A stretch of 64,000 bases of DNA from Neisseriaceae bacterium JH1-16. GTDB taxonomy: Bacteria; Pseudomonadota; Gammaproteobacteria; Burkholderiales; Chromobacteriaceae. The notes under the pieces are model-generated. The model had not been told where the DNA came from. It searched no databases and saw only the letters and a list, made by a program, of their open reading frames with translations. The stretch covers positions 186,001 through 250,000 of the forward strand of contig JAPDNP010000008.1 of NCBI GenBank assembly GCA_025989215.1. Direction: 5' to 3'. Of the stretch, positions 1 through 64,000 are shown in pieces (positions within the stretch are counted from its first letter, which is position 1; each line of letters begins with the position of its first letter). Both the position numbers and the translations under genes were made by a program.

Positions 1-255
1 CAGTTGGCGACGATCGGCCGCGATGCCGATGCCGCCGCGATGTTCGTGGCCCGCCACGACCGGCCATTGTTGTCGCTCGACCACTTCCGTGGCCACGAGC
101 TGATCGGTTACCGATCCGGCTACCCGGTGTACCGCACTCTGGCAGCACGCGGTTCGCGCTGGGAGCTGATCGGGCACGAGGACGAGTTAGGTGAGTTACC
201 CCGGGATACCATTCGTGTATTTCCCGGTTTCGTCTATCGTCGTCTGGACGACTGA
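1..255 (+). CDS. C-terminal part of an uncharacterised protein (5' end outside window)
   Basis: An open frame enters from the left edge and stops at a TGA at 253-255, leaving 84 visible residues. The first possible start in view (a TTG at position 4) is not convincing, so I treat this as the tail of a longer gene. The visible part is soluble-looking, rich in Arg, Gly and aromatic residues, and ends in a VFPGFVYRRLDD tail. I do not recognise a family. A strong palindromic terminator follows 31 bases after the stop, so the gene probably ends its transcription unit. Confidence 0.6.
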   Translation, partial: QLATIGRDADAAAMFVARHDRPLLSLDHFRGHELIGYRSGYPVYRTLAARGSRWELIGHEDELGELPRDTIRVFPGFVYRRLDD

Positions 256-286
256 ACGCCCGACGTCACGACGTTCGGTCAACCCA

Positions 287-310
287 CCCCCGGCTGCAGC
301 CGGGGGTTTC
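287..310 (+). terminator. Rho-independent terminator
   Basis: CCCCCGGCTGCAGCCGGGGG (287-306) is a perfect palindrome followed by TTTC. It lies just after the stop of the first gene and can form a very stable hairpin. Confidence 0.75.
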
Positions 311-366
311 ATTTCACCCTGCCGCCGCGCTAAGCTGTCAGCAGCCAACCACCGCGGTGACCCTGC

Positions 367-660
367 ATGGCCGACTTTGCCCGCTTCTACCGCTACTACC
401 TCGGCGAGCACGCCACACCGGCCTGCCGCTACCTGCATTTCGTCGGCAGCAGCTTAGTGCTGCTGGTCCTGCTGGCCACGCTGATTACCCGCCACTGGGC
501 GCTGCTGTGGCTGGCGCCGCTGGCCGGCTATGGCTGCGCCTGGATCGGCCATTTCTTCTTCGAACACAACCGCCCCGCCACCTTCCGCCACCCGTGGCTG
601 AGCCTCGCCGCCGACTGGGTGATGTACGCCCAGATGCTGCGCGGCCACCACTGGCGTTAA
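367..660 (+). CDS. DUF962 / Mpo1-like membrane protein
   Basis: A 97-residue integral membrane protein of the DUF962 (YGL010w/Mpo1-like) family. Two hydrophobic segments lie at about residues 26-41 and 45-63. Conserved features are H24 in YLHFVGS and the WIGHFFFEHNRPATF block (H62, H67). In yeast the family member Mpo1 is an Fe(II)-dependent dioxygenase acting in alpha-oxidation of 2-hydroxy fatty acids at the ER; the bacterial role is not established, and lipid-linked oxidation is only an inference. The ATG at 367 is preceded by no strong Shine-Dalgarno, but the family N-terminus (FxRYYLGEH) fits this start. Confidence 0.8.
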   Translation: MADFARFYRYYLGEHATPACRYLHFVGSSLVLLVLLATLITRHWALLWLAPLAGYGCAWIGHFFFEHNRPATFRHPWLSLAADWVMYAQMLRGHHWR

Positions 661-787
661 AGCACCGCCTGCACGGCGTTGCGACGGCCCTACCCGGCCT
701 CTGGGCAAGGCCCGGTAACCCGGGCAGGAGTCCGGCCCGACGGCCGCTCAGCCCCACTCACTGCCGCAAGCTTGGCCGAACCCGTTC

Positions 788-1171
788 TCAGCCGAACAGC
801 ACCAGCGCCCACATCGCCGCCAGGTTCACCAAACCGAGCATCTGCGCCGCGCTGCCCAGATCCTTGGCGCGCTTGGCGAGCGGATGGCGCTCCAGCGAGA
901 TGCGGTCGACGGTCGCCTCGATCGCCGAATTGAACAGCTCGATCACCAGCGTCGCCAGCGAACTGGCCACCAGGATGGCGCGTTCGACGCGGCTGGCGTC
1001 GATGACGAAGGCGAGCGGAATCAGGATGGCGGCCAACAGCAACAACTGGCGGAACGCCGCCTCGTGGCGAAACGCGGCCGCGAGGCCGTCGACGGAGTAG
1101 CCGAAGGCATTGAACAAACGCTTGAGGCCGGTCTTGCCCTTGAACGGGCTATCGGAATCGGGGGTGGTCAT
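788..1171 (-). CDS. dgkA: Diacylglycerol kinase
   Basis: 127 residues, close to the usual ~121 of DgkA, an inner-membrane trimer that phosphorylates diacylglycerol to phosphatidic acid with ATP and so recycles lipid by-products of envelope synthesis. Three hydrophobic helices are visible after an amphipathic N-terminus. Family signatures are EAAFRQ (E37), ELFNSAIEATVDRIS (E78, N81, E85) and HPLAKRAKDLGSAAQM. The extra length is an approximately 13-residue polar N-terminal tail. It stands alone, convergent with the DUF962 gene, with apbE ending the next unit. Confidence 0.95.
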   Translation of the reverse strand: MTTPDSDSPFKGKTGLKRLFNAFGYSVDGLAAAFRHEAAFRQLLLLAAILIPLAFVIDASRVERAILVASSLATLVIELFNSAIEATVDRISLERHPLAKRAKDLGSAAQMLGLVNLAAMWALVLFG

Positions 1172-1234
1172 CGGAATGCTGGCCGCCCAGGCGGGCGGCG
1201 GGGCTGATCGAAATGGCGACTAGGATACCACCGC

Positions 1235-2308
1235 TCAGGATGGCGTCATCCCCAGCGCGTGGCGCGGGCTCGGTGCGCCGGGCAGCCATTCCAGCCGCTT
1301 GTCGAAGGCCGGGCTGACCCAGGCGCTGCCGGCGCCGTCGATCAACAGCACATAGGGCGTGCCGAAACGCGCGGCGTAGCGACCGGCGCCAGCCACACCG
1401 GCGAAGTAGATCGGCTTGCTCGCCACATCGGAGCGGGTGCCGGCCTCCGGGCCGGCCGGCATCAGCACGGTGACCGCCTCGAGCTTGCAGTCGGTGTTGC
1501 CGTCGCGTGGGTCGACCAGATGGCAGTGGCGTCGCCCCTGGTCGCTGAAGAAGCGCTGGTAGTCGCCCGAGGTGCCGACCGCCTCACCGTTGGCCAAGGT
1601 CAGCACCGCCATCGCCTCGTTCTTGCGCGGGTGCTGGATGCCGACCTTCCACGGCGTGCCGTCCGGCTTCTTGCCCAGCGCGATCACATTGCCGCCGATA
1701 TTGACCAGCGCCGAGCGCACGCCGGCCGCCAGCAACTCGCGGCGCGCCCGATCGAGCGCCCAGCCCTTGGCGTAGCCGCCGAAGTCGAGCGACAGGTCGC
1801 GGTTGCGGCTGCTGAGCAGGCCGTCCTTGATGGTGAGATCGGTGAGACTGGGGCGGCTGGCGGTGAGGCGCTGCAGCTCGGCCGGGTCGGGGATGACCGG
1901 CGCGAAGCTGTCGGCGTGAAAGCCCCACAGCGCCACCAGGCGGCCGATGCCCGGCGCGAACAGGCCGTCCGACCAGGCCTCGAAGCGGGCGCCGTCACGG
2001 ATCAGCCCGGCCAGCTCCGCATCGATGCGAACCGGCCGGCCAGCAGCGATCGCCTGGTTGACCTTGAACAGCGTGCCGTCCGGCCGCCACGGGTGCAGCT
2101 TGACGTGCAAGCGATCAAGATCGGCCAGCACCCCGGCCACGGCGCGCTGCGCCTGGGCCTCGGGCAGGCCGGCCACGGTGACCTCGACCCGGGTGCCGAA
2201 CACATAGGCTTCCTGCTTGTACGGCGCCGGCGGCTCGCTGCAGCCAGCCAACAGCACGGCAGCAGCAGCCAACAAAGTTGGCCGAAGCGCTCTTAGCCCT
2301 TGCCGCAC
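1235..2308 (-). CDS. apbE: FAD:protein FMN transferase (ApbE lipoprotein)
   Basis: 357 residues, about the usual ApbE length. The N-terminus is a lipoprotein signal ending LLAGC (C23), so the mature protein should be anchored on the periplasmic side. ApbE moves FMN from FAD to a threonine in partner flavoproteins such as NqrB/NqrC or RnfD/G. Family blocks seen are SGDYQRFF followed by HLVDPRDGN, and a late Asp/Ser-containing segment near [11 protein letters not shown]. The start is a GTG inside the last 16 bases of gshB, with GGAAG a few bases upstream; translational coupling is likely. It is the last gene of a gshA-gshB-apbE run. No Nqr or Rnf genes are in the window, so its partner is elsewhere. 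Confidence 0.93.
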
Positions 2309-3252
2309 GCGGCTTCCAGCGCGTCGATGAAGATCGCCGCCACCGGAATATCGCTCTGCTCCATGATTTCTCGGAAGCAGGTCGGGCTGGTGACGTTGAC
2401 CTCGGTGAGGTAGTCACCGATCACGTCCAGACCCGCGAACAGGATGCCGCGGCGCACCAGCTCCGGCCCGAGCGCCTCGGCGATCTCGCGGTCGCGCGCC
2501 GAGATCGGCTGGGCGACGCCGGTGCCGCCGGCGGCCAGGTTGCCGCGCGTTTCGCCGGCCTTGGGAATGCGCGCCAGGCAGTATTCCACCGGCTTGCCGG
2601 CGATCACGATCACGCGCTTGTCGCCCTGCTTGATCTCGGGGATGTAACGCTGCGCCATCACGGTGCGCGTACCACGCCGGCTGATGGTCTCGAGGATCAC
2701 CGCCAGGTTGGCGTCCTGCGGGTTGACGCGGAAGATGCTGTCGCCGCCCATGCTGTCCAGCGGCTTGAGGATCACGTCCTGGTGCAGGCGGATGAAGGCG
2801 CGGATCTTGTTGGTGTCCGGCGACACCAGCGTCGGCGCGACATAGTCGGGGAAGTTCAGGATGGCGAGCTTTTCGTTGAAGTCGCGCATCGCCTGCCCGC
2901 TGTTGAACACGCGGGCGCCCTGCTGTTCGGCCATCGTCAACAGCTGGGTGGCGTACAGGTATTCCAGGTCGAACGGCGGGTCCTTGCGCATCAGCACCGC
3001 GTCGAACGCCGACAGCGGCAGGCGCTCGGCTTCGCCGAGCTTGTACCAGTGCTTCTGGTCGCCGGAATGGTCGCCGGTCAGCGTCAGCTTGACGGTGTCG
3101 GCCATCACCCGGCCGCCTTCGATGGCGACGTGGCGCGCTTCGCAGAACGCCAGCGCATGGCCGCGCCGGGCGGCCTCTTCCATCATGGCGAAGGTGGTGT
3201 CTTTGTAGATCTTGAAGTGGTCGAGCGGGTCGGCAATGAACAGGATGCGCAT
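2293..3252 (-). CDS. gshB: Glutathione synthetase
   Basis: 319 residues. It joins gamma-glutamylcysteine to glycine with ATP, the second step of glutathione synthesis in the cytoplasm. The N-terminus [20 protein letters not shown], the ATP-grasp nucleotide segment [14 protein letters not shown], and the C-terminal metal-site region [11 protein letters not shown] are typical of bacterial GshB. The ATG at 3252 has GGAG nine bases upstream; the open frame extends 25 codons further, but that extension is Pro/Arg-rich and lacks family similarity. It lies 75 bases downstream of gshA, with one TTGGCCGAA copy in the gap. Confidence 0.96.
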
Positions 3253-3327
3253 GGCAGTCTCCGGGGCGCGCGGTGGCGCCCGCAGCGGGAAAGGGTTGGC
3301 CGAACGCGTCGCGTCCGGCCCCGGCAA

Positions 3328-4614
3328 TCAGGCTTCGGCGTCCGGATCGGTCGCCTCGAGTTCGAGCGACGCGGCCAAGAGCGCCAAGCGCGCGATCACG
3401 CCGTAGGCGTAGAAGCGGTTCGGCGGGCAGTCCGGCGTGCCCTTCTTGTCCGGCAGACAGGCCGACTCGAAGCTGAGCGGTACGAAGTGCATGCCCGGTG
3501 CGTTGAGGTTCTCGTCAACGCCGCGGCCGGTGTGCACCCGGTAGAAGCCGCCGATCACGAAGCGGTCGAGCATGTACACCACCGGCTCGGCCACCGCCTC
3601 GTTGACGGTTTCGAAGGTGTAGACGCCCTCCTGGACGATCACCTCGGACACCTCCAGGCCTTCCTTGACCACCGCCATCTTGTTGCGCGCCTTGCGGTTC
3701 AGGCCGATCAGCTCTTCACCCGACTTCACGCTCATCACGCCCATGCCGTAGGTGCCGGCGTCGGCCTTGACGATGACGAAGGCCTCCTGCTCGATGCCGT
3801 ATTCGGCGTACTTGGCGCGGATCTTGACCAGCATCTCGTCGACCGCGCGCGCCATCTCCTCCTCGCCCTGGCGCGATTGGAAGTCGAGGCCGGACACCTG
3901 GGAGAAGAACGGGTTGATCAGCCACGGGTCGATCGACAACAACTGGGCAAACTCGGCGGCGACCTTGTCGTAGGCGGCGAAGTGATTGGTCTTGCGGCGC
4001 ACCGCCCAGCCGGCGTGCAGCGGCGGCAGCAGCGTCTGTTCCAGGCCCTGCAGCAGCTCAGGGATGCCGGCCGACAGGTCGTTGTTGAGCAGCACCACGC
4101 AGGGGTTGAAGCCGTCGGCCAGCACCAGGCGGTTGCCGCGGCGCTCGACTGGCTCGAGCGTGACGCTGTCGCCGTGCGCGGTGGCCAGCGTGGTGATCTC
4201 GGTGATTTCCGGGTTGAGCGAGCCGAGTCGCACCTTCAGGCCGGCCTGCTCCAGGATGTGCACCAGCGCGGCGACGTTCTGCAGGTAATAGCTGTTGCGG
4301 GTGTGGTTTTCCGGAATCAGCAGCACGCTCTTGGCTTCCGGGCACACCTTGTCCACCGCACTCATCGCCGCCTGCACCGCCAGCGGGGTGAAGTCGCTAT
4401 TGAGATTGTTGAACCCGCCGGGGAACAGGTTCATGTCGACCGGCGCCAGCTTGAAGCCGCTGTTGCGCAGGTCCACCGAGCCGTAGAACGGTGTGGCGTG
4501 GGCGTGCCACTGGCTGCGGAACCAGTGCTCGATGTTCGGCTGGGCCGCCAGAATGCGGCGCTCCAGCTCCAGCAGTGGCCCCTTCAGCGCGGTGGCCAGG
4601 TGCGGTACAGGCAT
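3328..4614 (-). CDS. gshA: Glutamate--cysteine ligase, ATP-grasp-like proteobacterial type
   Basis: 428 residues. It makes gamma-glutamylcysteine, the first and usually limiting step of glutathione synthesis. It is unlike E. coli GshA and fits the distinct family seen in acidithiobacilli and betaproteobacteria (TIGR02049 type): NEEHG-like core replaced by blocks such as HWFRSQW, PVDMNLFPGGFNNLN, IVKADAGTYGMGVMSV and QEGVYTFE, and a C-terminal GGFYRVHTGRG. Position directly upstream of gshB supports the call. The ATG at 4614 is preceded by a purine-rich ggggaaatc stretch. Confidence 0.93.
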   Translation of the reverse strand: MPVPHLATALKGPLLELERRILAAQPNIEHWFRSQWHAHATPFYGSVDLRNSGFKLAPVDMNLFPGGFNNLNSDFTPLAVQAAMSAVDKVCPEAKSVLLIPENHTRNSYYLQNVAALVHILEQAGLKVRLGSLNPEITEITTLATAHGDSVTLEPVERRGNRLVLADGFNPCVVLLNNDLSAGIPELLQGLEQTLLPPLHAGWAVRRKTNHFAAYDKVAAEFAQLLSIDPWLINPFFSQVSGLDFQSRQGEEEMARAVDEMLVKIRAKYAEYGIEQEAFVIVKADAGTYGMGVMSVKSGEELIGLNRKARNKMAVVKEGLEVSEVIVQEGVYTFETVNEAVAEPVVYMLDRFVIGGFYRVHTGRGVDENLNAPGMHFVPLSFESACLPDKKGTPDCPPNRFYAYGVIARLALLAASLELEATDPDAEA

Positions 4615-4732
4615 GATTTCCCCGATTCATGTTTTACGATCGAATCGCCTAATGGTGGGGCCTGGCGCCGCGATCTTCAACCCTGTGATTATGACGTGAG
4701 CCAAGGTTGGCCGAACCGCCCCACACGCCGAC

Positions 4733-5677
4733 TCAACCCGGCCAGGCCTCGCCGTAGGCCTGCTCGTACAGGCCGGCGATCTTGTCCCAATCGAAGAAGT
4801 GGTTCTGCGGACCCTGGCTGGCCACTTTCACCGCGCCGATCACATTGGCCAGACGCCCGGTCACCTGCCAGTCCAGACCGTGTTTCAAGCCGTACAGCAG
4901 GCCGGCGCGGTAGGCATCGCCACAGCCGGACGGATCGACCGGCTTGCCGGCCGGCTGCACGCGCGGGATCAGGTGCACGCTGTCGCCGACATAGATCTCC
5001 GAGCCCTGGCTGCCGCGGGTGACGATCAGCGCCTCGACCTTGCGACGCAGCGTCTCGATCGGCAGACCGGCGCGCTCGCGCATCAGCTCGCTCTCGTAGT
5101 CGTTCAGCGTCACATAGGTCGCCAGCTCGACCAACTGGTTCAGCTCGTCGCGAGAAAACAGCGGCAGCTCCTGACCCGGGTCGAAGATGAACGGCACCCC
5201 CATCTCGGCCAACTCGCGGCAGTGCTGCAGGCAGCCGACGCGGCCGGACGGCGCGACGATGGCGATCTCGATAGGCTCGGCGACGTCGCTCATGTGGTTG
5301 GCGCTGGAATGGTCGAGCGCACCGGGATGGAAGGCCATCAGCTGGTTGCCGTCGCAGTCGCTGATGATGAAGCACTGCGAGGTGAACTGGCCGGGCACCA
5401 CGGTGATATGGTCGCCGCGCAGACCCAGGTGGCTCAGGTGCGCGCGGTAGGGCGCGAAGTCCTCGCCGACGGTGGCCATCACCAGCGGCGACTCGCCGAG
5501 CATCGCCAGGTTGTAGGCGATATTGCCCGAGCAGCCGCCAAATTCGCGGCGCATCGACGGCACCAGGAAGGTGGTGGAAATCTTGTGCAACTGGTCGGGT
5601 AGAATCTGGGAATCGAAGCGGTTGTTGAACGACAGCAGGGTGTCGTAAGCCAGCGACCCACAAACTAGAATGGCCAT
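4733..5677 (-). CDS. PfkB-family carbohydrate/nucleoside kinase
   Basis: 314 residues of the ribokinase/PfkB fold, phosphorylating a sugar or nucleoside hydroxyl with ATP. Visible are the N-terminal GGCSGNIAYNLAMLG substrate/lid motif (about 47-61) and the C-terminal signature DPSGCGDAYRAGLL with the likely catalytic base D254. It resembles the adenosine-kinase-like branch common in beta/gammaproteobacteria, but the exact substrate cannot be read from sequence. The ATG at 5677 has GGAG six bases upstream and overlaps nothing real. It ends 118 bases before gshA on the same strand, with a TTGGCCGAA copy between. Confidence 0.9.
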   Translation of the reverse strand: MAILVCGSLAYDTLLSFNNRFDSQILPDQLHKISTTFLVPSMRREFGGCSGNIAYNLAMLGESPLVMATVGEDFAPYRAHLSHLGLRGDHITVVPGQFTSQCFIISDCDGNQLMAFHPGALDHSSANHMSDVAEPIEIAIVAPSGRVGCLQHCRELAEMGVPFIFDPGQELPLFSRDELNQLVELATYVTLNDYESELMRERAGLPIETLRRKVEALIVTRGSQGSEIYVGDSVHLIPRVQPAGKPVDPSGCGDAYRAGLLYGLKHGLDWQVTGRLANVIGAVKVASQGPQNHFFDWDKIAGLYEQAYGEAWPG

Positions 5678-5786
5678 GCGTACTCCGGGCGACGGACGTC
5701 GGAAAAAAAGCCGACGAGTTTACCATGCCATTACAGCACGGCCCAATCGCAAACCCAAGCAAGTGCCTAATCGAAAAGGGGAATCC

Positions 5787-6296
5787 ATGACTCGATCGTT
5801 TCTCACGCTGCGTCGCAGCGGCCTGATTGCCGCGGCGACGCTGGCGCTGTCGCTGCTGACGCCCCTCGCCCACGCCGCCGGCGACTTGGCCGGCAGCCGC
5901 TTCACCGATCTGGCCACCGGCCGGCCGATCGGCATCGAGGCCACCCAGGGCAAGGTCACCGTGGTCAACTTCTGGGCGACCTGGTGCGCACCGTGCCGCG
6001 AGGAGATGCCGATGATCGCCAAGGTGGGTCGCCAGTTGGCCGGCCGTGGCGTCGCCGTGGTCGGCATCGCGCTCGACAACAAGGTCGAGGTCAACAACTT
6101 CCGCAAGCAATTCCAGATCGACTACCCGATCTGGCTGGGCGACAGCGACACCGTCAACCTGATGCGCAACCTCGGCAACCCGTCCGGCGGCCTGCCGTTC
6201 ACCCTGGTACTCGACCGCAGCGGCAAGCCGGTGGCGCGACTGGTCGGCAAGCTCAGCGAACAGACGCTGCGCCAGGCGGTCGAGCCGCGACTGTGA
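5787..6296 (+). CDS. TlpA-family periplasmic thiol:disulfide protein
   Basis: 169 residues: a Sec signal peptide (about 1-30, ending AHA-AGD) followed by a thioredoxin fold with the active site WCAPC (C67, C70) in NFWATWCAPCREEMPMI and a Pro loop at GGLPFTLVLD. It should act in the periplasm as a reductant or oxidant of protein disulfides; cytochrome c maturation is one usual role of the family but nothing nearby proves it. The ATG at 5787 has AAGGGG upstream and gives a proper signal peptide; a longer in-frame reading starts inside the divergent PfkB gene and is rejected. Confidence 0.93.
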   Translation: MTRSFLTLRRSGLIAAATLALSLLTPLAHAAGDLAGSRFTDLATGRPIGIEATQGKVTVVNFWATWCAPCREEMPMIAKVGRQLAGRGVAVVGIALDNKVEVNNFRKQFQIDYPIWLGDSDTVNLMRNLGNPSGGLPFTLVLDRSGKPVARLVGKLSEQTLRQAVEPRL

Positions 6297-6640
6297 TCTG
6301 GCTGCTGCCGCTGGCACTGCCGCTGGGCGCCAGCCTGTGGCTGACGCTGTTCGGCCAACATTGGCTGCCGCTGGCTGGCTATGCACTCGCCAGCCTGCTG
6401 ACGCTGGCGCTCTACGCTCACGACAAGCGCCGCGCCGTCGCCGGCGGCTGGCGCGTGCCGGAGGCGACGCTGCATCTGCTGGAGCTGGCCGGCGGCTGGC
6501 CCGGTGCGCTGGCCGGGCAGCGCTGGCTGCGCCACAAGAACCGCAAGCACGCGTTCCAGGTGGTGTTCTGGCTGATCGTGCTGCTGCACTGGGGCTTGTG
6601 GGGGGCGTGGCTGTGGTGGCGGCTGAAACAGCCCTATTGA
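6293..6640 (+). CDS. DUF1294 membrane protein
   Basis: 115 residues beginning at a GTG that overlaps the tlpA-like stop by four bases (GTGA), so translation is probably coupled. Hydrophobic segments lie at the N-terminus (two helices, about 1-35) and the C-terminus (about 88-108). The middle YAHDKRRAV...GWRVPEATLHLLELAGGWPGALAGQRWLRHKNRKHAFQ is the DUF1294 signature. In other bacteria the domain is often joined to a cold-shock domain; here it stands alone. Function unknown. Confidence 0.88.
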   Translation: MIWLLPLALPLGASLWLTLFGQHWLPLAGYALASLLTLALYAHDKRRAVAGGWRVPEATLHLLELAGGWPGALAGQRWLRHKNRKHAFQVVFWLIVLLHWGLWGAWLWWRLKQPY

Positions 6641-6656
6641 AACACCACCGTCAAAT

Positions 6657-6686
6657 AAACAAGCCCCGCAATCGAGAGGCTTGTTT
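6657..6686. terminator. Bidirectional terminator-like hairpin
   Basis: AAACAAGCC (6657-6665) pairs with GGCTTGTTT (6678-6686) around a 12-base loop. It sits between the convergent DUF1294 and DUF805 genes and can serve both strands. Confidence 0.6.
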
Positions 6687-6700
6687 CGCAAGAACATAGA

Positions 6701-7069
6701 TCAGTGCTCAACGACCGGTTCGCTCGCCTCGGCCAACGGATCCGGCCCGTACCGGTTCGGCCCTGCGGTGCCTTTTAGAAAACCATTCTCGATCAGCAGC
6801 CACCAACTGCCGATAAGCGGGACAAAACCGATCAGATACCACCAACCTGATTTGTTTCGATCGTGAAATCTCCTGACCGAAGCCGAAATAGAGATAATGA
6901 ATCCCACCAAGAAGACTGGACCAAACACGCCGACCAGGGAAAGCCCTTTCGACTGGGCACCGGCCATCAATAAAACCATCAATATGATGGCAAACCAGAC
7001 CCCTAAACTAATTACCCAATAACTAGACCGGCTAATTCGCCCGTTGAAAGAGAATAGAAAGTCAACCAT
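6701..7069 (-). CDS. DUF805 inner-membrane protein (AT-rich)
   Basis: 122 residues with the DUF805 pattern: FSFNGRISRSSYW at the N-terminus, three to four hydrophobic helices, the SVRRFHDRNKSGWWYL core, and a short polar tail with GPNRYGPDP. Function of the family is not established. The ATG at 7069 has GAAG upstream; a TTG-started extension is unlikely. The gene and the ~250 bases upstream are clearly more AT-rich than the surroundings, with codons such as ATA, AAT and TTA that neighbours avoid, suggesting recent transfer. Confidence 0.88.
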   Translation of the reverse strand: MVDFLFSFNGRISRSSYWVISLGVWFAIILMVLLMAGAQSKGLSLVGVFGPVFLVGFIISISASVRRFHDRNKSGWWYLIGFVPLIGSWWLLIENGFLKGTAGPNRYGPDPLAEASEPVVEH

Positions 7070-7357
7070 ATGGTCTTCAGCAAAACCGTTTAATAAAGAC
7101 CCAGACAGTTTGCCACCCAAACAAAAATGACAAAAGCAATATTACATTTGTCATTTCCCACATGTCTGCGCCAAGACCGCCCCCAGAGCTTACAAACAGT
7201 GCTCTACTGCCACGGCCATCCCTTCCTATCCCTGTACCCGCAGAGCACTTGCCAGCACGCACTGACATAGCATTGACGATCGCCATGGGATGCAGGGCTG
7301 CGAATCCCTGGCCGCGCAGACCGGCGACTCAGAACCGCGCCCCAGCCACCAGACGGC

Positions 7358-7945
7358 CTACCCCTCCAACCCCTCGAACATCGGCTTCAGCTCCGCGAAC
7401 GCGCCCGGCAGGAAGGACAGCAGCGCCTGCACCTTGCGGTTGCCCTTGCTGTGCGGATGCGCGAGCGGCCAGATTTCGCCGAGCAGACGCTGCCGCGCAT
7501 TCGGTACGCGCACCAGTTCGGCATCGCCCTCGGCCAGAAAGCACGGCAGCTCGGCGGCGCCCAGGCCCGCCTTGAGCGCGGCCAGCCGGCTAGTAGTCGA
7601 GAAAATGGTCGCGACCCGGCGGGCATTGCCGTAATAGCGCAGCAGCCAGTCCGGCAGCGGCTCGGTCAGGGAGCTGCCTATCCAGCCCAGATCCTCGCCG
7701 GCCAGCCATTGCGGATGGAGTTCCCGGCTCACATAGCAGGTCGACGCATAGCTGCACAGCTGGCGTCCGACCAGGTGCAGCGCCGGGGTGCGCGTGGCGC
7801 GGAGCCACGTCGGCCTCCATCCGGGTCAGGCTCAGCAGATCGTTGGAGGCGATCAGATTGAGCATCAGCTCCGGGTATCTGTTTTGAAATTGCCGGAACA
7901 ACGGCATCAATACCCCGCCTGATAAGGCCGGCGTCACCGTGCCGG
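7358..7945 (-). pseudogene. LysR-type regulator remnant, N-terminally deleted and frameshifted
   Basis: Two overlapping minus-strand frames together give the effector-binding half of a LysR-type regulator. The upstream frame (from about 7945) reads VTPALSGGVLMPLFRQFQNRYPELMLNLIASNDLL...MEADVA; near 7800 the frame shifts and continues as ATRTPALHLVGRQLCSYAST and SRELHPQWLAGEDLGWIGSSL to the stop at 7358. The DNA-binding helix-turn-helix (~90 residues) is missing. The break point abuts a truncated MFS gene on the other strand, so the pair looks like a decayed regulator-transporter unit. Confidence 0.8.
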
Positions 7946-8374
7946 ATCGGTGCCGCCTCGCTGCTGGCGGGCTGGGCGCCGTCGCTCGAATGGCTGATCG
8001 CGGCCCGATTGCTGCAGGGCATCGGCTGTGCGGCGCTGTTCACCAACTACACCGGCGCGGCGGTCGGCTCGCTCGGCCTGACCTTGGGGGTGGCGGTGTT
8101 CAGCGCCAGCTTCGGCTCGGCGCTGGCCAAGCTGCCTGGCGGCGCGGGGTTGGCCGAACACGGCGTCGAGAAGCTGCACCGCCTGGCACCGCTATTGAGC
8201 CTGAGCGGCGGCGTGCCGCTGGCGCAGGCCACCGCTCAGATCCAGCAGGGCTTCCTCGCCGCCTACGGCAGCGCCATGCTGGCGCTACTGTGGCTGTGCG
8301 CCGCCGCGCTGCTGTATCTGGCACGCCACCTGCGCAAGCCGCATGGCGCGGCACAGGTCGTCCCGCTGGTTTAA
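7934..8374 (+). pseudogene. MFS (DHA2-like) drug transporter remnant
   Basis: The frame reads RIGAASLLAGWAPSLEWLIAARLLQGIGCAALFTNYTGAAVGSLGLTLGVAVFSASFGSALAK and ends with a hydrophobic helix LLWLCAAALLYLARHLRK. The RLLQGIG part matches transmembrane helix 4 of DHA2 exporters, but it runs straight into the region near helices 13-14 (VGSLGLTLGVAVFSA), so about half the protein is missing internally as well as the first three helices. There is no start codon with a ribosome site. One TTGGCCGAA copy lies inside (8150). Confidence 0.75.
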
Positions 8375-8395
8375 TTCAGTGCCGGTACCCCGATA

Positions 8396-8427
8396 AAAAA
8401 CGCCACCGGCTAACCGGTGGCGTTTTT
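8396..8427. terminator. Bidirectional Rho-independent terminator
   Basis: AAAAACGCCACCGG pairs perfectly with CCGGTGGCGTTTTT around CTAA. It has T-runs on both strands and lies between the MFS remnant and the 3' end of fadH. Confidence 0.9.
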
Positions 8428-8433
8428 CATTGC

Positions 8434-8462
8434 AAGGTTGGCCGAACGCTTCGGCCAACCTT
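8434..8462. repeat. Perfect inverted pair of the extended 9-mer motif
   Basis: AAGGTTGGCCGAA (8434-8446) and TTCGGCCAACCTT (8450-8462) are exact complements separated by CGC. It ends six bases before the fadH stop, next to the terminator at 8396-8427. Inverted uptake-sequence pairs at gene ends are known in Neisseria; the parallel here is an inference. Confidence 0.9.
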
Positions 8463-8467
8463 GGCAC

Positions 8468-10563
<2,096 letters not shown>

Positions 10564-10749
10564 GCGTCAACGGCATGAGCGTCACAGGGAACCCCGGCCT
10601 ACCTCGGGCGGTCGTTTTCATAAGCAACACTTGGCCGAACCGCCCGTCCACGGTCATGCCTCGTTCACTCGGCCGGCCCATCAGGCCGGTTACACTGTCC
10701 TCAATCCCGGCCACCCGCCGGATCGATTCAAGCAAAGGAGATCCCCGTT

Positions 10750-11634
10750 TTGCTCAACACCGACCACTTCACCCAACTCGTCGAGCGCTTCAGCGACAAC
10801 CTGCTGACCGGACTCGCCAGCGTCGGCCTGAACCTGATGCTGGCACTGCTGATCGTCTGGCTGGGCTGGAGCATCAGCCGCCGCGCCGAGCGGGCGCTGG
10901 ACGCGTCACTGGCCCGTTCGCAGCGCATCGACGACACGCTCAAGCCGCTGCTCAAAAGCCTGGTGAGCTGGGCGCTGAAGATCATCGCGCTGGCGCTGGC
11001 GTTGTCCCAGGTCGGCGTGCAGATGGCGACCATCGCCGCAATGCTCGGCGCCGCCGGCCTGGCGGTGGGCCTGGCGCTGCAGGGCACGCTGCAGAACATC
11101 GCCGCCGGCATCATGCTGGTGATGCTGCGGCCGTTCAAAGTGGGCGAATACATCGAGTGCGGCGCGGTCCAGGGCACGGTGCACGAGATCGCGCTATTCA
11201 ACACCCTGATCGAGCGCTTCGACGGCATCTACCAGTATGTGCCGAACAGCCAGCTGTGGTCGGGCAGCGTGCTCAACTACAGCCGCAACAGCCAGCGCCG
11301 TCTCGACGTGCCGGTGAAGATCGACTTCCGCGCCGACACCAGCCACGCGCTGACCCTGCTCGACGCCTTCATCCGCCAGCACCCGCAGACCCTGGCCGAC
11401 CCGGCGCCGCGGGTGATGGTGCTCGACGTCAACGACGCGTTCACCACGCTGAACATCCGCGCCTGGACCCAGAACGACCAGTACTGGGACTTCCGCTGGG
11501 ACGTGTATTCGAAGGTGCGCGCGCTGCTGGAAGACGCCGGCATCCCGCTGTCGGTGCCGAGCTACCAGGTGTTCGCGCCGGAGAGCGACGCCGCCGAGCG
11601 ACCGGTGCCGGTGCCGCCGCGCGCTAAGGTGTAA
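10750..11634 (+). CDS. Small-conductance mechanosensitive channel, MscS family
   Basis: 294 residues, the size of E. coli MscS. Three transmembrane helices are visible (about 20-42, 66-86 and 93-123); the pore helix contains the Gly/Ala-rich AAMLGAAGLAVGLALQGTLQNIAAGIMLVMLRPFKVGEYI pattern, followed by the beta domain (VPNSQLWSGSVLNYSRN) and the C-terminal alpha/beta part. It would open on hypo-osmotic shock. The start is TTG at 10750 with AAGGAG nine bases upstream; no ATG fits. It is a single-gene unit ending in a strong terminator. Confidence 0.93.
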   Translation: MLNTDHFTQLVERFSDNLLTGLASVGLNLMLALLIVWLGWSISRRAERALDASLARSQRIDDTLKPLLKSLVSWALKIIALALALSQVGVQMATIAAMLGAAGLAVGLALQGTLQNIAAGIMLVMLRPFKVGEYIECGAVQGTVHEIALFNTLIERFDGIYQYVPNSQLWSGSVLNYSRNSQRRLDVPVKIDFRADTSHALTLLDAFIRQHPQTLADPAPRVMVLDVNDAFTTLNIRAWTQNDQYWDFRWDVYSKVRALLEDAGIPLSVPSYQVFAPESDAAERPVPVPPRAKV

Positions 11635-11651
11635 GGCGCTCCGCCAAAAGC

Positions 11652-11677
11652 AAAGCCCGCCGATTGGCGGGCTTTTT
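11652..11677 (+). terminator. Rho-independent terminator after mscS-like gene
   Basis: AAAGCCCGCC pairs with GGCGGGCTTT around GATT and is followed by T residues. It lies between the convergent channel and hydrolase genes. Confidence 0.9.
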
Positions 11678-11693
11678 GTTGTCCGGCGCGTGT

Positions 11694-12632
11694 TCAGGCG
11701 GCCTGCGGAGCCGTGGCCGCGGGCGCGTGGCGATCGAGCCAGGCCAGCAGGTCGCGCTCGACCGTGCCGCGCTGGCTGTCGTTGTGCATCTCGTGGCGCC
11801 CGCCCGGGTAGACGGTGACGCTCACGTCGACGAGCCCGGCCGCGCGGTAGCGGCGCGCCAGCTGGTTCAGGCCGAAACGGCCCAGGCTGACCGGGTCGCG
11901 GCTGCCGGCCATCAGCCACACCGAGCAGGCGATATTGAAGCCCACCCCGCGCGCCTCGTCGGCCTCCAGCTGCACAATGCCGCCGAACAGGTCGCGCCAT
12001 AGCCCGGCACTGACGTCGAAACCACACAGCGGATCGAAGCGGTAGGCATCGACCTCGTGCGGGTCGCGCGACAACCAGTCGAACGGGGTGCGGGCCGGGA
12101 AGAAACCGAGGTTGAAGCTGCCGAATACCAGCCTTGCCAGCAGCCGGTTCGGCGCGGTGGAACCGTGCCTGCGACCCTGCCAGCCCGCCACCCGGCCGAG
12201 CACGGCGGCCAACCAGCGCTGCCGGTAGCCGGTGGCCGACAGCACCAGACCCGACAGGCGCGCACCGTAGCGCGCGAAGAACGCGCGGGCGATGAAGCTG
12301 CCCATGCTGTGGCCGAATAGCAACTGCGGCAGACCGGGCGCCCGCTCGGCCGCCCATTCCTGCACCACGCGCAGGTCGTCGACCACCTTGTCCCAACCGT
12401 CGGCATCGGCATAGTGGCCACGCACCACCGGGGCCACGCCGTGGCCCCGGTGGTCGTGCGCCACCACCAGGTAGCCGGCGCCGGACAAGCGCGTCGCCAG
12501 GCGGTGATAGCGCGCCGCGTACTCGCTCATGCCGTGCGAGATCAGCACGGTGGCGCGCGGCGTACCGGCCGGCGCCCACAGGCAAACGGCAATGGCAGCG
12601 CCGTCAGAAGCAATCAGGGAAAAGGTCTGCAT
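11694..12632 (-). CDS. Alpha/beta hydrolase, lysophospholipase/monoacylglycerol lipase-like
   Basis: 312 residues from the ATG at 12632. The fold is clear: oxyanion segment ISHGMSEYAARYHRLA, HDHRGHG loop, nucleophile elbow GHSMGS, and late acid/base residues in AGSRDPVS and GGRHEMHND. This order matches serine hydrolases of the lysophospholipase/monoglyceride lipase (S33-like) group, acting on acylglycerols or lysophospholipids. No signal peptide is seen, so it is probably cytoplasmic. In-frame ATGs at 12650 and 12668 are alternatives; none has a good Shine-Dalgarno. Substrate is inferred. Confidence 0.88.
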   Translation of the reverse strand: MQTFSLIASDGAAIAVCLWAPAGTPRATVLISHGMSEYAARYHRLATRLSGAGYLVVAHDHRGHGVAPVVRGHYADADGWDKVVDDLRVVQEWAAERAPGLPQLLFGHSMGSFIARAFFARYGARLSGLVLSATGYRQRWLAAVLGRVAGWQGRRHGSTAPNRLLARLVFGSFNLGFFPARTPFDWLSRDPHEVDAYRFDPLCGFDVSAGLWRDLFGGIVQLEADEARGVGFNIACSVWLMAGSRDPVSLGRFGLNQLARRYRAAGLVDVSVTVYPGGRHEMHNDSQRGTVERDLLAWLDRHAPAATAPQAA

Positions 12633-12685
12633 CGGTGGCGGGCTCTGCATCGGGAATGACCAGGGCATTTAGCCACGGGGCACGC

Positions 12686-12710
12686 AAAAACGCCACGGCA
12701 AGCCGTGGCG
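12686..12710 (-). terminator. Terminator for the chemoreceptor gene
   Basis: CGCCACGG (12691-12698) and CCGTGGCG (12703-12710) pair around a 4-base loop. On the minus strand the hairpin is followed by a run of five T, placing it correctly after the chemoreceptor gene. Confidence 0.8.
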
Positions 12711-12815
12711 CTCGATCAAGGTTGGCCGAAGCCGCCTCCTGACGCTATCAGCATGCTGCCTTGGCTAGGGCCGTAGGCAGGCAAGGCGGTACAACAGGGC
12801 AGCATGGCGGCTGCG

Positions 12816-14459
12816 TCACAGTCGGAAGAACTGCACGCTCTGCCCCAGCCCGTTCGCCACCCCGGCGATCTTCTGGCTGTTCTCGTCGATGTTCTGCATC
12901 GCCGCGGTGGTTTCCTCGGCCATCTGCGCCATCTGCTCCATATTGCGGGCGATGTCGGTGCTGGCAGCCTTCTGTTCCTCCACCGAGGACGCAATGTTGT
13001 CGATGTCCTGACCCGATTCGCTGACGCTGACGTCCGAGGCGCTGAACAGCGCTGCCACCGAGCCGACCACCTCGCGGCTAGTCGCCAGCGATGCCAGGCC
13101 CTGCTGCACCACCGCGTCGAGCGCGCTCGACTTCACCCCGAGCTGCTGGTTGACGGTGTCGATCTCGCTGGCCGAGCTCGACGACTTTTCGGCCAACTTG
13201 CGCACCTCGTCGGCCACCACCGCGAAGCCGCGGCCCTGCTCGCCGGCGCGCGCCGCCTCAATCGCCGCGTTCAGCGCCAACAGATTGGTCTGATCGGCGA
13301 TGTCGCGCACCTCGCGGGTCATGCTGCTGATCGACTGGGTGCTCTGCACAAAGTCCTTCACCGCGCCGGCCAGGTTCTGGATCACCGCCTGCATCTGCTC
13401 CATCTCGGCCTGCAGCTGGGCGACGCTGCGCGTGCCCTCGCGGCTGCTCTGCAGATTGCCCGACGCCTTCTGGCGCAGCTCGTCGGCCGCGTCGGCGACG
13501 CTGGCGATGCTCACCGTCAGTTGCTCGACCGCCGCCGCCGAGGCGCTGGCGGCCGAGGCCTGGTGGCGGCTGGCACCGAGCACCTGCCCGGACGAGGCAG
13601 CCAGGTGCTCGACCATGCGCTGCGACTCGTCGACGCCGGCACGCACCTGCCGCACCGTCTTGCTCAGATTCGATACCATCTTCTGCAGCGCCAGCTGCAG
13701 CTGGCCGACCTCGTCGTCGCCGTCGACGTCGATCTGCACGTTCAGCTGGCCGGATGCCACCGCGTCGGCCACCTCGACCGCGTCGGCGAGCGGGCGGGTG
13801 ATCGAACGAGTGATCGCCACCGCCAGCAACACACCGATCAGCAGCGAGGCGGCGGAGAGCGTCACGATCAGCGTCTCGGCGAGGGCGATCTTGGCAGCGC
13901 CCTGCTGCGCATCATCCTCGTTGGAAGCGAACTCGGCCTCGAGGAAGGCCTTCAGGGTGCCGGCGAGCGCATAGTTGCTGGACGACAACTCGGCGCCGAT
14001 CAACGAACGCGCCTCGTTGATCTGCCCGCCCTCGTAGAGCTGCTCGACGCTGGCCACCTGCTTGTCGAGCGCGGCACGGTTGGCTTCCAGCTGCGCGTAC
14101 AGGGTGCGCTCCTTGTCCAGGCCGTCGGGGCTGTTGACCAGCGCCTTGAGCTTGTCGGCCTCGGCGCCATAGGTCTGGCGGCTTTCTTTCAGCAGCGCTT
14201 TCTTGGACGAGCGTTGCGCGTCGTCCTCGGCGAATACATAGTCGCCGGCCGCGCGGAACTCGGTCATCGACGCGGTCTGCATCCGCGACAGCGCCTGCAC
14301 GTTCGGATTGGTCACCGCGGTGATGGTGCGGAACTTGTTGGCTACCCCGGCCATCTCGATCCAGGCGCCGACGGCGATCGCCAGCATCAACATCAGCAAG
14401 GCGGCAAACGCCAAGGCCAAGCGGTTGCCTATCGACAGGCGTCGAAACAGACTATTCAT
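12816..14459 (-). CDS. Methyl-accepting chemotaxis protein
   Basis: 547 residues. One transmembrane helix at about 16-36, a periplasmic four-helix-bundle-type sensor region ([26 protein letters not shown]), a second helix at about 195-215, a HAMP linker, then the signalling domain with the hairpin tip around [33 protein letters not shown]. It should send ligand signals to CheA/CheW at the inner membrane; no che genes are near. The ATG at 14459 has GGGGGTG upstream. A second receptor gene lies at 18178-19812. The ligand is unknown. Confidence 0.95.
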
Positions 14460-14561
14460 ATTCACCCCCAAACGCTTATAGCTGATCTGATTGTTTTAAA
14501 TTCAATCTAATTATTAGAGATAAAGCGAATCGCAACAAGCATTGGGTGATGACAGTTTGAT

Positions 14562-15005
14562 TTAACCCCTCTCGCCGTCGGAGCGGCGGTGTCGAGCGAA
14601 GCGGCGCAGTGCCGCCGCCAGGCCCGGATCGCTCAGGCCATCGGCGGCCGACTCCAGCGCCGCGATGCCCGCTTCGCCCACCGTCAGCCGGTTGTAGCGT
14701 GGCGGCGTTATGCTAGGCAGCACCACCCGCACCCGCACGCTGCGGGCGACATGGCCCGTCCGGGCGAGCGCCGGCAGAAAACCCGGCGCCATCAGGCGCA
14801 GCCGCGCCGCCACCGCGCCGTTGTCGGCGAACAGTACCAACTCGCCCTCGCGGATCAGCACGGCGCGACAGTGTTCGCCCAGATTGGCCGGCACCAGCTT
14901 CTTGAACTGGCGGTCGAGTGCCATCAGCGCCTGGGCCTGCTCGGTCAGGCGCGCGAGCTGGCTGTCTTTGCGGACGATGTCGGCGGGGGTACGGCTGGCT
15001 CTCAT
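14562..15005 (-). CDS. dciA: DciA-like DnaB-helicase loader (DUF721)
   Basis: 147 residues of the DUF721/DciA family: an N-terminal helix then a KH-like core (LVPANLGEHCRAVLIREGELVLFADNGAVAARLRLM...RVRVV). DciA is the ancestral bacterial helicase operator that helps load DnaB at the origin in species lacking DnaC/DnaI. A position divergent from secA is common in beta- and gammaproteobacteria and supports the call. The ATG at 15005 is chosen because similarity starts there; the open frame upstream is Arg/His-rich noise. The C-terminal 35 residues are low in conservation. Confidence 0.8.
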   Translation of the reverse strand: MRASRTPADIVRKDSQLARLTEQAQALMALDRQFKKLVPANLGEHCRAVLIREGELVLFADNGAVAARLRLMAPGFLPALARTGHVARSVRVRVVLPSITPPRYNRLTVGEAGIAALESAADGLSDPGLAAALRRFARHRRSDGERG

Positions 15006-15230
15006 TGCGGGCACTCGAAGGCGGGGCGGACGCTCATTGTAGCGCGCCACGTCGGCTGTCCGTCGGTGCCGGTGACGACGCCGACGAGCGGAATGCATCG
15101 GCGAATGCGACACTTCCCGGCAAATTATGGCGGCAGAGCTTGAGGAATCGCCAACATGCCCCCATCCGGGGGGGCAACGATGTGCTAAAATTTTCACCAT
15201 TTTTTTGGCTTTGAGCCTGGACGAATCCGA

Positions 15231-17948
<2,718 letters not shown>

Positions 17949-17967
17949 TAGGCTAGATGTTCCCAAC

Positions 17968-17998
17968 ACAGGGCCCCATACGGGGCCCTGTTTTTTTT
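17968..17998 (+). terminator. secA terminator
   Basis: ACAGGGCCCC pairs with GGGGCCCTGT around ATAC and is followed by eight T. Confidence 0.95.
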
Positions 17999-18115
17999 GT
18001 GCGGCATGTCGATGTGTTGCCGTTGGCAGATGACCGGATCGGGGCGAGATGCGTGCGCTTCGCAGCCGGGCGATGCGGGAAGGGCCACGCCAGCTAACCG
18101 GCCAGCAGATAGCAG

Positions 18116-18139
18116 AACGGGCGCCCTGTGGCGCCCGTT
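18116..18139. terminator. GC-rich hairpin at chemoreceptor 3' end
   Basis: AACGGGCGCC and GGCGCCCGTT pair perfectly around CTGT. There is no clear T-run, so it may act as an mRNA 3' stabiliser as much as a terminator. An inverted 9-mer pair follows at once. Confidence 0.6.
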
Positions 18140-18144
18140 CGTCG

Positions 18145-18171
18145 TTCGGCCAACCTCTAAGGTTGGCTGAA
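18145..18171. repeat. Inverted 9-mer pair, one arm with a single mismatch
   Basis: TTCGGCCAACC (18145-18155) faces GGTTGGCTGAA (18161-18171) across TCTAA. The second arm differs from the motif at one base (CTGAA for CCGAA). It lies seven bases beyond the stop of the chemoreceptor gene. Confidence 0.8.
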
Positions 18172-18177
18172 GCCGGC

Positions 18178-19812
18178 TCAGATCACGAAGCCGCTCAGCG
18201 ACAAATTCAGCGTCTGCGCGCTGCCTTCCAGGCTCTTCGCCTCGCCGCTCAGGCTGCCGGTCTCGCGCGCGGTGGCCTGCGAATGCTGTTCCAGCTCGGC
18301 GAGCGCGCCGTTCATCGCCTGGATGTCGCTGCGAATCTCGCGGGTCTGCGCCAGCGCGCTCTGGAACGCCTGGCTCAGTTCGCCGATCAGCCCGTTGGTG
18401 TCGGTCAGCGTCGCCTGCACGCCGCCAGACGCATGCGCCAGCTCGCCGGCCTCGCCGCCCTGCTCGGTGATGCTCTGCGCGGTGCTGGCGATGGTGGCGA
18501 GCAGCGCCGTGGTCAGCTGGCTGGTTTCGGCCAAGGTGCCCTGGGTCTGCCCGGCTAGCTTCCTCACCTCGTCGGCCACCACCGCGAAACCGCGCCCGGC
18601 CTCACCGGCCCGCGCCGCCTCGATCGCCGCGTTCAGCGCCAACAGATTGGTTTGCTCCGAGATGCTGGCGATGCGCCCGAGCACGCCGGTGATCGCGTGC
18701 ACGTCCTGGCTGAGCGCGGCGAAACGCTCGCCCAGCTCGCGATTCGCATCGACGTGGCGCGCCAGCCCGCTGGCCAGCGCCCCGACGCTGTCGCGCGATT
18801 CGGCCAACTGCTGCGACACCCCGGCGATGCGCTCCTCCAGCGCGCCGACGCTGCCGGCGGTGTCGTCGGCCAGCGCCTGGATGTGCGCCGCATGGTTGGC
18901 CAGCTCGCCGAGACGCTGCTGGCCGCGCTGCGCGGTGGCCTGCAGATTGAAGGCGCTCTGCTGCACGTTCTCGGCGCTGTGGAAGGTGTTGCGCGCGTTG
19001 CTCGACACATCGATCAGGATGTTGCGGAACGCCTCGGCCAGGCGGTTGAACTGGCCGGCCATCCGCGCGATCTCGTCGCTGCCGTTGACCTTGAGCTGCT
19101 GGGTCAGGTCCTGGCGCGTCGCGGTGCGCTCGATATGGCTGGCGATGCGGCCGATCGAGCTGGCCATCAGCTGTGCCAGCGCCCAGGCCAGCAGCCCGCC
19201 GACCAACAGGCTCACCGCACCGATGCCCAGCGCGCCGATCAGCGCCGCCTGGCGCGCCTCGGCCACCGCCGCCAGCGGCACGTCGGCCGCCATCACCACC
19301 CGCTGCCCGCCGATGTTCAGCGGGATGAACACCGAGCGGAAGCTGCCGTACTGGTCGCTGTATTCGTCGTAGTCCTGCTCACCGCTGGCGAACGCGCGCC
19401 GCAGGCCGTCGCTGGCGTCGTAGGGCTGCAGGTGGTGGCCGAACTTGCCGCTGGCGAGCTCCGCCGGGCCGGCACCATCGGCCAGATACACCACCTTGCC
19501 GTCCTTCTGCCCCAGCAAGTACAGGTAGGCGATGCCGAACTGGCGGCCGTAGCGGTCGAGCCGGCGCGCATTGGCCAGCATCTCGGCGTTGTCGACCCGC
19601 CCCGGCGTGTACATGCGGCCGAGGAAATCGCCGCCGAGCACGAACGGCACCGCGCGCGCCGCGGCGTTCAGCCGGGTGTCGATCAGCGCGAGGCTGTGCT
19701 CGGTGCTGGCCCGGTAGCTGTAGGCGGTATACGCCGACACGGTCAGCAGGTTCAACAACAGGAACAACCAGGTCAACTTGGTCTTGACGGACCATCGGGA
19801 CAGCCAGCGCAT
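18178..19812 (-). CDS. Methyl-accepting chemotaxis protein with Cache-like sensor
   Basis: 544 residues. Transmembrane helices lie at about 13-33 and 188-212. Between them is a ~150-residue periplasmic domain with [31 protein letters not shown] and [23 protein letters not shown], which looks like a Cache/PDC-type small-molecule sensor. HAMP follows, then a signalling domain with [35 protein letters not shown]. The ATG at 19812 has GGAG upstream; an in-frame 44-codon extension is rejected because it would bury the helix. Ligand unknown. Confidence 0.93.
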
Positions 19813-20017
19813 CGATAATTCTCCGAAAGAAGCGGGCCTGAATAGGCCAGGCTCGATTGAATAGAAAATACCTTTGTCATGCAATGGTTTATCGATCAAG
19901 AACAAAAGAATTTCTTCTGGCGGCCGGCGGGAATGGAATGACATTCTGTAGCGAGGCCCTGCCGTCGGCCGAACGGCTCTGGTACTCTTGAGCGATTGAC
20001 CTACTTCCTACGCCGGC

Positions 20018-20614
20018 ATGACCGCAACCTCGAATCTGCTCTATCTCGCCTCCGGCAGCCCACGCCGCCGCGAACTCCTGGAACAACTCGGCGTCTCTCT
20101 GGAACGCATCCATGCCGACATCGACGAGTCGGTGCTGCCCGGCGAGGATGCCATCCGCTATACCGAGCGCCTGGCCGAAGCCAAGGCCGCGGCCGGCTGG
20201 CAGGTGGTGGTCAACTGCGGTCTGCCTAGCCGCCCGCTGTTGTCGGCCGACACCACGGTGACGCTCGACGGCGAGATCTTCGGCAAGCCGGCCGACGCCG
20301 ACGACGCCCGCCGCATGCTGCGCGCCTTCTCCGGCCGCGATCACCAGGTAGTCACCGCGGTGGCGCTGCGCCAGGACGACACGGTCAAGCTCGCCACCTC
20401 GGTGACCACGGTACGCTTCAAGACGCTGTCGGACGCCGAGATCGAGCGCTACATCGCCAGCGGCGAGCCGTTCGACAAGGCCGGCGGCTACGGCATCCAG
20501 GGCCGTGCCGGCGTGTTCGTCGAACGCCTGAACGGTAGCTTCACCGGCGTAGTCGGCCTGCCCTTATACGAAACCGCCCAATTGTTGGCCGAATTCGGCC
20601 TGACTCTGCCCTGA
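20018..20614 (+). CDS. maf: Maf nucleoside-triphosphate pyrophosphatase (dTTP/UTP type)
   Basis: 198 residues. Maf proteins hydrolyse dTTP, UTP and modified nucleotides to monophosphates and are linked to septum control. The N-terminal LASGSPRRRELL phosphate loop, the catalytic SADTTVTLDGEIFGKP segment and the FDKAGGYGIQGRAGVFVERLNGSFTGVVGLPL block are canonical; the last pattern fits the YhdE (dTTPase/UTPase) subgroup. It lies 11 bases upstream of rng, the usual maf-rng order. An ATG at 20018 fits the family start. One TTGGCCGAA copy near the end encodes LLAEFG. Confidence 0.95.
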   Translation: MTATSNLLYLASGSPRRRELLEQLGVSLERIHADIDESVLPGEDAIRYTERLAEAKAAAGWQVVVNCGLPSRPLLSADTTVTLDGEIFGKPADADDARRMLRAFSGRDHQVVTAVALRQDDTVKLATSVTTVRFKTLSDAEIERYIASGEPFDKAGGYGIQGRAGVFVERLNGSFTGVVGLPLYETAQLLAEFGLTLP

Positions 20615-20625
20615 AGGGGATAGCC

Positions 20626-22122
20626 ATGTTGCACCAACCCATTCCCCTGCCCCGCGACCTGCCGCGCCCGCGCGAGCAGATCTTGGTCAACATCACCCCG
20701 CAGGAAACCCGCGTCGCGGTGGTCGAAGACAGCGTCGTGCAGGAACTGCACGTCGAGCGCGCCGCCAGCCGCGGCATCGTCGGCAATATCTACCTGGGCC
20801 AGGTGAAGCGCGTGCTGCCGGGCATGCAGAGCGCCTTCATCGAGATCGGCCTGGAGCGCGCCGCCTTCCTGCACATCGCCGACGTGCTGGAACAACGCCA
20901 GCACCCGACCGAGCCGCAGCGCATCGAACGGATGCTGTTCGAGGGCCAGACCGTGCTGGTGCAGGTGATCAAGGACCCGATCGGCACCAAGGGCGCGCGC
21001 CTGTCGACGCAGATCAGCCTGGCCGGCCGCTTCCTGGTGCACCTGCCGCAGGACGAGCACATCGGCATCTCGCAGAAGATCGAACACGAAGTCGACCGGC
21101 TGTCGCTGAAGAGCCGGCTGGAGAAGCTGCTGCCGGAGGGCAGCCCGCACGGCTACATCATCCGCACCAGCGCCGAGACCTCGACCGATGCCGAGCTGGA
21201 CGCCGACGTCACCTACCTGTCCAAGCTGTGGACCGACATCCAGAGCCGCGCCAAGACCAGCCCGGCGCAGACGCTGCTGTACCAGGACCTGGCGCTGAGC
21301 CTGCGGGTGCTGCGCGACATGGTCAGCGACAGCACGCTGTCGGTGGTGGTCGACTCGACCGAGAACTACGGCAAGATGGTGGAGTTCGCCGAGCAGTACG
21401 TGAACCAGGCGGTCGCCAAGATCGAGCGCTACAGCGGAGAACGTCCGCTGTTCGAGCTGCACGGCATCGAGGCCGAAATCGACAAGGCGCTGGCGCGCCG
21501 GGTCAACCTGAAGTACGGCGGCTATCTGATCATTGATCAGACCGAGGCGATGACCACCATCGACGTCAACACCGGCGGCTTCGTCGGCACCCGCAACTTT
21601 GACGAGACCATCTACAAGACCAACCTCGAAGCCACCTACGCGATCGCGCGCCAGCTGCGGCTGCGCAACCTCGGCGGCATCATCATCGTCGACTTCATCG
21701 ACATGGAGAACGAGGAACACCGCACCCAGGTGCTGTCGGAGCTGGCCAAGACGCTGGCGCGCGACCGCACCCGCGTCACACTGAACGGCTTCACCAGTCT
21801 GGGCTTGGTCGAGATCACCCGCAAGCGTACCCGCGAGAGCCTGGCGCACGTGCTGTGCGAGCCGTGCCCGACCTGTCAGGGCCGCGGCGAGATCAAGACC
21901 GCGCAGACGGTGTGTTACGAGGTGCAGCGCGAGATCGTGCGCGAGGCGCGCAAGTTCGACGCGAAGAGCTTCCGCATCCTGGCCGCCCAGCCGGTGATCG
22001 ACATGTTCCTTGACGAGGAATCGCAGTCCCTGGCGATGCTGATCGACTTCATCGGCAAGCCGATCTCGCTGTCGGTGGAGAGTACCTACACGCAGGAACA
22101 GTTCGACGTCGTACTGCAATAA
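20626..22122 (+). CDS. rng: Ribonuclease G
   Basis: 498 residues, close to E. coli RNase G (489). It is a 5'-end-dependent endonuclease for 16S rRNA 5' maturation and mRNA decay. An S1 RNA-binding region (about 50-130) is followed by the catalytic part with metal-binding Asp residues in TTIDVNTGGFVG and IIIVDFIDM, and the zinc-link cysteines in CEPCPTCQGRG. The N-terminus carries about 16 extra residues before ILVNITPQETRVAVVE, where E. coli RNase G begins; the ATG at 20626 has AAGGGGA upstream, so the extension is probably real. Confidence 0.96.
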   Translation: MLHQPIPLPRDLPRPREQILVNITPQETRVAVVEDSVVQELHVERAASRGIVGNIYLGQVKRVLPGMQSAFIEIGLERAAFLHIADVLEQRQHPTEPQRIERMLFEGQTVLVQVIKDPIGTKGARLSTQISLAGRFLVHLPQDEHIGISQKIEHEVDRLSLKSRLEKLLPEGSPHGYIIRTSAETSTDAELDADVTYLSKLWTDIQSRAKTSPAQTLLYQDLALSLRVLRDMVSDSTLSVVVDSTENYGKMVEFAEQYVNQAVAKIERYSGERPLFELHGIEAEIDKALARRVNLKYGGYLIIDQTEAMTTIDVNTGGFVGTRNFDETIYKTNLEATYAIARQLRLRNLGGIIIVDFIDMENEEHRTQVLSELAKTLARDRTRVTLNGFTSLGLVEITRKRTRESLAHVLCEPCPTCQGRGEIKTAQTVCYEVQREIVREARKFDAKSFRILAAQPVIDMFLDEESQSLAMLIDFIGKPISLSVESTYTQEQFDVVLQ

Positions 22123-22142
22123 AGGGACGACGCCCGATACCG

Positions 22143-22174
22143 GCCCCTGCCACGCTGCAGGGGCTTTGTTTTTC
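22143..22174 (+). terminator. rng terminator
   Basis: GCCCCTGC and GCAGGGGC pair around CACGCT, followed by a T-rich stretch ending 52 bases after the rng stop. Confidence 0.85.
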
Positions 22175-22291
22175 GTGCGCGGCGGCTTTCGGCCAAGCTA
22201 TGCCCATGACATGCCCTGCCCGCGTAATAATACCAAGCAGTGAAATGATCCTGCGCGTGACCATCCGGCCCCGCGCTGCCTGGAGTTTGCA

Positions 22292-23074
22292 ATGATCGAT
22301 GCCAACGCCGACCCGATGTGGGCGGCGATCCTGACCGAAACCGCCGCCGCCGCCGAGGCCGAACCGCTGCTGGCGAGCTTCCTGCACATGACGGTGCTGC
22401 GCCACAACCGCTTCGAGGACGTGCTGGCCTTCCACCTGTCGAGCAAGCTCGCCAGCCCGACGATGGACGCGCGCGCGCTGATGGAGCTGTTCCGCGAGGC
22501 GCTGGCCGCCGACTGCACCATCAGCCGCGCCGCGCGCGCCGACATCCAGGCCTGCTACGACCGCGATCCGGCCTGCGACGCGTACTCGATGCCGCTGTTG
22601 TACTTCAAGGGCTTCCACGCCATCCAGAGCCAGCGCGTCACCCACTGGCTGTGGAAGCAGGGCCGCCAGACGCTGGCCTATTTCCTGCAGAACCGCATTT
22701 CCGAAGTGATGGGTGCCGACATCCACCCGGCCGCGCGCATCGGCGAGGGCATCATGCTCGACCACGGCACCGGCGTGGTGGTCGGCGAGACCGCGGTGAT
22801 CGGCGACAACGTGTCGATGCTGCAGGGCGTGACGCTCGGCGGCACCGGCAAGGAGCACGGCGACCGCCACCCGAAGATCGGCAACGGCGTGCTGATCGGC
22901 GCCAACGCCAGCATCCTCGGCAACATCAGCGTCGGCCAGGGTGCCAAGGTCGGCGCCGGCAGCGTGGTGCTGGACGACGTGCCGCCGCACACCACCGTGG
23001 TCGGCGTACCGGCCCGCGAGGTCGGCCGCCCGGACGAGGACATGCCGGCGCTCGGCATGGACCAGCGCGTCTAG
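22292..23074 (+). CDS. cysE: Serine O-acetyltransferase
   Basis: 260 residues. It acetylates serine to O-acetylserine, the carbon acceptor for cysteine synthesis. The N-terminal helical region (FHLSSKLASPTM, DPACDAYSMPLLYFKGFHAIQSQRVTHWLW) and the left-handed hexapeptide helix with catalytic His in IMLDHGTGVVVGETAVIGD and GDRHPKIGNGVLIGANASILGN are clear. The ATG at 22292 has TGGAG upstream. A sulfate ABC operon lies 7 kb away and feeds the same pathway, but the two are not co-transcribed. Confidence 0.97.
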   Translation: MIDANADPMWAAILTETAAAAEAEPLLASFLHMTVLRHNRFEDVLAFHLSSKLASPTMDARALMELFREALAADCTISRAARADIQACYDRDPACDAYSMPLLYFKGFHAIQSQRVTHWLWKQGRQTLAYFLQNRISEVMGADIHPAARIGEGIMLDHGTGVVVGETAVIGDNVSMLQGVTLGGTGKEHGDRHPKIGNGVLIGANASILGNISVGQGAKVGAGSVVLDDVPPHTTVVGVPAREVGRPDEDMPALGMDQRV

Positions 23075-23100
23075 GTCTGCCGCAGCATCCAGTCCTCCCC

Positions 23101-23133
23101 TTCGGCCAACCTTCTCTGCTAAGGTTGGCCGAA
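23101..23133. repeat. Perfect inverted pair of the extended 9-mer motif
   Basis: TTCGGCCAACCTT (23101-23113) and AAGGTTGGCCGAA (23121-23133) are exact 13-base complements around CTCTGCT. It lies between cysE (stop 23074) and the next gene and can form a terminator-like hairpin, though no T-run follows. Confidence 0.9.
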
Positions 23134-23162
23134 TCCGTTTCAGCTAGCGATCAGGAGCTCCC

Positions 23163-24005
23163 ATGCAGGTCAGCGTCGTCGATTACCGTGCCGCCGAGGC
23201 GGCCGAACAGTTCACCCGCTCGCTGCGCGAGACCGGCTTCGCGGTGCTGGTGAATCACCCGATCCCGCAGGCGCAGCTCGAAGCGCTCTACGCCGACTGG
23301 CTGACGTTCTTCGCTGGCGACGCCAAGAAAAACTACGCGTTCTCGGTCGACACCCAGGACGGCTGGTTTTCCAGCGCCGTGTCGGAAACCGCCAAGGGCC
23401 ACACCGAGAAGGACCTGAAGGAGTACTACCACGTCTATCCGTGGGGACGCATCCCGCCGGTGCTGAAGGCGCCGACGCTGGCCTACTACGAGCTCGCCAC
23501 CGGGCTCGCCGCCGAGCTGCTCGGCTGGGTCGAGCGCCACACCCCGGCCGACATCGCCGCGCACTACAGCGAACCCTTGTCCGGCATGATCGGCGACAGC
23601 CGCCAGACGCTGCTGCGGGTGCTGCGCTACCCGCCGCTGACCGGCGAGGAACCGGCTGGCGCCTTGCGCGCCGCGCCGCACGAAGACATCAACCTGTTGA
23701 CGCTGCTGCCGGCCGCCAACGAACCGGGTCTGCAGGTACGCGCGCGCGATGGTGCGTGGCTCGACGTGCCGTGCGACTTCGGCATGCTGATCGTCAATAT
23801 CGGCGACATGCTGCAGGAGGCCTCGCAGGGCTATTACCCGTCGACCACCCACCGCGTGGTCAACCCCGAGGGCAACGCCGCTGCCCGCAGCCGCATCTCG
23901 CTGCCGCTGTTCCTGCATCCCCGCCCGGAGGTGGTGCTGTCCGAACGCTACACCGCCGGCAGCTACCTGGCAGAGCGGCTGCGCGAGCTGGGCGTGAAGC
24001 CTTAA
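23163..24005 (+). CDS. 2-oxoglutarate/Fe(II) oxygenase, isopenicillin-N-synthase-like
   Basis: 280 residues. The iron-binding facial triad is H173 and D175 (APHEDINLLTLL) with H230 (STTHRVVNP), and the oxoglutarate-binding R244/S246 follows (ARSRIS). The overall pattern matches the isopenicillin N synthase/2OG-Fe(II) superfamily with a DIOX-like N-terminal half, including a YYHVYPWG segment. Proteobacterial members of this group are mostly uncharacterised; substrate unknown. The ATG at 23163 has AGGAG upstream. The stop codon TAA abuts a small palindromic element. Confidence 0.88.
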   Translation: MQVSVVDYRAAEAAEQFTRSLRETGFAVLVNHPIPQAQLEALYADWLTFFAGDAKKNYAFSVDTQDGWFSSAVSETAKGHTEKDLKEYYHVYPWGRIPPVLKAPTLAYYELATGLAAELLGWVERHTPADIAAHYSEPLSGMIGDSRQTLLRVLRYPPLTGEEPAGALRAAPHEDINLLTLLPAANEPGLQVRARDGAWLDVPCDFGMLIVNIGDMLQEASQGYYPSTTHRVVNPEGNAAARSRISLPLFLHPRPEVVLSERYTAGSYLAERLRELGVKP

Positions 24006-24117
24006 GAGCCGCTAGCAAAATTCCCTTGGCGCTGTTGCGCTGCCTTGCCGTACTACTTGTACTGTCTGCGGCAGCACGCCTAGCCTCGGCCACTACGCTG
24101 ATTGTGGTTAGCGGCTC
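24006..24117. mobile_element. Family B palindromic element, copy 1
   Basis: 112 bp. The left tip is GAGCCGCTAGCAAAA and the right tip reads inwards as GAGCCGCTAACC. It is flanked on both sides by TAA (24003-24005, the stop codon of the oxygenase gene, and 24118-24120). The inside contains TGCCTTGCCGTAC and TTGTACTGTC, shared with copies at 33227, 49577 and 59410. No coding capacity. Confidence 0.85.
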
Positions 24118-24250
24118 TAAACGGCGCTTCGGCCAAGCTCTCCATCGGTAAGCGGCCGGCAACCGCCGGGCCGGCCGCACTGCCCGCAGTCAAGCCGGGC
24201 GGCTATGCTCACGGAAGCAGTCCTGCCCGCCGTGTCCATGGAGGCGTCCG

Positions 24251-24544
24251 ATGCTCTACCTCGTCAGCTGGACCATCCATTCCAGCCACCGCAACGCCGC
24301 GATCAAACGTTTCCTCGGCGCTGCCGCCCAGCCGCCGGGCGAAGTGAAGCTGCTCGGCCGCTGGCACGCGGTCGGCCCGCTTACCGGCTTCGCCCTGGCG
24401 GAAACCGACGACCTTCAGGCGCTGTTCCACTGGTTCATGCAATGGAGCGACCTGCTCGACTTCGACGTCGTGCCGGCGCTCACCGACGAGCAGCTCGGCC
24501 AGGCGCTGCAGGCCAGCCAGTCGCACTGGTGGCAACACGAATGA
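24251..24544 (+). CDS. DUF3303 small protein
   Basis: 97 residues with the DUF3303 pattern: MLYLVSWTIHSSHRNAAIKRFL at the start, GEVKLLGRWHAVGPLTGFALAETDD in the middle, and WSDLLDFDVVPALTDEQLGQAL at the end. It looks like a ferredoxin-like alpha-beta barrel monomer; biochemical role unknown. The ATG at 24251 has GGAGG seven bases upstream, a good start. It stands in its own short unit between a family B element and the next membrane protein gene. Confidence 0.85.
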   Translation: MLYLVSWTIHSSHRNAAIKRFLGAAAQPPGEVKLLGRWHAVGPLTGFALAETDDLQALFHWFMQWSDLLDFDVVPALTDEQLGQALQASQSHWWQHE

Positions 24545-24656
24545 CTGCAGTTGCGCCGATTCACAATGTCGTCGGCATTGCCTTTCCCGCCGCTCTTGGC
24601 TATACATAGCAGCTGCTCCCGCTGCGCCGCAGCATTTCCCCCGCAAGGAACACTGC

Positions 24657-25172
24657 ATGAACCAACCGGACGCCTCGCGTCTGCGCCTGACCGGCGACGA
24701 CCCGGCCGCCTGGCCGCTCTGGGTGCTCGCCGCCGTCGTGCTGGGCGCCTGGCAGGCCGGTGCGCGCTGGCCGATCGGCATGCCCGGTTACCAGGGCGTG
24801 GTGACGATGGCGCTGCTGGTGGTGATGCTACGCCGACGCGACGGCCGGCTCAGCGCCACCGTCCTGGTTGCCGGCGGCCTGCTGTTCGCCGGCCTGCTCG
24901 GCGCGCCGCTCGGACTCAACAAGGTATTCGCCCATCTGGGCATGGCGCTGCTGCTCGACCTGGGCGCCACGCGCGCGCGCCGCGGCTGGCAGTGGGTGCT
25001 GCTCGCCGGCGCCGCCTTCGCGCTGCGCCCAGTGCTGCGCTGGTGGCTGCTGCCCTATACCGGCGGCCAGTGGGGCGCCGAACCGCTGTGGCAGGTGGTC
25101 GGCTGGCATGCGGTGTTCGGTTGTGCCGGCGGCAGCCTCGGCGCGCTCCTGTTGCGCCGGCCGCGGCGCTGA
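24657..25172 (+). CDS. Uncharacterised integral membrane protein
   Basis: 171 residues. Several hydrophobic stretches are visible: about 20-36, 47-58, 66-82, 85-98, 107-125 and 143-165, with Arg-rich turns (RRRDGR, ATRARRGW). I do not recognise a family. The ATG at 24657 has AAGGAA upstream. Its TGA stop is directly followed by a family A element tip, so the element sits in or next to the stop codon. Confidence 0.7.
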   Translation: MNQPDASRLRLTGDDPAAWPLWVLAAVVLGAWQAGARWPIGMPGYQGVVTMALLVVMLRRRDGRLSATVLVAGGLLFAGLLGAPLGLNKVFAHLGMALLLDLGATRARRGWQWVLLAGAAFALRPVLRWWLLPYTGGQWGAEPLWQVVGWHAVFGCAGGSLGALLLRRPRR

Positions 25173-25302
25173 GAACCTGTTCACGATCTGCAGCACTCGG
25201 GTGACCCTGCGTTGAAATACCACTCAACATGCTCATGGACTCCATGTACGCTTCGCCGTTTCGCGCCATTGCCCCTGCGTTCACGAGATCTTGAACTGGC
25301 TC
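25173..25302. mobile_element. Family A palindromic element, copy 1
   Basis: 130 bp, in the opposite orientation to copies 3 and 4. It starts GAACCTGTTCACGATCT directly after TGA (25170-25172, the stop of the upstream gene) and ends with a degenerate tip followed by TGC. Internal blocks such as GCGTTGAAAT, CAACATGCTCATGGACTC and GTTTCGCG match the other family A copies. Confidence 0.85.
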
Positions 25303-25384
25303 TGCGCCGATGACCGCGTGCCGACACGACGTCGAGGCGCGGCTCGCAGCCGGTTCGCCCCGGGCTCTGGTGTAGAATCGACCG

Positions 25385-27562
25385 ATGGATACTCTGCACG
25401 CCCCCCACGATCCCCTGCTCGCCGGCCTGAACCCGGAGCAACTGACTGCCGTCACCTGGCCGGCCAAGAGCGCGCTGGTGCTCGCCGGCGCCGGCAGCGG
25501 CAAGACCAGGGTGCTGACCACCCGCATCGCCTGGCTGCTGCAAACCAGCCAGATCGCCCCGAGCGGCCTGTTGGCCGTCACCTTCACCAATAAGGCGGCG
25601 CGCGAGATGCAGACCCGGCTGGCCAGCCTGGTGCCGGTGAACGTGCGCACCATGTGGATCGGCACCTTCCACGGCCTGTGCAACCGCTTCCTGCGCACCC
25701 ACTGGCGCGATGCCGGTCTGCCGCAGACCTTCCAGATCCTCGATTCGGCCGACCAGCAATCGGCGATCAAGCGGCTGTTGAAGGCGCTGGAGCTGTCCGA
25801 CGAAAAATTCCCGCCCAAGGCGGTGCAGGGCTTTATCAACGGCCAGAAAGAGGCCGGCGTGCGCGCCGAGGCGCTGTCGGCCCACGACCCCTACACCAAG
25901 AAACTGATCGAGCTGTACGCCGCCTACGACGCGCAGTGCCGTCGCGAGGGCGTCGCCGATTTCGCCGAACTGCTGCTGCGCAGCTACGAGGTGCTGGCGG
26001 CCAATAAGGCGTTGGCCGAACACTACCGTACGCGCTTCCACCACATCCTGGTCGACGAGTTCCAGGACACCAACCGCCTGCAGTACGCCTGGCTGACGCT
26101 GTTGGCCGGGCGCGACAACGCGCTGTTCGCCGTCGGCGACGACGACCAGAGCATCTACGCCTTCCGCGGTGCCGAGGTCGGCAATATGCGCGCGCTGATG
26201 CACGACTACGGCATCGCCGCACCGATCCGCCTGGAGCAGAACTACCGCTCGGCCGGCAACATTCTTAACGCCGCCAACGCGGTGATCGAGCAGAACGATG
26301 GCCGGCTCGGCAAGAACCTGTGGACCGACGCCGGTGAGGGCGAAACGCTGCGCCTCTACGAGGCGTACTCGGATGGCGAGGAAGCCGAATTCATCGTCGA
26401 CGAGGTGCGTGCGCTCAAACGCGAAGGGCTCAGCCTCGCCGACATCGCCGTGCTGTACCGCAGCAACGCCCAGTCGCGCATTCTCGAGCACGTGCTGGTC
26501 AAGGCCGGCCTGTCCTACCGCATCTACGGCGGCCTGCGCTTCTTCGAGCGCCAGGAGATCAAGCACGCGCTCGCCTACCTGCGGCTGATGGTCAACCCGG
26601 ACGACGACAATGCGCTGCTGCGCATCGTCAACGTGCCGGCGCGCGGCATCGGCGCGCGCAGCGTCGAGAGCCTGCTGGCCGCCGGGCGCGAGCAGGGCGT
26701 GACGCTGTGGCAGGCCGCCTGCGGCTCGGGCACCGGCAACAAGAAGCTCGGCACCTTCGTGCTGCTGATCGACCGGCTGCGCGAGCGCGCCGAAGGGCTG
26801 GCCCTGGCCGAAGCGATCAGCCTGGCGATCGACGACTCCGGCCTGCGCGCGATGTACCAAGAGGACAAGAAGGATGGTGAGGAGCGCCTCGCCAACCTGG
26901 ACGAACTGATCAACGCCGCCGCCGGCTTCTTCCCGGACGACCCGGACAACGCGCTGGTCGAATTCCTCACCGCCGCCGCGCTGGAAGCGGGCGAACACCA
27001 GGCCGAGGCCGGTCAGGACGCGCTGCAGCTGATGACGGTACACGCTGCCAAGGGCCTGGAATTCGACGCGGTATTCGTGTCCGGCCTGGAAGAAGGGCTA
27101 TTCCCGCACGAGAACAGCCTGGCCGACAGCAAGGGCCTGCAGGAAGAGCGCCGGCTGATGTACGTGGCGATGACCCGGGCTCGCCAGCGCCTGTATCTGA
27201 GCTGCGCGCAGCAGCGCATGCTGCACGGCCGCTCCAGCTATCCGATCCGCTCGCGCTTCGTCGACGAGGTGCCTACCGAGCTGGTCAAGGTGCTGTCCTC
27301 GCGCCCCAAACCGATGCCGATCAACCAGCGCGCCCCGTGGCTGGACGCGGCGCCGAGCAGTGCCGACCGCAACGCTGCTGGCCAGCGTTCGGCCGACTCG
27401 GGCGGCTGGCGCATCGGCCAATCGGTCGAGCATGCCAAGTTCGGGCTTGGCGTTGTCATTAATGCCGAAGGCTCCGGTGACGATATAAGATTACAAATCA
27501 ATTTTGCCGAACACGGGGTGAAGTGGCTCGACCTGCGCTACGCCAAGCTTGTCCCGGCCTAA
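25385..27562 (+). CDS. uvrD: DNA helicase II (UvrD)
   Basis: 725 residues, superfamily 1A 3'-to-5' helicase for nucleotide excision and mismatch repair. Walker A is LAGAGSGKT (33-41); VDEFQDTNRLQ is Walker B, followed by GDDDQSIYAFRGA and QNYRS motifs, and MTVHAAKGLEFDAVF and VAMTRARQRLYL near the end. The C-terminal VEHAKFGLGVVINAEG...GVKWLDLRYAKLVPA is the Tudor-like tail of UvrD/PcrA, which separates it from Rep. Start ATG at 25385, 83 bases after a family A element. A signalling gene follows after 28 bases. Confidence 0.97.
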   Translation: MDTLHAPHDPLLAGLNPEQLTAVTWPAKSALVLAGAGSGKTRVLTTRIAWLLQTSQIAPSGLLAVTFTNKAAREMQTRLASLVPVNVRTMWIGTFHGLCNRFLRTHWRDAGLPQTFQILDSADQQSAIKRLLKALELSDEKFPPKAVQGFINGQKEAGVRAEALSAHDPYTKKLIELYAAYDAQCRREGVADFAELLLRSYEVLAANKALAEHYRTRFHHILVDEFQDTNRLQYAWLTLLAGRDNALFAVGDDDQSIYAFRGAEVGNMRALMHDYGIAAPIRLEQNYRSAGNILNAANAVIEQNDGRLGKNLWTDAGEGETLRLYEAYSDGEEAEFIVDEVRALKREGLSLADIAVLYRSNAQSRILEHVLVKAGLSYRIYGGLRFFERQEIKHALAYLRLMVNPDDDNALLRIVNVPARGIGARSVESLLAAGREQGVTLWQAACGSGTGNKKLGTFVLLIDRLRERAEGLALAEAISLAIDDSGLRAMYQEDKKDGEERLANLDELINAAAGFFPDDPDNALVEFLTAAALEAGEHQAEAGQDALQLMTVHAAKGLEFDAVFVSGLEEGLFPHENSLADSKGLQEERRLMYVAMTRARQRLYLSCAQQRMLHGRSSYPIRSRFVDEVPTELVKVLSSRPKPMPINQRAPWLDAAPSSADRNAAGQRSADSGGWRIGQSVEHAKFGLGVVINAEGSGDDIRLQINFAEHGVKWLDLRYAKLVPA

Positions 27563-27590
27563 CCCGATGATTTTTCAGCCCTCCTAGACG

Positions 27591-29297
27591 ATGAGCGATC
27601 TTTCCCTCACCACCCTCTCCAACGTGGCGGCCTCCGGCCGCAATACCCAGGCCCGCCGCCAGGAGAGCAACCCCTACAAGAAGCGCCGCATCCTGGTCAT
27701 CGACAACATACCGGACATGCAACGCTCGCTGGGAATGACGCTCGCCTCGTTCGGGGCGGAAAAGATCGACTATTCCGGTCGCCCGGCCGACGCGCTGACC
27801 AAGCTCGCTAAGTTCGACTTCGACATCGTGTTGTGCGACTTCGACCTGGGCAACGGTTGCGACGGGCTCAACCTGCTCGACGAGGCGCGCGGGCGCAACC
27901 TGATCAAGCCGTCCTGCGTGTTCATCCTGCTCACCGGCGAGCGCCGCGCCCCGCGCGTCACCTCGGCCGCCGAGCTGGCTCCCGACGACTACCTGCTCAA
28001 GCCGTTCACCGGCGAACTGTTGCGCCTGCGCCTCGAACGCGCGGTGCAGCGCCGCGCCGCATTCCGGGTGCTGGACGAGGCGATCATGCGTCACGACTAT
28101 CTAGTGGCGATCGAAATCTGCAAGCGCCAGGTCGCCGCACGCAGCCCGCATTCGCTCGAATTCATGAAATTGCGCGGCACACTGGCGCTGAAGATCAGCG
28201 ACTTTGCCGGCGCCAAGGCGCTCTATATGGACGCGCTGCGCATCAAGCCGCTGCCCTGGATCAAACTCGGTCTTGCAAAAGCCCTACTCGGCTTGAAGGA
28301 ATACGACGAAGCGCGTCTATTATTTGAGGAGGTCCTCGCCGATAATGACCAAGTGATCGAGGCGTATGACGGGCTAGCCCGCTTGCAACAGCTCAATCAC
28401 CAGCTGAAGGCGGCCCAGCAGAGCCTGTTGCGTGCGGTTGCGCTGTCTCCGCTCTTGGTGCAGCGCCAGCAGCAACTGGCCGAGGTGGCACTGCTCAACG
28501 ATGACTTGGAAGTCGCCGAGGCAGTCAGTCGCGAGACGCTCGAGCTGGCGCGCCATTCATGGCGCCGCGCACCGGGACAGTACGCGCTGGCCGCACGCAT
28601 CCAGTTGGCCCGCAGCGACGACGCCGCCGCCTTGCGCACCGTCGACCAACTGCGCCGCGACCTGCGCGACGATGCCGGGGCGGCGTGGATGGCTAACGTG
28701 ATCGATAGTCAGATTCAACTGAAGCTCGGCCATCAGGACAGCGCCGGCCGACTGCTCGACGAGGCCGATGCGGCATTCGCCGAGCTGGCCCGGAGCCTGC
28801 CGCCCGAGGCCCATATGGAATACGCCCGCGCCTGTCATGCACAAGGTCGGCGCGAACAGACAGAGACCGTGTTGCGCGAACTGGTGCGCAACCACCACGA
28901 CAACGAGATATTGCTTGAGCGGGTCGGCACGCTGTTCAGCGCGATCGGCGAGGACGAGCAGGGCCGCCAGCTGATCAGCGAAAGCGTGCAGGCGGTGATA
29001 GAACTGAACAACCAGGCGGTGGCCGAAGCGAAGGCCGGTCGCTTCACTGAGGCGATCGAGCAGTTCCTGCGTGCCGCCGACGAGCTGCCGGACAATCTGC
29101 AGGTCAGGCTCAACCTGGTCAATGCCACGCTGACCCTGGTGCATCGTCAGGGCTGGCATGAAGAGTATATGCGTCGCGCCCACGACATCATGCTCACGGT
29201 GCGCGACATGGCGCCGACCGACGGCAAGTTCCAGAAGCTGCTGGTCACCTGGCGACGACTTGTCGAAAAACTGGGCAAACCGCAATGGGCACTCTGA
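27591..29297 (+). CDS. Response regulator receiver with TPR repeats
   Basis: 568 residues. Residues about 32-150 form a receiver domain: phospho-acceptor D83 (LCDFDLGNG), T115 (LLTGE) and K137 (LLKPF) are present, but the usual first acidic pair is Asp-Asn (VIDN), not Asp-Asp. The rest is alpha-helical with TPR-like units (GTLALKISDFAGAKALYMDALRI, GLAKALLGLKEYDEARLLFEEVL and more to residue ~530). Layout resembles VieB-like receiver-TPR proteins, which act through protein binding, not DNA. No kinase is adjacent. The last 13 bases overlap the LytTR gene. Confidence 0.88.
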   Translation: MSDLSLTTLSNVAASGRNTQARRQESNPYKKRRILVIDNIPDMQRSLGMTLASFGAEKIDYSGRPADALTKLAKFDFDIVLCDFDLGNGCDGLNLLDEARGRNLIKPSCVFILLTGERRAPRVTSAAELAPDDYLLKPFTGELLRLRLERAVQRRAAFRVLDEAIMRHDYLVAIEICKRQVAARSPHSLEFMKLRGTLALKISDFAGAKALYMDALRIKPLPWIKLGLAKALLGLKEYDEARLLFEEVLADNDQVIEAYDGLARLQQLNHQLKAAQQSLLRAVALSPLLVQRQQQLAEVALLNDDLEVAEAVSRETLELARHSWRRAPGQYALAARIQLARSDDAAALRTVDQLRRDLRDDAGAAWMANVIDSQIQLKLGHQDSAGRLLDEADAAFAELARSLPPEAHMEYARACHAQGRREQTETVLRELVRNHHDNEILLERVGTLFSAIGEDEQGRQLISESVQAVIELNNQAVAEAKAGRFTEAIEQFLRAADELPDNLQVRLNLVNATLTLVHRQGWHEEYMRRAHDIMLTVRDMAPTDGKFQKLLVTWRRLVEKLGKPQWAL

Positions 29298-30016
29298 ATG
29301 CGCTATCCATCCTGATCCTCGACGACGAGCCGCTGGCACGCGAGCGATTACGGACGCTGCTGTCGGACTGCGGCACCGAACCGGTCGCCGAATTCGGCGA
29401 GGCCAGTTCCGCGCTGGACTGGCTCAGCCACCACCCTGTCGATGTCGCACTGGTCGACATCCGCCTGCCCGGCATGTCGGGCATGGAATTCGCCCGCCAA
29501 CTGAGCGAGCGCTGCCTCACCCCACCGGCACTGATCTTCACCACTGCCCTCGACACTCACGCGGTCGACGCCTTCGAGCTCGCCGCCACCGACTACCTGC
29601 TCAAACCCGTCCGACTGGAACGCCTGCGCACCGCGCTGGAACGAGCTGCCGGCCGCCGTCCGGTCAGCGGCAAGCGCTTCACCCAGTTCACCGTGCGCAG
29701 TCGCGACCGGGTGCAACTGGTGCCGCTGGAGCAGGCACGCTACCTGAAAGCCGAGCTGAAGTACGTGACGCTGGTCACCGCCAGCGGCCAGGAATACCTG
29801 CTCGACGACTCGCTGATCAAGCTCGAGGAGGACCTCGGCCCGGCCGCGCTGCGCATCCATCGCAACTGTCTGGTGATGCGCCATGCCATCGTCAGCGTCG
29901 AGCGAATCGGTACCCCACCGGATGACCATTGGGCGGTACAGCTGACCGACGTGGCCGAGCGGCTGCCGGTCAGCCGTCGCCAGCTCGCCGCACTGCGCGC
30001 CGCCGTCGGCCGCTGA
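29285..30016 (+). CDS. LytTR-family response regulator (AlgR/YpdB-like)
   Basis: 243 residues. Receiver with D58 (ALVDIRLPGMSG) and K87 region (YLLKPV), then a C-terminal LytTR DNA-binding domain (about 135-240) with FTVRSRDRVQLVPLEQARYLKAELKYVTL and LRIHRNCLV. Such proteins bind direct repeats in promoters and are often paired with an AlgZ/LytS-type kinase; none is adjacent, so the regulator is an orphan here. Its ATG lies inside the end of the receiver-TPR gene (13-base overlap), implying co-translation and probably one signalling pathway. Confidence 0.92.
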   Translation: MGTLNALSILILDDEPLARERLRTLLSDCGTEPVAEFGEASSALDWLSHHPVDVALVDIRLPGMSGMEFARQLSERCLTPPALIFTTALDTHAVDAFELAATDYLLKPVRLERLRTALERAAGRRPVSGKRFTQFTVRSRDRVQLVPLEQARYLKAELKYVTLVTASGQEYLLDDSLIKLEEDLGPAALRIHRNCLVMRHAIVSVERIGTPPDDHWAVQLTDVAERLPVSRRQLAALRAAVGR

Positions 30017-30120
30017 CCCCTTCTACGGACCAGCACGTTGGCCGAAGCGCGACTTCGGCTCACGCGTTTGCCCCTGCATGGCAGATAGCCGGCATGCCCT
30101 GACGTCACCCGCCGAAAACG

Positions 30121-30147
30121 ACGACGCCCCGGCTCGCGGGGCGTCGT
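30121..30147. terminator. Terminator of the sulfate operon
   Basis: ACGACGCCCCG and CGGGGCGTCGT pair around GCTCG; on the minus strand it is followed by CGTTTT. It lies after cysA on that strand and may also stop the LytTR transcript. Confidence 0.75.
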
Positions 30148-30176
30148 ACACGCATAATTAAATCAAGTACTGCCTG

Positions 30177-30347
30177 GAACCTGTTCAGAATCTGTCGCGA
30201 GCGGGCCTCAGCGGGGTGAAGAGCAGCATAGGAACCGGAATGTACTGAAGTACATGAGGACTTCCGATTGCTGAGCGAATCAACAGATTCGCACGCTAAG
30301 CGCATGAGTCCCGATCAGGACCAAGCAACAAGATTATGCTCAGATTC
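30177..30347. mobile_element. Diverged family A element (copy 5)
   Basis: 171 bp. The left tip GAACCTGTTCAGAATCT is close to family A; the right tip, read inwards, is GAATCTGAGCATAATCT. The right flank TCA (30348-30350) is the cysA stop codon on the minus strand. The left flank shows no matching TNA. It contains an internal palindrome around GTACTGAAGTAC. The 331-base gap 30017-30347 holds only this element, a terminator and one 9-mer copy. Confidence 0.6.
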
Positions 30348-31430
30348 TCAGATCACGTAGTCCTGCTGCGCCTGGTCCTTCAGAAACACCGCCACCTTCT
30401 TCGGCGTGACGTAGACGGTGTCGCCCAGCATCAGGCCCAGCTCGCGGTAGCGCTCCTTGGTGAGCGCCGCCTCGATGGTCTCGCCGCTGCCGATTTGCGC
30501 CAGCTCGATGCGCACCACCGGGCCGACCGCGTGGATGTGCTCCACCGTGCCGGCAGCCAGCGCGCCGTCGGCGACGCGCGATACGTCAAGATCGTGCGGG
30601 CGCACATAGGCGACCGCGTCATCGCTCTGGCCGGCATGCTGCTGGCCGAGGCTGTGCGCGTAGTCGCCGATGGTCAGGCTGCCGCCGTCGACCCGGCCGT
30701 GGAACAGGTTCACGTCGCCGAGGAACTGGGTGACGAACGGGGTGGCCGGCGACTCGTAGATGTCGTCGGGGCGGCCGACCTGCTCGATGTGGCCGTGGTC
30801 CATCACCACCACCCGGTCGGACACTTCCAGCGCCTCTTCCTGGTCGTGGGTGACGAACACGCTGGTGATGTGGATCTCGTCGTGCAGGTCGCGCAGCCAG
30901 CGGCGCAGGTCCTTGCGCACCTTGGCGTCGAGCGCACCGAACGGCTCGTCGAGCAGCAGCACCTTCGGCTCCACCGCCAGGCTGCGGGCCAGGGCGATAC
31001 GCTGGCGCTGGCCGCCAGACAGCTGACTCGGGTAAGCATCGGCCAGCCAGTCGAGCTGCACCAGCTTCAACAGCTTCATCACCCGTTCGCGGATCTCTTC
31101 CTTGCTCGGGCGCTCCTTACGCGACTTCACCGACAGGCCGAAGGCGACGTTGTCGAACACGGTCATGTGGCGGAACAGCGCGTAGTGCTGGAACACGAAA
31201 CCGACCTGGCGCTCCGACACGTGGGTATGGGTGGCATCCTGGCCCGAGAACAGCACCTGGCCCGAATCCGGGCGCTCCAGGCCGGCGACGATGCGCAACA
31301 GCGTGGTCTTGCCGCAGCCGGACGGGCCAAGCAGCGCCAACAGTTCGCCCGAGGCGATGGTCAGGTCGACATTGTCCAGCGCCACGAAGTCGCCGAAGGT
31401 CTTGCGAATATTGCGGATATCGATGGTCAT
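30348..31430 (-). CDS. cysA: Sulfate/thiosulfate ABC importer ATPase
   Basis: 360 residues. The ATPase that powers sulfate uptake through CysT/CysW. Walker [11 protein letters not shown]-loop VFQHYALF, signature [15 protein letters not shown], Walker [13 protein letters not shown] and H-loop [12 protein letters not shown] are present, followed by a C-terminal regulatory (TOBE-like) region of about 120 residues. It is the last gene of the minus-strand sbp-cysT-cysW-cysA operon, 16 bases after cysW. In enteric bacteria such operons are switched on by CysB during sulfur limitation. Confidence 0.97.
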
Positions 31431-31446
31431 CTTCGGTTTTCCTGAA

Positions 31447-32334
31447 TCAATGCGTCGAGACCGGGGCCAGGCGGGCCTCCAGCGTGCGTTCCTTGGCGCC
31501 TTCGCGCTGGCGAGCGATGCGCCATTCGATCAGCGTCTTCACCAGCAGCGTCACCAGCGCCAAGAGCGCCAGGATCGATGCGCAGGCGAAGGCGCCGACG
31601 AAGTTGTACTCGTTGTAGAGGATCTCCACATGCAGCGGGATGGTGTTGGTCTCGCCGCGGATGTGGCCGGACACCACGCTGACCGCGCCAAACTCGCCCA
31701 TCGCGCGGGCATTGGTCAGGATCACGCCGTAGAGCAGGCCCCACTTGATGTTGGGGATGGTCACCTTCCAGAAGGTCTGCCAGCCGGACGCACCCAGCAC
31801 CATCGCCGCCTGCTCCTCGTCCTGGCCCTGCGCCTGCATCAGCGGGATCAGCTCGCGCGCCACGAACGGGAAAGTGACGAACACGGTGGCGAGCACGATG
31901 CCCGGCACCGCAAACATCAGCTTGATGTCGTGTTCGGCCAACCACGGGCCGAGCCAGCCCTGCGCGCCGAACAGCAGCATGTACATCAGACCGGCCACCA
32001 CCGGCGACACCGAGAACGGCAGGTCGATCAGCGTGGTGAACAGGCTCTTGCCGCGGAATTCGAAGCGGGCGATCGCCCAGGCGGCCGCCACGCCGAACAC
32101 CACGTTCAGCGGCACCGCGATCGCAGCGGTGAGCAGCGTCAGCTTGATCGCCGACCAGGCTTCCGGCTCGATCAGCGCGGCGAGGTACAGCTCCCAGCCC
32201 TTGGCGAGCGCTTCCCAGAACACCGCGATTAGCGGAATCAGCAGGAACAGGGTGACGAAGGCGAGCGCGACCGCGATCAGCGCGCGGCGCACCCACGGGG
32301 CCTCGGTGGTCAGCGTATGGTTGGCCGAAGACAT
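31447..32334 (-). CDS. cysW: Sulfate ABC importer permease CysW
   Basis: 295 residues with six hydrophobic helices and the permease EAA loop ([31 protein letters not shown]). Blocks [17 protein letters not shown] and [26 protein letters not shown] are typical of CysW as opposed to CysT. It pairs with CysT to form the membrane channel. The ATG at 32334 lies 18 bases after the cysT stop. Two TTGGCCGAA copies fall inside (31933 and 32321). Confidence 0.96.
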
Positions 32335-32352
32335 GGTTCTCTACTCCCGGAC

Positions 32353-33192
32353 TTAGCGGCCGCCGCCGTGGCGGCGCGCGGCCCACCACTGGATGGCGTT
32401 GATGGCGAACAACAGCACGAAGGACAGGCCGAGCATCACCACCGCCACGGCGGTCGCGCCCAGGTAGTCGTACTGGTCGAGCTTGGAAATGATGATCAGC
32501 GGGGCGATCTCGGACACCAGCGGGATGTTGCCGGCGATGAAGATCACCGAGCCGAACTCGCCGGTGGCGCGGGCGAACGCCATGGTGGTGCCGGTGATCA
32601 GCGCCGGCAGCGCGGCCGGGAAGATCACCCGACGGAAGATCTGGCCGCGGCTGGCGCCGAGGCAGGTCGCCGCCTCTTCCAACTCCTTCTCCAGGTCTTC
32701 CAGCACCGGTTGCACCGTACGCACCACGAAGGGCAGGCCGATGAACACCAGCGCGATCACGATGCCGAGCGGCGTGAACGCCACCTTCAGGCCCAGCGGC
32801 GCCAGGTACTGGCCGATCCAGCCGTTCGGCGCGTACAGCGTGGTCAGCGCGATGCCGGCCACCGCGGTGGGCAGCGCGAACGGCAGATCGATCAGCGCGT
32901 CGATGAAACGCTTGCCCGGGAACGGGTAGCGCACCAGCACCCAGGCGAGCAGGAAGCCGAACACGGCATTGATCAGTGCGGCGATCGCCGAGGCACCGAA
33001 CGACAGCTTCAGCGAGGCGATCACCCGCTCGGCGCCGACGGTGGCGATGAAGGCCGACCAGCCGAGCTTGGTGCTCATCAGCACCAGCGCGGCGAACGGC
33101 AGCAGCACGATCAGCGACAGCCACACCACGCTGATGCCGAACGACAGGCCGAAGCCGGGCAGCACGCTATGTTGACGGTTCAACAGGCTCAT
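32353..33192 (-). CDS. cysT: Sulfate ABC importer permease CysT
   Basis: 279 residues, six hydrophobic helices. The EAA loop is [53 protein letters not shown] and [21 protein letters not shown] identify CysT (CysU). It is the first permease of the operon. The gap to sbp is 182 bases and holds a family B element, unlike the tight spacing elsewhere in the operon. Confidence 0.96.
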
Positions 33193-33226
33193 CGGGATTC
33201 CTAATACAGAAAGAGCTGACTCGTAC

Positions 33227-33370
33227 GAGCCGCTAACAAAACCCAGTAAAGCTGGTTCTGCTCACCGCGCGGCCGCAGAAAACGAGGCATAGCCGAAGTT
33301 TCTGCAAAGCTACAGTACAAGGAGTACGGCAAGGCAGCGCAACATGCCGGGGGAGTTTTGCTAGCGGCTC
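33227..33370. mobile_element. Family B palindromic element, copy 2 (inside sulfate operon)
   Basis: 144 bp between sbp and cysT. Tips: GAGCCGCTAACAAAAC and, read inwards from the right, GAGCCGCTAGCAAAAC. It carries the same TGCCTTGCCGTAC and TTGTACTGTA blocks as the other copies. The flanks TAC and CGG do not match, so the duplication is eroded or it entered differently. It lies just 4 bases from the sbp stop. Confidence 0.85.
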
Positions 33371-33374
33371 CGGA

Positions 33375-34373
33375 TTACTTCTTCAGGTAGATCTGGTCGA
33401 ACACCCCACCGTCGGCGAAGTGCTTCTTGGCCACCGACGCCCAGTCTCCGAACACGCCCTGCACGGTGAAGGTCTTCACCGGCGGGAACTGCGCGGCGTA
33501 CTTGGCGGCCACCTTCGGGTCCTGCGGGCGCAGGTAGTTCTTCGCGGCGATCTCCTGGCCTTCCGGGCTCCACAGGTACTTCAGGTAGGCCTCGGCTTCC
33601 TTGCGCGAGCCCTTCTTGTCGACCACCTTGTCAACGACCGCGACCGGGTTTTCGGCCGACACCGACAGTTTCGGGTAGACGAGCTCGAAGCTGCCGCGGC
33701 CGAATTCGCGCGAGATCATCTCGGCCTCGTTCTCGAAGGTGATCAGCACGTCGCCGATCTGGCGCTGCATGAAGGTGGTGGTCGCGGCGCGCCCGCCGGT
33801 ATCCAGCACCGGCACGTTCTTAAACAGGCGCGACACATAGTCGCGCGCCTTGGCCTCGCTGCCGCCCGATTGCTTCAGCGTGGCGCCCCAGGCGGCGAGA
33901 TACGCATAGCGGCCGTTACCCGACGTCTTCGGGTTGGCGATGATCACCTGTACGCCCGGTTTCACTAGATCGGCCCAGTCGTGCACGTTCTTCGGGTTGC
34001 CCTTGCGCACCAGGAACACCGTGGTCGAGGTGAACGGCACGCTGCTGTTCGGCAGCCGCCTCGCCCAGTCCTTCGGGATCAGCGCGCCCTTGTCGGCCAA
34101 GAGGTCGATGTCGGTCGCCTGGTTCATCGTGATCACATCGGCCGGCAGGCCGTTGACCACCGACAGCGCCTGCTTGGACGAGCCGCCGTGCGACTGCTGC
34201 ACCGTCACCGTCTCGCCGGTCTTGACCTTGTAGGCCTTCTGGAACACCGGGTTGTAGTCCTTGTAGAAATCGCGCATCACGTCGTAGGACACATTCAGCA
34301 ACGTCACGTCGGCCAGCACCGGGGTGGACAGACCGAGGGCGACGAGGGCGGACAGGACAAGGCGGGACGTCAT
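33375..34373 (-). CDS. sbp: Periplasmic sulfate-binding protein
   Basis: 332 residues with a Sec signal peptide (about 1-21, cut after VLA). Sulfate-binding family motifs: LLNVSYDVMRDFYKDYNPVF, QQSHGGSSKQALSVVNGLPADVITMNQATDID, and NPKTSGNGRYAYLAAWG. It captures sulfate for CysTWA. It is the first gene of the operon. The ATG at 34373 is preceded by AGAGGTACTGCC. In the ~190-base gap shared with DUF3422, TATAGT (complement of 34409-34414) could be a -10 box in an AT-rich stretch where an activator such as CysB might bind; this part is inferred. Confidence 0.96.
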   Translation of the reverse strand: MTSRLVLSALVALGLSTPVLADVTLLNVSYDVMRDFYKDYNPVFQKAYKVKTGETVTVQQSHGGSSKQALSVVNGLPADVITMNQATDIDLLADKGALIPKDWARRLPNSSVPFTSTTVFLVRKGNPKNVHDWADLVKPGVQVIIANPKTSGNGRYAYLAAWGATLKQSGGSEAKARDYVSRLFKNVPVLDTGGRAATTTFMQRQIGDVLITFENEAEMISREFGRGSFELVYPKLSVSAENPVAVVDKVVDKKGSRKEAEAYLKYLWSPEGQEIAAKNYLRPQDPKVAAKYAAQFPPVKTFTVQGVFGDWASVAKKHFADGGVFDQIYLKK

Positions 34374-34521
34374 GGCAGTACCTCTGGGACGAATAGGCGA
34401 TGCGTACGACTATACTCATTCGTCTTTATATCCAGAAATACTGATATGAAATACATTTATGCGAATTCCGTCTATATCACGGCGGCAAGACAATTCGGGT
34501 ATGCTTTTGCCCCGCACGAGC

Positions 34522-34558
34522 CGTTATCGCTGCCGCCCGGACGGCGGTAGCGATAACG
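34522..34558 (+). promoter_or_regulatory. Leader hairpin before the DUF3422 gene
   Basis: CGTTATCGCTGCCGCC (34522-34537) faces GGCGGTAGCGATAACG (34543-34558) with one mismatch and a 5-base loop, followed by CCTTTTG. No upstream gene on this strand needs a terminator, so it may act as an attenuator or a 5' mRNA structure for the gene starting 20 bases later. Confidence 0.65.
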
Positions 34559-34577
34559 CCTTTTGCAGGATTGCCGC

Positions 34578-35861
34578 ATGACCACCCTTGCCACCCACCC
34601 GCTGCGTCGCGCCCTCAACGACGAGGCGCACGCCCGTCCGCCCGCTGCGATCGCCTCGCCGGCGCGGATTTCCTCGTTCACCGTGCTGTTCGAAAAAGAC
34701 GATACCGGCCAGCGCGAGGCGATCGCCCGGCTGACCCAGCACTTCGGCATCGCCCCTCCCGAGGCCGGCGCTTCGCACTTCGACGGTCAGGCCGGCGAGC
34801 TGGCGATCCGCTGGTCGCTGCACACCGAATTCGCCCGCTACACGCTGGTGCTTCCCGGCGTCGGCCCACTGCCCTTCGTCGACACCGCCTTCGCCGAACT
34901 GCCGGACGACTGGCTGGCGGCGTTGCCCGGCACGGTGATGGTGGCGCTGCACACCGTGGTGCTGCCGAGCGGCGAGGAACAACCGGTGCAGGACATCGCG
35001 CAGCGCTGGTTCGGCGGGCGAGAGCTGCTCGGCGCCGAGATCGGCGACGGCAATGGCGCCGTCTACACCGACCTGCACCTGCACCCCGACCCGCGCCTGC
35101 CCGAGGGCTTCTCGCGCTTCGTGATCGTCGATCGCAAGATGGGGCCGAACCAGACCGGCCGCATGGTGCAGCGGCTGTTCGAGATCGAGACCTACCGGAT
35201 GCTGGCGCTGCTGGCGCTGCCGATCGCCAAGCAGCAGATGCGCGAGATCAACGAGCTGGGCGGCATCCTGCGCCGCGTCACCGAGCGGATGACCGAGCAG
35301 CCCGACCAGGACGACGACCTGCTGGCCGAATTGACCGAGCTGGCCGCCCGCGCCGAGCGGCTGGTCGGCGAGCACCAGTACCGCTTTTCGGCCAGCCGCG
35401 CCTACTACCAGCTGGTCGCCCAGCGCATCGCCGAGCTGCGCGAGCGGCGCATGTCCGGCCTGCAGCCGTTCCGCGAGTTCATGGAGCGCCGCCTCGCACC
35501 GGCGATGGCGACCTGCGAGACCGCACTGGGGCGTCAGGACCGGCTGATCGAGCGCATCCAGCGCACCACCGCCTTGCTGCGCACCCGCGTCGAGGTGGTG
35601 CACGAGCAGCAGAACCGCGCGCTGCTCGCGAGCATGGACCGCCGCGCCGAGATGCAGCTACGCCTGCAGGAAACGGTGGAAGGGCTGTCGGTCGGCGTGC
35701 TGACCTACTACGCGGTCAGCCTGACCGGTTACATCTTCAAGGCGCTGCACGCCGGCGGCGTAGAGGTGAACCCGGAACTGGCCACCGGCATCGCCATCGT
35801 GCCGATCGCGCTGACCGTGTGGCTGGCGGTGCAACGCGCCAAGAAATTCCTCGGCCACTAG
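34578..35861 (+). CDS. DUF3422 family membrane-anchored protein
   Basis: 427 residues. The DUF3422 family shows HPLRRALNDEAHARPP at the start, a central domain with SRFVIVDRKMGPNQTGRMVQRLFEIETYRMLALLALP, a long helical/coiled-coil region (about 230-370) and two C-terminal transmembrane helices (about 375-395 and 403-422, GLSVGVLTYYAVSLTGYIFKAL and GIAIVPIALTVWLAVQRAKK). Function unknown; the layout suggests a cytoplasmic sensor anchored in the inner membrane. The ATG at 34578 has CAGGA upstream; a TTG five codons earlier is less likely. Confidence 0.88.
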   Translation: MTTLATHPLRRALNDEAHARPPAAIASPARISSFTVLFEKDDTGQREAIARLTQHFGIAPPEAGASHFDGQAGELAIRWSLHTEFARYTLVLPGVGPLPFVDTAFAELPDDWLAALPGTVMVALHTVVLPSGEEQPVQDIAQRWFGGRELLGAEIGDGNGAVYTDLHLHPDPRLPEGFSRFVIVDRKMGPNQTGRMVQRLFEIETYRMLALLALPIAKQQMREINELGGILRRVTERMTEQPDQDDDLLAELTELAARAERLVGEHQYRFSASRAYYQLVAQRIAELRERRMSGLQPFREFMERRLAPAMATCETALGRQDRLIERIQRTTALLRTRVEVVHEQQNRALLASMDRRAEMQLRLQETVEGLSVGVLTYYAVSLTGYIFKALHAGGVEVNPELATGIAIVPIALTVWLAVQRAKKFLGH

Positions 35862-35960
35862 AACTGCGGGCCAAACCCGCCGTCGCGCTGCCTTGCCGTA
35901 CGGCCTGTGCTGCCAGCGCTGCGCTCGGTTTCGTTCACGGCGCCAAGCCCCGGATCTCCC

Positions 35961-35985
35961 AACCCGCCGTCCCGGCGGGTTTTTT
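35961..35985 (+). terminator. DUF3422 terminator
   Basis: AACCCGCCG and CGGCGGGTT pair around TCC, then a T-run. It lies upstream of the true start of the next gene and argues against any longer reading of that gene. Confidence 0.9.
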
Positions 35986-36060
35986 GTCGCCATGCTCCAG
36001 GCGCATTACACTGCGAACAACAACCCGTTTGGTATATCAGTCCCGTTCTCTGGATCGCCC

Positions 36061-37665
36061 ATGAATCGACTCGCCCGCCTGTTCGTCCTGTCCTTGCTGC
36101 TATTGTTGCCGATGCTGGGCCATGCCCAGGCGACCCCCGCTGCGCCGTCGTCCAATGCGGAGGAACGCACGCTGGAAGTCGCCAACCGCAAGGTGTTCGA
36201 ATTCCGCGCCACCATGTTCGACACCAGCGCGGCGGAGCGCGCACAGCGTGCCCGCGACCGCATCGTCAACCTGTCCGCCGACGACCTGCTCGCGCCGGTG
36301 ATCGCGCAACCGGTATCGATGGGCGCCAAGCAGGGCGTGGCGATGGTATTGAAGGCCCAACCCTTGTTCGTGGTCTATCAGGACGACCTCGACCCGGTCG
36401 AGACGCCGCCGTTGGCCGAAGAGGCCAAACGCGTACAACAGCGCCTGAGCGACGCGCTGCGCGCCCGCCACGAACAGGGCAGCGCGCGCCGCCTGGCGAT
36501 CGGCACCGTCCTGGCCGTCGGCGCCACGCTCGTCTACCTGGCGGCGGCCCTGCTATTCGCGCGTGCTCAACGCCGCGTGTCAGCGAAGGTGCGACGGCTG
36601 CTCGGCGAGCAGGAGCAAGGCAGGCTCAGCTGGCGCTGGCTGCTGCTGACCGCGGAACGCTACGGGGTCACGCTGACCGGCCTGTTCGCCCAGTTCGGCT
36701 TCGCCTACCTGTGGCTGACTTTCGTGCTGCAACAGTTTCCCTACACCCGGCCCTGGGGACAAAAGCTCGGCCAGTCGCTGACCAATCTGCTGCTGCAGTT
36801 CGCCAGCGACATCCTCGATGCGATGCCGGGCCTGATCACCATCGGCCTGATCCTGTTGTTGACCCGGCTGGCGGTGCGCAGCCTCGGCTTCGTGTTCGAT
36901 GCGGTGGAAAGCGGCCGGATGACGCTGCCCGGCCTACACCCGGAAACGGTCGGCGCCACCCGCCGGCTGCTGGTGGTGATGCTGTGGCTGTTCGCGCTGA
37001 TCATCGCCTACCCCTACCTGCCCGGCTCCAACTCGGACGCGTTCAAGGGTGTCAGCGTGTTCTTCGGCCTGATGCTGACGCTCGGCTCGGCCGGCATCGT
37101 CAACCAGGCGATGAGCGGGCTGGTGCTGGTCTACGCGCGGGCGCTGAAGCCGGGCGACTGGGTGCAGGTCGGCGACGCCGAGGGCCGTGTGCTCGAGCTG
37201 GGGGCGTTGTCGACCAAGCTGGTGAACCGGCTGAAGCAGGAGATCACGCTGCCGAACTCGGTCGTGGTCGGCGGCAAGATCGTCAACAGCAGCCGGCTGG
37301 CGCAGGACATCGGCCTGCCGCTGATCACCAAGCTGACCATCGGCTACGACACGCCGTGGCGACAGGTCGAGGCGATGCTGGAGCTGGCCACGCTGCGCAC
37401 CACCGGCGTGCGCAGCGAGCCGCCGGCGCAGGTCAACCAGCTGAACCTGCAGGACTTCTACGTCGAGTACGAGCTGGTGGTGAGGCTGGTCGACAACGTT
37501 ATCCGCAACGAGGTGCTGACCGAGCTGCACAGCCACATCCTCGACGTGTTCAACGAGTTCAGCGTGCAGATCATGTCGCCGCACTTCGTGGAGCAGCCGC
37601 CGCAGAACGTCATGGTGCCGCAGCAGGACTGGTACTCCGCGCCGGCGCAGCCGCCCAAGAGCTGA
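36061..37665 (+). CDS. Large MscS-family mechanosensitive channel
   Basis: 534 residues. A signal peptide (1-23), a periplasmic segment with paired Arg/Asp (NRKVFEFRATMFDTSAAERAQRARDRI), transmembrane helices at about 145-165, 200-225, 255-280 and 300-325, then the MscS pore/beta core with YARALKPGDWVQVGDAEGRVLELGALSTKLVNRLKQEITLPNSVVVGGKIVN. The core is typical of the larger MscS relatives whose physiological role is not always osmotic. The ATG at 36061 follows a terminator by 75 bases. It converges with the TctE-like kinase gene, whose stop is 4 bases away. Confidence 0.9.
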   Translation: MNRLARLFVLSLLLLLPMLGHAQATPAAPSSNAEERTLEVANRKVFEFRATMFDTSAAERAQRARDRIVNLSADDLLAPVIAQPVSMGAKQGVAMVLKAQPLFVVYQDDLDPVETPPLAEEAKRVQQRLSDALRARHEQGSARRLAIGTVLAVGATLVYLAAALLFARAQRRVSAKVRRLLGEQEQGRLSWRWLLLTAERYGVTLTGLFAQFGFAYLWLTFVLQQFPYTRPWGQKLGQSLTNLLLQFASDILDAMPGLITIGLILLLTRLAVRSLGFVFDAVESGRMTLPGLHPETVGATRRLLVVMLWLFALIIAYPYLPGSNSDAFKGVSVFFGLMLTLGSAGIVNQAMSGLVLVYARALKPGDWVQVGDAEGRVLELGALSTKLVNRLKQEITLPNSVVVGGKIVNSSRLAQDIGLPLITKLTIGYDTPWRQVEAMLELATLRTTGVRSEPPAQVNQLNLQDFYVEYELVVRLVDNVIRNEVLTELHSHILDVFNEFSVQIMSPHFVEQPPQNVMVPQQDWYSAPAQPPKS

Positions 37666-37669
37666 CGGT

Positions 37670-39046
37670 TCAGCTAGCCGGGAACACCACGCTGACCTTG
37701 AGCCCTCTGCCGCCCGGGCCATCGTCGAGCCGTACCGTCGCATCGCTGACCTGCGCGATCTCGTGCACGATGGACAGGCCCAGACCGCTGCCCTCCGACT
37801 CGCTGCCGAGCACGCGGTAGAAGCGCTCGAACACCTTGCCGCGTTCCTCGTGGGCGATGCCGGGGCCATCGTCCTCGACCTCCAGGCTGACGGCGCCGTC
37901 GCGGTGGCCGACGCGCACCGTCACCACGCCGCCCGCCTGGGTATAGCGCACCGCGTTGTCGACCAGGTTGGCGACCAGCTCGTGCAAGAGGCGCGGGCCC
38001 AGCGCCACCGGCGCGGCATCAACTTGCTGCTCCAGACCGAGGTCGATGGACTTCGCTTCGGCCAACGTCGCCCAGGTCTCCAGCACCTCGCGCACCGTCT
38101 GCGCCAAGTCGTGCGGCGCCATGACGCCCGGCACGCTGCCGCGGCTCTCGGCCATCGCCAGCGTCAGCAGCTGGTTAACGAGCCGGGTGTTGTCGCGTAC
38201 GCCGGCCTCGATCGCGCGCAGCACCTCGTCCTTGACCGCCGGATCGGTCGCGCGCAGGCCGTAGTTGACCTGGGTGGCCAGCAGCGCCAGCGGGGTGCGC
38301 AGCTGGTGCGCCGAATTGGCGATGAAGCGGCCGCGTGCGGCGATCTGGTGGTCGAGACGGCCGGCGTAGTCGTTCATCGCGTCCACCAGCGGCCTCAGCT
38401 CACCCGGCACCTCGTCGGTCGGCAACGGTTCGAGCGACCCCGGGGTGCGCTGCTCGACCTTGGCGCGCAGCCGGCGGATCGGCCCGAGGCCGTGCGTCAG
38501 CCCCACCCACACCAGCGCCCCCGCCAACAGCAGCAGCAGCGCCTGCTGCTGTGCCAGGTGCTCCCACAGCTGGTCGGACAGCACATGGCGTGCGCGCCCC
38601 GTTTCCGCAACCTCGATCAACAGCGGCCCCTCGGGTCGGCCGAACAGCGGCAGCGACAGTGCGACCGCCCGCACCGGCAGCCCGCGAAACTGCGCATCGA
38701 AGTAGACCGGCTCGTCGCCCTGCGGAAGGACCTTGGGCAGCGGCAGCTCCGGGTAGCCGAGCAGCAGCCGGCCGGCATGGGTCTGCACCCGGTAGAACAC
38801 CCTATCGTGCACACGCGACTGGAACAGCTCCAGCGCCGCCGGCGGCACGTAGACCTGCGACAGATCGTCCTCGCGGTTCATCTGCTCGGCGATGATGCGC
38901 GCCGCGCCCAGCAGCAGCCGATCGTGCACCACCTGCGCGGTGTCCAGGCCGTCGCGGTACGCGAACCCCACCTGCACGGCCATCACCAGCGCCAGCGGCG
39001 CCAGCAACCACAGCATCAGGCGCGCGCGCAGGCTGCGACTAGCCAT
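37670..39046 (-). CDS. TctE/QseC-like sensor histidine kinase
   Basis: 458 residues. Transmembrane helices at about 10-28 and 168-186 flank a periplasmic domain of the 2CSK_N type. The dimerisation box is FIANSAHQLRTPLALLATQ with phospho-acceptor H247; the N-box DNAVRYT and G-boxes DDGPGIA and GSGLGLSIV follow. Sequence order resembles TctE, which senses tricarboxylates in Salmonella; here the signal is more likely tied to the adjacent ABC operon. It overlaps the regulator gene by 8 bases and is last in the unit. Confidence 0.93.
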   Translation of the reverse strand: MASRSLRARLMLWLLAPLALVMAVQVGFAYRDGLDTAQVVHDRLLLGAARIIAEQMNREDDLSQVYVPPAALELFQSRVHDRVFYRVQTHAGRLLLGYPELPLPKVLPQGDEPVYFDAQFRGLPVRAVALSLPLFGRPEGPLLIEVAETGRARHVLSDQLWEHLAQQQALLLLLAGALVWVGLTHGLGPIRRLRAKVEQRTPGSLEPLPTDEVPGELRPLVDAMNDYAGRLDHQIAARGRFIANSAHQLRTPLALLATQVNYGLRATDPAVKDEVLRAIEAGVRDNTRLVNQLLTLAMAESRGSVPGVMAPHDLAQTVREVLETWATLAEAKSIDLGLEQQVDAAPVALGPRLLHELVANLVDNAVRYTQAGGVVTVRVGHRDGAVSLEVEDDGPGIAHEERGKVFERFYRVLGSESEGSGLGLSIVHEIAQVSDATVRLDDGPGGRGLKVSVVFPAS

Positions 39047-39710
39047 AGACGGTTTTCAGCATGTAGCCGAGCCCGCGCAACGTGAACACGCCGACGTCTT
39101 CGCCTTCGAGCTTCTTGCGCAGCCGGTAGATATAGACCTCGATCGCTTCCAGCGTCACGCTGTCGTCCATGTCGAACAGGCTGTCGGCCAGCCGGCTCTT
39201 GCTGACGGTGCGGCCGGGCTCGCGGATCAGTGTCTCGAGTAGCGCGTGCTCGCGCGGGGTCAGCGCCAGCGGTCGGCCGGCCAGCGAGAACTGGCGGCTG
39301 TTGCTGTCGAACAGCAGCGAGCCGCACTGCAGCACCGGATTGCGCTGGCCGCTGGCGCGGCGAAGCAGCGCACGCACCCGCGCCTCGAGCTCGCTGACTT
39401 CGAACGGTTTGACCAGGTAATCGTCGGCGCCGTCGTTGAGCCCCTCGACCCGCTTCTGCACCCGGCCGTCGGCGGTCAGGATCAGCACCGCGACGTTGTC
39501 GCCGCGGTTGCGCAGGCGCCTGAGTACCTCGCGGCCGCCGAGCTTGGGCAGGTCCATGTCCAGCACCACCAGCGCGTAGCTCTGCGTACACAGCAGGTGA
39601 TCGGCGGCGGCGCCGTCGTAGACGCAGTCGATGCTGTAGTTGTCGTCGCGCAGCGTGCGCGCCAGCCACTCCGACAGCGGCCGATTGTCTTCGACGAGCA
39701 GGATGCGCAA
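39039..39710 (-). CDS. OmpR-family response regulator, TctD-like
   Basis: 223 residues. Receiver with D51 (VLDMDLPKLGG) and K100 region (YLVKPF), then an OmpR winged helix (about 128-220) with LTPREHALLETLIREPGRTVSKSRL and VEVYIYRLRKKLE-like end. It should bind DNA when phosphorylated by the kinase that overlaps its 3' end. It follows the ABC permease by 88 bases on the same strand, with a 9-mer copy in between, so the kinase pair is probably part of the transporter operon. Confidence 0.95.
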   Translation of the reverse strand: MRILLVEDNRPLSEWLARTLRDDNYSIDCVYDGAAADHLLCTQSYALVVLDMDLPKLGGREVLRRLRNRGDNVAVLILTADGRVQKRVEGLNDGADDYLVKPFEVSELEARVRALLRRASGQRNPVLQCGSLLFDSNSRQFSLAGRPLALTPREHALLETLIREPGRTVSKSRLADSLFDMDDSVTLEAIEVYIYRLRKKLEGEDVGVFTLRGLGYMLKTVYG

Positions 39711-39798
39711 GGCTCGAACCCCGGAAAAAAGCTATCAATGGAAAAACCCGGCGGCGTTCGGCCAACCGGGTGCATTGCCTTCGTCGAGCCGGGGCGTA

Positions 39799-40680
39799 TC
39801 AGTGGCCTCCGTCGCCGAACTGCGGCGGCCGCCACTTCACGAGGCGCTTCTCCAGCGAGGTCAGCAGAAACTCGGCGAAGAGCGCCACCACCGCCAGCAC
39901 GATCATCGCGGCGAACACGCCTGCGGCGTTGAACGAACCCTGCGCCACCGAGATCAACAGGCCGATGCCCTGGCGCGAGCCGAGGAACTCGCCGACCACC
40001 GCGCCGACCAGCGCGAAGCCGAAGCTCACGTGCAGGCTGGCGAGGATCCAGCTCATCGCGCTGGGGATCACCACCGCGGTGGTGACCTGGCGACGCGACG
40101 CACCGAGTATCTGCGCATTGGCGATCAGGTAGCGGTCGGCTTCGCGCACGCCCTGGAACGCGTTGGCGAACACCACGAAGAACACCATCACCACCGCCAG
40201 CGCCACCTTGGAGCCCATGCCGAGGCCGAAGGCGATCACGAACACCGATCCTAGCACCACCCGCGGCACCGAGTTGGCGATCTTGATATAGATGCTGAAC
40301 ACGTCGGCGAGCAGCTTGTTGCGCCCCAGCGCGATGCCGCAGATCACGCCGAGCACCGAGCCGATCAGAAAGCCGAGCGTAGTCTCCTCGAGCGTCACCG
40401 CCACCTGCTGCCACAGCGGCCCCTGCGCGGTGCCCTCGACACTCCAGGTGACGATCTGCGCCAGGATCTGCGACGGCATCGAGAAGAAGAACGGGTCTAT
40501 CCACCCGAGGCGCGCGGCCAGCTCCCAGCCGCCCAGCGTCACCACCAGCACCGCCAGGCGCAGCGCGATCACCAGCCGGTGGCGCTGTCTGAGCCGCTGT
40601 TGCGCGAGCCGCTCGAGCTCGCTGAGTTGATCCGGCACACCGCGCGGGGCGGCACCGGGCTTGATTGCGGTCGTTTCCAT
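39799..40680 (-). CDS. NitT/TauT-family ABC permease
   Basis: 293 residues, six hydrophobic helices after a polar N-terminus. The EAA loop GASRRQVTTAVVIPSAMSWILASLHVSFGFALVGAVVGEFLGS is the pattern of SsuC/TauC-type permeases (nitrate, sulfonate, taurine, pyrimidine precursors). The ATG at 40680 is 11 bases after the ATPase stop. A much longer open reading on this strand runs through the whole operon but is only a frame shadow. Confidence 0.94.
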   Translation of the reverse strand: METTAIKPGAAPRGVPDQLSELERLAQQRLRQRHRLVIALRLAVLVVTLGGWELAARLGWIDPFFFSMPSQILAQIVTWSVEGTAQGPLWQQVAVTLEETTLGFLIGSVLGVICGIALGRNKLLADVFSIYIKIANSVPRVVLGSVFVIAFGLGMGSKVALAVVMVFFVVFANAFQGVREADRYLIANAQILGASRRQVTTAVVIPSAMSWILASLHVSFGFALVGAVVGEFLGSRQGIGLLISVAQGSFNAAGVFAAMIVLAVVALFAEFLLTSLEKRLVKWRPPQFGDGGH

Positions 40681-40691
40681 CACGGTCTCCG

Positions 40692-41486
40692 TCAAATGTG
40701 CACTTCGTCTTTCAGGTCTTCCCAGATCTGCCGGGACAGCTCGAGAAAGCGCGGCGAGTAGCGGATTTCCGAGGTGACGCGCGGGCGCGGCAGGTCGATC
40801 TCGACCACCCGCTTCACCGTGGCCGGCCCCTTGGTCAGCACGAACACCCGGTCGGCCAGCGCGATCGCCTCCTCCAGGTCGTGCGTGACGAACACCACCG
40901 ACGCGCCGTTGTCGCGCCACAGCGACAAGAGCTCGTCCTGCATCAGGGTGCGGGTCTGCACGTCGAGCGCCGAGAACGGCTCGTCCATCAACAGGATTTC
41001 CGGCTCGTTGATGAAGGTCTGCGCCAGCGCCACGCGCTTGCGCATGCCGCCGGACAGCTGGTGCGGGTAGTGGTGCTCGAAGCCGGCGAGGCCGACCCGG
41101 CGCACCCAGTCGCGCGCCTTGGCGAGCGCGTCGGGGCGCGCCGTGCCGCGGAACAGCGGACCGGCGGCGACGTTCTCGAGCACGCTCTTCCACGGGAATA
41201 CCGCGTCGCTCTGGAACACGAAGCCGATGCGCGGGTCGATGTCGGTGACCGGCTCGCCCCAGATCCGCACTTCGCCGTCCGACGGCTTGGCCAGGCCGGT
41301 GATCAGCGACAGCGTGGTCGACTTGCCGCAGCCGGTCGGCCCGACCACCGCGCAGAACTCGCCGCGTTTTACCGTCATGTTGAAATCGCGCAGCGCCATG
41401 ATCGCCTTGCCCTCCGGGCTGACGAAGCGGCGGCTGACGCGCGTGAGTTCGATCGCCGGCGAAGCGGCGTCGCGTGTGTTTTGCAT
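40692..41486 (-). CDS. NitT/TauT-family ABC ATPase
   Basis: 264 residues. Walker A GPTGCGKST, Q-loop VFQSDAVFPWKSV, signature LSGGMRKRVALAQTF, Walker B ILLMDEPFSALD, H-loop VTHDLEEAIALAD. It is the ATPase of the importer encoded around it, in the SsuB/TauB/NrtD group. The ATG at 41486 lies 60 bases after the binding-protein gene, with a purine-rich stretch upstream. Confidence 0.95.
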   Translation of the reverse strand: MQNTRDAASPAIELTRVSRRFVSPEGKAIMALRDFNMTVKRGEFCAVVGPTGCGKSTTLSLITGLAKPSDGEVRIWGEPVTDIDPRIGFVFQSDAVFPWKSVLENVAAGPLFRGTARPDALAKARDWVRRVGLAGFEHHYPHQLSGGMRKRVALAQTFINEPEILLMDEPFSALDVQTRTLMQDELLSLWRDNGASVVFVTHDLEEAIALADRVFVLTKGPATVKRVVEIDLPRPRVTSEIRYSPRFLELSRQIWEDLKDEVHI

Positions 41487-41546
41487 GGGTTCCCCCTCGG
41501 GACATCCGCCAGGCCCGGGCCGGCAACGACCCGGGCCGAACGCGGT

Positions 41547-42551
41547 TTACTTGGCGGCGTCGACGAAGGCGGTGGTGTAGGTCTTCGACAGGTCGATGCT
41601 CTTGCCGGCCAGGGCCTTGTCGAAGGTCGACAGCACCTTCAGCACGGTGGCCGGGCCGGACGCCGGCATCCGGCCGTCCGGGGTGTACATCACCTTGCCG
41701 CTGGCCAGCGCCTTCACGTACATGTCCTTGTCGCCGGCGTAGTAGTCCTTGGGCATCTTGGCCGCGATCTCGGCGGCGCTGTGCGTCTGGATCCACTTCA
41801 GCGTCTTCACCATCGCGTTGGCGAGCTTCTGCGTTTCCGCCCTGTGCTTCTCGACCCACGAGGTCTGCATGTAGAGGCACGACGACGGGTACAGGCCGCC
41901 CAGCACCTTCTGCGTGTCGCTCGGCGAGCGCATATCGACCAGCACCTTGGCCTCGTTGGTCTTCAACAGTCGCGAGATGGTCGGCTCGGTGGTCATGCCG
42001 CCGTCGATCTTGCCCTGCTGCAGCGCGGCGATGAAGGTATTGCCGGCGCCGACCGGCACCGAGGTGAACTCGCCGAGCTTGACGCCGTGCGAGACCGCCA
42101 GGTACTGGGTCAGGAAGTTGGTCGACGAGCCGAGCCCGGTGACGCCCAGGCTCTTGCCCTTGAAGTGGGCCGCCGACTTGATCTGGCCGGCCTTGCGGCT
42201 GTCGATCAGCAGCACCTCGCCCGGCGCCTGCAACAGCTGCACCACCGACTCCACCGCCTTGCCCTTGGCCTGCAGGTCGATGGTGTGGTCGTAGAAGCCC
42301 ACCACCCCCTGCACCGAGCCGGACAACAGCTCGTTTTCCGCCTCGACGCCGGCCGGCTCGGTCAACAGGTCGACGCTGAGCCCCTGCTCCTTGAAGTAGC
42401 CCAGTTGCTCGGTCAGTTTCACCGGCAGGTAGATCTGCTTCTCGATGCCGCCGATCATCAGGGTGATCTTGCCGTCGTCGGCGAAGGCCGGGTGGGCCAG
42501 GCCGGCCAGACAGGTCGCGGCCAGCACGCTGCCAATTACCGTTTTCTTCAT
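41547..42551 (-). CDS. NitT/TauT-family periplasmic binding protein
   Basis: 334 residues with a Sec signal (MKKTVIGSVLAATCLAGLAHPAFA). The NMT1/SsuA-like fold shows YLPVKLTEQLGYFKEQGLSVDLL, SGSVQGVVGFYDHTIDLQAKGK and KSLGVTGLGSSTNFLTQYLAVSHGV. Members bind sulfonates, nitrate, thiamine precursors or riboflavin; the ligand here cannot be read from sequence. It is first in a five-gene run: binding protein, ATPase, permease, response regulator, kinase. The adjacent two-component system probably senses the same ligand. Confidence 0.93.
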   Translation of the reverse strand: MKKTVIGSVLAATCLAGLAHPAFADDGKITLMIGGIEKQIYLPVKLTEQLGYFKEQGLSVDLLTEPAGVEAENELLSGSVQGVVGFYDHTIDLQAKGKAVESVVQLLQAPGEVLLIDSRKAGQIKSAAHFKGKSLGVTGLGSSTNFLTQYLAVSHGVKLGEFTSVPVGAGNTFIAALQQGKIDGGMTTEPTISRLLKTNEAKVLVDMRSPSDTQKVLGGLYPSSCLYMQTSWVEKHRAETQKLANAMVKTLKWIQTHSAAEIAAKMPKDYYAGDKDMYVKALASGKVMYTPDGRMPASGPATVLKVLSTFDKALAGKSIDLSKTYTTAFVDAAK

Positions 42552-42821
42552 GTCTCTTCTCCTTTGTACGGACTGCTTGTTCTATTGGGGGACAGGCCGG
42601 CGCGTCCTTACCGGCTGCAATGATGTTACGGCGGCCAAGCTGACAGTTTCCTGACGACGACCGCCTGTTTTGGTCCGCGTACACCTACTCGTTGGAAAAT
42701 GACACGGCGCCGGGCCGGCTTCGTTCGTTCACCTAACTGTCATGCTGCTGTCACCCCGCTGCAACGACGGCTACCTAGACTCGCTGCGTCCCTTACCGCA
42801 CCGTGTCGGAGCTACCCCACC

Positions 42822-44054
42822 ATGTCGCTAGACCTTGCCGCACCCGCCAGCCAGCAGATCGCCGGCCAGTTGTTGCAGCAGCCGCCCACCGTCCAGTCGG
42901 ACAACACCAATTACGACGTGCTCGCCCTGTTCAGCGAGGACATCGCCCTGGCAAACCTGCCGGTAGTCGACGCCGGCCGACCGGTCGGCATCATCAACCG
43001 CAACACCTTCATGAGCCAGCTGGCGCGGCCGTTTCACCGCGAGATCTTCGGCCGCCGCGCCTGCACCGCGTTCATGAACGCCGCCCCCTTGACCGTCGAC
43101 TACCACATGCCGCTGACCGAGCTGTCCTACCAGGTGCTGTCGGCCGGCGAGGCGGTGCTGTCGGACGGCTTCATGATCACCCGCGACGGCGACTATGTCG
43201 GCCTCGGCCAGGGCTTGCAGCTGGTGCAGGCACTGGCCGACCAGCAGGCCGAGAAGCACCGCCAGATGATGGAAAGCATCCACTACGCCAGCGTGATCCA
43301 GCAGTCGTTCCTGCAGAGCTCGCGCCGCGAGATGGCCGCGGCCTTGTCCGACTACAGCATGGTCTGGCAGCCGCGCGACATCGTCGGCGGCGACTACTAC
43401 TACTTCGTGCGCCGCCCGCACGGCTTCTTCGTCGCGGTGATCGACTGCACCGGCCACGGCGTGCCCGGCGCGTTCATGACGCTGATCATGGCGTCGGCGC
43501 TCAAGCAGGTGCTGACCACGCACGACCTGACCAATCCGGCCGAAATGCTCGGCGCGATCAACCGCCAGGTGAAGGAATCGCTCGGCCAGTTGGCCGAACA
43601 CGAGCAGGACGACGAGGACTTCGAGCTGCGCTCGGACGACGGCATGGACTGCGCGTTCTGCTGGTTCGACACCGACGCGTGCACCCTCACCTACGCCGGC
43701 GCCAAGACGCCGCTGTTCCTGCTGCGCCCGGGCGAGGAAGAGATCGACGGCTTCGACGGCAACAAGAAGGGCGTCGGTTACGTCGGCACCCCGCTCGATT
43801 ACAGCTGGGACAACCAGACCATCGCGCTGCCGCAGGGCAGCCGCGTCTACATCACCACCGACGGCATCATCGACCAGATCGGCGGCACCAAGCGCATCGC
43901 CTTCGGCAAGAAACGCTTCAAGGCCGCGCTGTTGTCGCGCCGCGACGCGCCGATGATCGAACAGCAGCGTGAGCTGCTCGCCCGCTTCGCCGACTGGCAG
44001 GGCGAAAACTCGCGCCGCGATGATGTCAGCCTGTTTGCCGTACACCTGCCTTGA
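42822..44054 (+). CDS. siaA: SiaA-like PP2C/SpoIIE phosphatase with CBS pair
   Basis: 410 residues. Residues about 1-150 resemble the CBS pair found before GGDEF domains: LPVVDAGRPVGIINRNTFMSQLARPFHREIFGRRACTAFM and LSDGFMITRDGDYVGLGQGLQL. Residues about 175-410 are a PP2C/SpoIIE phosphatase with the metal-binding Asp residues in DIVGGDYYYF, VIDCTGHGVPGAFMTLIM and TTDGIIDQ. In Pseudomonas SiaA is membrane-bound with HAMP; here there is no membrane segment. It should dephosphorylate SiaC. The ATG at 42822 has CGGAG upstream; a longer reading is rejected. The siaB gene starts 8 bases after the stop. Confidence 0.88.
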   Translation: MSLDLAAPASQQIAGQLLQQPPTVQSDNTNYDVLALFSEDIALANLPVVDAGRPVGIINRNTFMSQLARPFHREIFGRRACTAFMNAAPLTVDYHMPLTELSYQVLSAGEAVLSDGFMITRDGDYVGLGQGLQLVQALADQQAEKHRQMMESIHYASVIQQSFLQSSRREMAAALSDYSMVWQPRDIVGGDYYYFVRRPHGFFVAVIDCTGHGVPGAFMTLIMASALKQVLTTHDLTNPAEMLGAINRQVKESLGQLAEHEQDDEDFELRSDDGMDCAFCWFDTDACTLTYAGAKTPLFLLRPGEEEIDGFDGNKKGVGYVGTPLDYSWDNQTIALPQGSRVYITTDGIIDQIGGTKRIAFGKKRFKAALLSRRDAPMIEQQRELLARFADWQGENSRRDDVSLFAVHLP

Positions 44055-44062
44055 GACATGCC

Positions 44063-44617
44063 ATGGGTTTGACTGCTTTTCACCGTTTCCAGGACCTCGC
44101 CCGCGAAGAGAACGTGGTGTTCTATTACTCCGGCTACTTTTCACAGGCCGTGGTGTCCGCGATGGGCGACGCGCTGCGCCAGCGCCTCAACAGCTGCGAC
44201 GCGACCAACGTCACCCGCCGCAAGCTGTTCTCGGTGTTCGTCGAGATGGCGCAGAACGTCGTCCACTATTCGGCCGACCCGCTGACCGCCAGCGACGATG
44301 CCGACCACGAGCTGCGCCGCGGCGCGATGTGGGTCGGCGAGTGCGACAAGCACTTCTACGTGGTGTGCGCCAACCCGATCGCCCGCGAGGCGCAGCCCAA
44401 ACTGCTCGCCAAGCTCGAGCCGCTGCGCAGCATGACCCTCGATGAAATCAAGCAACGCTACAAGGAAAAACTGCGCTGTGAGGGCGAGGCCGGCAGCAAA
44501 GGCGCCGGCCTGGGCTTCCTCACCGTGGCGCGCGACGCGTCCGAACCGATCGAGTTCGACTTCGTCGACGAGCCCGACAGCGCCACCACCCTTTTCTATC
44601 TGAAAGCGACACTATAA
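44063..44617 (+). CDS. siaB: SiaB-like protein kinase (DUF6272)
   Basis: 184 residues of the SiaB family, a GHKL-related ATP-binding kinase that phosphorylates SiaC. Visible features: MAQNVVHYSAD (N-box-like), GSKGAGLGFLTVARDASEPIEFDF (G-box-like). It opposes the phosphatase encoded upstream in a partner-switching circuit. The ATG at 44063 is chosen over an in-frame TTG four codons earlier because it gives the family N-terminus (GLTAFHRFQD). Two bases separate its stop from siaC. Confidence 0.88.
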   Translation: MGLTAFHRFQDLAREENVVFYYSGYFSQAVVSAMGDALRQRLNSCDATNVTRRKLFSVFVEMAQNVVHYSADPLTASDDADHELRRGAMWVGECDKHFYVVCANPIAREAQPKLLAKLEPLRSMTLDEIKQRYKEKLRCEGEAGSKGAGLGFLTVARDASEPIEFDFVDEPDSATTLFYLKATL

Positions 44618-44619
44618 CT

Positions 44620-45003
44620 ATGCAGAACGTCTATCTAGCCGCCACCTCCGCCACCCCCGAAGTCGACTTCCGTTTCGACGCCCACCGCCTGTCGCTGAAG
44701 GGCGAGAGCTACCCGGAAAACGCCCAGGCGTTTTACGGCCCGCTGCTCGACGCGGCCAGCGCCTATCTGGCCGGCAGCCGCGGCGCCGACATCCGCATTG
44801 ACGTGCAGCTCGCCTACTTCAACAGCTCCAGCACCAAGCTCCTGATGAGCCTGTTCGAGCTGTTCAACCAGGCGGCGCTGTCCGGCAACCATGTGGTGGT
44901 CAACTGGTTCCACGACGAAGAAGACGACACCATCCTCGAGTTCGGTGAAGAGATCGCCGAGGACTATCCGGCACTCGAGCTGTTGACCCAGGCGCTGGTC
45001 TAG
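44620..45003 (+). CDS. siaC: SiaC-like regulatory phosphoprotein (DUF1987)
   Basis: 127 residues. The DUF1987 family: TPEVDFRFDAHRLSLKGESYPENAQAFYGPLL and DVQLAYFNSSSTKLLMSLFELF. In Pseudomonas SiaC binds and activates the diguanylate cyclase SiaD when unphosphorylated; the phospho-residue lies in a stretch equivalent to FNSSSTK (67-73 here). No siaD follows; the next GGDEF gene is at 51148. Output is therefore unknown. Start ATG at 44620. Confidence 0.9.
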   Translation: MQNVYLAATSATPEVDFRFDAHRLSLKGESYPENAQAFYGPLLDAASAYLAGSRGADIRIDVQLAYFNSSSTKLLMSLFELFNQAALSGNHVVVNWFHDEEDDTILEFGEEIAEDYPALELLTQALV

Positions 45004-45354
45004 TAACGCCTCGCCAAGCGACGGCGCGGGGGGTGACCGCACCGTCGCTTGGCCAGCCTCTCGCCGGGGCGTTCCGCCTTCGGCCAACCCCGCTCCTCCA
45101 GTCATCGCGTTGCACCGGCCCCATACCGATGTCCTTCCGCTCCACTGCGACGCTCGCTGTCGGGCACGTGTCGACCACGAGACGGCTCGGTCAGACGTCA
45201 CCAAAGCCCATCTGTCAGACAATATAAAATCGGTCATGCCAACGGCGTGACACCGTACCGTATCAAGGCGATTTGCCTAGCCGAACCGGCTGGTCGCGCC
45301 GCGACGAATCGTTTACTCTTGTCGGTATCACCCTGTTTTGCCGGAAGAATCACG
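45004..45354 (+). other. Gap between siaC and proA: no gene seen
   Basis: 350 bases. A hairpin with arms GCCAAGCGACGG (45013-45024) and CCGTCGCTTGGC (45042-45053) lies just after siaC and may end that transcript, though no T-run follows. One 9-mer copy lies at 45079. The rest has no convincing coding frame; an in-frame extension of proA reaches here but lacks similarity. Confidence 0.6.
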
Positions 45355-46614
45355 ATGAACGTCCAGGATTACATGCTGTCGGTCGGCAAGGCGGCCCGCG
45401 CCGCCAGCCGCGCCATCGCCCGCGCCGACACCAACCAGAAGAACCAGGCCCTCCACGCCATCGCCGACGCGCTGCTGCGCGACAGCGCCAAGCTGATCGC
45501 CGCCAACGCGCTCGATCTGGAGGCCGCTCGCCAGAACGGCCTGGAGCCGGCGCTGGTCGACCGCCTGGCCGTGACCGCAGCAACGGTGGAAGGCATGGCC
45601 GAAGGCCTGCGCCAGATCGCCACGCTGCCCGATCCGGTCGGCGAAATGGACGGCTTCACCTATCGCCCGTCCGGCATCCAGCTGGGCAAGATGCGCGTAC
45701 CACTCGGCGTGGTCGGCATCATCTACGAATCGCGTCCGAACGTGACCGCCGACGCCGCCGGCCTGTGTCTGAAGTCGGGCAACGCCGCCATCCTGCGCGG
45801 CGGCTCGGAAGCGTTCCACAGCAACCAGGCGATCTCGGCCTGTGTGCACGAAGGCCTGGCCGCGGCCGGCCTGCCGGCCGGCGTGGTGCAGATCCTGGAA
45901 ACCACCGACCGCGCTGCCGTCACCGAGCTGGTGACCATGTCCGACTACGTCGACGTGATCGTGCCGCGCGGCGGCAAGGGCCTGATCGAGCGCATCAGCC
46001 GCGAAGCGCGCGTGCCGGTGATCAAGCACCTGCACGGCAACTGCCACGTCTACATCGACGAGCGCGCCGACCTCGACAAGGCCTTCGCGATCGCGCTGAA
46101 CGCCAAGACCCACCGCTACGGCACCTGCAACACCATGGAGAGCCTGCTGGTGCACCAGGCGGTCGCCGCCGCCATCCTGCCGCGGCTGGCCGAAGCCTAC
46201 TGGGACAAGGGTGTCGAGCTGCGCGGCTGCGAACGCACCCGCGACATCCTCGGCGCTAAGGTGGTCCCCGCCACCGCAGATGACTGGGAAACCGAGTACC
46301 TGGCGCCGATCCTCGCGGTGAAGGTGGTCGGCGACCTCGACACCGCGATCGATCACATCAACCAGCACGGCAGCCACCACACCGACGCGATCGTCACCGA
46401 GGACTACTCGCGCTCGCGCCGCTTCCTGCGCGAAGTCGATTCGGCCAGCGTGATGGTCAACGCCAGCACCCGCTTCGCCGACGGCTTCGAATACGGCCTG
46501 GGCGCCGAGATCGGCATCTCGACCGACAAGATCCACGCGCGCGGCCCGGTCGGCCTGGAAGGGCTGACCAGCCAGAAGTGGGTGGTGCTCGGCGACGGGC
46601 AGATCCGTCAGTAA
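45355..46614 (+). CDS. proA: Gamma-glutamyl phosphate reductase
   Basis: 419 residues. It reduces gamma-glutamyl phosphate to glutamate semialdehyde in proline synthesis, using NADPH. The catalytic cysteine is C258 in [15 protein letters not shown]; other blocks include [39 protein letters not shown] and [35 protein letters not shown]. The ATG at 45355 has GGAAG upstream and matches the family start. proB is not in the window, so proA is an isolated gene with its own terminator. Confidence 0.97.
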
Positions 46615-46636
46615 GCGCTTCGGCCAAGCCCGCCTC

Positions 46637-46662
46637 AAAGCCCCGCAATCGCGGGGCTTTTT
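46637..46662 (+). terminator. proA terminator
   Basis: AAAGCCCCGC and GCGGGGCTTT pair around AATC, with T residues after. A 9-mer copy lies ten bases before it. Confidence 0.9.
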
Positions 46663-46892
46663 GTCTTTCACTCAGCCACTCGGCAAGCCAGGCGCAATGC
46701 TTATGCGCCATTACACATCGGCGTCATGCGATCACCCCGACCGGCCCCGCGCTTGGCCTGCCCCCTGCCGGGATCGCCGACCGGTTCGGCCAACGTCGTT
46801 CGGATCGGGAAAGGGGCTGAGCCACAATCTCAGCGCTCCCCTCCGTAGCGCTACGGAAAGGCCTCCGACAGCCCGCATGCGATAATCGAGCG

Positions 46893-48332
46893 ATGAACCC
46901 GTTTTCCCGTCGCAGTGCGCTCCTCGCCTGGCTCGCGCTCTCGCTCGCCGGAGGCGTCTGGCTGTTCGGCCAACGTCTAGCCGAGCTGAACACGCGCTTC
47001 TATCAGGACACCAGCATCACACACCGGCTGCTCAGTCAGCGCGCCACCCAGCACGAGGCGGTGCTGGCGACGCTGGCACTCGAAGCCGCGCCGCGCGAGC
47101 CGGCGCGGCTGCTCGCCGGCCTGCAACCCGCGCTGCCGGGGCTGGTCGCGCTGGGCCGGATCCAGCACGGCGTCTGGCGTGGCAGTGCCGCGCCGCCGCC
47201 TGGGCTCGCCGCAGCGGTGCACCGGGCAAGCACGCTGCGCCATCCGGTCGCGCTGCCGGCCGAGCAAGCCCGCTACTGGCTGGTCGACGGCCAAGGCCAG
47301 GCGCTGCTGATCGACGCGGACCGGCTGCTGGCCCCGGACGAATGGCCGGCAGCGCTCGGCAATCTCACGCTGCAGCTGCCGCAGGGCCGGGTGGCGCTGC
47401 TGCACCGTCAGCCCAACGCCCCGCGCTTCGGCTGGCCGCAGGCCGTCGACAAGCCGCTCGGCGCGAAGAGCCAGCCGTTCCCGCTGCAGAGCCGCCACGA
47501 GGTGGGCCTGGCCGAATGGCCGTGGGGACGTTTCGCGCTGTGGGCGGTGTTGGCCGCGCTGCTGGTCGGCGCGCTCTACGGCTGGCGGCAGGGCCGCGCC
47601 AACGCGGCGCGCGAGCGCGAGCGGGCACGGCTCGCCCGCGTGGCGCGGCTCAATACGCTGGGCGAGATGGCCGCCGGCCTCGCGCACGAGCTGAACCAGC
47701 CGCTCACCGCCATCCTCGCCCATGTGCGCGCCGCCGAACGGCTGCTCGACGACGAGGACGAGCGCGACACGGTGCGCCAGGCGCTGCAAACCAGCGCGGC
47801 CCAGGCTCGTCGCGCCGCCGACATCATCGCCCGACTGCGTGCGTTGGTAGAGCCGGGCGCTCGCACCCGCGCCGAGCCGGTCGACGTCGACGCGCTGCTC
47901 GGCTCGCTGCGCTTCCTGCTCGGCCCGGAGCTGGCCGAACGGCGCATCGCCCTGAGCTGGCACGACGAGAGCGAGGCCACCCGGCCGCTGGCCGACCCGG
48001 TAGCGCTGGAGCAGATCGTCCACAACCTGCTCGGCAATGCGATCGAGGCCTTGCTCGGCGCCCCCGGCGAACGGCGCATCACCGTCAGCGCCCGCCGCGA
48101 CGCCGACCGCTACCGGCTCAGCGTCGCCGACAACGGCCCCGGCATCCCGCCCGAGCATCTGCCGCACCTGTTCGAACCGTTCTTCACCACCCGCGACGGC
48201 GGCTTGGGCCTGGGCCTGCCGCTGTGCGAGACGCTGGCCGGCGCGATGGACGGCCGACTCACCGCCGCCAATGCCCCTGCCGGCGGCGCCTGCTTCACCC
48301 TCTCCCTGCCCCTGGCGAAAGGCGCGCAATGA
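46893..48332 (+). CDS. Sensor histidine kinase, FixL/NtrB-like core
   Basis: 479 residues. Transmembrane helices at about 9-27 and 213-231 flank a ~185-residue periplasmic domain with no motif I recognise. The kinase core has RLNTLGEMAAGLAHELNQPLTAI with phospho-acceptor H265, N-box NLLGNAIEALL, and G-boxes DNGPGIPPEH and GGLGLGLPLCETLAG. The HELNQPL pattern is that of kinases working with FixJ-type regulators, and the next gene is one. The ATG at 46893 follows a gap with a terminator and two 9-mer copies (46619, 46785). Confidence 0.93.
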   Translation: MNPFSRRSALLAWLALSLAGGVWLFGQRLAELNTRFYQDTSITHRLLSQRATQHEAVLATLALEAAPREPARLLAGLQPALPGLVALGRIQHGVWRGSAAPPPGLAAAVHRASTLRHPVALPAEQARYWLVDGQGQALLIDADRLLAPDEWPAALGNLTLQLPQGRVALLHRQPNAPRFGWPQAVDKPLGAKSQPFPLQSRHEVGLAEWPWGRFALWAVLAALLVGALYGWRQGRANAARERERARLARVARLNTLGEMAAGLAHELNQPLTAILAHVRAAERLLDDEDERDTVRQALQTSAAQARRAADIIARLRALVEPGARTRAEPVDVDALLGSLRFLLGPELAERRIALSWHDESEATRPLADPVALEQIVHNLLGNAIEALLGAPGERRITVSARRDADRYRLSVADNGPGIPPEHLPHLFEPFFTTRDGGLGLGLPLCETLAGAMDGRLTAANAPAGGACFTLSLPLAKGAQ

Positions 48333-48943
48333 GCCTGCACAATCTGTCCCCGCTGATCTATCTGGTCGACGACGACGACGCGATCCGCGACGGCCTGGCG
48401 CTGCTGCTGAAGACGGTCGGACTCGCCAGCAGCGGCTTCGCCGACCCACAGGCGTTTCTCGCCGGCCTCGACCCGCGCGCGATCGGCTGCGTGGTGCTCG
48501 ACATCCGCATGCCGGGGATGAGCGGGCTCGACGTGCTGGGACGACTCGCCGCCGACACCGACCTGCCGGTGGTGATGCTGACCGGCCACGCCAACGTCGA
48601 CCTGTGCCGGCGCGCCTTCAAGGGCGGCGCGATCGAGTTTCTGCAGAAGCCGGTCGACGACGACCTGTTCATCGACACGGTGCAGCAAGCGGTACGCCAG
48701 CACATCGCCAGCCGCGAGCGCCAGGCTGCCGGCGACGAGGCCCGTCTGCGACTGGCACGGCTGTCCGGCCGCGAGCACGATGTGCTGTTGCGCATCGCCG
48801 AGGGCTTGACCAATAAACAGATCGCCCGCGAGCTGGAGCTGTCGCCGCGCACCGTCGAGACCTATCGCGCCAACCTGTTCGCCAAGCTCGAGGTCGACAC
48901 GCTGGCGCAGCTGATCCGCCAGTACCTGGCGCTGCTGCCCTGA
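48329..48943 (+). CDS. FixJ/LuxR-type response regulator
   Basis: 204 residues. Receiver with D58 (VVLDIRMPGMSGLD) and K107 (FLQKPV), then a LuxR-type helix-turn-helix (about 143-200) with LSGREHDVLLRIAEGLTNKQIARELELSPRTVETYRANLF. The ATG overlaps the kinase stop by four bases (ATGA), so the two form a tightly coupled pair. TtrR and FixJ are relatives; the regulated genes are not known, but the secreted GlcG-like gene 135 bases downstream is a candidate target. Confidence 0.95.
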   Translation: MSLHNLSPLIYLVDDDDAIRDGLALLLKTVGLASSGFADPQAFLAGLDPRAIGCVVLDIRMPGMSGLDVLGRLAADTDLPVVMLTGHANVDLCRRAFKGGAIEFLQKPVDDDLFIDTVQQAVRQHIASRERQAAGDEARLRLARLSGREHDVLLRIAEGLTNKQIARELELSPRTVETYRANLFAKLEVDTLAQLIRQYLALLP

Positions 48944-49078
48944 ACCGGCTCGGGAGATAGGGTTGGCCGAACGGCCTCCGTAATGCTACGGAGGCGTCCC
49001 CGTAGCCGGGCGAATGGTGGCCCGCCGCGCGTGGCCTTAAGCTGACGTCATCGATTCAACTCACCGATGGAGCTCCTG

Positions 49079-49576
49079 ATGACCTTCCGCACCGCCGTTT
49101 CCACTCTCTCCGCCCTGACCCTGCTGGCGCTGGCCGGCACCGCCCACGCCCAGCTGCGCAGCGTGCAGGATCTGCCGCTCGCCACCGCGCAGAAGCTCGC
49201 CGCCGATGCGGTCTCCGCCTGCTCGGCCACGGGCTACAACGTCAGCGCCAGCGTGGTCGACCGCGCCGGCCTGCTGCGCGCCTTCGCCCGCGCCGACAAT
49301 GCCGGCCCGCACACCATCGACGCGAGCCGCGCCAAGGCATTCACCGCGCTGTCGACCAAGTCCACCACCCAGGCGGTGCTGGAGGGTTCGCAGAAGAACC
49401 CCGCCGCGGCCAACCTGAAGGACATTCCGGGCTTCCTGCTGCTGGCCGGCGGCGTGCCGGTGAAGGCCGGCAACGAGGTGATCGGCGCGATCGGCGTCGG
49501 CGGCGCGCCGGGCGGCCAGCTCGACGAGCAGTGCGCGCAGGCGGCGCTGGACGGCAATGTGGCGCTGCTGAAGTAA
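49079..49576 (+). CDS. Secreted GlcG/HbpS-family (DUF336) protein
   Basis: 165 residues with a signal peptide (about 1-24, cut after AHA). The mature part shows the GlcG/HbpS pattern: LATAQKLAADAVSACSATGYNVSASVVDRAGLLRAFARADNA, SRAKAFTALSTKSTT and IGAIGVGGAPGGQLDEQCAQAAL. Some family members bind haem or act as accessory parts of two-component systems (HbpS with SenS/SenR), which fits the kinase-regulator pair just upstream. The ATG at 49079 has GGAG upstream. The TAA stop abuts a family B element. Confidence 0.9.
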   Translation: MTFRTAVSTLSALTLLALAGTAHAQLRSVQDLPLATAQKLAADAVSACSATGYNVSASVVDRAGLLRAFARADNAGPHTIDASRAKAFTALSTKSTTQAVLEGSQKNPAAANLKDIPGFLLLAGGVPVKAGNEVIGAIGVGGAPGGQLDEQCAQAALDGNVALLK

Positions 49577-49683
49577 GAGCCGTTCACAAAACTCTCCCGG
49601 CGTTGTTGCCCTGCCGTACGATTCGTACTGTCTGCGGCAGGGCGCCTAGCCAGGACCGCTTCGCTGAGTTTTGTTAGCGACGC
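49577..49683. mobile_element. Family B palindromic element, copy 3
   Basis: 107 bp. Left tip GAGCCGTTCACAAAACTC; right tip read inwards GCGTCGCTAACAAAACTC. Both flanks are TAA: 49574-49576 (the stop codon of the upstream gene) and 49684-49686. Internal blocks CCTGCCGTAC and CGTACTGTCTGCGG match the family. Confidence 0.85.
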
Positions 49684-49818
49684 TAAGCACCACGATGCTC
49701 TTCCCCTAGACGACGCGGCCTTGGCGCACCCCGTGCCCAGGCCGCGTCGCCGTCATGCCGATGCCGGAAACCGCCCGCGACGCGCGCCCGGCAGCGCCTC
49801 CTGCCTTTCTCCCGACAA

Positions 49819-49838
49819 ATATCTTTATACAAAGATAT
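49819..49838. promoter_or_regulatory. Palindromic operator before the MFS gene
   Basis: ATATCTTT and AAAGATAT are exact complements around ATAC, in an AT-rich stretch 46 bases before the MFS start. A second half-site, TATCTTTGCG (49851-49860), lies further on. This form suits a small dimeric repressor (HxlR, MarR or TetR type); the protein is not nearby. Confidence 0.7.
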
Positions 49839-49884
49839 AAATCACTAACCTATCTTTGCGTAGAGAAAAATCGGGAGCATGACG

Positions 49885-51051
49885 ATGAACCCTCGGGTCT
49901 ACCTGCTGGCGCTGGCGAGCTTCGTCGCCGGCTGTGATGAAAACCTGGTCGGCGGCATCCTGCCGCTGGTCGCCCAGGGCCTTCACGTGTCGCTGTCCGC
50001 CGCCGGACAGCTGACCAGCGCGTTCTCGCTGACCTTTGCGTTGTGCGCGGCGCCGCTGTTGGCGCTGACCGGCCGCTTCGAGCGCCGCCGCCTGCTGATC
50101 GGCGCGCTGGCGGTGTTCGCGCTCGGCAATCTCGGCGCGGCCCTCTCACCGAGCTACACTCTCCTGCTGCTGTGCCGGGTGCTCAGCGCCGCCAGCTGCG
50201 CGCTGATCGTGGTGCTGGCGTCGACGCTGGCCGCCTCGCTGGTCGAGCCCAGCCACAAGGGCCGCGCGATCGGCATCGTGTTCGTCGGCATCAGCGGCTC
50301 GCTGGTGCTGGGCATTCCGCTGGGCATCGTGCTGGGCGACGCCCACGGCTGGCGCGCGCCCTTCCTGCTGCTGGCCGCGCTGGCGGCGCTGCTCGCCCCG
50401 CTGCTCGCGCTGAGCCTGCCGCGCTTCGCCGCCCGACCGACGCTGCCGCTGTCCGCCTACCTCACCCAGCTGGCGGTGCCGCGGCTGAGTGCGGCACAGG
50501 CGGTGTCGGTGCTGCTGATCGGCGGGCACTTCGTGCTGTTCGCCTACCTTGCACCGTACGCCAGCGCCACGCTGGGGCTGTCCGGTGACGCGCTCAGCCT
50601 GCTCTATCTGGGCTTCGGCGCCGCCGCGGTGTGCGGCGGCTATCTGGGCGGCTGGCTGTCGGACCGGCTCGGTGCGGCGCGGGCGTTGTGGCTGATTCCG
50701 GCGCTGTTCACCCTGGTGCTGGCGGCGCTGCCGCTGGCCAACGGCAGGCTGGCGCTGTTCCTGCCGCTACTCGCGCTGTGGAGCGCGCTGAGCTGGACCA
50801 TCTCGCCGGCGGTGCAGAACTACCTGATCCAGAGCGCGCCGGCGGCGGCCGACGCCAATGTCGGCATCAACACGTCGGCGATGCACCTGGGCGTGGCGCT
50901 CGGCTCGGCACTGGGCGGGCTGGTGATCGCCGGGCCGGGTCTGGCGGTGACCCCGTGGGCCGGGGCGGTGCTGGCGGCGCTGGCCTGGGTGGCAGCGCGC
51001 TGCTCGGTGGCCGCCGCGCAACAGCAGGCAATCACCGCCGGTTCGCGCTGA
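49885..51051 (+). CDS. MFS transporter, DHA1-type exporter
   Basis: 388 residues, about 12 hydrophobic helices. The helix 2-3 loop carries LTGRFERRRLLIGALAVFALGN, the DHA1 motif A region; LCRVLSAASCALIVVLASTLAASLVEPSHKGRAIGIVFVGISGSLVLGIPLG is motif C-like. Members export drugs, sugars or metabolites; substrate unknown. Two ATGs occur (49879 and 49885); the second is preferred because GGGAG is then seven bases upstream. A palindromic operator precedes it, suggesting inducible expression. Confidence 0.9.
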   Translation: MNPRVYLLALASFVAGCDENLVGGILPLVAQGLHVSLSAAGQLTSAFSLTFALCAAPLLALTGRFERRRLLIGALAVFALGNLGAALSPSYTLLLLCRVLSAASCALIVVLASTLAASLVEPSHKGRAIGIVFVGISGSLVLGIPLGIVLGDAHGWRAPFLLLAALAALLAPLLALSLPRFAARPTLPLSAYLTQLAVPRLSAAQAVSVLLIGGHFVLFAYLAPYASATLGLSGDALSLLYLGFGAAAVCGGYLGGWLSDRLGAARALWLIPALFTLVLAALPLANGRLALFLPLLALWSALSWTISPAVQNYLIQSAPAAADANVGINTSAMHLGVALGSALGGLVIAGPGLAVTPWAGAVLAALAWVAARCSVAAAQQQAITAGSR

Positions 51052-51147
51052 TTCGACAAGGTGGAGGGCGTGGCCCGGTCCGCATACACTAGCGCGGATG
51101 CCCAAGCCGATACTTAGCCGCGCTCATCGCGCCCGGACCGAGCCGCG

Positions 51148-52071
51148 ATGAGCCAGTCCCCCGCCCTCTCCCTGCTATTCGTCGAGCTGCGTCGCGGCGC
51201 GCTGTCTGCGTCATGGCGTAGGACGCTGACCGGCCTGATTGCGTTCGCCCAGCTGGCGACGCTGCTCGGCCATCTGTACAACCTGCCGAGCCTGGCCGAA
51301 CCGTTCAGCGCGCCGCTGTCGGTGCTGGCCGAGGTCGGCATCTACCTGATGGTGCTGCTGATCCTGATCGCGATGCAGCCGCTCAGCTTCCTGCCCTACA
51401 CCTACAGCCTGCTGACGGCCGGTCTCGGCCTGTGGCTGGAGACGGCGTTGATCGACGTGCTCGACAAGGTGCTGGTCCAGCCAAGCTGGATCTCGGGTGC
51501 CGGCCGCGACTGGCTCAGGCTGTCCGGGCTGCTGCTGGTCACGCTCGGCGTGTTCCGCCTGGTGCGCCAGTTGCGCGGCCAGATGCAGCGGCTGAACGAG
51601 CTGGCGACCCTCGACGAGCTGACCCGGCTGTACAACCGCCGCTACCTGCTGGCCCAGGCGCAGCGCTGGCTCAAACCCGGCGCCAGCGGCCTGACCCTGA
51701 TCATGTTCGACATCGACCGCTTCAAGCAGGTGAACGACAACTTCGGCCACGCGGTCGGCGACCAGACGCTGCAGGACGTGACCCGGCTGGTCGGCATGGA
51801 ACTGCCGCCCGGCGCGCTGCTCGGCCGACTCGGCGGCGAGGAGTTCGCCATCCTCTTGCCCAGCTGGGATGTCGAGGCGGGGCGCAGCTTGGCCGAACAG
51901 TGCCGCGTCCGGCTCGCCGACTCGACTACCGCCGCCGGAACCATCACCGCCAGCTTCGGCGTGACCGGCCAGCAGCCTGCCGATGCGTCGTTCGAGGCAT
52001 TGCTGCGCCGTGCCGACAGGGGTTTGTACGATGCCAAGGACGCCGGTCGCAACCGGGTATGCATCGCATGA
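51148..52071 (+). CDS. Membrane diguanylate cyclase (GGDEF)
   Basis: 307 residues. Four hydrophobic segments at about 27-46, 62-82, 84-104 and 125-138, then a GGDEF domain (about 150-306). The active site is GRLGGEEFAILLP (GGEEF at 229-233), with MFDIDRFKQVNDNFGHAVGD for metal and nucleotide binding, so c-di-GMP synthesis is expected. The allosteric inhibitory RxxD is absent: the residues five before the motif are PPGA-like. Start ATG at 51148. It is the only GGDEF gene in the window, and the nearby SiaABC set lacks its own. Confidence 0.93.
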   Translation: MSQSPALSLLFVELRRGALSASWRRTLTGLIAFAQLATLLGHLYNLPSLAEPFSAPLSVLAEVGIYLMVLLILIAMQPLSFLPYTYSLLTAGLGLWLETALIDVLDKVLVQPSWISGAGRDWLRLSGLLLVTLGVFRLVRQLRGQMQRLNELATLDELTRLYNRRYLLAQAQRWLKPGASGLTLIMFDIDRFKQVNDNFGHAVGDQTLQDVTRLVGMELPPGALLGRLGGEEFAILLPSWDVEAGRSLAEQCRVRLADSTTAAGTITASFGVTGQQPADASFEALLRRADRGLYDAKDAGRNRVCIA

Positions 52072-52181
52072 ACCGTGCGGCCCGGGTCATGCTAAACGGT
52101 TGATCCGACAAGACTACTTGTAAGCGCGCGCCGATTCGGGAATGATGGTCCGCTTTGACGTTTCCAGCCGATAACCGTTCT

Positions 52182-52817
52182 ATGCGTTTTGCTGTTTCCC
52201 GATTCCGCGCGGCACGCCTAGGTGCCGCCCTGTTCGCGGCCGCCCTGTTGGCCGGCTGCGCCCATACCCGAGGCACCACTTCCGCAACTGCCATGTCTGC
52301 CACCGGTGCGCCGACCGAGGCCAGTACACCGCTCAAGGTCCGCCCGAAGCGCGACACCGCGCCGGTCGCCAAGGAAAGCCCGCACGGCCCGGCCAGCAAG
52401 GTGTCTGCCTGCATCGTCAACAACCTGCACGCCTGGAAGATCCCGGACGACTACATCAAGCATGAGGTCTATCCGAACGGCGAAGAGTCGGTGATGCTGA
52501 TCAACCCGGCCAGCGGCCGCACCGGCATTACCGTCGACCTGACGCCAAACGGCGAGAACACCGACGCCGAGCTGTACGAAAACGGCATGGTGGTGTCGAA
52601 CAAGTGGCGCGAACTGGCGCGGCGCTGCGCCGACAGCGACGGCACGGCCGCACCGGTGAGCCTGCGCCCGAGCGGCAGCACCCGCCAGCTCGCAACGACC
52701 GGCTCGAGCCACGGCAGCAAGAAGGCCCACAAATCGAGCCGCAAGGGCAAGTCGCACGCCACCGGACATGGCAGCAAGAAATCAGGCAAGGCGACGAAGA
52801 AGAAAAAGACGCACTGA
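52182..52817 (+). CDS. Lipoprotein with basic, low-complexity tail
   Basis: 211 residues. The N-terminus is a lipoprotein signal ending LLAGC. A central part (VSACIVNNLHAWKIPDDYIKHEVYPNGEESVMLINPASGRTGITVDLTPNGENTDAELYENGMV) looks folded and has one Cys before the tail. The last ~45 residues are rich in Lys, Ser, Gly and His (SSHGSKKAHKSSRKGK and similar). Such tails bind nucleic acid, peptidoglycan or negatively charged surfaces. I do not recognise a family. The ATG at 52182 has a weak ribosome site. A terminator follows. Confidence 0.75.
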   Translation: MRFAVSRFRAARLGAALFAAALLAGCAHTRGTTSATAMSATGAPTEASTPLKVRPKRDTAPVAKESPHGPASKVSACIVNNLHAWKIPDDYIKHEVYPNGEESVMLINPASGRTGITVDLTPNGENTDAELYENGMVVSNKWRELARRCADSDGTAAPVSLRPSGSTRQLATTGSSHGSKKAHKSSRKGKSHATGHGSKKSGKATKKKKTH

Positions 52818-52839
52818 GCGCCAGCTCATTGCCGACCAG

Positions 52840-52880
52840 GCCCGGCCGAACGCGACAGACGCGCTTCGGCCGGGCTTTTT
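52840..52880 (+). terminator. Terminator after the lipoprotein gene
   Basis: GCCCGGCCGAA and TTCGGCCGGGC pair with an inner GCG/CGC stem and are followed by five T. Confidence 0.85.
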
Positions 52881-52903
52881 CGTGCGTGAGCAACGGCGCC
52901 TTA

Positions 52904-53033
52904 GCGCCTTGCTCGCGATCTCGCGAACGAAGGGCCAATGGCGCGAAACAGCGGAATGTTCTCAGCGAATAGACCTGCATATTGAGCGCTATTTCAACGC
53001 AGGATCACCCGAGTGCAGTACGTGAGCGGGTGC
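52904..53033. mobile_element. Family A palindromic element, copy 2
   Basis: 130 bp. Matches copies 3 and 4 from GCGATCTCGCGAACGAAGGGCC through GAAACAGCGGAATG to ATTTCAACGCAGGATCACCCGAG, but its tips have drifted. It is flanked by TTA on both sides (52901-52903 and 53034-53036); the right TTA is the stop codon (TAA on the minus strand) of the acetyltransferase gene. Confidence 0.8.
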
Positions 53034-53543
53034 TTACAGCGGCCGTTGCATGCCGACCGCACCCGGACCGTAGCTGGCGAGCTTGGCTGCCGGCAACGGG
53101 TAGGCCCGGTAGCCGTGCCGCGACCAGAAATCGGCCGCATCCTGCACCGCCACCAGCCGGGTGTAATGCAGTCGATGCTGTCGAGCCTGGTTCAGCACCG
53201 CGTCGATCAGCCGCGGCGCCAGCCGCTGGCCGCGCGCGGCCGGGTGCAAGGCCAGATCGTGGATGAACAGCGTATCGGGCGCTTCGGGCAGCACCGCCAG
53301 CGGCGTATCGAGCGCGGGCAGAGCCTCGCCCTGCCAGGGATGGGCGAACAGATAGCCGAGCATTTCTGCGTCGCGCTCGGCCACCCAGCAGGTGGACGGC
53401 GACAGGCGCTGACGCGACGCCAGGGCATCGGCCGACTCGATCAGGTGGGATTGGTAACAGCGTTGCTGCAGCGCGAGCACGGCGGACAGATCGCCGGCAC
53501 GCATCGGCCGGATGCGGGCCGAGTTTGTGGAACAGACGGACAT
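53034..53543 (-). CDS. GNAT-family N-acetyltransferase
   Basis: 169 residues. The acetyl-CoA-binding core is IHDLALHPAARGQRLAPRLIDAVLNQARQH, preceded by RIRPMRAGDLSAVLALQQRCY. It should transfer an acetyl group to a small molecule or protein; substrate unknown. The ATG at 53543 is the best start; the open frame extends to 53606 without similarity. The TAA stop overlaps the flanking TTA of a family A element. Confidence 0.85.
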   Translation of the reverse strand: MSVCSTNSARIRPMRAGDLSAVLALQQRCYQSHLIESADALASRQRLSPSTCWVAERDAEMLGYLFAHPWQGEALPALDTPLAVLPEAPDTLFIHDLALHPAARGQRLAPRLIDAVLNQARQHRLHYTRLVAVQDAADFWSRHGYRAYPLPAAKLASYGPGAVGMQRPL

Positions 53544-53906
53544 GACGGAAAAACGGCTGCCGGACCAAGCCGGCGGGGTCGACATTGTAGCCGGAGCGCG
53601 ACGCATGGCCCAGGGCTGCTGGCTGCCCGGCGCTCGTCAACGCGAAAAAATGGAAACAGTTTCCTGATTAAAAAATAACCACAACACCAATGATGACAAC
53701 GATCTAGCTCTTGCTCTGCCAACGCTTGCCGAAGTGCCGCTCAAAGCCTTGATCCATATGGCAAATGAGAAGCAATGTCATCACGATAAAATTTTTTGCA
53801 AAACGGGAACAGTTCGGTAACCATGGCATCCAATAGATCGGTTTTGAGACCGTTTTCCAGTTTTGAGACCGTTTTTCATAAGAGCAATGCAATCAGGAGA
53901 AATAGC
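53544..53906. other. AT-rich gap with tandem direct repeats before the HiPIP gene
   Basis: 363 bases, markedly AT-rich from about 53650. TTTTGAGACCGTTTT occurs at 53842-53856 and 53861-53875, 19 bases apart, each containing GAGACCG. No frame here is convincing; a 62-codon minus-strand frame (53704-53892) is unrecognised. The repeats lie just before the HiPIP gene and may be binding sites. Confidence 0.55.
53842..53875 (+). promoter_or_regulatory. Tandem 15-bp direct repeat upstream of the HiPIP gene
   Basis: Two exact copies of TTTTGAGACCGTTTT with a 19-base period (about two helical turns), ending 32 bases before the HiPIP start. This spacing suits two regulator dimers on one face of the DNA. 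Confidence 0.6.
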
Positions 53907-54218
53907 ATGACCTCACGCCGTACCTTTCTGTTCAAAGTGATCCCGGCCGTTGGTGCCGCCGCACTGATCAGCCGCAACGCCCTGGCCGCACCGGCCAAGC
54001 TGGACGAGAACGACCCGCAGGCGAAGGGCCTGGGTTACAAGCACGATGCAAGCAAGGTCGACAAGGCCAAGTACCCGAAATTCGCCGCCGGCCAGCACTG
54101 CGGCAACTGCCAGCTGTTCCAAGGCAAGGCCACTGACGCCACCGCTCCGTGTGCGGTATTCGGCGGCAAGCTGGTCGAAAACAAAGGCTGGTGCAGCGCC
54201 TACACCAAGAAGGCTTAA
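53907..54218 (+). CDS. High-potential iron-sulfur protein (HiPIP)
   Basis: 103 residues. The N-terminus has a twin-arginine signal (SRRTFLFKVIPAVGAAALI), so the folded [4Fe-4S] protein should be exported by Tat. The mature part carries the four cluster cysteines C65 and C68 (HCGNCQLF), C82 (APCAVFGG) and C96 (GWCSAYT), the HiPIP order. It would carry electrons in the periplasm; no reaction centre or oxidase partner is adjacent. The ATG at 53907 has AGGAGA upstream; a longer reading from 53796 is rejected. A GC hairpin follows at 54243. Confidence 0.95.
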   Translation: MTSRRTFLFKVIPAVGAAALISRNALAAPAKLDENDPQAKGLGYKHDASKVDKAKYPKFAAGQHCGNCQLFQGKATDATAPCAVFGGKLVENKGWCSAYTKKA

Positions 54219-54242
54219 GCCCCTTCACTTTTCCTGATTCCA

Positions 54243-54270
54243 CGCCTCGGCAGCCCGCGCTGCCGGGGCG
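54243..54270 (+). terminator. Terminator-like hairpin after HiPIP
   Basis: CGCCTCGGCAGC and GCTGCCGGGGCG pair with G-T wobble around CCGC; a weak T-rich stretch follows. Confidence 0.6.
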
Positions 54271-54371
54271 TTGTCGTTTCCGCTCCCATCGCATGACATC
54301 TCTATAACCGGCGTCCCGGACTACACTACAACACTGCTGTCACCCCGATCGGCCCCCACGAGAGAGAGCCC

Positions 54372-55790
54372 ATGCCGACACCTCCCCGCTTCGACCAGTT
54401 CTACGCCGAGGGCAAGGCCCTGCGCACCGCCTGCCCGCGCGAGGCGCAAGCCGAGCTGCCCAAGACCAGGCACCGCGACCCGATCGCGTTGCTGCAGGAG
54501 AGCAGCGCCGGCCGGGTGCCGGCGCTGGTCCCGGTGCGCTACGGACGCATGCTGGCCTCGCCGTTCGCCTTCTTCCGCGGCATCGCCCTGCTGCAGGCCT
54601 CCGACCTGGCCCAGACCCCGTCCAGCGGCGAAACCGTGCCGGCCTGCGGCGACGCGCACCTGATGAATTTCGGCTTCTTTGCCTCGCCAGAGCGCAACCT
54701 GCTGTTCGACATCAACGACTTCGACGAGACCCACCCGGCGCCGTGGGAGTGGGACGTGAAACGGCTGGCGGTCAGCCTGGTGCTGGCGGCGCGCGAACTG
54801 GGCTTTAGCGAGCCACAGGCGAAGAAAGTGGTCGAGGATGCCACCCTGTCCTATCAGGTGCATATGCAGAAGCTGGCGCAGATGAGCACGCTCGACGTCT
54901 GGTACCGCCGCCTCACCCTCGACGATATGGCCAGCGCCGCCGGCAATAACGATGCCCTGCAGCGCCGCGTCGCCCGGGTGGCCGAGCGCGCCCGAAACCG
55001 CACCCACGACCGCCTGCTGCCGAAGATCACCGAAATCGACAATGGCGAGCGCCGCCTGAAGGACAACCCGCCGATGCTGTTCCACGTCCACGAGGGCGGC
55101 ACCCTGCTGCCCGACGACGACCATTGGCTCTGCACCGGCGACTGGCAGGGCTTGCTCGAACCGATGTTCAAGAGCTATCGCAGCACGCTGAAGGAAGACC
55201 GGATGGCGCTGCTCGACCGCTTCCGCGCCACCGACCTCGCCTTCAAGGTGGTCGGCGTCGGCAGCGTCGGCACCCGCTGCCTAGTGGCGCTGATGGAGGA
55301 CGACTACGCGCAGCCCTTGTTCCTGCAGATCAAGGAAGCGCGCCCGTCGGTGCTGGAACGCTACACCGCCAAGAACAAACACCAGCATCAGGGCAAGCGG
55401 GTAGTGTTCGGCCAACGGCTGATGCAGGCGGCCAGCGACCTGTTCCTGGGCTGGACCACCGGGCCGACCGGGCGACACTTCTATGTGCGCCAGCTGCGCG
55501 ACATGAAAATTTCCGCCACGCTGGAAACCTTCGACCTCGACGCCTTGTCAGCCTATGGCGAGGCCTGCGCCTGGACGCTGGCGCGCGCCCATGCCAAGGC
55601 CGGCGGGCGCAGCGCCCAGCTGGCCGGCTATCTGGGCAAGGGCACCAAGTTCGCCGAGGCGATCGCCCGCTATGCGCTGGCCTATGCCGACCAGGTCGAA
55701 GCCGATTATGAGACGTTCCGCGGCGCAGTACGCGCCGGCAAGCTGCCGGTGGAAACCCCCGAGGAGCTGCGTCAAAGCTACACCCCCTAA
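54372..55790 (+). CDS. DUF2252 family protein
   Basis: 472 residues. Recognised by the DUF2252 core: FFRGIALLQASDL, CGDAHLMNFGFFASPERNLLFDINDFDETHPAPWEWDVKRLAVSL, VGVGSVGTRCLVALMEDD and FLQIKEARPSVLE. The domain resembles aminoglycoside-kinase-like folds (the FDINDFDE segment looks like a metal-binding loop), but activity is not established. Start ATG at 54372 with GAGAGAGAG upstream. Its TAA stop is directly followed by a family A element. Confidence 0.88.
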   Translation: MPTPPRFDQFYAEGKALRTACPREAQAELPKTRHRDPIALLQESSAGRVPALVPVRYGRMLASPFAFFRGIALLQASDLAQTPSSGETVPACGDAHLMNFGFFASPERNLLFDINDFDETHPAPWEWDVKRLAVSLVLAARELGFSEPQAKKVVEDATLSYQVHMQKLAQMSTLDVWYRRLTLDDMASAAGNNDALQRRVARVAERARNRTHDRLLPKITEIDNGERRLKDNPPMLFHVHEGGTLLPDDDHWLCTGDWQGLLEPMFKSYRSTLKEDRMALLDRFRATDLAFKVVGVGSVGTRCLVALMEDDYAQPLFLQIKEARPSVLERYTAKNKHQHQGKRVVFGQRLMQAASDLFLGWTTGPTGRHFYVRQLRDMKISATLETFDLDALSAYGEACAWTLARAHAKAGGRSAQLAGYLGKGTKFAEAIARYALAYADQVEADYETFRGAVRAGKLPVETPEELRQSYTP

Positions 55791-55922
55791 GAACCTGTTC
55801 ACGATCTCGCGAACGACGGGCTAATGGCGCGAAACAGCGGAGTGTACTCATCGAGTAGACGAGCATGTTGAGCGCCATTTCAACGCAGGATCACCCGCGT
55901 GCAGCAGATCGTGAACCGGTTC
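55791..55922. mobile_element. Family A palindromic element, copy 3
   Basis: 132 bp. Left tip GAACCTGTTCACGATCT, right tip read inwards GAACCGGTTCACGATCT. Left flank TAA is the DUF2252 stop (55788-55790); right flank TTA (55923-55925). Internal ATTTCAACGCAGGATCACCCG and GAAACAGCGG blocks match copies 2 and 4. Confidence 0.9.
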
Positions 55923-55945
55923 TTAAGATTCGAGAGGGTCCCCCG

Positions 55946-56620
55946 ATGTCCCTGTTCCGCTATTGGCCCGGTCTGCTGCTGGCGCTCGCCTTGCCGGCCG
56001 GCGCCGCCGGCCTGTCCGACCAGGCGATCCTCAGTCGCGTCGCCGAGCTGGACGCCCGCCAGCCGTCGCTCACCGCCCGGACGCTGACGGTGGCGGGCCA
56101 CGACACCGTCGGTTACGGCTTCGCCCGCCAGTTGATCGTCGACGAGCCGGACAGCGGCCGGCGCTACTACTTCCTGCCTGGCAGCCTGCTGGCAGTGCGC
56201 GAGGGCGGCACGCTGTTCGGCTTCGGCCAGAACGGCACGCTGACGCTGTGGCAGCAGGACGGCCAGCCGGCCACGCTCAAGCCCTCGACGCGACGCCAGC
56301 GCGAGCAGGAGCTGAAACGCGAGGGAGCCGAGCTGTTGACCGCCTTCCGCCCCGGCCAGGCCGAATTCCGCGTGATGGCCGGCCAGGCCCCGGCCTTTGC
56401 CGACCCGAGCGAACGCAGCCGCTACGTCTGCCTGGACCGCATCCGCGGCCTGCTGCACGCCAGCCGGCTCGACGCCGATGCCGCGCTGCTACTGAACGCC
56501 GCCGGTGCCGATGGCCCGGTCAGCGCCCGCGTGGGCACGCGCGACGCCCGCTACGCGCTGCATTGCCAGCTCGCCGGCAACGGCGAAGTGCAAAGGCTGA
56601 CCTACCGGCCGCTGCCCTGA
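55946..56620 (+). CDS. Uncharacterised secreted protein
   Basis: 224 residues with a signal peptide (about 1-20, ending AGA-AGL). The rest is soluble with LIVDEPDSGRRYYFLPGSLLAVREGGTLFGFGQNGTLTLWQQDG (beta-rich) and one Cys pair (YVCLDRIRG, ALHCQLAG) that may form a disulfide. I do not recognise a family. The ATG at 55946 has GAGAGGG upstream; the open frame extends back into the family A element, which is not coding. Confidence 0.7.
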   Translation: MSLFRYWPGLLLALALPAGAAGLSDQAILSRVAELDARQPSLTARTLTVAGHDTVGYGFARQLIVDEPDSGRRYYFLPGSLLAVREGGTLFGFGQNGTLTLWQQDGQPATLKPSTRRQREQELKREGAELLTAFRPGQAEFRVMAGQAPAFADPSERSRYVCLDRIRGLLHASRLDADAALLLNAAGADGPVSARVGTRDARYALHCQLAGNGEVQRLTYRPLP

Positions 56621-56818
56621 GCAGCACCGAAACGCCCCCGGTTTGCGCCGGATCAAGCGCGACATCGCCCGGCGCTTTGTGACACGCGTAGCATCGTTGT
56701 GACAGACGGGCCCCGTTCATCGCCCGTCTGTTGTCCGGCCACGACAAGCTGGTCTAGCGTTGGAGATGGAAGGGCAAACTCGCCCTGCCATCCCCCACAT
56801 GACGAATGGGAGAGTCCA

Positions 56819-57043
56819 ATGAAGTACATGCCGAGCTTCGACATCGACCTCGACAAGCATTACAACGCCACCGTCGTGATTGCCTGCGAAGAGTGCGGAC
56901 ACGAGACCCGCCACCACCTCAAAGCCCTGGACCCAGAGCAACACCTCCTCTGCAGTTGCGGTGCCGACATCACGATGGGCGTGCAAGCCATCCAACAGGC
57001 CCAGCAGCGCGCCGAACAAATAAGGACCTCTTACCGCGTCTGA
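56819..57043 (+). CDS. Small zinc-ribbon-like protein
   Basis: 74 residues with cysteine pairs C23-x2-C26 (ACEECGHET) and C45-x-C47 (LCSCGAD), which look like a zinc ribbon, then a helical C-terminus (AIQQAQQRAEQIRTSYRV). It may bind nucleic acid or a protein partner; function unknown. The ATG at 56819 has GGGAGAG upstream. It stands between a secreted protein gene and ltaE. Confidence 0.75.
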   Translation: MKYMPSFDIDLDKHYNATVVIACEECGHETRHHLKALDPEQHLLCSCGADITMGVQAIQQAQQRAEQIRTSYRV

Positions 57044-57169
57044 CCCTGCCCGGATCCGGGCAGCCTCACCAGTGTCGTGAACACTGGCATAATCGGGCGT
57101 GACCCCGATACCCAAGCAAGAACGGCGGCCATGAGCCGCCGTTCGCCATTCAGCCCGAGGAAAGCCAGC

Positions 57170-58204
57170 ATGCCAGAACTGCCGATCATCGATGTGCGCA
57201 GCGACACCGTCACCCACCCCACCCGCGCGATGCGCGAGGCGATGCTCGACGCCGAAGTCGGCGACGACGTATACGGCGACGACCCCACGGTGCAACGCCT
57301 CGAGCTGCTCGCCGCCGAGGTGCTCGGCAAGGAAGCGGCGCTGTTCGTGCCGACCGGCAACTTCGGCAACCAGCTGGCACTGTTCACCCACTGCGACCGC
57401 GGTGACGAAGTGATCCTCGGCGACGACTGCCACATCGTCTGGCACGAGACCGGTGGCGCGGCGGTGATCGCCGGCGTGCAGCTGCGCACCATCGAATCGG
57501 ACAACGGCGTGCTGCGCGCCGAGCAGGTGGCCAAGCGCCTGCGCGTCGGCAGCGACATCCACTGGCCGAAGACCGGGCTGATCTGCCTGGAAAACGCCCA
57601 TTCCAACGGCCGGGTGATCCCGCTCGCCGCGATGGCCGAAGTGGCCGCGCTGGCGCGCCGTCACCATGTGCCGGTGCACCTGGACGGCGCGCGGGTATTC
57701 AACGCCGCGGTACACCTGGGCTGCGAAGTGCGCGACATCACTCAGCACGCCGACACGGTGATGTGTTGCCTGTCCAAGGGCCTGGCCGCGCCGGTCGGCT
57801 CGATCCTGGCCGGCCCGGCCGAGTTCATCGCCCGCGCGCGCCGCAACCGCAAGCTGCTCGGCGGCGGCATGCGCCAGGTCGGCGTGCTGGCCGCGCCGGG
57901 CCTGCTGGCGCTGACCGAGATGGTCGCGCGCCTGCCCGAGGACCACGCCCGCGCGCAACGGTTGGCCGAACGCCTCGCCGCGCTGCCGGGCCTGTCGGTC
58001 GAGCGCAGCGACGTGCACATCAATATGGTGTGGTTCGAGCTGGCGCCCGAGGTCGACGTGGCCCGCCTGATGGCCGCGCTGACCGCCGCCGGCATCAAGG
58101 CCAACCCGCCTGAAGACGGCCGGATGCGCCTGGTCACCCACTGGCAGATCGACGATGCCGCGCTGGATCGCCTGATCGGCGCCTTCGCCGCCGCGCTGGC
58201 CTAA
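57170..58204 (+). CDS. ltaE: Low-specificity L-threonine aldolase
   Basis: 344 residues. A PLP enzyme that splits threonine (and allo-threonine) into glycine and acetaldehyde. The N-terminal IIDVRSDTVTHPTRAMREAM, DEVILGDDCHIVWHETGG and the PLP lysine K203 in CCLSKGLAAPVGSILAG are canonical; R175 region (LDGARVFNAAVHLG) also fits. The ATG at 57170 has GAGGAAAG upstream; the in-frame extension to 57077 overlaps a hairpin (GGCGGCCATGAGCCGCC) and is rejected. Confidence 0.95.
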   Translation: MPELPIIDVRSDTVTHPTRAMREAMLDAEVGDDVYGDDPTVQRLELLAAEVLGKEAALFVPTGNFGNQLALFTHCDRGDEVILGDDCHIVWHETGGAAVIAGVQLRTIESDNGVLRAEQVAKRLRVGSDIHWPKTGLICLENAHSNGRVIPLAAMAEVAALARRHHVPVHLDGARVFNAAVHLGCEVRDITQHADTVMCCLSKGLAAPVGSILAGPAEFIARARRNRKLLGGGMRQVGVLAAPGLLALTEMVARLPEDHARAQRLAERLAALPGLSVERSDVHINMVWFELAPEVDVARLMAALTAAGIKANPPEDGRMRLVTHWQIDDAALDRLIGAFAAALA

Positions 58205-58268
58205 GCATCACCGCCCGCTCCGCCTCATCCGCCGCCCGTGGCCTCGCGCCGCCGGCGGCGTTGTCTTA

Positions 58269-58409
58269 GAACCTGTTCACGATCTCGCGAACGAAGGGTC
58301 AGCCAAGGCGAAATGACGCGAAACAGCGGAATGGACACAGAGTCCATGAGCATGTTGAGCGTCATTTCAACGCAGTTTCCCCCGAGTGCAGCAGATCGTG
58401 AACAGGTTC
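58269..58409. mobile_element. Family A palindromic element, copy 4
   Basis: 141 bp, best preserved copy. Tips GAACCTGTTCACGATCT are exact inverted repeats. TTA flanks both sides (58266-58268 and 58410-58412), a 3-bp TNA duplication. Inside: TCGCGAACGAAGGGTC, GAAACAGCGGAATGGACAC, ATGAGCATGTTGAGCGTCAT. It fills most of the gap after ltaE. Confidence 0.93.
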
Positions 58410-58494
58410 TTATCCGTCGACGCCCTTTCCGCTCGCTATTGTCCCCCGAGCCGGTCTACAACAGAACGACCAGCCCTGCCCCCGGGAGACCCTC

Positions 58495-59277
58495 ATGTCG
58501 CGCCTGCTGTTCGCCCTGCTGCTGGCCGTTTCGGCCAACCTTGTCCATGCCGAGGCCACCAGCGTCGAGACGCTGACGACCCGGCCCGGCGTCACCGAAC
58601 GCTTCCTGCTGCTCAAGCCCGACAAGCCCGCCATCGCCAGCGTGATCCTGTTCGCCGGCGGCGACGGCAATCTGCGCCTCGGCGACGACGGCCGCCCCGG
58701 CAGCAACGGCAACAACTTCCTGGTGCGCACCCGTGCCGCCTGGATGGCGCAGGGCTTCCAGGTCGCGGTGGTCGACGCGCCGTCCGACCGGGCGAGCCAG
58801 GGCGTCACCGCCGGCAACTTCCGCAGCAGCAGCGAGCACGCCGCCGACATCGCCGCGGTGATCGCCTTTCTGAAGCAGCAGGCCGCGGTGCCGGTGTGGC
58901 TGGTCGGCACCAGCCGCGGCACCACCTCGGCGGCGGCGGTCGGCATCCGCCTGCGCGATCGCATCGACGGGCTAGTGCTCACCTCCACCATCAACCACGA
59001 CCGCGGCAACCTCGCCGACCTGGACCTGGCGAAGCTCGACAAGCCGGTGCTGCTGGTCCAGCACAAGCAGGACGCCTGCCCGGAGAGCCGGCTCGACGCG
59101 CTGCAGCCGGTGCTCGACAAGCTCTCCGCCGCCCGTCCCAGGGAACTGGTCACCGTCAACGGCGGCAACAACCGCGGCGACCCGTGCCAAGCGATGGCCT
59201 ATCACGGCTACAACGGCATCGAGGACCAGGTGATCGCGCAGGCCGCCGACTGGATCCGCGCGCACAACCCGCACTGA
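58495..59277 (+). CDS. Secreted alpha/beta hydrolase
   Basis: 260 residues. A signal peptide (about 1-19, ending VHA-EAT) and an alpha/beta hydrolase fold with nucleophile elbow GTSRG (S140) in VWLVGTSRGTTSAAAVG, an oxyanion region FAGGDGNL, and a C-terminal HGYNGIEDQVI that may supply the base. No close family is recognised; the enzyme is probably periplasmic. The ATG at 58495 follows a family A element by 85 bases. A 9-mer copy in the signal peptide encodes part of SANL. Confidence 0.8.
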   Translation: MSRLLFALLLAVSANLVHAEATSVETLTTRPGVTERFLLLKPDKPAIASVILFAGGDGNLRLGDDGRPGSNGNNFLVRTRAAWMAQGFQVAVVDAPSDRASQGVTAGNFRSSSEHAADIAAVIAFLKQQAAVPVWLVGTSRGTTSAAAVGIRLRDRIDGLVLTSTINHDRGNLADLDLAKLDKPVLLVQHKQDACPESRLDALQPVLDKLSAARPRELVTVNGGNNRGDPCQAMAYHGYNGIEDQVIAQAADWIRAHNPH

Positions 59278-59344
59278 GCCCCACGGCGAGCGCAGGCCGG
59301 CCGCGTTGCCGACCGGCGGCCACCGAATCCGATCCGCTCGCCAG

Positions 59345-59369
59345 GCTTGGCCGCACCGTTCGGCCAAGC
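59345..59369. repeat. Inverted 9-mer pair with one imperfect arm
   Basis: GCTTGGCCGCA (one mismatch) faces TTCGGCCAAGC (59359-59369) across a short loop, 68 bases after the hydrolase stop. A family B element follows. Confidence 0.7.
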
Positions 59370-59409
59370 TTGGCCCCAGCCGCCATCTGCCCCTACACTG
59401 GCGAACTTA

Positions 59410-59521
59410 GAGCCGCTAACAAAACCCCCTTGGCGTTGTTATGCAGCCTGGCCGTACCACTTGTACTGTCTACGGCCGCATGCCTAGCCAAGGCCGCTTC
59501 CCTGAGTTTTGTTAGCCGCTC
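59410..59521. mobile_element. Family B palindromic element, copy 4
   Basis: 112 bp. Left tip GAGCCGCTAACAAAAC; right tip read inwards GAGCGGCTAACAAAAC. TTA on both sides (59407-59409 and 59522-59524). Internal GCCGTACCACTTGTACTGTC matches copy 1. It lies between the hydrolase and the peptidase genes. Confidence 0.9.
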
Positions 59522-59551
59522 TTAACGCCCTCTAGATTGAAGACACCCCGC

Positions 59552-61588
59552 ATGCCGCACACCCACGATCCGCACGCCTGGCTGGAAGGCCTGGACGACC
59601 CCGCCGTCACCGCCTGGGTGGCCAAACAGAACGCAGCCACCCACGCCCGCCTCGACGCCGACCCGCGCTTCGCGCCGCTGGCCCGCGAGGTGCTCGCCAC
59701 CCTGCGCGATACCCGACAGATCCCGTTCTTCTCCGAGCACGCCGGCTGGCTGTACAACTTCCACCAGGACGAGGCGCACCCGCGCGGCATCTACCGCAAG
59801 ACCACGCTGGCCGCCTACCGCGAGGGCCTCAACGACTGGCAGATCGTGCTCGACGTCGACGTGCTGGCCGACACGCTGCAACTGGACGCCTATCTCGACT
59901 CGGTGGCGCACTGCACGCTGCGCCCCGAGCGGGTGCTGGTGACGCTGTCGGTCGGCGGTGCCGACGCCAGCGTCACCGTCGAGTACGACCTGGCCGAACA
60001 AGGCTTGGTCGACGGCGGCTTCCACTTCCCCGAGGGCAAGAACCACATCGGCTGGCGCGACCCGGACAGCGTGTTCGTCTGCCCGGCCTGGGACGAGCGC
60101 CAGACCACCCGTGCCGGCTACCCGCGCGAGGTGTGGCTGCTGCAGCGCGGCCAGAGCATGGCCGAGGCCACCCCGCTCTACCAGGCCGACGAGGACGCGA
60201 TGATGGTCGCCGCCTGGCGCTTCCTCGACGGCGACGCCGCCCCGGTCGACATGATCGAGGTGTCCGACAGTTTCTACGCCAAGACCTACTACCTGATCGA
60301 CGCCGAGCACCAGGTCAGCGCCTTGCCGCTGCCGCCGCGCGCCGACGTCGAGTCCTATCTGCACGGCGACCTGGTGGTCAGTCTCGCCGACGACTGGAGC
60401 TGGCAGGGCGACGACTTCGCCGCCGGCAGCCTGCTGGTGCTGAAGCTCGCCGAGCTGGCCGAAGGCCGTGGCCGCGCGCAGTGCCTGCTGGCCCCCGCCG
60501 AACGCCAGGCGGTCGAGGCGGTGGAGAGCACGCTCAACTACATCGTCGTCAACCTGCTCGACAATGTGCAGAGCCGGCTGGTGGCGTTCGAGCGCGGCGC
60601 CGACGGCTGGCGCGAACGGCCGGTCAACACCCCGCAACACGGCGTGATCGAGTTCACCGACCAGCCCTGGGCCACCGACCTGCTGTGCTACAGCCATAGC
60701 GACTTCCTGGAACCGGCCGGCCTGTACCGGCTGGATCTCGCCGACCCGACGGCCGCCCCCGACGTGCTGCGCCGCCAGCCGGCCGCGTTCGACGCCAGCC
60801 CCTACTTGGCCGAACAGTGGCACGCGCGCGCGCCGGATGGCACCGAGGTGCCGTACTTCGTGGTGCGCCGCCGCGATGCAAAACTCGACGGCAGCATGCC
60901 GACGCTGCTGTACGGCTACGGCGGCTTCGAAGTACCGATGCTGCCGCACTACGTCGACAACTTCGGCCCGCAGTGGCTGGAGAAGGGCGGCGCGTTCGCG
61001 GTGGCGTGCATCCGCGGCGGCGGCGAGTTCGGCCCGGCCTGGCACCAGGCGGCGCAGGGTGCCAACCGCCAGGTCGGCTTCGACGACTTCATCGCCATCG
61101 CCGAAGACCTGATCGCGCGCGGCCTGTCCTCACCGGCCAAGCTGGCGATCGAGGGCGGCAGCAATGGCGGCCTGTTGGTCGGCGCCGCGCTGACCCAGCG
61201 CCCGGAACTATTCAAGGCCGTGGTGTGCGAAGTGCCCCTCTTGGACATGCTGCGCTACACCGAGCTGCTGGCTGGCGCCAGCTGGATCGACGAATACGGC
61301 GACCCCACCGACCCCGCCGAACGCGCCGCGCTGGCCGCCTACTCGCCCTACCACCGGCTGGTCGCAAACGTCGCCTACCCGCTGACGCTGTTCACCACCA
61401 GCGCCCGCGACGACCGCGTCCACCCCGGCCACGCGCGCAAGATGGTGGCGCGCCTCAACGAGCTGGGCCACGCCGCGCTGCTGCTGGAAACCGACGCCGG
61501 CGGCCACACCGGCAATGCCGGCCAGGAGCAGACCGCCGAAGAGCTGGCACGGGTGCTGATCTATCTGTACCAGCAGTTGATGGACTGA
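59552..61588 (+). CDS. Prolyl oligopeptidase family (S9A) peptidase
   Basis: 678 residues. An N-terminal beta-propeller-like half begins DPHAWLEGLDDPAVTAWVAKQN; the C-terminal hydrolase half carries the nucleophile S537 in EGGSNGGLLVGAALTQRP, acid D620 in SARDDRVHPGHA and base H652 in GGHTG. LYGYGGFEVPMLPHYVDNFGPQWLEKGG and ACIRGGGEFGPAWHQAA are strong S9A marks. It cleaves short proline-containing peptides; no signal peptide, so probably cytoplasmic. ATG at 59552 preferred over a TTG five codons upstream. Confidence 0.95.
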   Translation: MPHTHDPHAWLEGLDDPAVTAWVAKQNAATHARLDADPRFAPLAREVLATLRDTRQIPFFSEHAGWLYNFHQDEAHPRGIYRKTTLAAYREGLNDWQIVLDVDVLADTLQLDAYLDSVAHCTLRPERVLVTLSVGGADASVTVEYDLAEQGLVDGGFHFPEGKNHIGWRDPDSVFVCPAWDERQTTRAGYPREVWLLQRGQSMAEATPLYQADEDAMMVAAWRFLDGDAAPVDMIEVSDSFYAKTYYLIDAEHQVSALPLPPRADVESYLHGDLVVSLADDWSWQGDDFAAGSLLVLKLAELAEGRGRAQCLLAPAERQAVEAVESTLNYIVVNLLDNVQSRLVAFERGADGWRERPVNTPQHGVIEFTDQPWATDLLCYSHSDFLEPAGLYRLDLADPTAAPDVLRRQPAAFDASPYLAEQWHARAPDGTEVPYFVVRRRDAKLDGSMPTLLYGYGGFEVPMLPHYVDNFGPQWLEKGGAFAVACIRGGGEFGPAWHQAAQGANRQVGFDDFIAIAEDLIARGLSSPAKLAIEGGSNGGLLVGAALTQRPELFKAVVCEVPLLDMLRYTELLAGASWIDEYGDPTDPAERAALAAYSPYHRLVANVAYPLTLFTTSARDDRVHPGHARKMVARLNELGHAALLLETDAGGHTGNAGQEQTAEELARVLIYLYQQLMD

Positions 61589-61614
61589 TCGGTCTCGACC
61601 GACGGCAGCAAAAC

Positions 61615-61641
61615 AAAAGCCCCGCATCAGCGGGGCTTTTT
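61615..61641. terminator. Bidirectional terminator
   Basis: AAAAGCCCCGC and GCGGGGCTTTT pair around ATCA between two convergent genes; it has T-runs on both strands and touches the stop of the DUF1289 gene. Confidence 0.93.
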
Positions 61642-62042
61642 CACTCAGCCAACTCGGGCGGCGGCGTCATGCCACGCTTGCGGTATTCCTCAGCCATGTG
61701 CGCCTTCAGACAGTTGGGGCACAGGCAGTCGCTGCCATCCAGGCTCAGCGGCAACACCTGCGGCAGCTCGTTGCACCAGCAGCCACCGTCCACCGCCCCA
61801 CTGCCGCAGCCGAACGCCGCGCCGCAGCGCTCGCAGCGCTTCTCGCGCACCACCGGTACCGACAGCGCCATCAAGCGCGCCCACACCGCGCGCTTCTCGG
61901 CATTGGAATAGCTCGACCAGCCGCCGATTTCGGCCAGGGTGCGCTGGCAGCCGATGCAATGCGTGCCGCCCGCGTCGAGCTGACACTGCTTCACGCACGG
62001 CGAAGCGACATCGGGTTCACGGGCTGGGGGCTGGGCGGTCAT
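61641..62042 (-). CDS. DUF1289 protein fused to a cysteine-rich CWC domain
   Basis: 133 residues. The first ~60 are DUF1289: SPCVKQCQLDAGGTHCIGCQRTLAEIGGWSSYSNAEKRAVWARL with C16, C20, C29 and C32. The rest is a cysteine-rich CWC-type domain: CERCGAAFGCG, GGCWCNELP and CLCPNCL (C70, C73, C79, C88, C90, C106, C108, C111). The two domains are usually separate proteins. Both probably bind zinc; function unknown. Start ATG at 62042; a longer reading has no similarity. Confidence 0.88.
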   Translation of the reverse strand: MTAQPPAREPDVASPCVKQCQLDAGGTHCIGCQRTLAEIGGWSSYSNAEKRAVWARLMALSVPVVREKRCERCGAAFGCGSGAVDGGCWCNELPQVLPLSLDGSDCLCPNCLKAHMAEEYRKRGMTPPPELAE

Positions 62043-62272
62043 GGCTGGAAACAAGTTGGAGTGAAACGCGGCCGACTGTAGCACGAGCGCCCCCGGGCGG
62101 CGACCGCACCGTGCCGGGCGGTCGCCCGTTCGGCCAAGCTGCCCATTACCTGACCCGCCCACGCCACAGCCCCCGACCAGCGGTCCGGCCGGCACTTGCC
62201 CAGCGCGACCTCGCTGTGCCACATTGTTGAACATAATTAACAGCCGACCGGCACCGTCACCGAGGAGAGACC

Positions 62273-62641
62273 ATGAAGAGCGCCAGCGATATCGTCCTGT
62301 TCCACCGTCACCAGCCCACCGTCCACGACGAGTTCACCACCGCACCGGAGAAGCTGCTCTCCGGCGATGGTGCGCAGACTGTCGATAATTTTTACAGCGA
62401 CGAGACCAGCCAGTTCCACGCCGGGCTGTGGTCGGGCGGTATCGGCGCGTGGAAGGTGCGCTACACCGAGCACGAGTTCTGCACGCTGCTGGAGGGCCGG
62501 GTGCGGGTAACCGACCGCGATGGGCAGAGTGTGGAGTTGGCCGCTGGCGACCATTTCGTGATTCCGGCGGGGTTCGAGGGGGTGTGGGAGGTGTTGGAGC
62601 CGGCGAAGAAGACGTATGCGATTTTTGAGGCGAGTCGCTGA
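62273..62641 (+). CDS. Cupin-domain protein
   Basis: 122 residues. A single cupin barrel of the Cupin_3 (DUF861) type: VRYTEHEFCTLLEGRVRVTDRDGQSVELAAGDHFVIPAGFEGVWEVLEPAKKTYAIFE. Such proteins bind small metabolites or act as (S)-ureidoglycine aminohydrolase-like enzymes, but nothing specific can be read here. The ATG at 62273 has GGAGAG upstream. The 230-base gap before it holds one 9-mer copy (62129). Confidence 0.85.
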   Translation: MKSASDIVLFHRHQPTVHDEFTTAPEKLLSGDGAQTVDNFYSDETSQFHAGLWSGGIGAWKVRYTEHEFCTLLEGRVRVTDRDGQSVELAAGDHFVIPAGFEGVWEVLEPAKKTYAIFEASR

Positions 62642-62896
62642 GGGGGCTTTGGCTCTGTAGTGCCAAGGTTGGCCGAACCCGGCAGTTGCTGTGCTCGGCT
62701 TTGTTGTTTTTGGGATTTGGTAATTGCGGCTTACAAGAGTGTATTGTGCACCACACTAAATTACGCTTTTGTCATGACTATTTTTGTGGCAATATTTATG
62801 CCTCACTACATAAATATCAATGATGAAATAAATTGTATCAGTATAGAGACTTAGCTTAACTTAATATCATCCTTAATATAGACACTAATCAGATCA

Positions 62897-63583
62897 ATGC
62901 TAAATCTACGAGCAGCAATTATCGCAGTGGCCCTTTCTTTCACTAGTGGTCTCGCAGTCTCTTCCCCAAATGATGCCTCTGTTCAAACCATTTTTAAAGA
63001 GGCAAATCAAGGCGATGCTGTAGCCCAGTTTGGATTGGGTACGCTATATGACCTTGGGCTTGAACTACCAAAGAACCAAACGCTAGCTGCTTCTTGGTTT
63101 TTAAAAAGTGCAGTCCAAGGCAATGCAGCCGCACAAAACAGCCTAGGCTCAATGTACCAGCGAGGAGAAGGAGTCGTTAAAGATAACTCCAAAGCTGTGG
63201 AATGGTATAAAAAATCCATAGATCAAGGCTATGGCGAAGCATATGCCAACTTAGGCTACATGTATAATGAAGGCCTTGGAGTAGAAAAAGATGATGCGAA
63301 AGCATTGGAGTTGTATCTTGCCGGAGCTGAAAAGGGAAACCTTAATGCAATGTTAAATGCCGGTGTTTCATACTGGAAAGGCGAAGGCACACCTAAAGAT
63401 CTAGTCCAATCATTTAAATGGCTTGCTATCACGTGGCTTTATACAAAAGCTGCCCCCAGCAGCCGGACAGGCTCACAAGTCCGCAGCGTGATCGCTAAAG
63501 TAAAGCCTGAAATAACACCGGAGCAAATTGCTAGCGCGGAGAGCCTAGCAAGTGAGTGGATAAAGGCCCACCCTAAGAAATAA
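62897..63583 (+). CDS. Secreted Sel1-repeat protein (AT-rich island)
   Basis: 228 residues. A signal peptide (about 1-22) and four Sel1-like repeats at about 42-77, 78-113, 114-149 and 150-185 (AVAQFGLGTLYDLGLELPKN, AAAQNSLGSMYQRGEGVVKD, EAYANLGYMYNEGLGVEKDD, NAMLNAGVSYWKGEGTPKD). Sel1 repeats form alpha-solenoids for protein binding. The gene and the 200 bases before it use AT-rich codons quite unlike the rest of the window, so it looks recently acquired. Start ATG at 62897 lacks a strong ribosome site. Confidence 0.9.
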   Translation: MLNLRAAIIAVALSFTSGLAVSSPNDASVQTIFKEANQGDAVAQFGLGTLYDLGLELPKNQTLAASWFLKSAVQGNAAAQNSLGSMYQRGEGVVKDNSKAVEWYKKSIDQGYGEAYANLGYMYNEGLGVEKDDAKALELYLAGAEKGNLNAMLNAGVSYWKGEGTPKDLVQSFKWLAITWLYTKAAPSSRTGSQVRSVIAKVKPEITPEQIASAESLASEWIKAHPKK

Positions 63584-64000
63584 ACCATTTACCAAAACAC
63601 TGTAATGTAAATAGAACTGGGAAAAGGGTTGCGCCACAAGCCATCGCGTCCTTTCGGCCAACGCTCCTTAACACTGAAGCCTTGTCGGTCTCGCTCGACC
63701 GGTGAGTTCCTTTTCTTGCTTCGCCAAGAAAAGGAACCAAAAGAAGGCGACCCCACGACGCCGGCCCGCTAACGCGGGCTGCCCTGCGGGCGACACGGCC
63801 AACGGGCGGCTGCGCAACTCGCACCGGCTAAAGCCGGCACTCGGACAGTGCTCGCCGACTTCCCCCGTTGACCGCGCCGTCCTCGGCGGCGTCGAAGGGG
63901 AATAGGGGTGCTTGTCGGCAGCAGTCGTGAATGGGGCCAGGCAAAGCAGTGGATGTCTGCCACTGTTGCCTGCTGTGGATAAAGCAGCCGATTGGCGCTT
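63584..64000. other. Non-coding tail with a strong inverted repeat and hairpin-rich block
   Basis: 417 bases without a convincing gene. GTTCCTTTTCTTG (63706-63718) and CAAGAAAAGGAAC (63725-63737) are perfect complements around CTTCGC. Then comes a GC-rich block with short hairpins (CCCGCtaaCGCGGG type). From memory, similar blocks occur between genes in many proteobacterial genomes and are often wrongly translated; I could not check this. A 9-mer copy lies at 63653. Confidence 0.6.

Follow-up and report, generated by a model that had tools for sequence, protein, structure and literature searches.

The window analysed here, a stretch of 64,000 nucleotides from contig JAPDNP010000008.1 of Neisseriaceae bacterium JH1-16, carries at positions 42822-45003 a tight operon encoding a phosphatase with a CBS pair and a PP2C domain, a SiaB-family kinase and a SiaC-family phosphoprotein (Table 1). 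The intergenic gaps are 8 bp between siaA and siaB and 2 bp between siaB and siaC, and matches in Pfam and NCBIfam (SpoIIE and CBS, DUF6272/SiaB_fam_kinase, SiaC) bear out the preliminary description, which had read these tightly linked genes as a SiaABC-type switch. An alternative in-frame ATG of the siaA-like gene lies at 42699, with homologues favoring the start at 42822, and a scan of the locus for promoters and terminators returned nothing exceeding chance. All three proteins fall under the NCBIfam equivalog cut-offs (SiaA 195 of 700 bits, SiaB 83 of 225, SiaC 85.5 of 150) and are therefore to be seen as relatives of the Pseudomonas aeruginosa proteins, not as orthologs in the narrow sense. 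The next gene downstream of siaC is proA, in agreement with the earlier claim that no cyclase follows. NMT1/SsuA-like ABC importer genes lie upstream of and divergent from the switch on the minus strand (40692-42551), and a DUF2252 gene (54372-55787, E 1.2e-152) keeps its synteny with the switch in 8 loci. Across loci of the same type, proA recurs in 11 and a lipoprotein-like gene in 9; these neighbors and the DUF2252 gene were considered as partners of the switch and set aside, as they seem to be part of the chromosomal background and to be transcribed in units of their own.

Table 1. Features of the CBS-type SiaABC locus (window positions).
Feature	Position	Strand	Product or basis
siaA-like gene	42822..44054	+	Soluble CBS-pair + PP2C (SpoIIE-type) phosphatase, 410 aa
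CBS pair (residues 9-130), EAL-CBS-GGDEF type	42846..43211	+	AF2, Foldseek/VIA matches, CBS profile
44-residue helix (residues 131-174), linker between CBS pair and PP2C	43212..43343	+	DSSP on AF2 model
PP2C catalytic domain of siaA-like gene	43353..44051	+	Invariant columns, 6k4e alignment, Foldseek
siaB-like gene, SiaB-family (DUF6272, GHKL-type) protein kinase, 184 aa	44063..44617	+	NF038262, PF19788
SiaB E61 codon, kept	44243-44245	+	Catalytic E61 after PMC7647112
siaC-like gene, SiaC-family (PF09345, STAS-like) phosphoprotein, 127 aa	44620..45003	+	PF09345, phmmer
Ser69 codon of SiaC, putative phosphosite	44824..44826	+	Alignment of 41 SiaC sequences

The siaA-like protein matches the SpoIIE/PP2C (6.2e-23) and CBS (8.2e-6) families of Pfam, with one CBS repeat, the first, above the Pfam cut-off. 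Its AlphaFold model (mean pLDDT 89.7) places two CBS repeats ahead of a 44-residue helix and the PP2C domain; both repeats have the CBS fold, as in a CBS pair (Bateman module), and the CBS part modeled alone reached a pLDDT of 89.6. A hydropathy scan found no transmembrane segment in this protein, as against two in the class I SiaA of relatives (see below), so that a soluble CBS phosphatase does take the place of the transmembrane/HAMP type, as had been proposed. The CBS pair is also, as first described, of the kind joined to GGDEF domains: elsewhere in the genome its profile matches solely a 599-aa EAL-CBS-GGDEF protein (E 6.6e-37). Among structures, the top match of the pair is AcuB with bound nucleotides (Z 15.7, rmsd 2.8 Å, 129 residues; Foldseek/VIA), and the fold resembles that of AMP/ADP/ATP-binding CBS pairs. 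Nucleotide-binding CBS repeats usually carry one motif each, G-x-x-[ST]-x-x-D, with a ribose-binding Asp. Inspected by eye, the corresponding sites read GIINRNT (56-62) and GLGQGLQ (127-133), and given that the usual Asp is missing from both repeats, the energy sensing first suggested is weakened and should not be assumed. Residues 139-406 align to the SiaA-PP2C of P. aeruginosa (6k4e, 4.4e-42; Foldseek 1.1e-26, TM(target) 0.94), and D191, D208, G211, D347, G348, D351 and D400/D401 are kept, as judged from invariant profile columns and the 6k4e alignment. In PPM phosphatases of the RsbU type, the sensor signal passes to PP2C via a coiled-coil helical linker (PMC12143880); by analogy, the 44-residue helix is a putative coiled-coil transmission element and would fit such a mechanism. 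The window protein resembles RsbU/RsbP/RssB-type phosphatases in that an N-terminal sensor, which can be exchanged, is connected with PP2C through a dimeric linker of helices (PMC12143880), but differs in having a CBS pair as sensor and a SiaC-type rather than RsbV-type substrate.

The kinase and the phosphoprotein are the only SiaB and SiaC of this genome. SiaB scores 194 bits against SiaB_fam_kinase NF038262 (cut-off 85) and 1.4e-38 against DUF6272 (PF19788), while SiaC matches PF09345 (2.7e-39) and, by phmmer, P. aeruginosa SiaC (6kko, 2.2e-19). P. aeruginosa SiaB is a partner-switch kinase with catalytic E61 (PMC7647112), and the residues expected of a SiaABC module are all present in the window: E61 in SiaB, D191/D208/D347/D400/401 in PP2C and the phospho-acceptor Ser69 in SiaC. 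By alignment, Ser69 is the equivalent of the phosphorylated Thr68 in P. aeruginosa SiaC, and among 41 aligned sequences this position is Thr in all 10 of class I and Ser in all 30 of the CBS type. The docking face of the window SiaC is largely common to the SiaC of CBS-type systems with a docking cyclase (Y65, N67, E110 and D114 are kept), and could still bind a SiaD-like helix. Position 75 is Phe in 10/10 CBS-type SiaC with an adjacent cyclase and variable in the window's lineage, which fits a re-targeting of SiaC without showing it.

SiaC of P. aeruginosa binds two motifs on the long N-terminal stalk of the cyclase SiaD and thereby activates it, an activation blocked by phosphorylation of Thr68 (PMC8457831). 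A SiaD was said at the outset to be missing here, and a siaD homolog elsewhere in the genome, the finding that would have spoken against this, was sought with the SiaD cut-off and three stalk profiles, all with negative outcome. None of the genome's 26 GGDEF matches lies above the SiaD equivalog cut-off. Stalk profile A2, built from class I relatives with repeats reading ..RISDRYQ.., finds E <= 1e-9 in 11/11 class I genomes searched, and its best match in the genome of the window is only 0.27; profile A6, for which docking proteins were taken from CBS-type systems and from more distant ones, gave no match there at E<=1. The combined docking profile A8 reaches E <= 2e-7 in every class I genome of the family (16/16), as opposed to a best E of only 1.1 across the 12/12 family genomes in which the CBS type stands alone, and no weak matches recur across these. 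Inspected singly, 0/26 of the GGDEF proteins in the genome have a docking helix. These profiles would pass over a target whose docking helix has diverged strongly or whose contact with SiaC is confined to one short site. The genome's best full-length match to the SiaD profile (L052, on G000:C12) spans most of the model; it is a WspR-like REC-GGDEF protein directly behind a CheB-type gene and was rejected as SiaD. An unlinked target is nonetheless possible, and a profile would detect one, since A6 finds the docking cyclase of genome G236 (E 3.8e-23), outside its training set and 1.5 Mb from siaC. In that genome the CBS-SiaABC and the docking diguanylate cyclase (L273, L274) lie on the same contig.

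Two classes of locus are evident when the genome of the window is compared with 60 relatives. SiaC is present in 29 of these 61 genomes, either in class I loci, with transmembrane SiaA, SiaB, SiaC and an adjacent SiaD, or in class II loci, which consist of CBS-PP2C, SiaB and SiaC; SiaD never lies directly behind these in this family. Both classes occur together in a congener (G001) and in three further genomes (G003, G022, G033). In 12 family genomes class II stands alone, and in none of them was a docking protein found. A tree of SiaB and SiaC separates the two classes with full support and places the window among 12 class II family rows that lack a docking gene. Between congeners, omega is 0.16-0.17 for siaABC (0.17 for the siaA-like gene, 0.16 for siaC), which indicates that the module is maintained. 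CBS-type SiaABC is thus a separate, conserved lineage under purifying selection.

In a scan of 84,980 species genomes, full-length CBS-SiaA was found in Janthinobacterium, Acidovorax, Cupriavidus, Herbaspirillum, Paraburkholderia, Duganella, Pseudomonas gingeri, P. batumici and Phytobacter, where in each case the gene immediately behind SiaC encodes a soluble GGDEF protein, and also in Vogesella and in Methylomonas, Methylovulum and Rhodocyclales MAGs, where no GGDEF gene follows SiaC. On the tree, the state of having no adjacent docking gene requires five changes, at least 4 of them forced by well supported branches. Since CBS-SiaA is followed by a docking cyclase in Janthinobacterium, Cupriavidus and Paraburkholderia, the CBS sensor and the loss of SiaD are separable, and CBS-SiaA does not imply the absence of SiaD.

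The proteins carrying a docking helix are diverse. Across 80 loci, such a protein was present in 23/40 with SiaC and in 0/40 without, almost always with the helix near the N-terminus and inside the gene cluster. When 300 genomes of the order were searched, 15 strong docking matches came up, 14 of them in SiaC-bearing genomes (Fisher 2e-11); some of these proteins closely resemble training rows of the profile. By Pfam, the helix is joined, in addition to GGDEF, to class III nucleotide cyclases at six loci next to SiaC (L130:3020-4066, L138:4755-5810, L150:9719-12939, L168:7248-8501, L230:1495-2550, L344:1276-2541); to HD-GYP in L136 (9811-10656); to GAF-HD-GYP in L133 (3018-5081) and most of the scanned proteins of L336-L363; to GGDEF-HD-GYP in L129 (8824-10422) and L146 (8792-10429); to PAS-GGDEF in L171, with L149 alike by sequence; and to histidine kinases, with or without REC and Hpt, in L137 (436-2982), L139 (6024-6989) and L150. 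At L150 a single SiaC is followed by two docking proteins in a row, the cyclase and a hybrid histidine kinase, and the HD-GYP, GAF-HD-GYP, GGDEF-HD-GYP and histidine-kinase fusions include cases from Paenibacillus and Desulfotruncus. The phylum search returned 30 docking loci, of which 8 (L336, L338, L339, L340, L346, L349, L350, L354) lack SiaC within 1.5 kb; their proteins are candidate unlinked SiaC targets or reflect contig-end effects, and the four that were scanned (L336, L338, L346, L349) are GAF-HD-GYP proteins. Authors writing in eLife have proposed that DUF1987 proteins modulate adjacent proteins; no paper describing docking outputs other than GGDEF was found in the literature. From the shared motif and its position, SiaC would be expected to bind the docking helices of these outputs as well, and it looks like a general adaptor, the helix being transferable. 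A tentative extension, to which we give somewhat less than even credence, is that SiaC would be agnostic to its output (GGDEF, HD-GYP, class III cyclase or histidine kinase), with the effector of the window's switch lying outside c-di-GMP synthesis and offering a docking site of a new kind.

Taken together, we consider it reasonably probable that the locus is a complete cytosolic SiaABC switch, gated by its CBS pair and re-targeted in trans to a protein without a SiaD-type docking helix. The CBS pair, in place of the membrane/HAMP sensor, would respond to an intracellular ligand or state, and the 44-residue helix, probably dimeric, would pass the change to the PP2C domain. Going by homology and the kept catalytic residues, the phosphatase would take the phosphate off Ser69 of SiaC and SiaB would restore it. 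Unphosphorylated SiaC would then bind and switch an effector encoded elsewhere, presumably one other than a SiaD-type diguanylate cyclase and devoid of the N-terminal helix that marks SiaC partners in other genomes. The parts themselves are backed by sequence, conservation and predicted structure: the analysis shows which genes and domains are present, that they are conserved, and that SiaD and recognizable docking-helix proteins are missing. We infer the direction of signal flow, the phosphorylation of Ser69 and the existence of a target in trans, with the order of events taken from the P. aeruginosa system (PMC7647112, PMC8457831). That the effector acts in trans and has no helix of the usual kind is arrived at by elimination, and the re-targeting is thereby an argument from absence.

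The preliminary description had named a membrane-anchored GGDEF protein with a GGEEF motif (51148-52071) as a possible target of SiaC. Its gene does share the strand of the switch, at a distance of 6 kb downstream, and the congener G001 has the ortholog ~1.6 kb from siaC. However, proA, a two-component system, an MFS gene and other genes intervene in the window, the helix preceding the GGDEF domain has no docking motif, and the membrane sensor domain is genus-specific bar two matches, both weak and both in G024, while the switch itself occurs in many other genera. With 65% identity between congeners as opposed to 90-93% for the switch, and an omega of 0.45 against 0.16, the gene also evolves about three times faster, and the proposal has become highly improbable. 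SiaC might instead control c-di-GMP through an ordinary GGDEF or EAL-GGDEF protein, most plausibly the EAL-CBS-GGDEF protein at G000:C1:140,044, with both arms reading one signal. The genome has 26 GGDEF matches, the CBS pairs of this protein and of the phosphatase match the same profile, and in G219 one EAL-CBS-GGDEF gene comes directly after the CBS-SiaABC genes and another lies at their flank. This is the only locus with such an arrangement, though, and the absence of a docking helix from all 26 proteins tells against this reading, as does the equal presence of EAL-CBS-GGDEF proteins in family genomes that have no SiaC or class I only; we regard it as unlikely. As a general partner of SiaC, the EAL-CBS-GGDEF protein was rejected on its presence without SiaC. 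At L269:2129-8338, CBS-SiaABC has EAL-CBS-GGDEF genes on both sides, with CBS pairs of the same type as in the phosphatase.

Output could also run via SiaB, as an RsbW-type anti-factor that keeps a protein sequestered until unphosphorylated SiaC titrates SiaB away. SiaB belongs to the partner-switch kinases (PMC7647112), and a SiaC without effector would need no docking helix; yet a SiaB target is reported in none of the SiaABC systems in the literature found, and recognizable partner genes beside SiaC carry the SiaC-docking helix, making this quite unlikely. That a target with a docking helix exists in the genome and was missed, through an assembly gap or strong divergence, draws on the 18 contigs of the assembly, the loose first look of the profile searches and the kept docking face of SiaC. 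We give it little credence, as 12/12 class-II-only family genomes gave no match, among them several assembled as a single contig (G012, G020, G030, G032), while positive controls from the same family were all detected. A decaying remnant left after the loss of siaD would account for the missing downstream gene, but is contradicted by an omega of 0.16-0.17 in all three genes and by a switch that is intact in many genera and kept beside proA in 11 loci; this is scarcely conceivable. The re-targeted cytosolic switch remains the reading that we prefer.

Compared with SiaABCD of P. aeruginosa (PA0172-PA0169), the locus has the same PP2C phosphatase, SiaB-family kinase and SiaC in identical gene order, with the catalytic residues, the position of the SiaC phosphosite and the SiaC docking face in common. 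It differs in that P. aeruginosa SiaA has two transmembrane segments and a HAMP domain where the window protein has a CBS pair and a helix, in the Ser that replaces Thr as the phosphosite, and in SiaD, which in P. aeruginosa bears two SiaC-docking stalk repeats and in the genome of the window is found neither adjacent nor elsewhere. Likeness is also seen to the CBS-SiaABC of Janthinobacterium, Acidovorax, Cupriavidus, Paraburkholderia, Herbaspirillum and Pseudomonas gingeri, in the CBS-PP2C protein (44-48% identity), the Ser phosphosite and the clade; in the Janthinobacterium/Cupriavidus-type systems, unlike in the window, siaC is directly followed by the gene of a soluble GGDEF protein whose N-terminus bears a docking helix. 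No paper was found on CBS-SiaABC with a docking diguanylate cyclase (Janthinobacterium, Cupriavidus etc.). A STAS-like phosphoprotein as the output of a partner switch is also known, as cited in PMC8457831, from HsbRAD and BgrUVWR, which act on diguanylate cyclases; theirs is a plain STAS protein, as opposed to the PF09345 phosphoprotein of the window, for which no cyclase was found.

The SiaABC systems studied in the literature found all have a single diguanylate cyclase and biofilm formation as their output, and neither a CBS-type SiaA nor a SiaC target other than a cyclase is described in that literature, mostly outside subscription journals. The window and its relatives add a second SiaABC lineage, conserved across a bacterial family, in which the sensor is a soluble CBS pair, the phosphosite is Ser and SiaD is missing altogether. 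Among its relatives, the same switch is suggested to be wired to several kinds of output enzyme, where the docking helix would connect SiaC with the breakdown of cyclic di-GMP, with class III nucleotide cyclases and with two-component signaling. The signature of this helix marks likely SiaC targets in whole genomes, and so turns what an orphan SiaC controls into a directly testable question. Two lone SiaC-family proteins (L046:6947-7360, L047:6962-7456) occur without SiaA or SiaB nearby, in genomes that also carry class I SiaABCD; both have Ala at the phosphosite, with Asp on either side.
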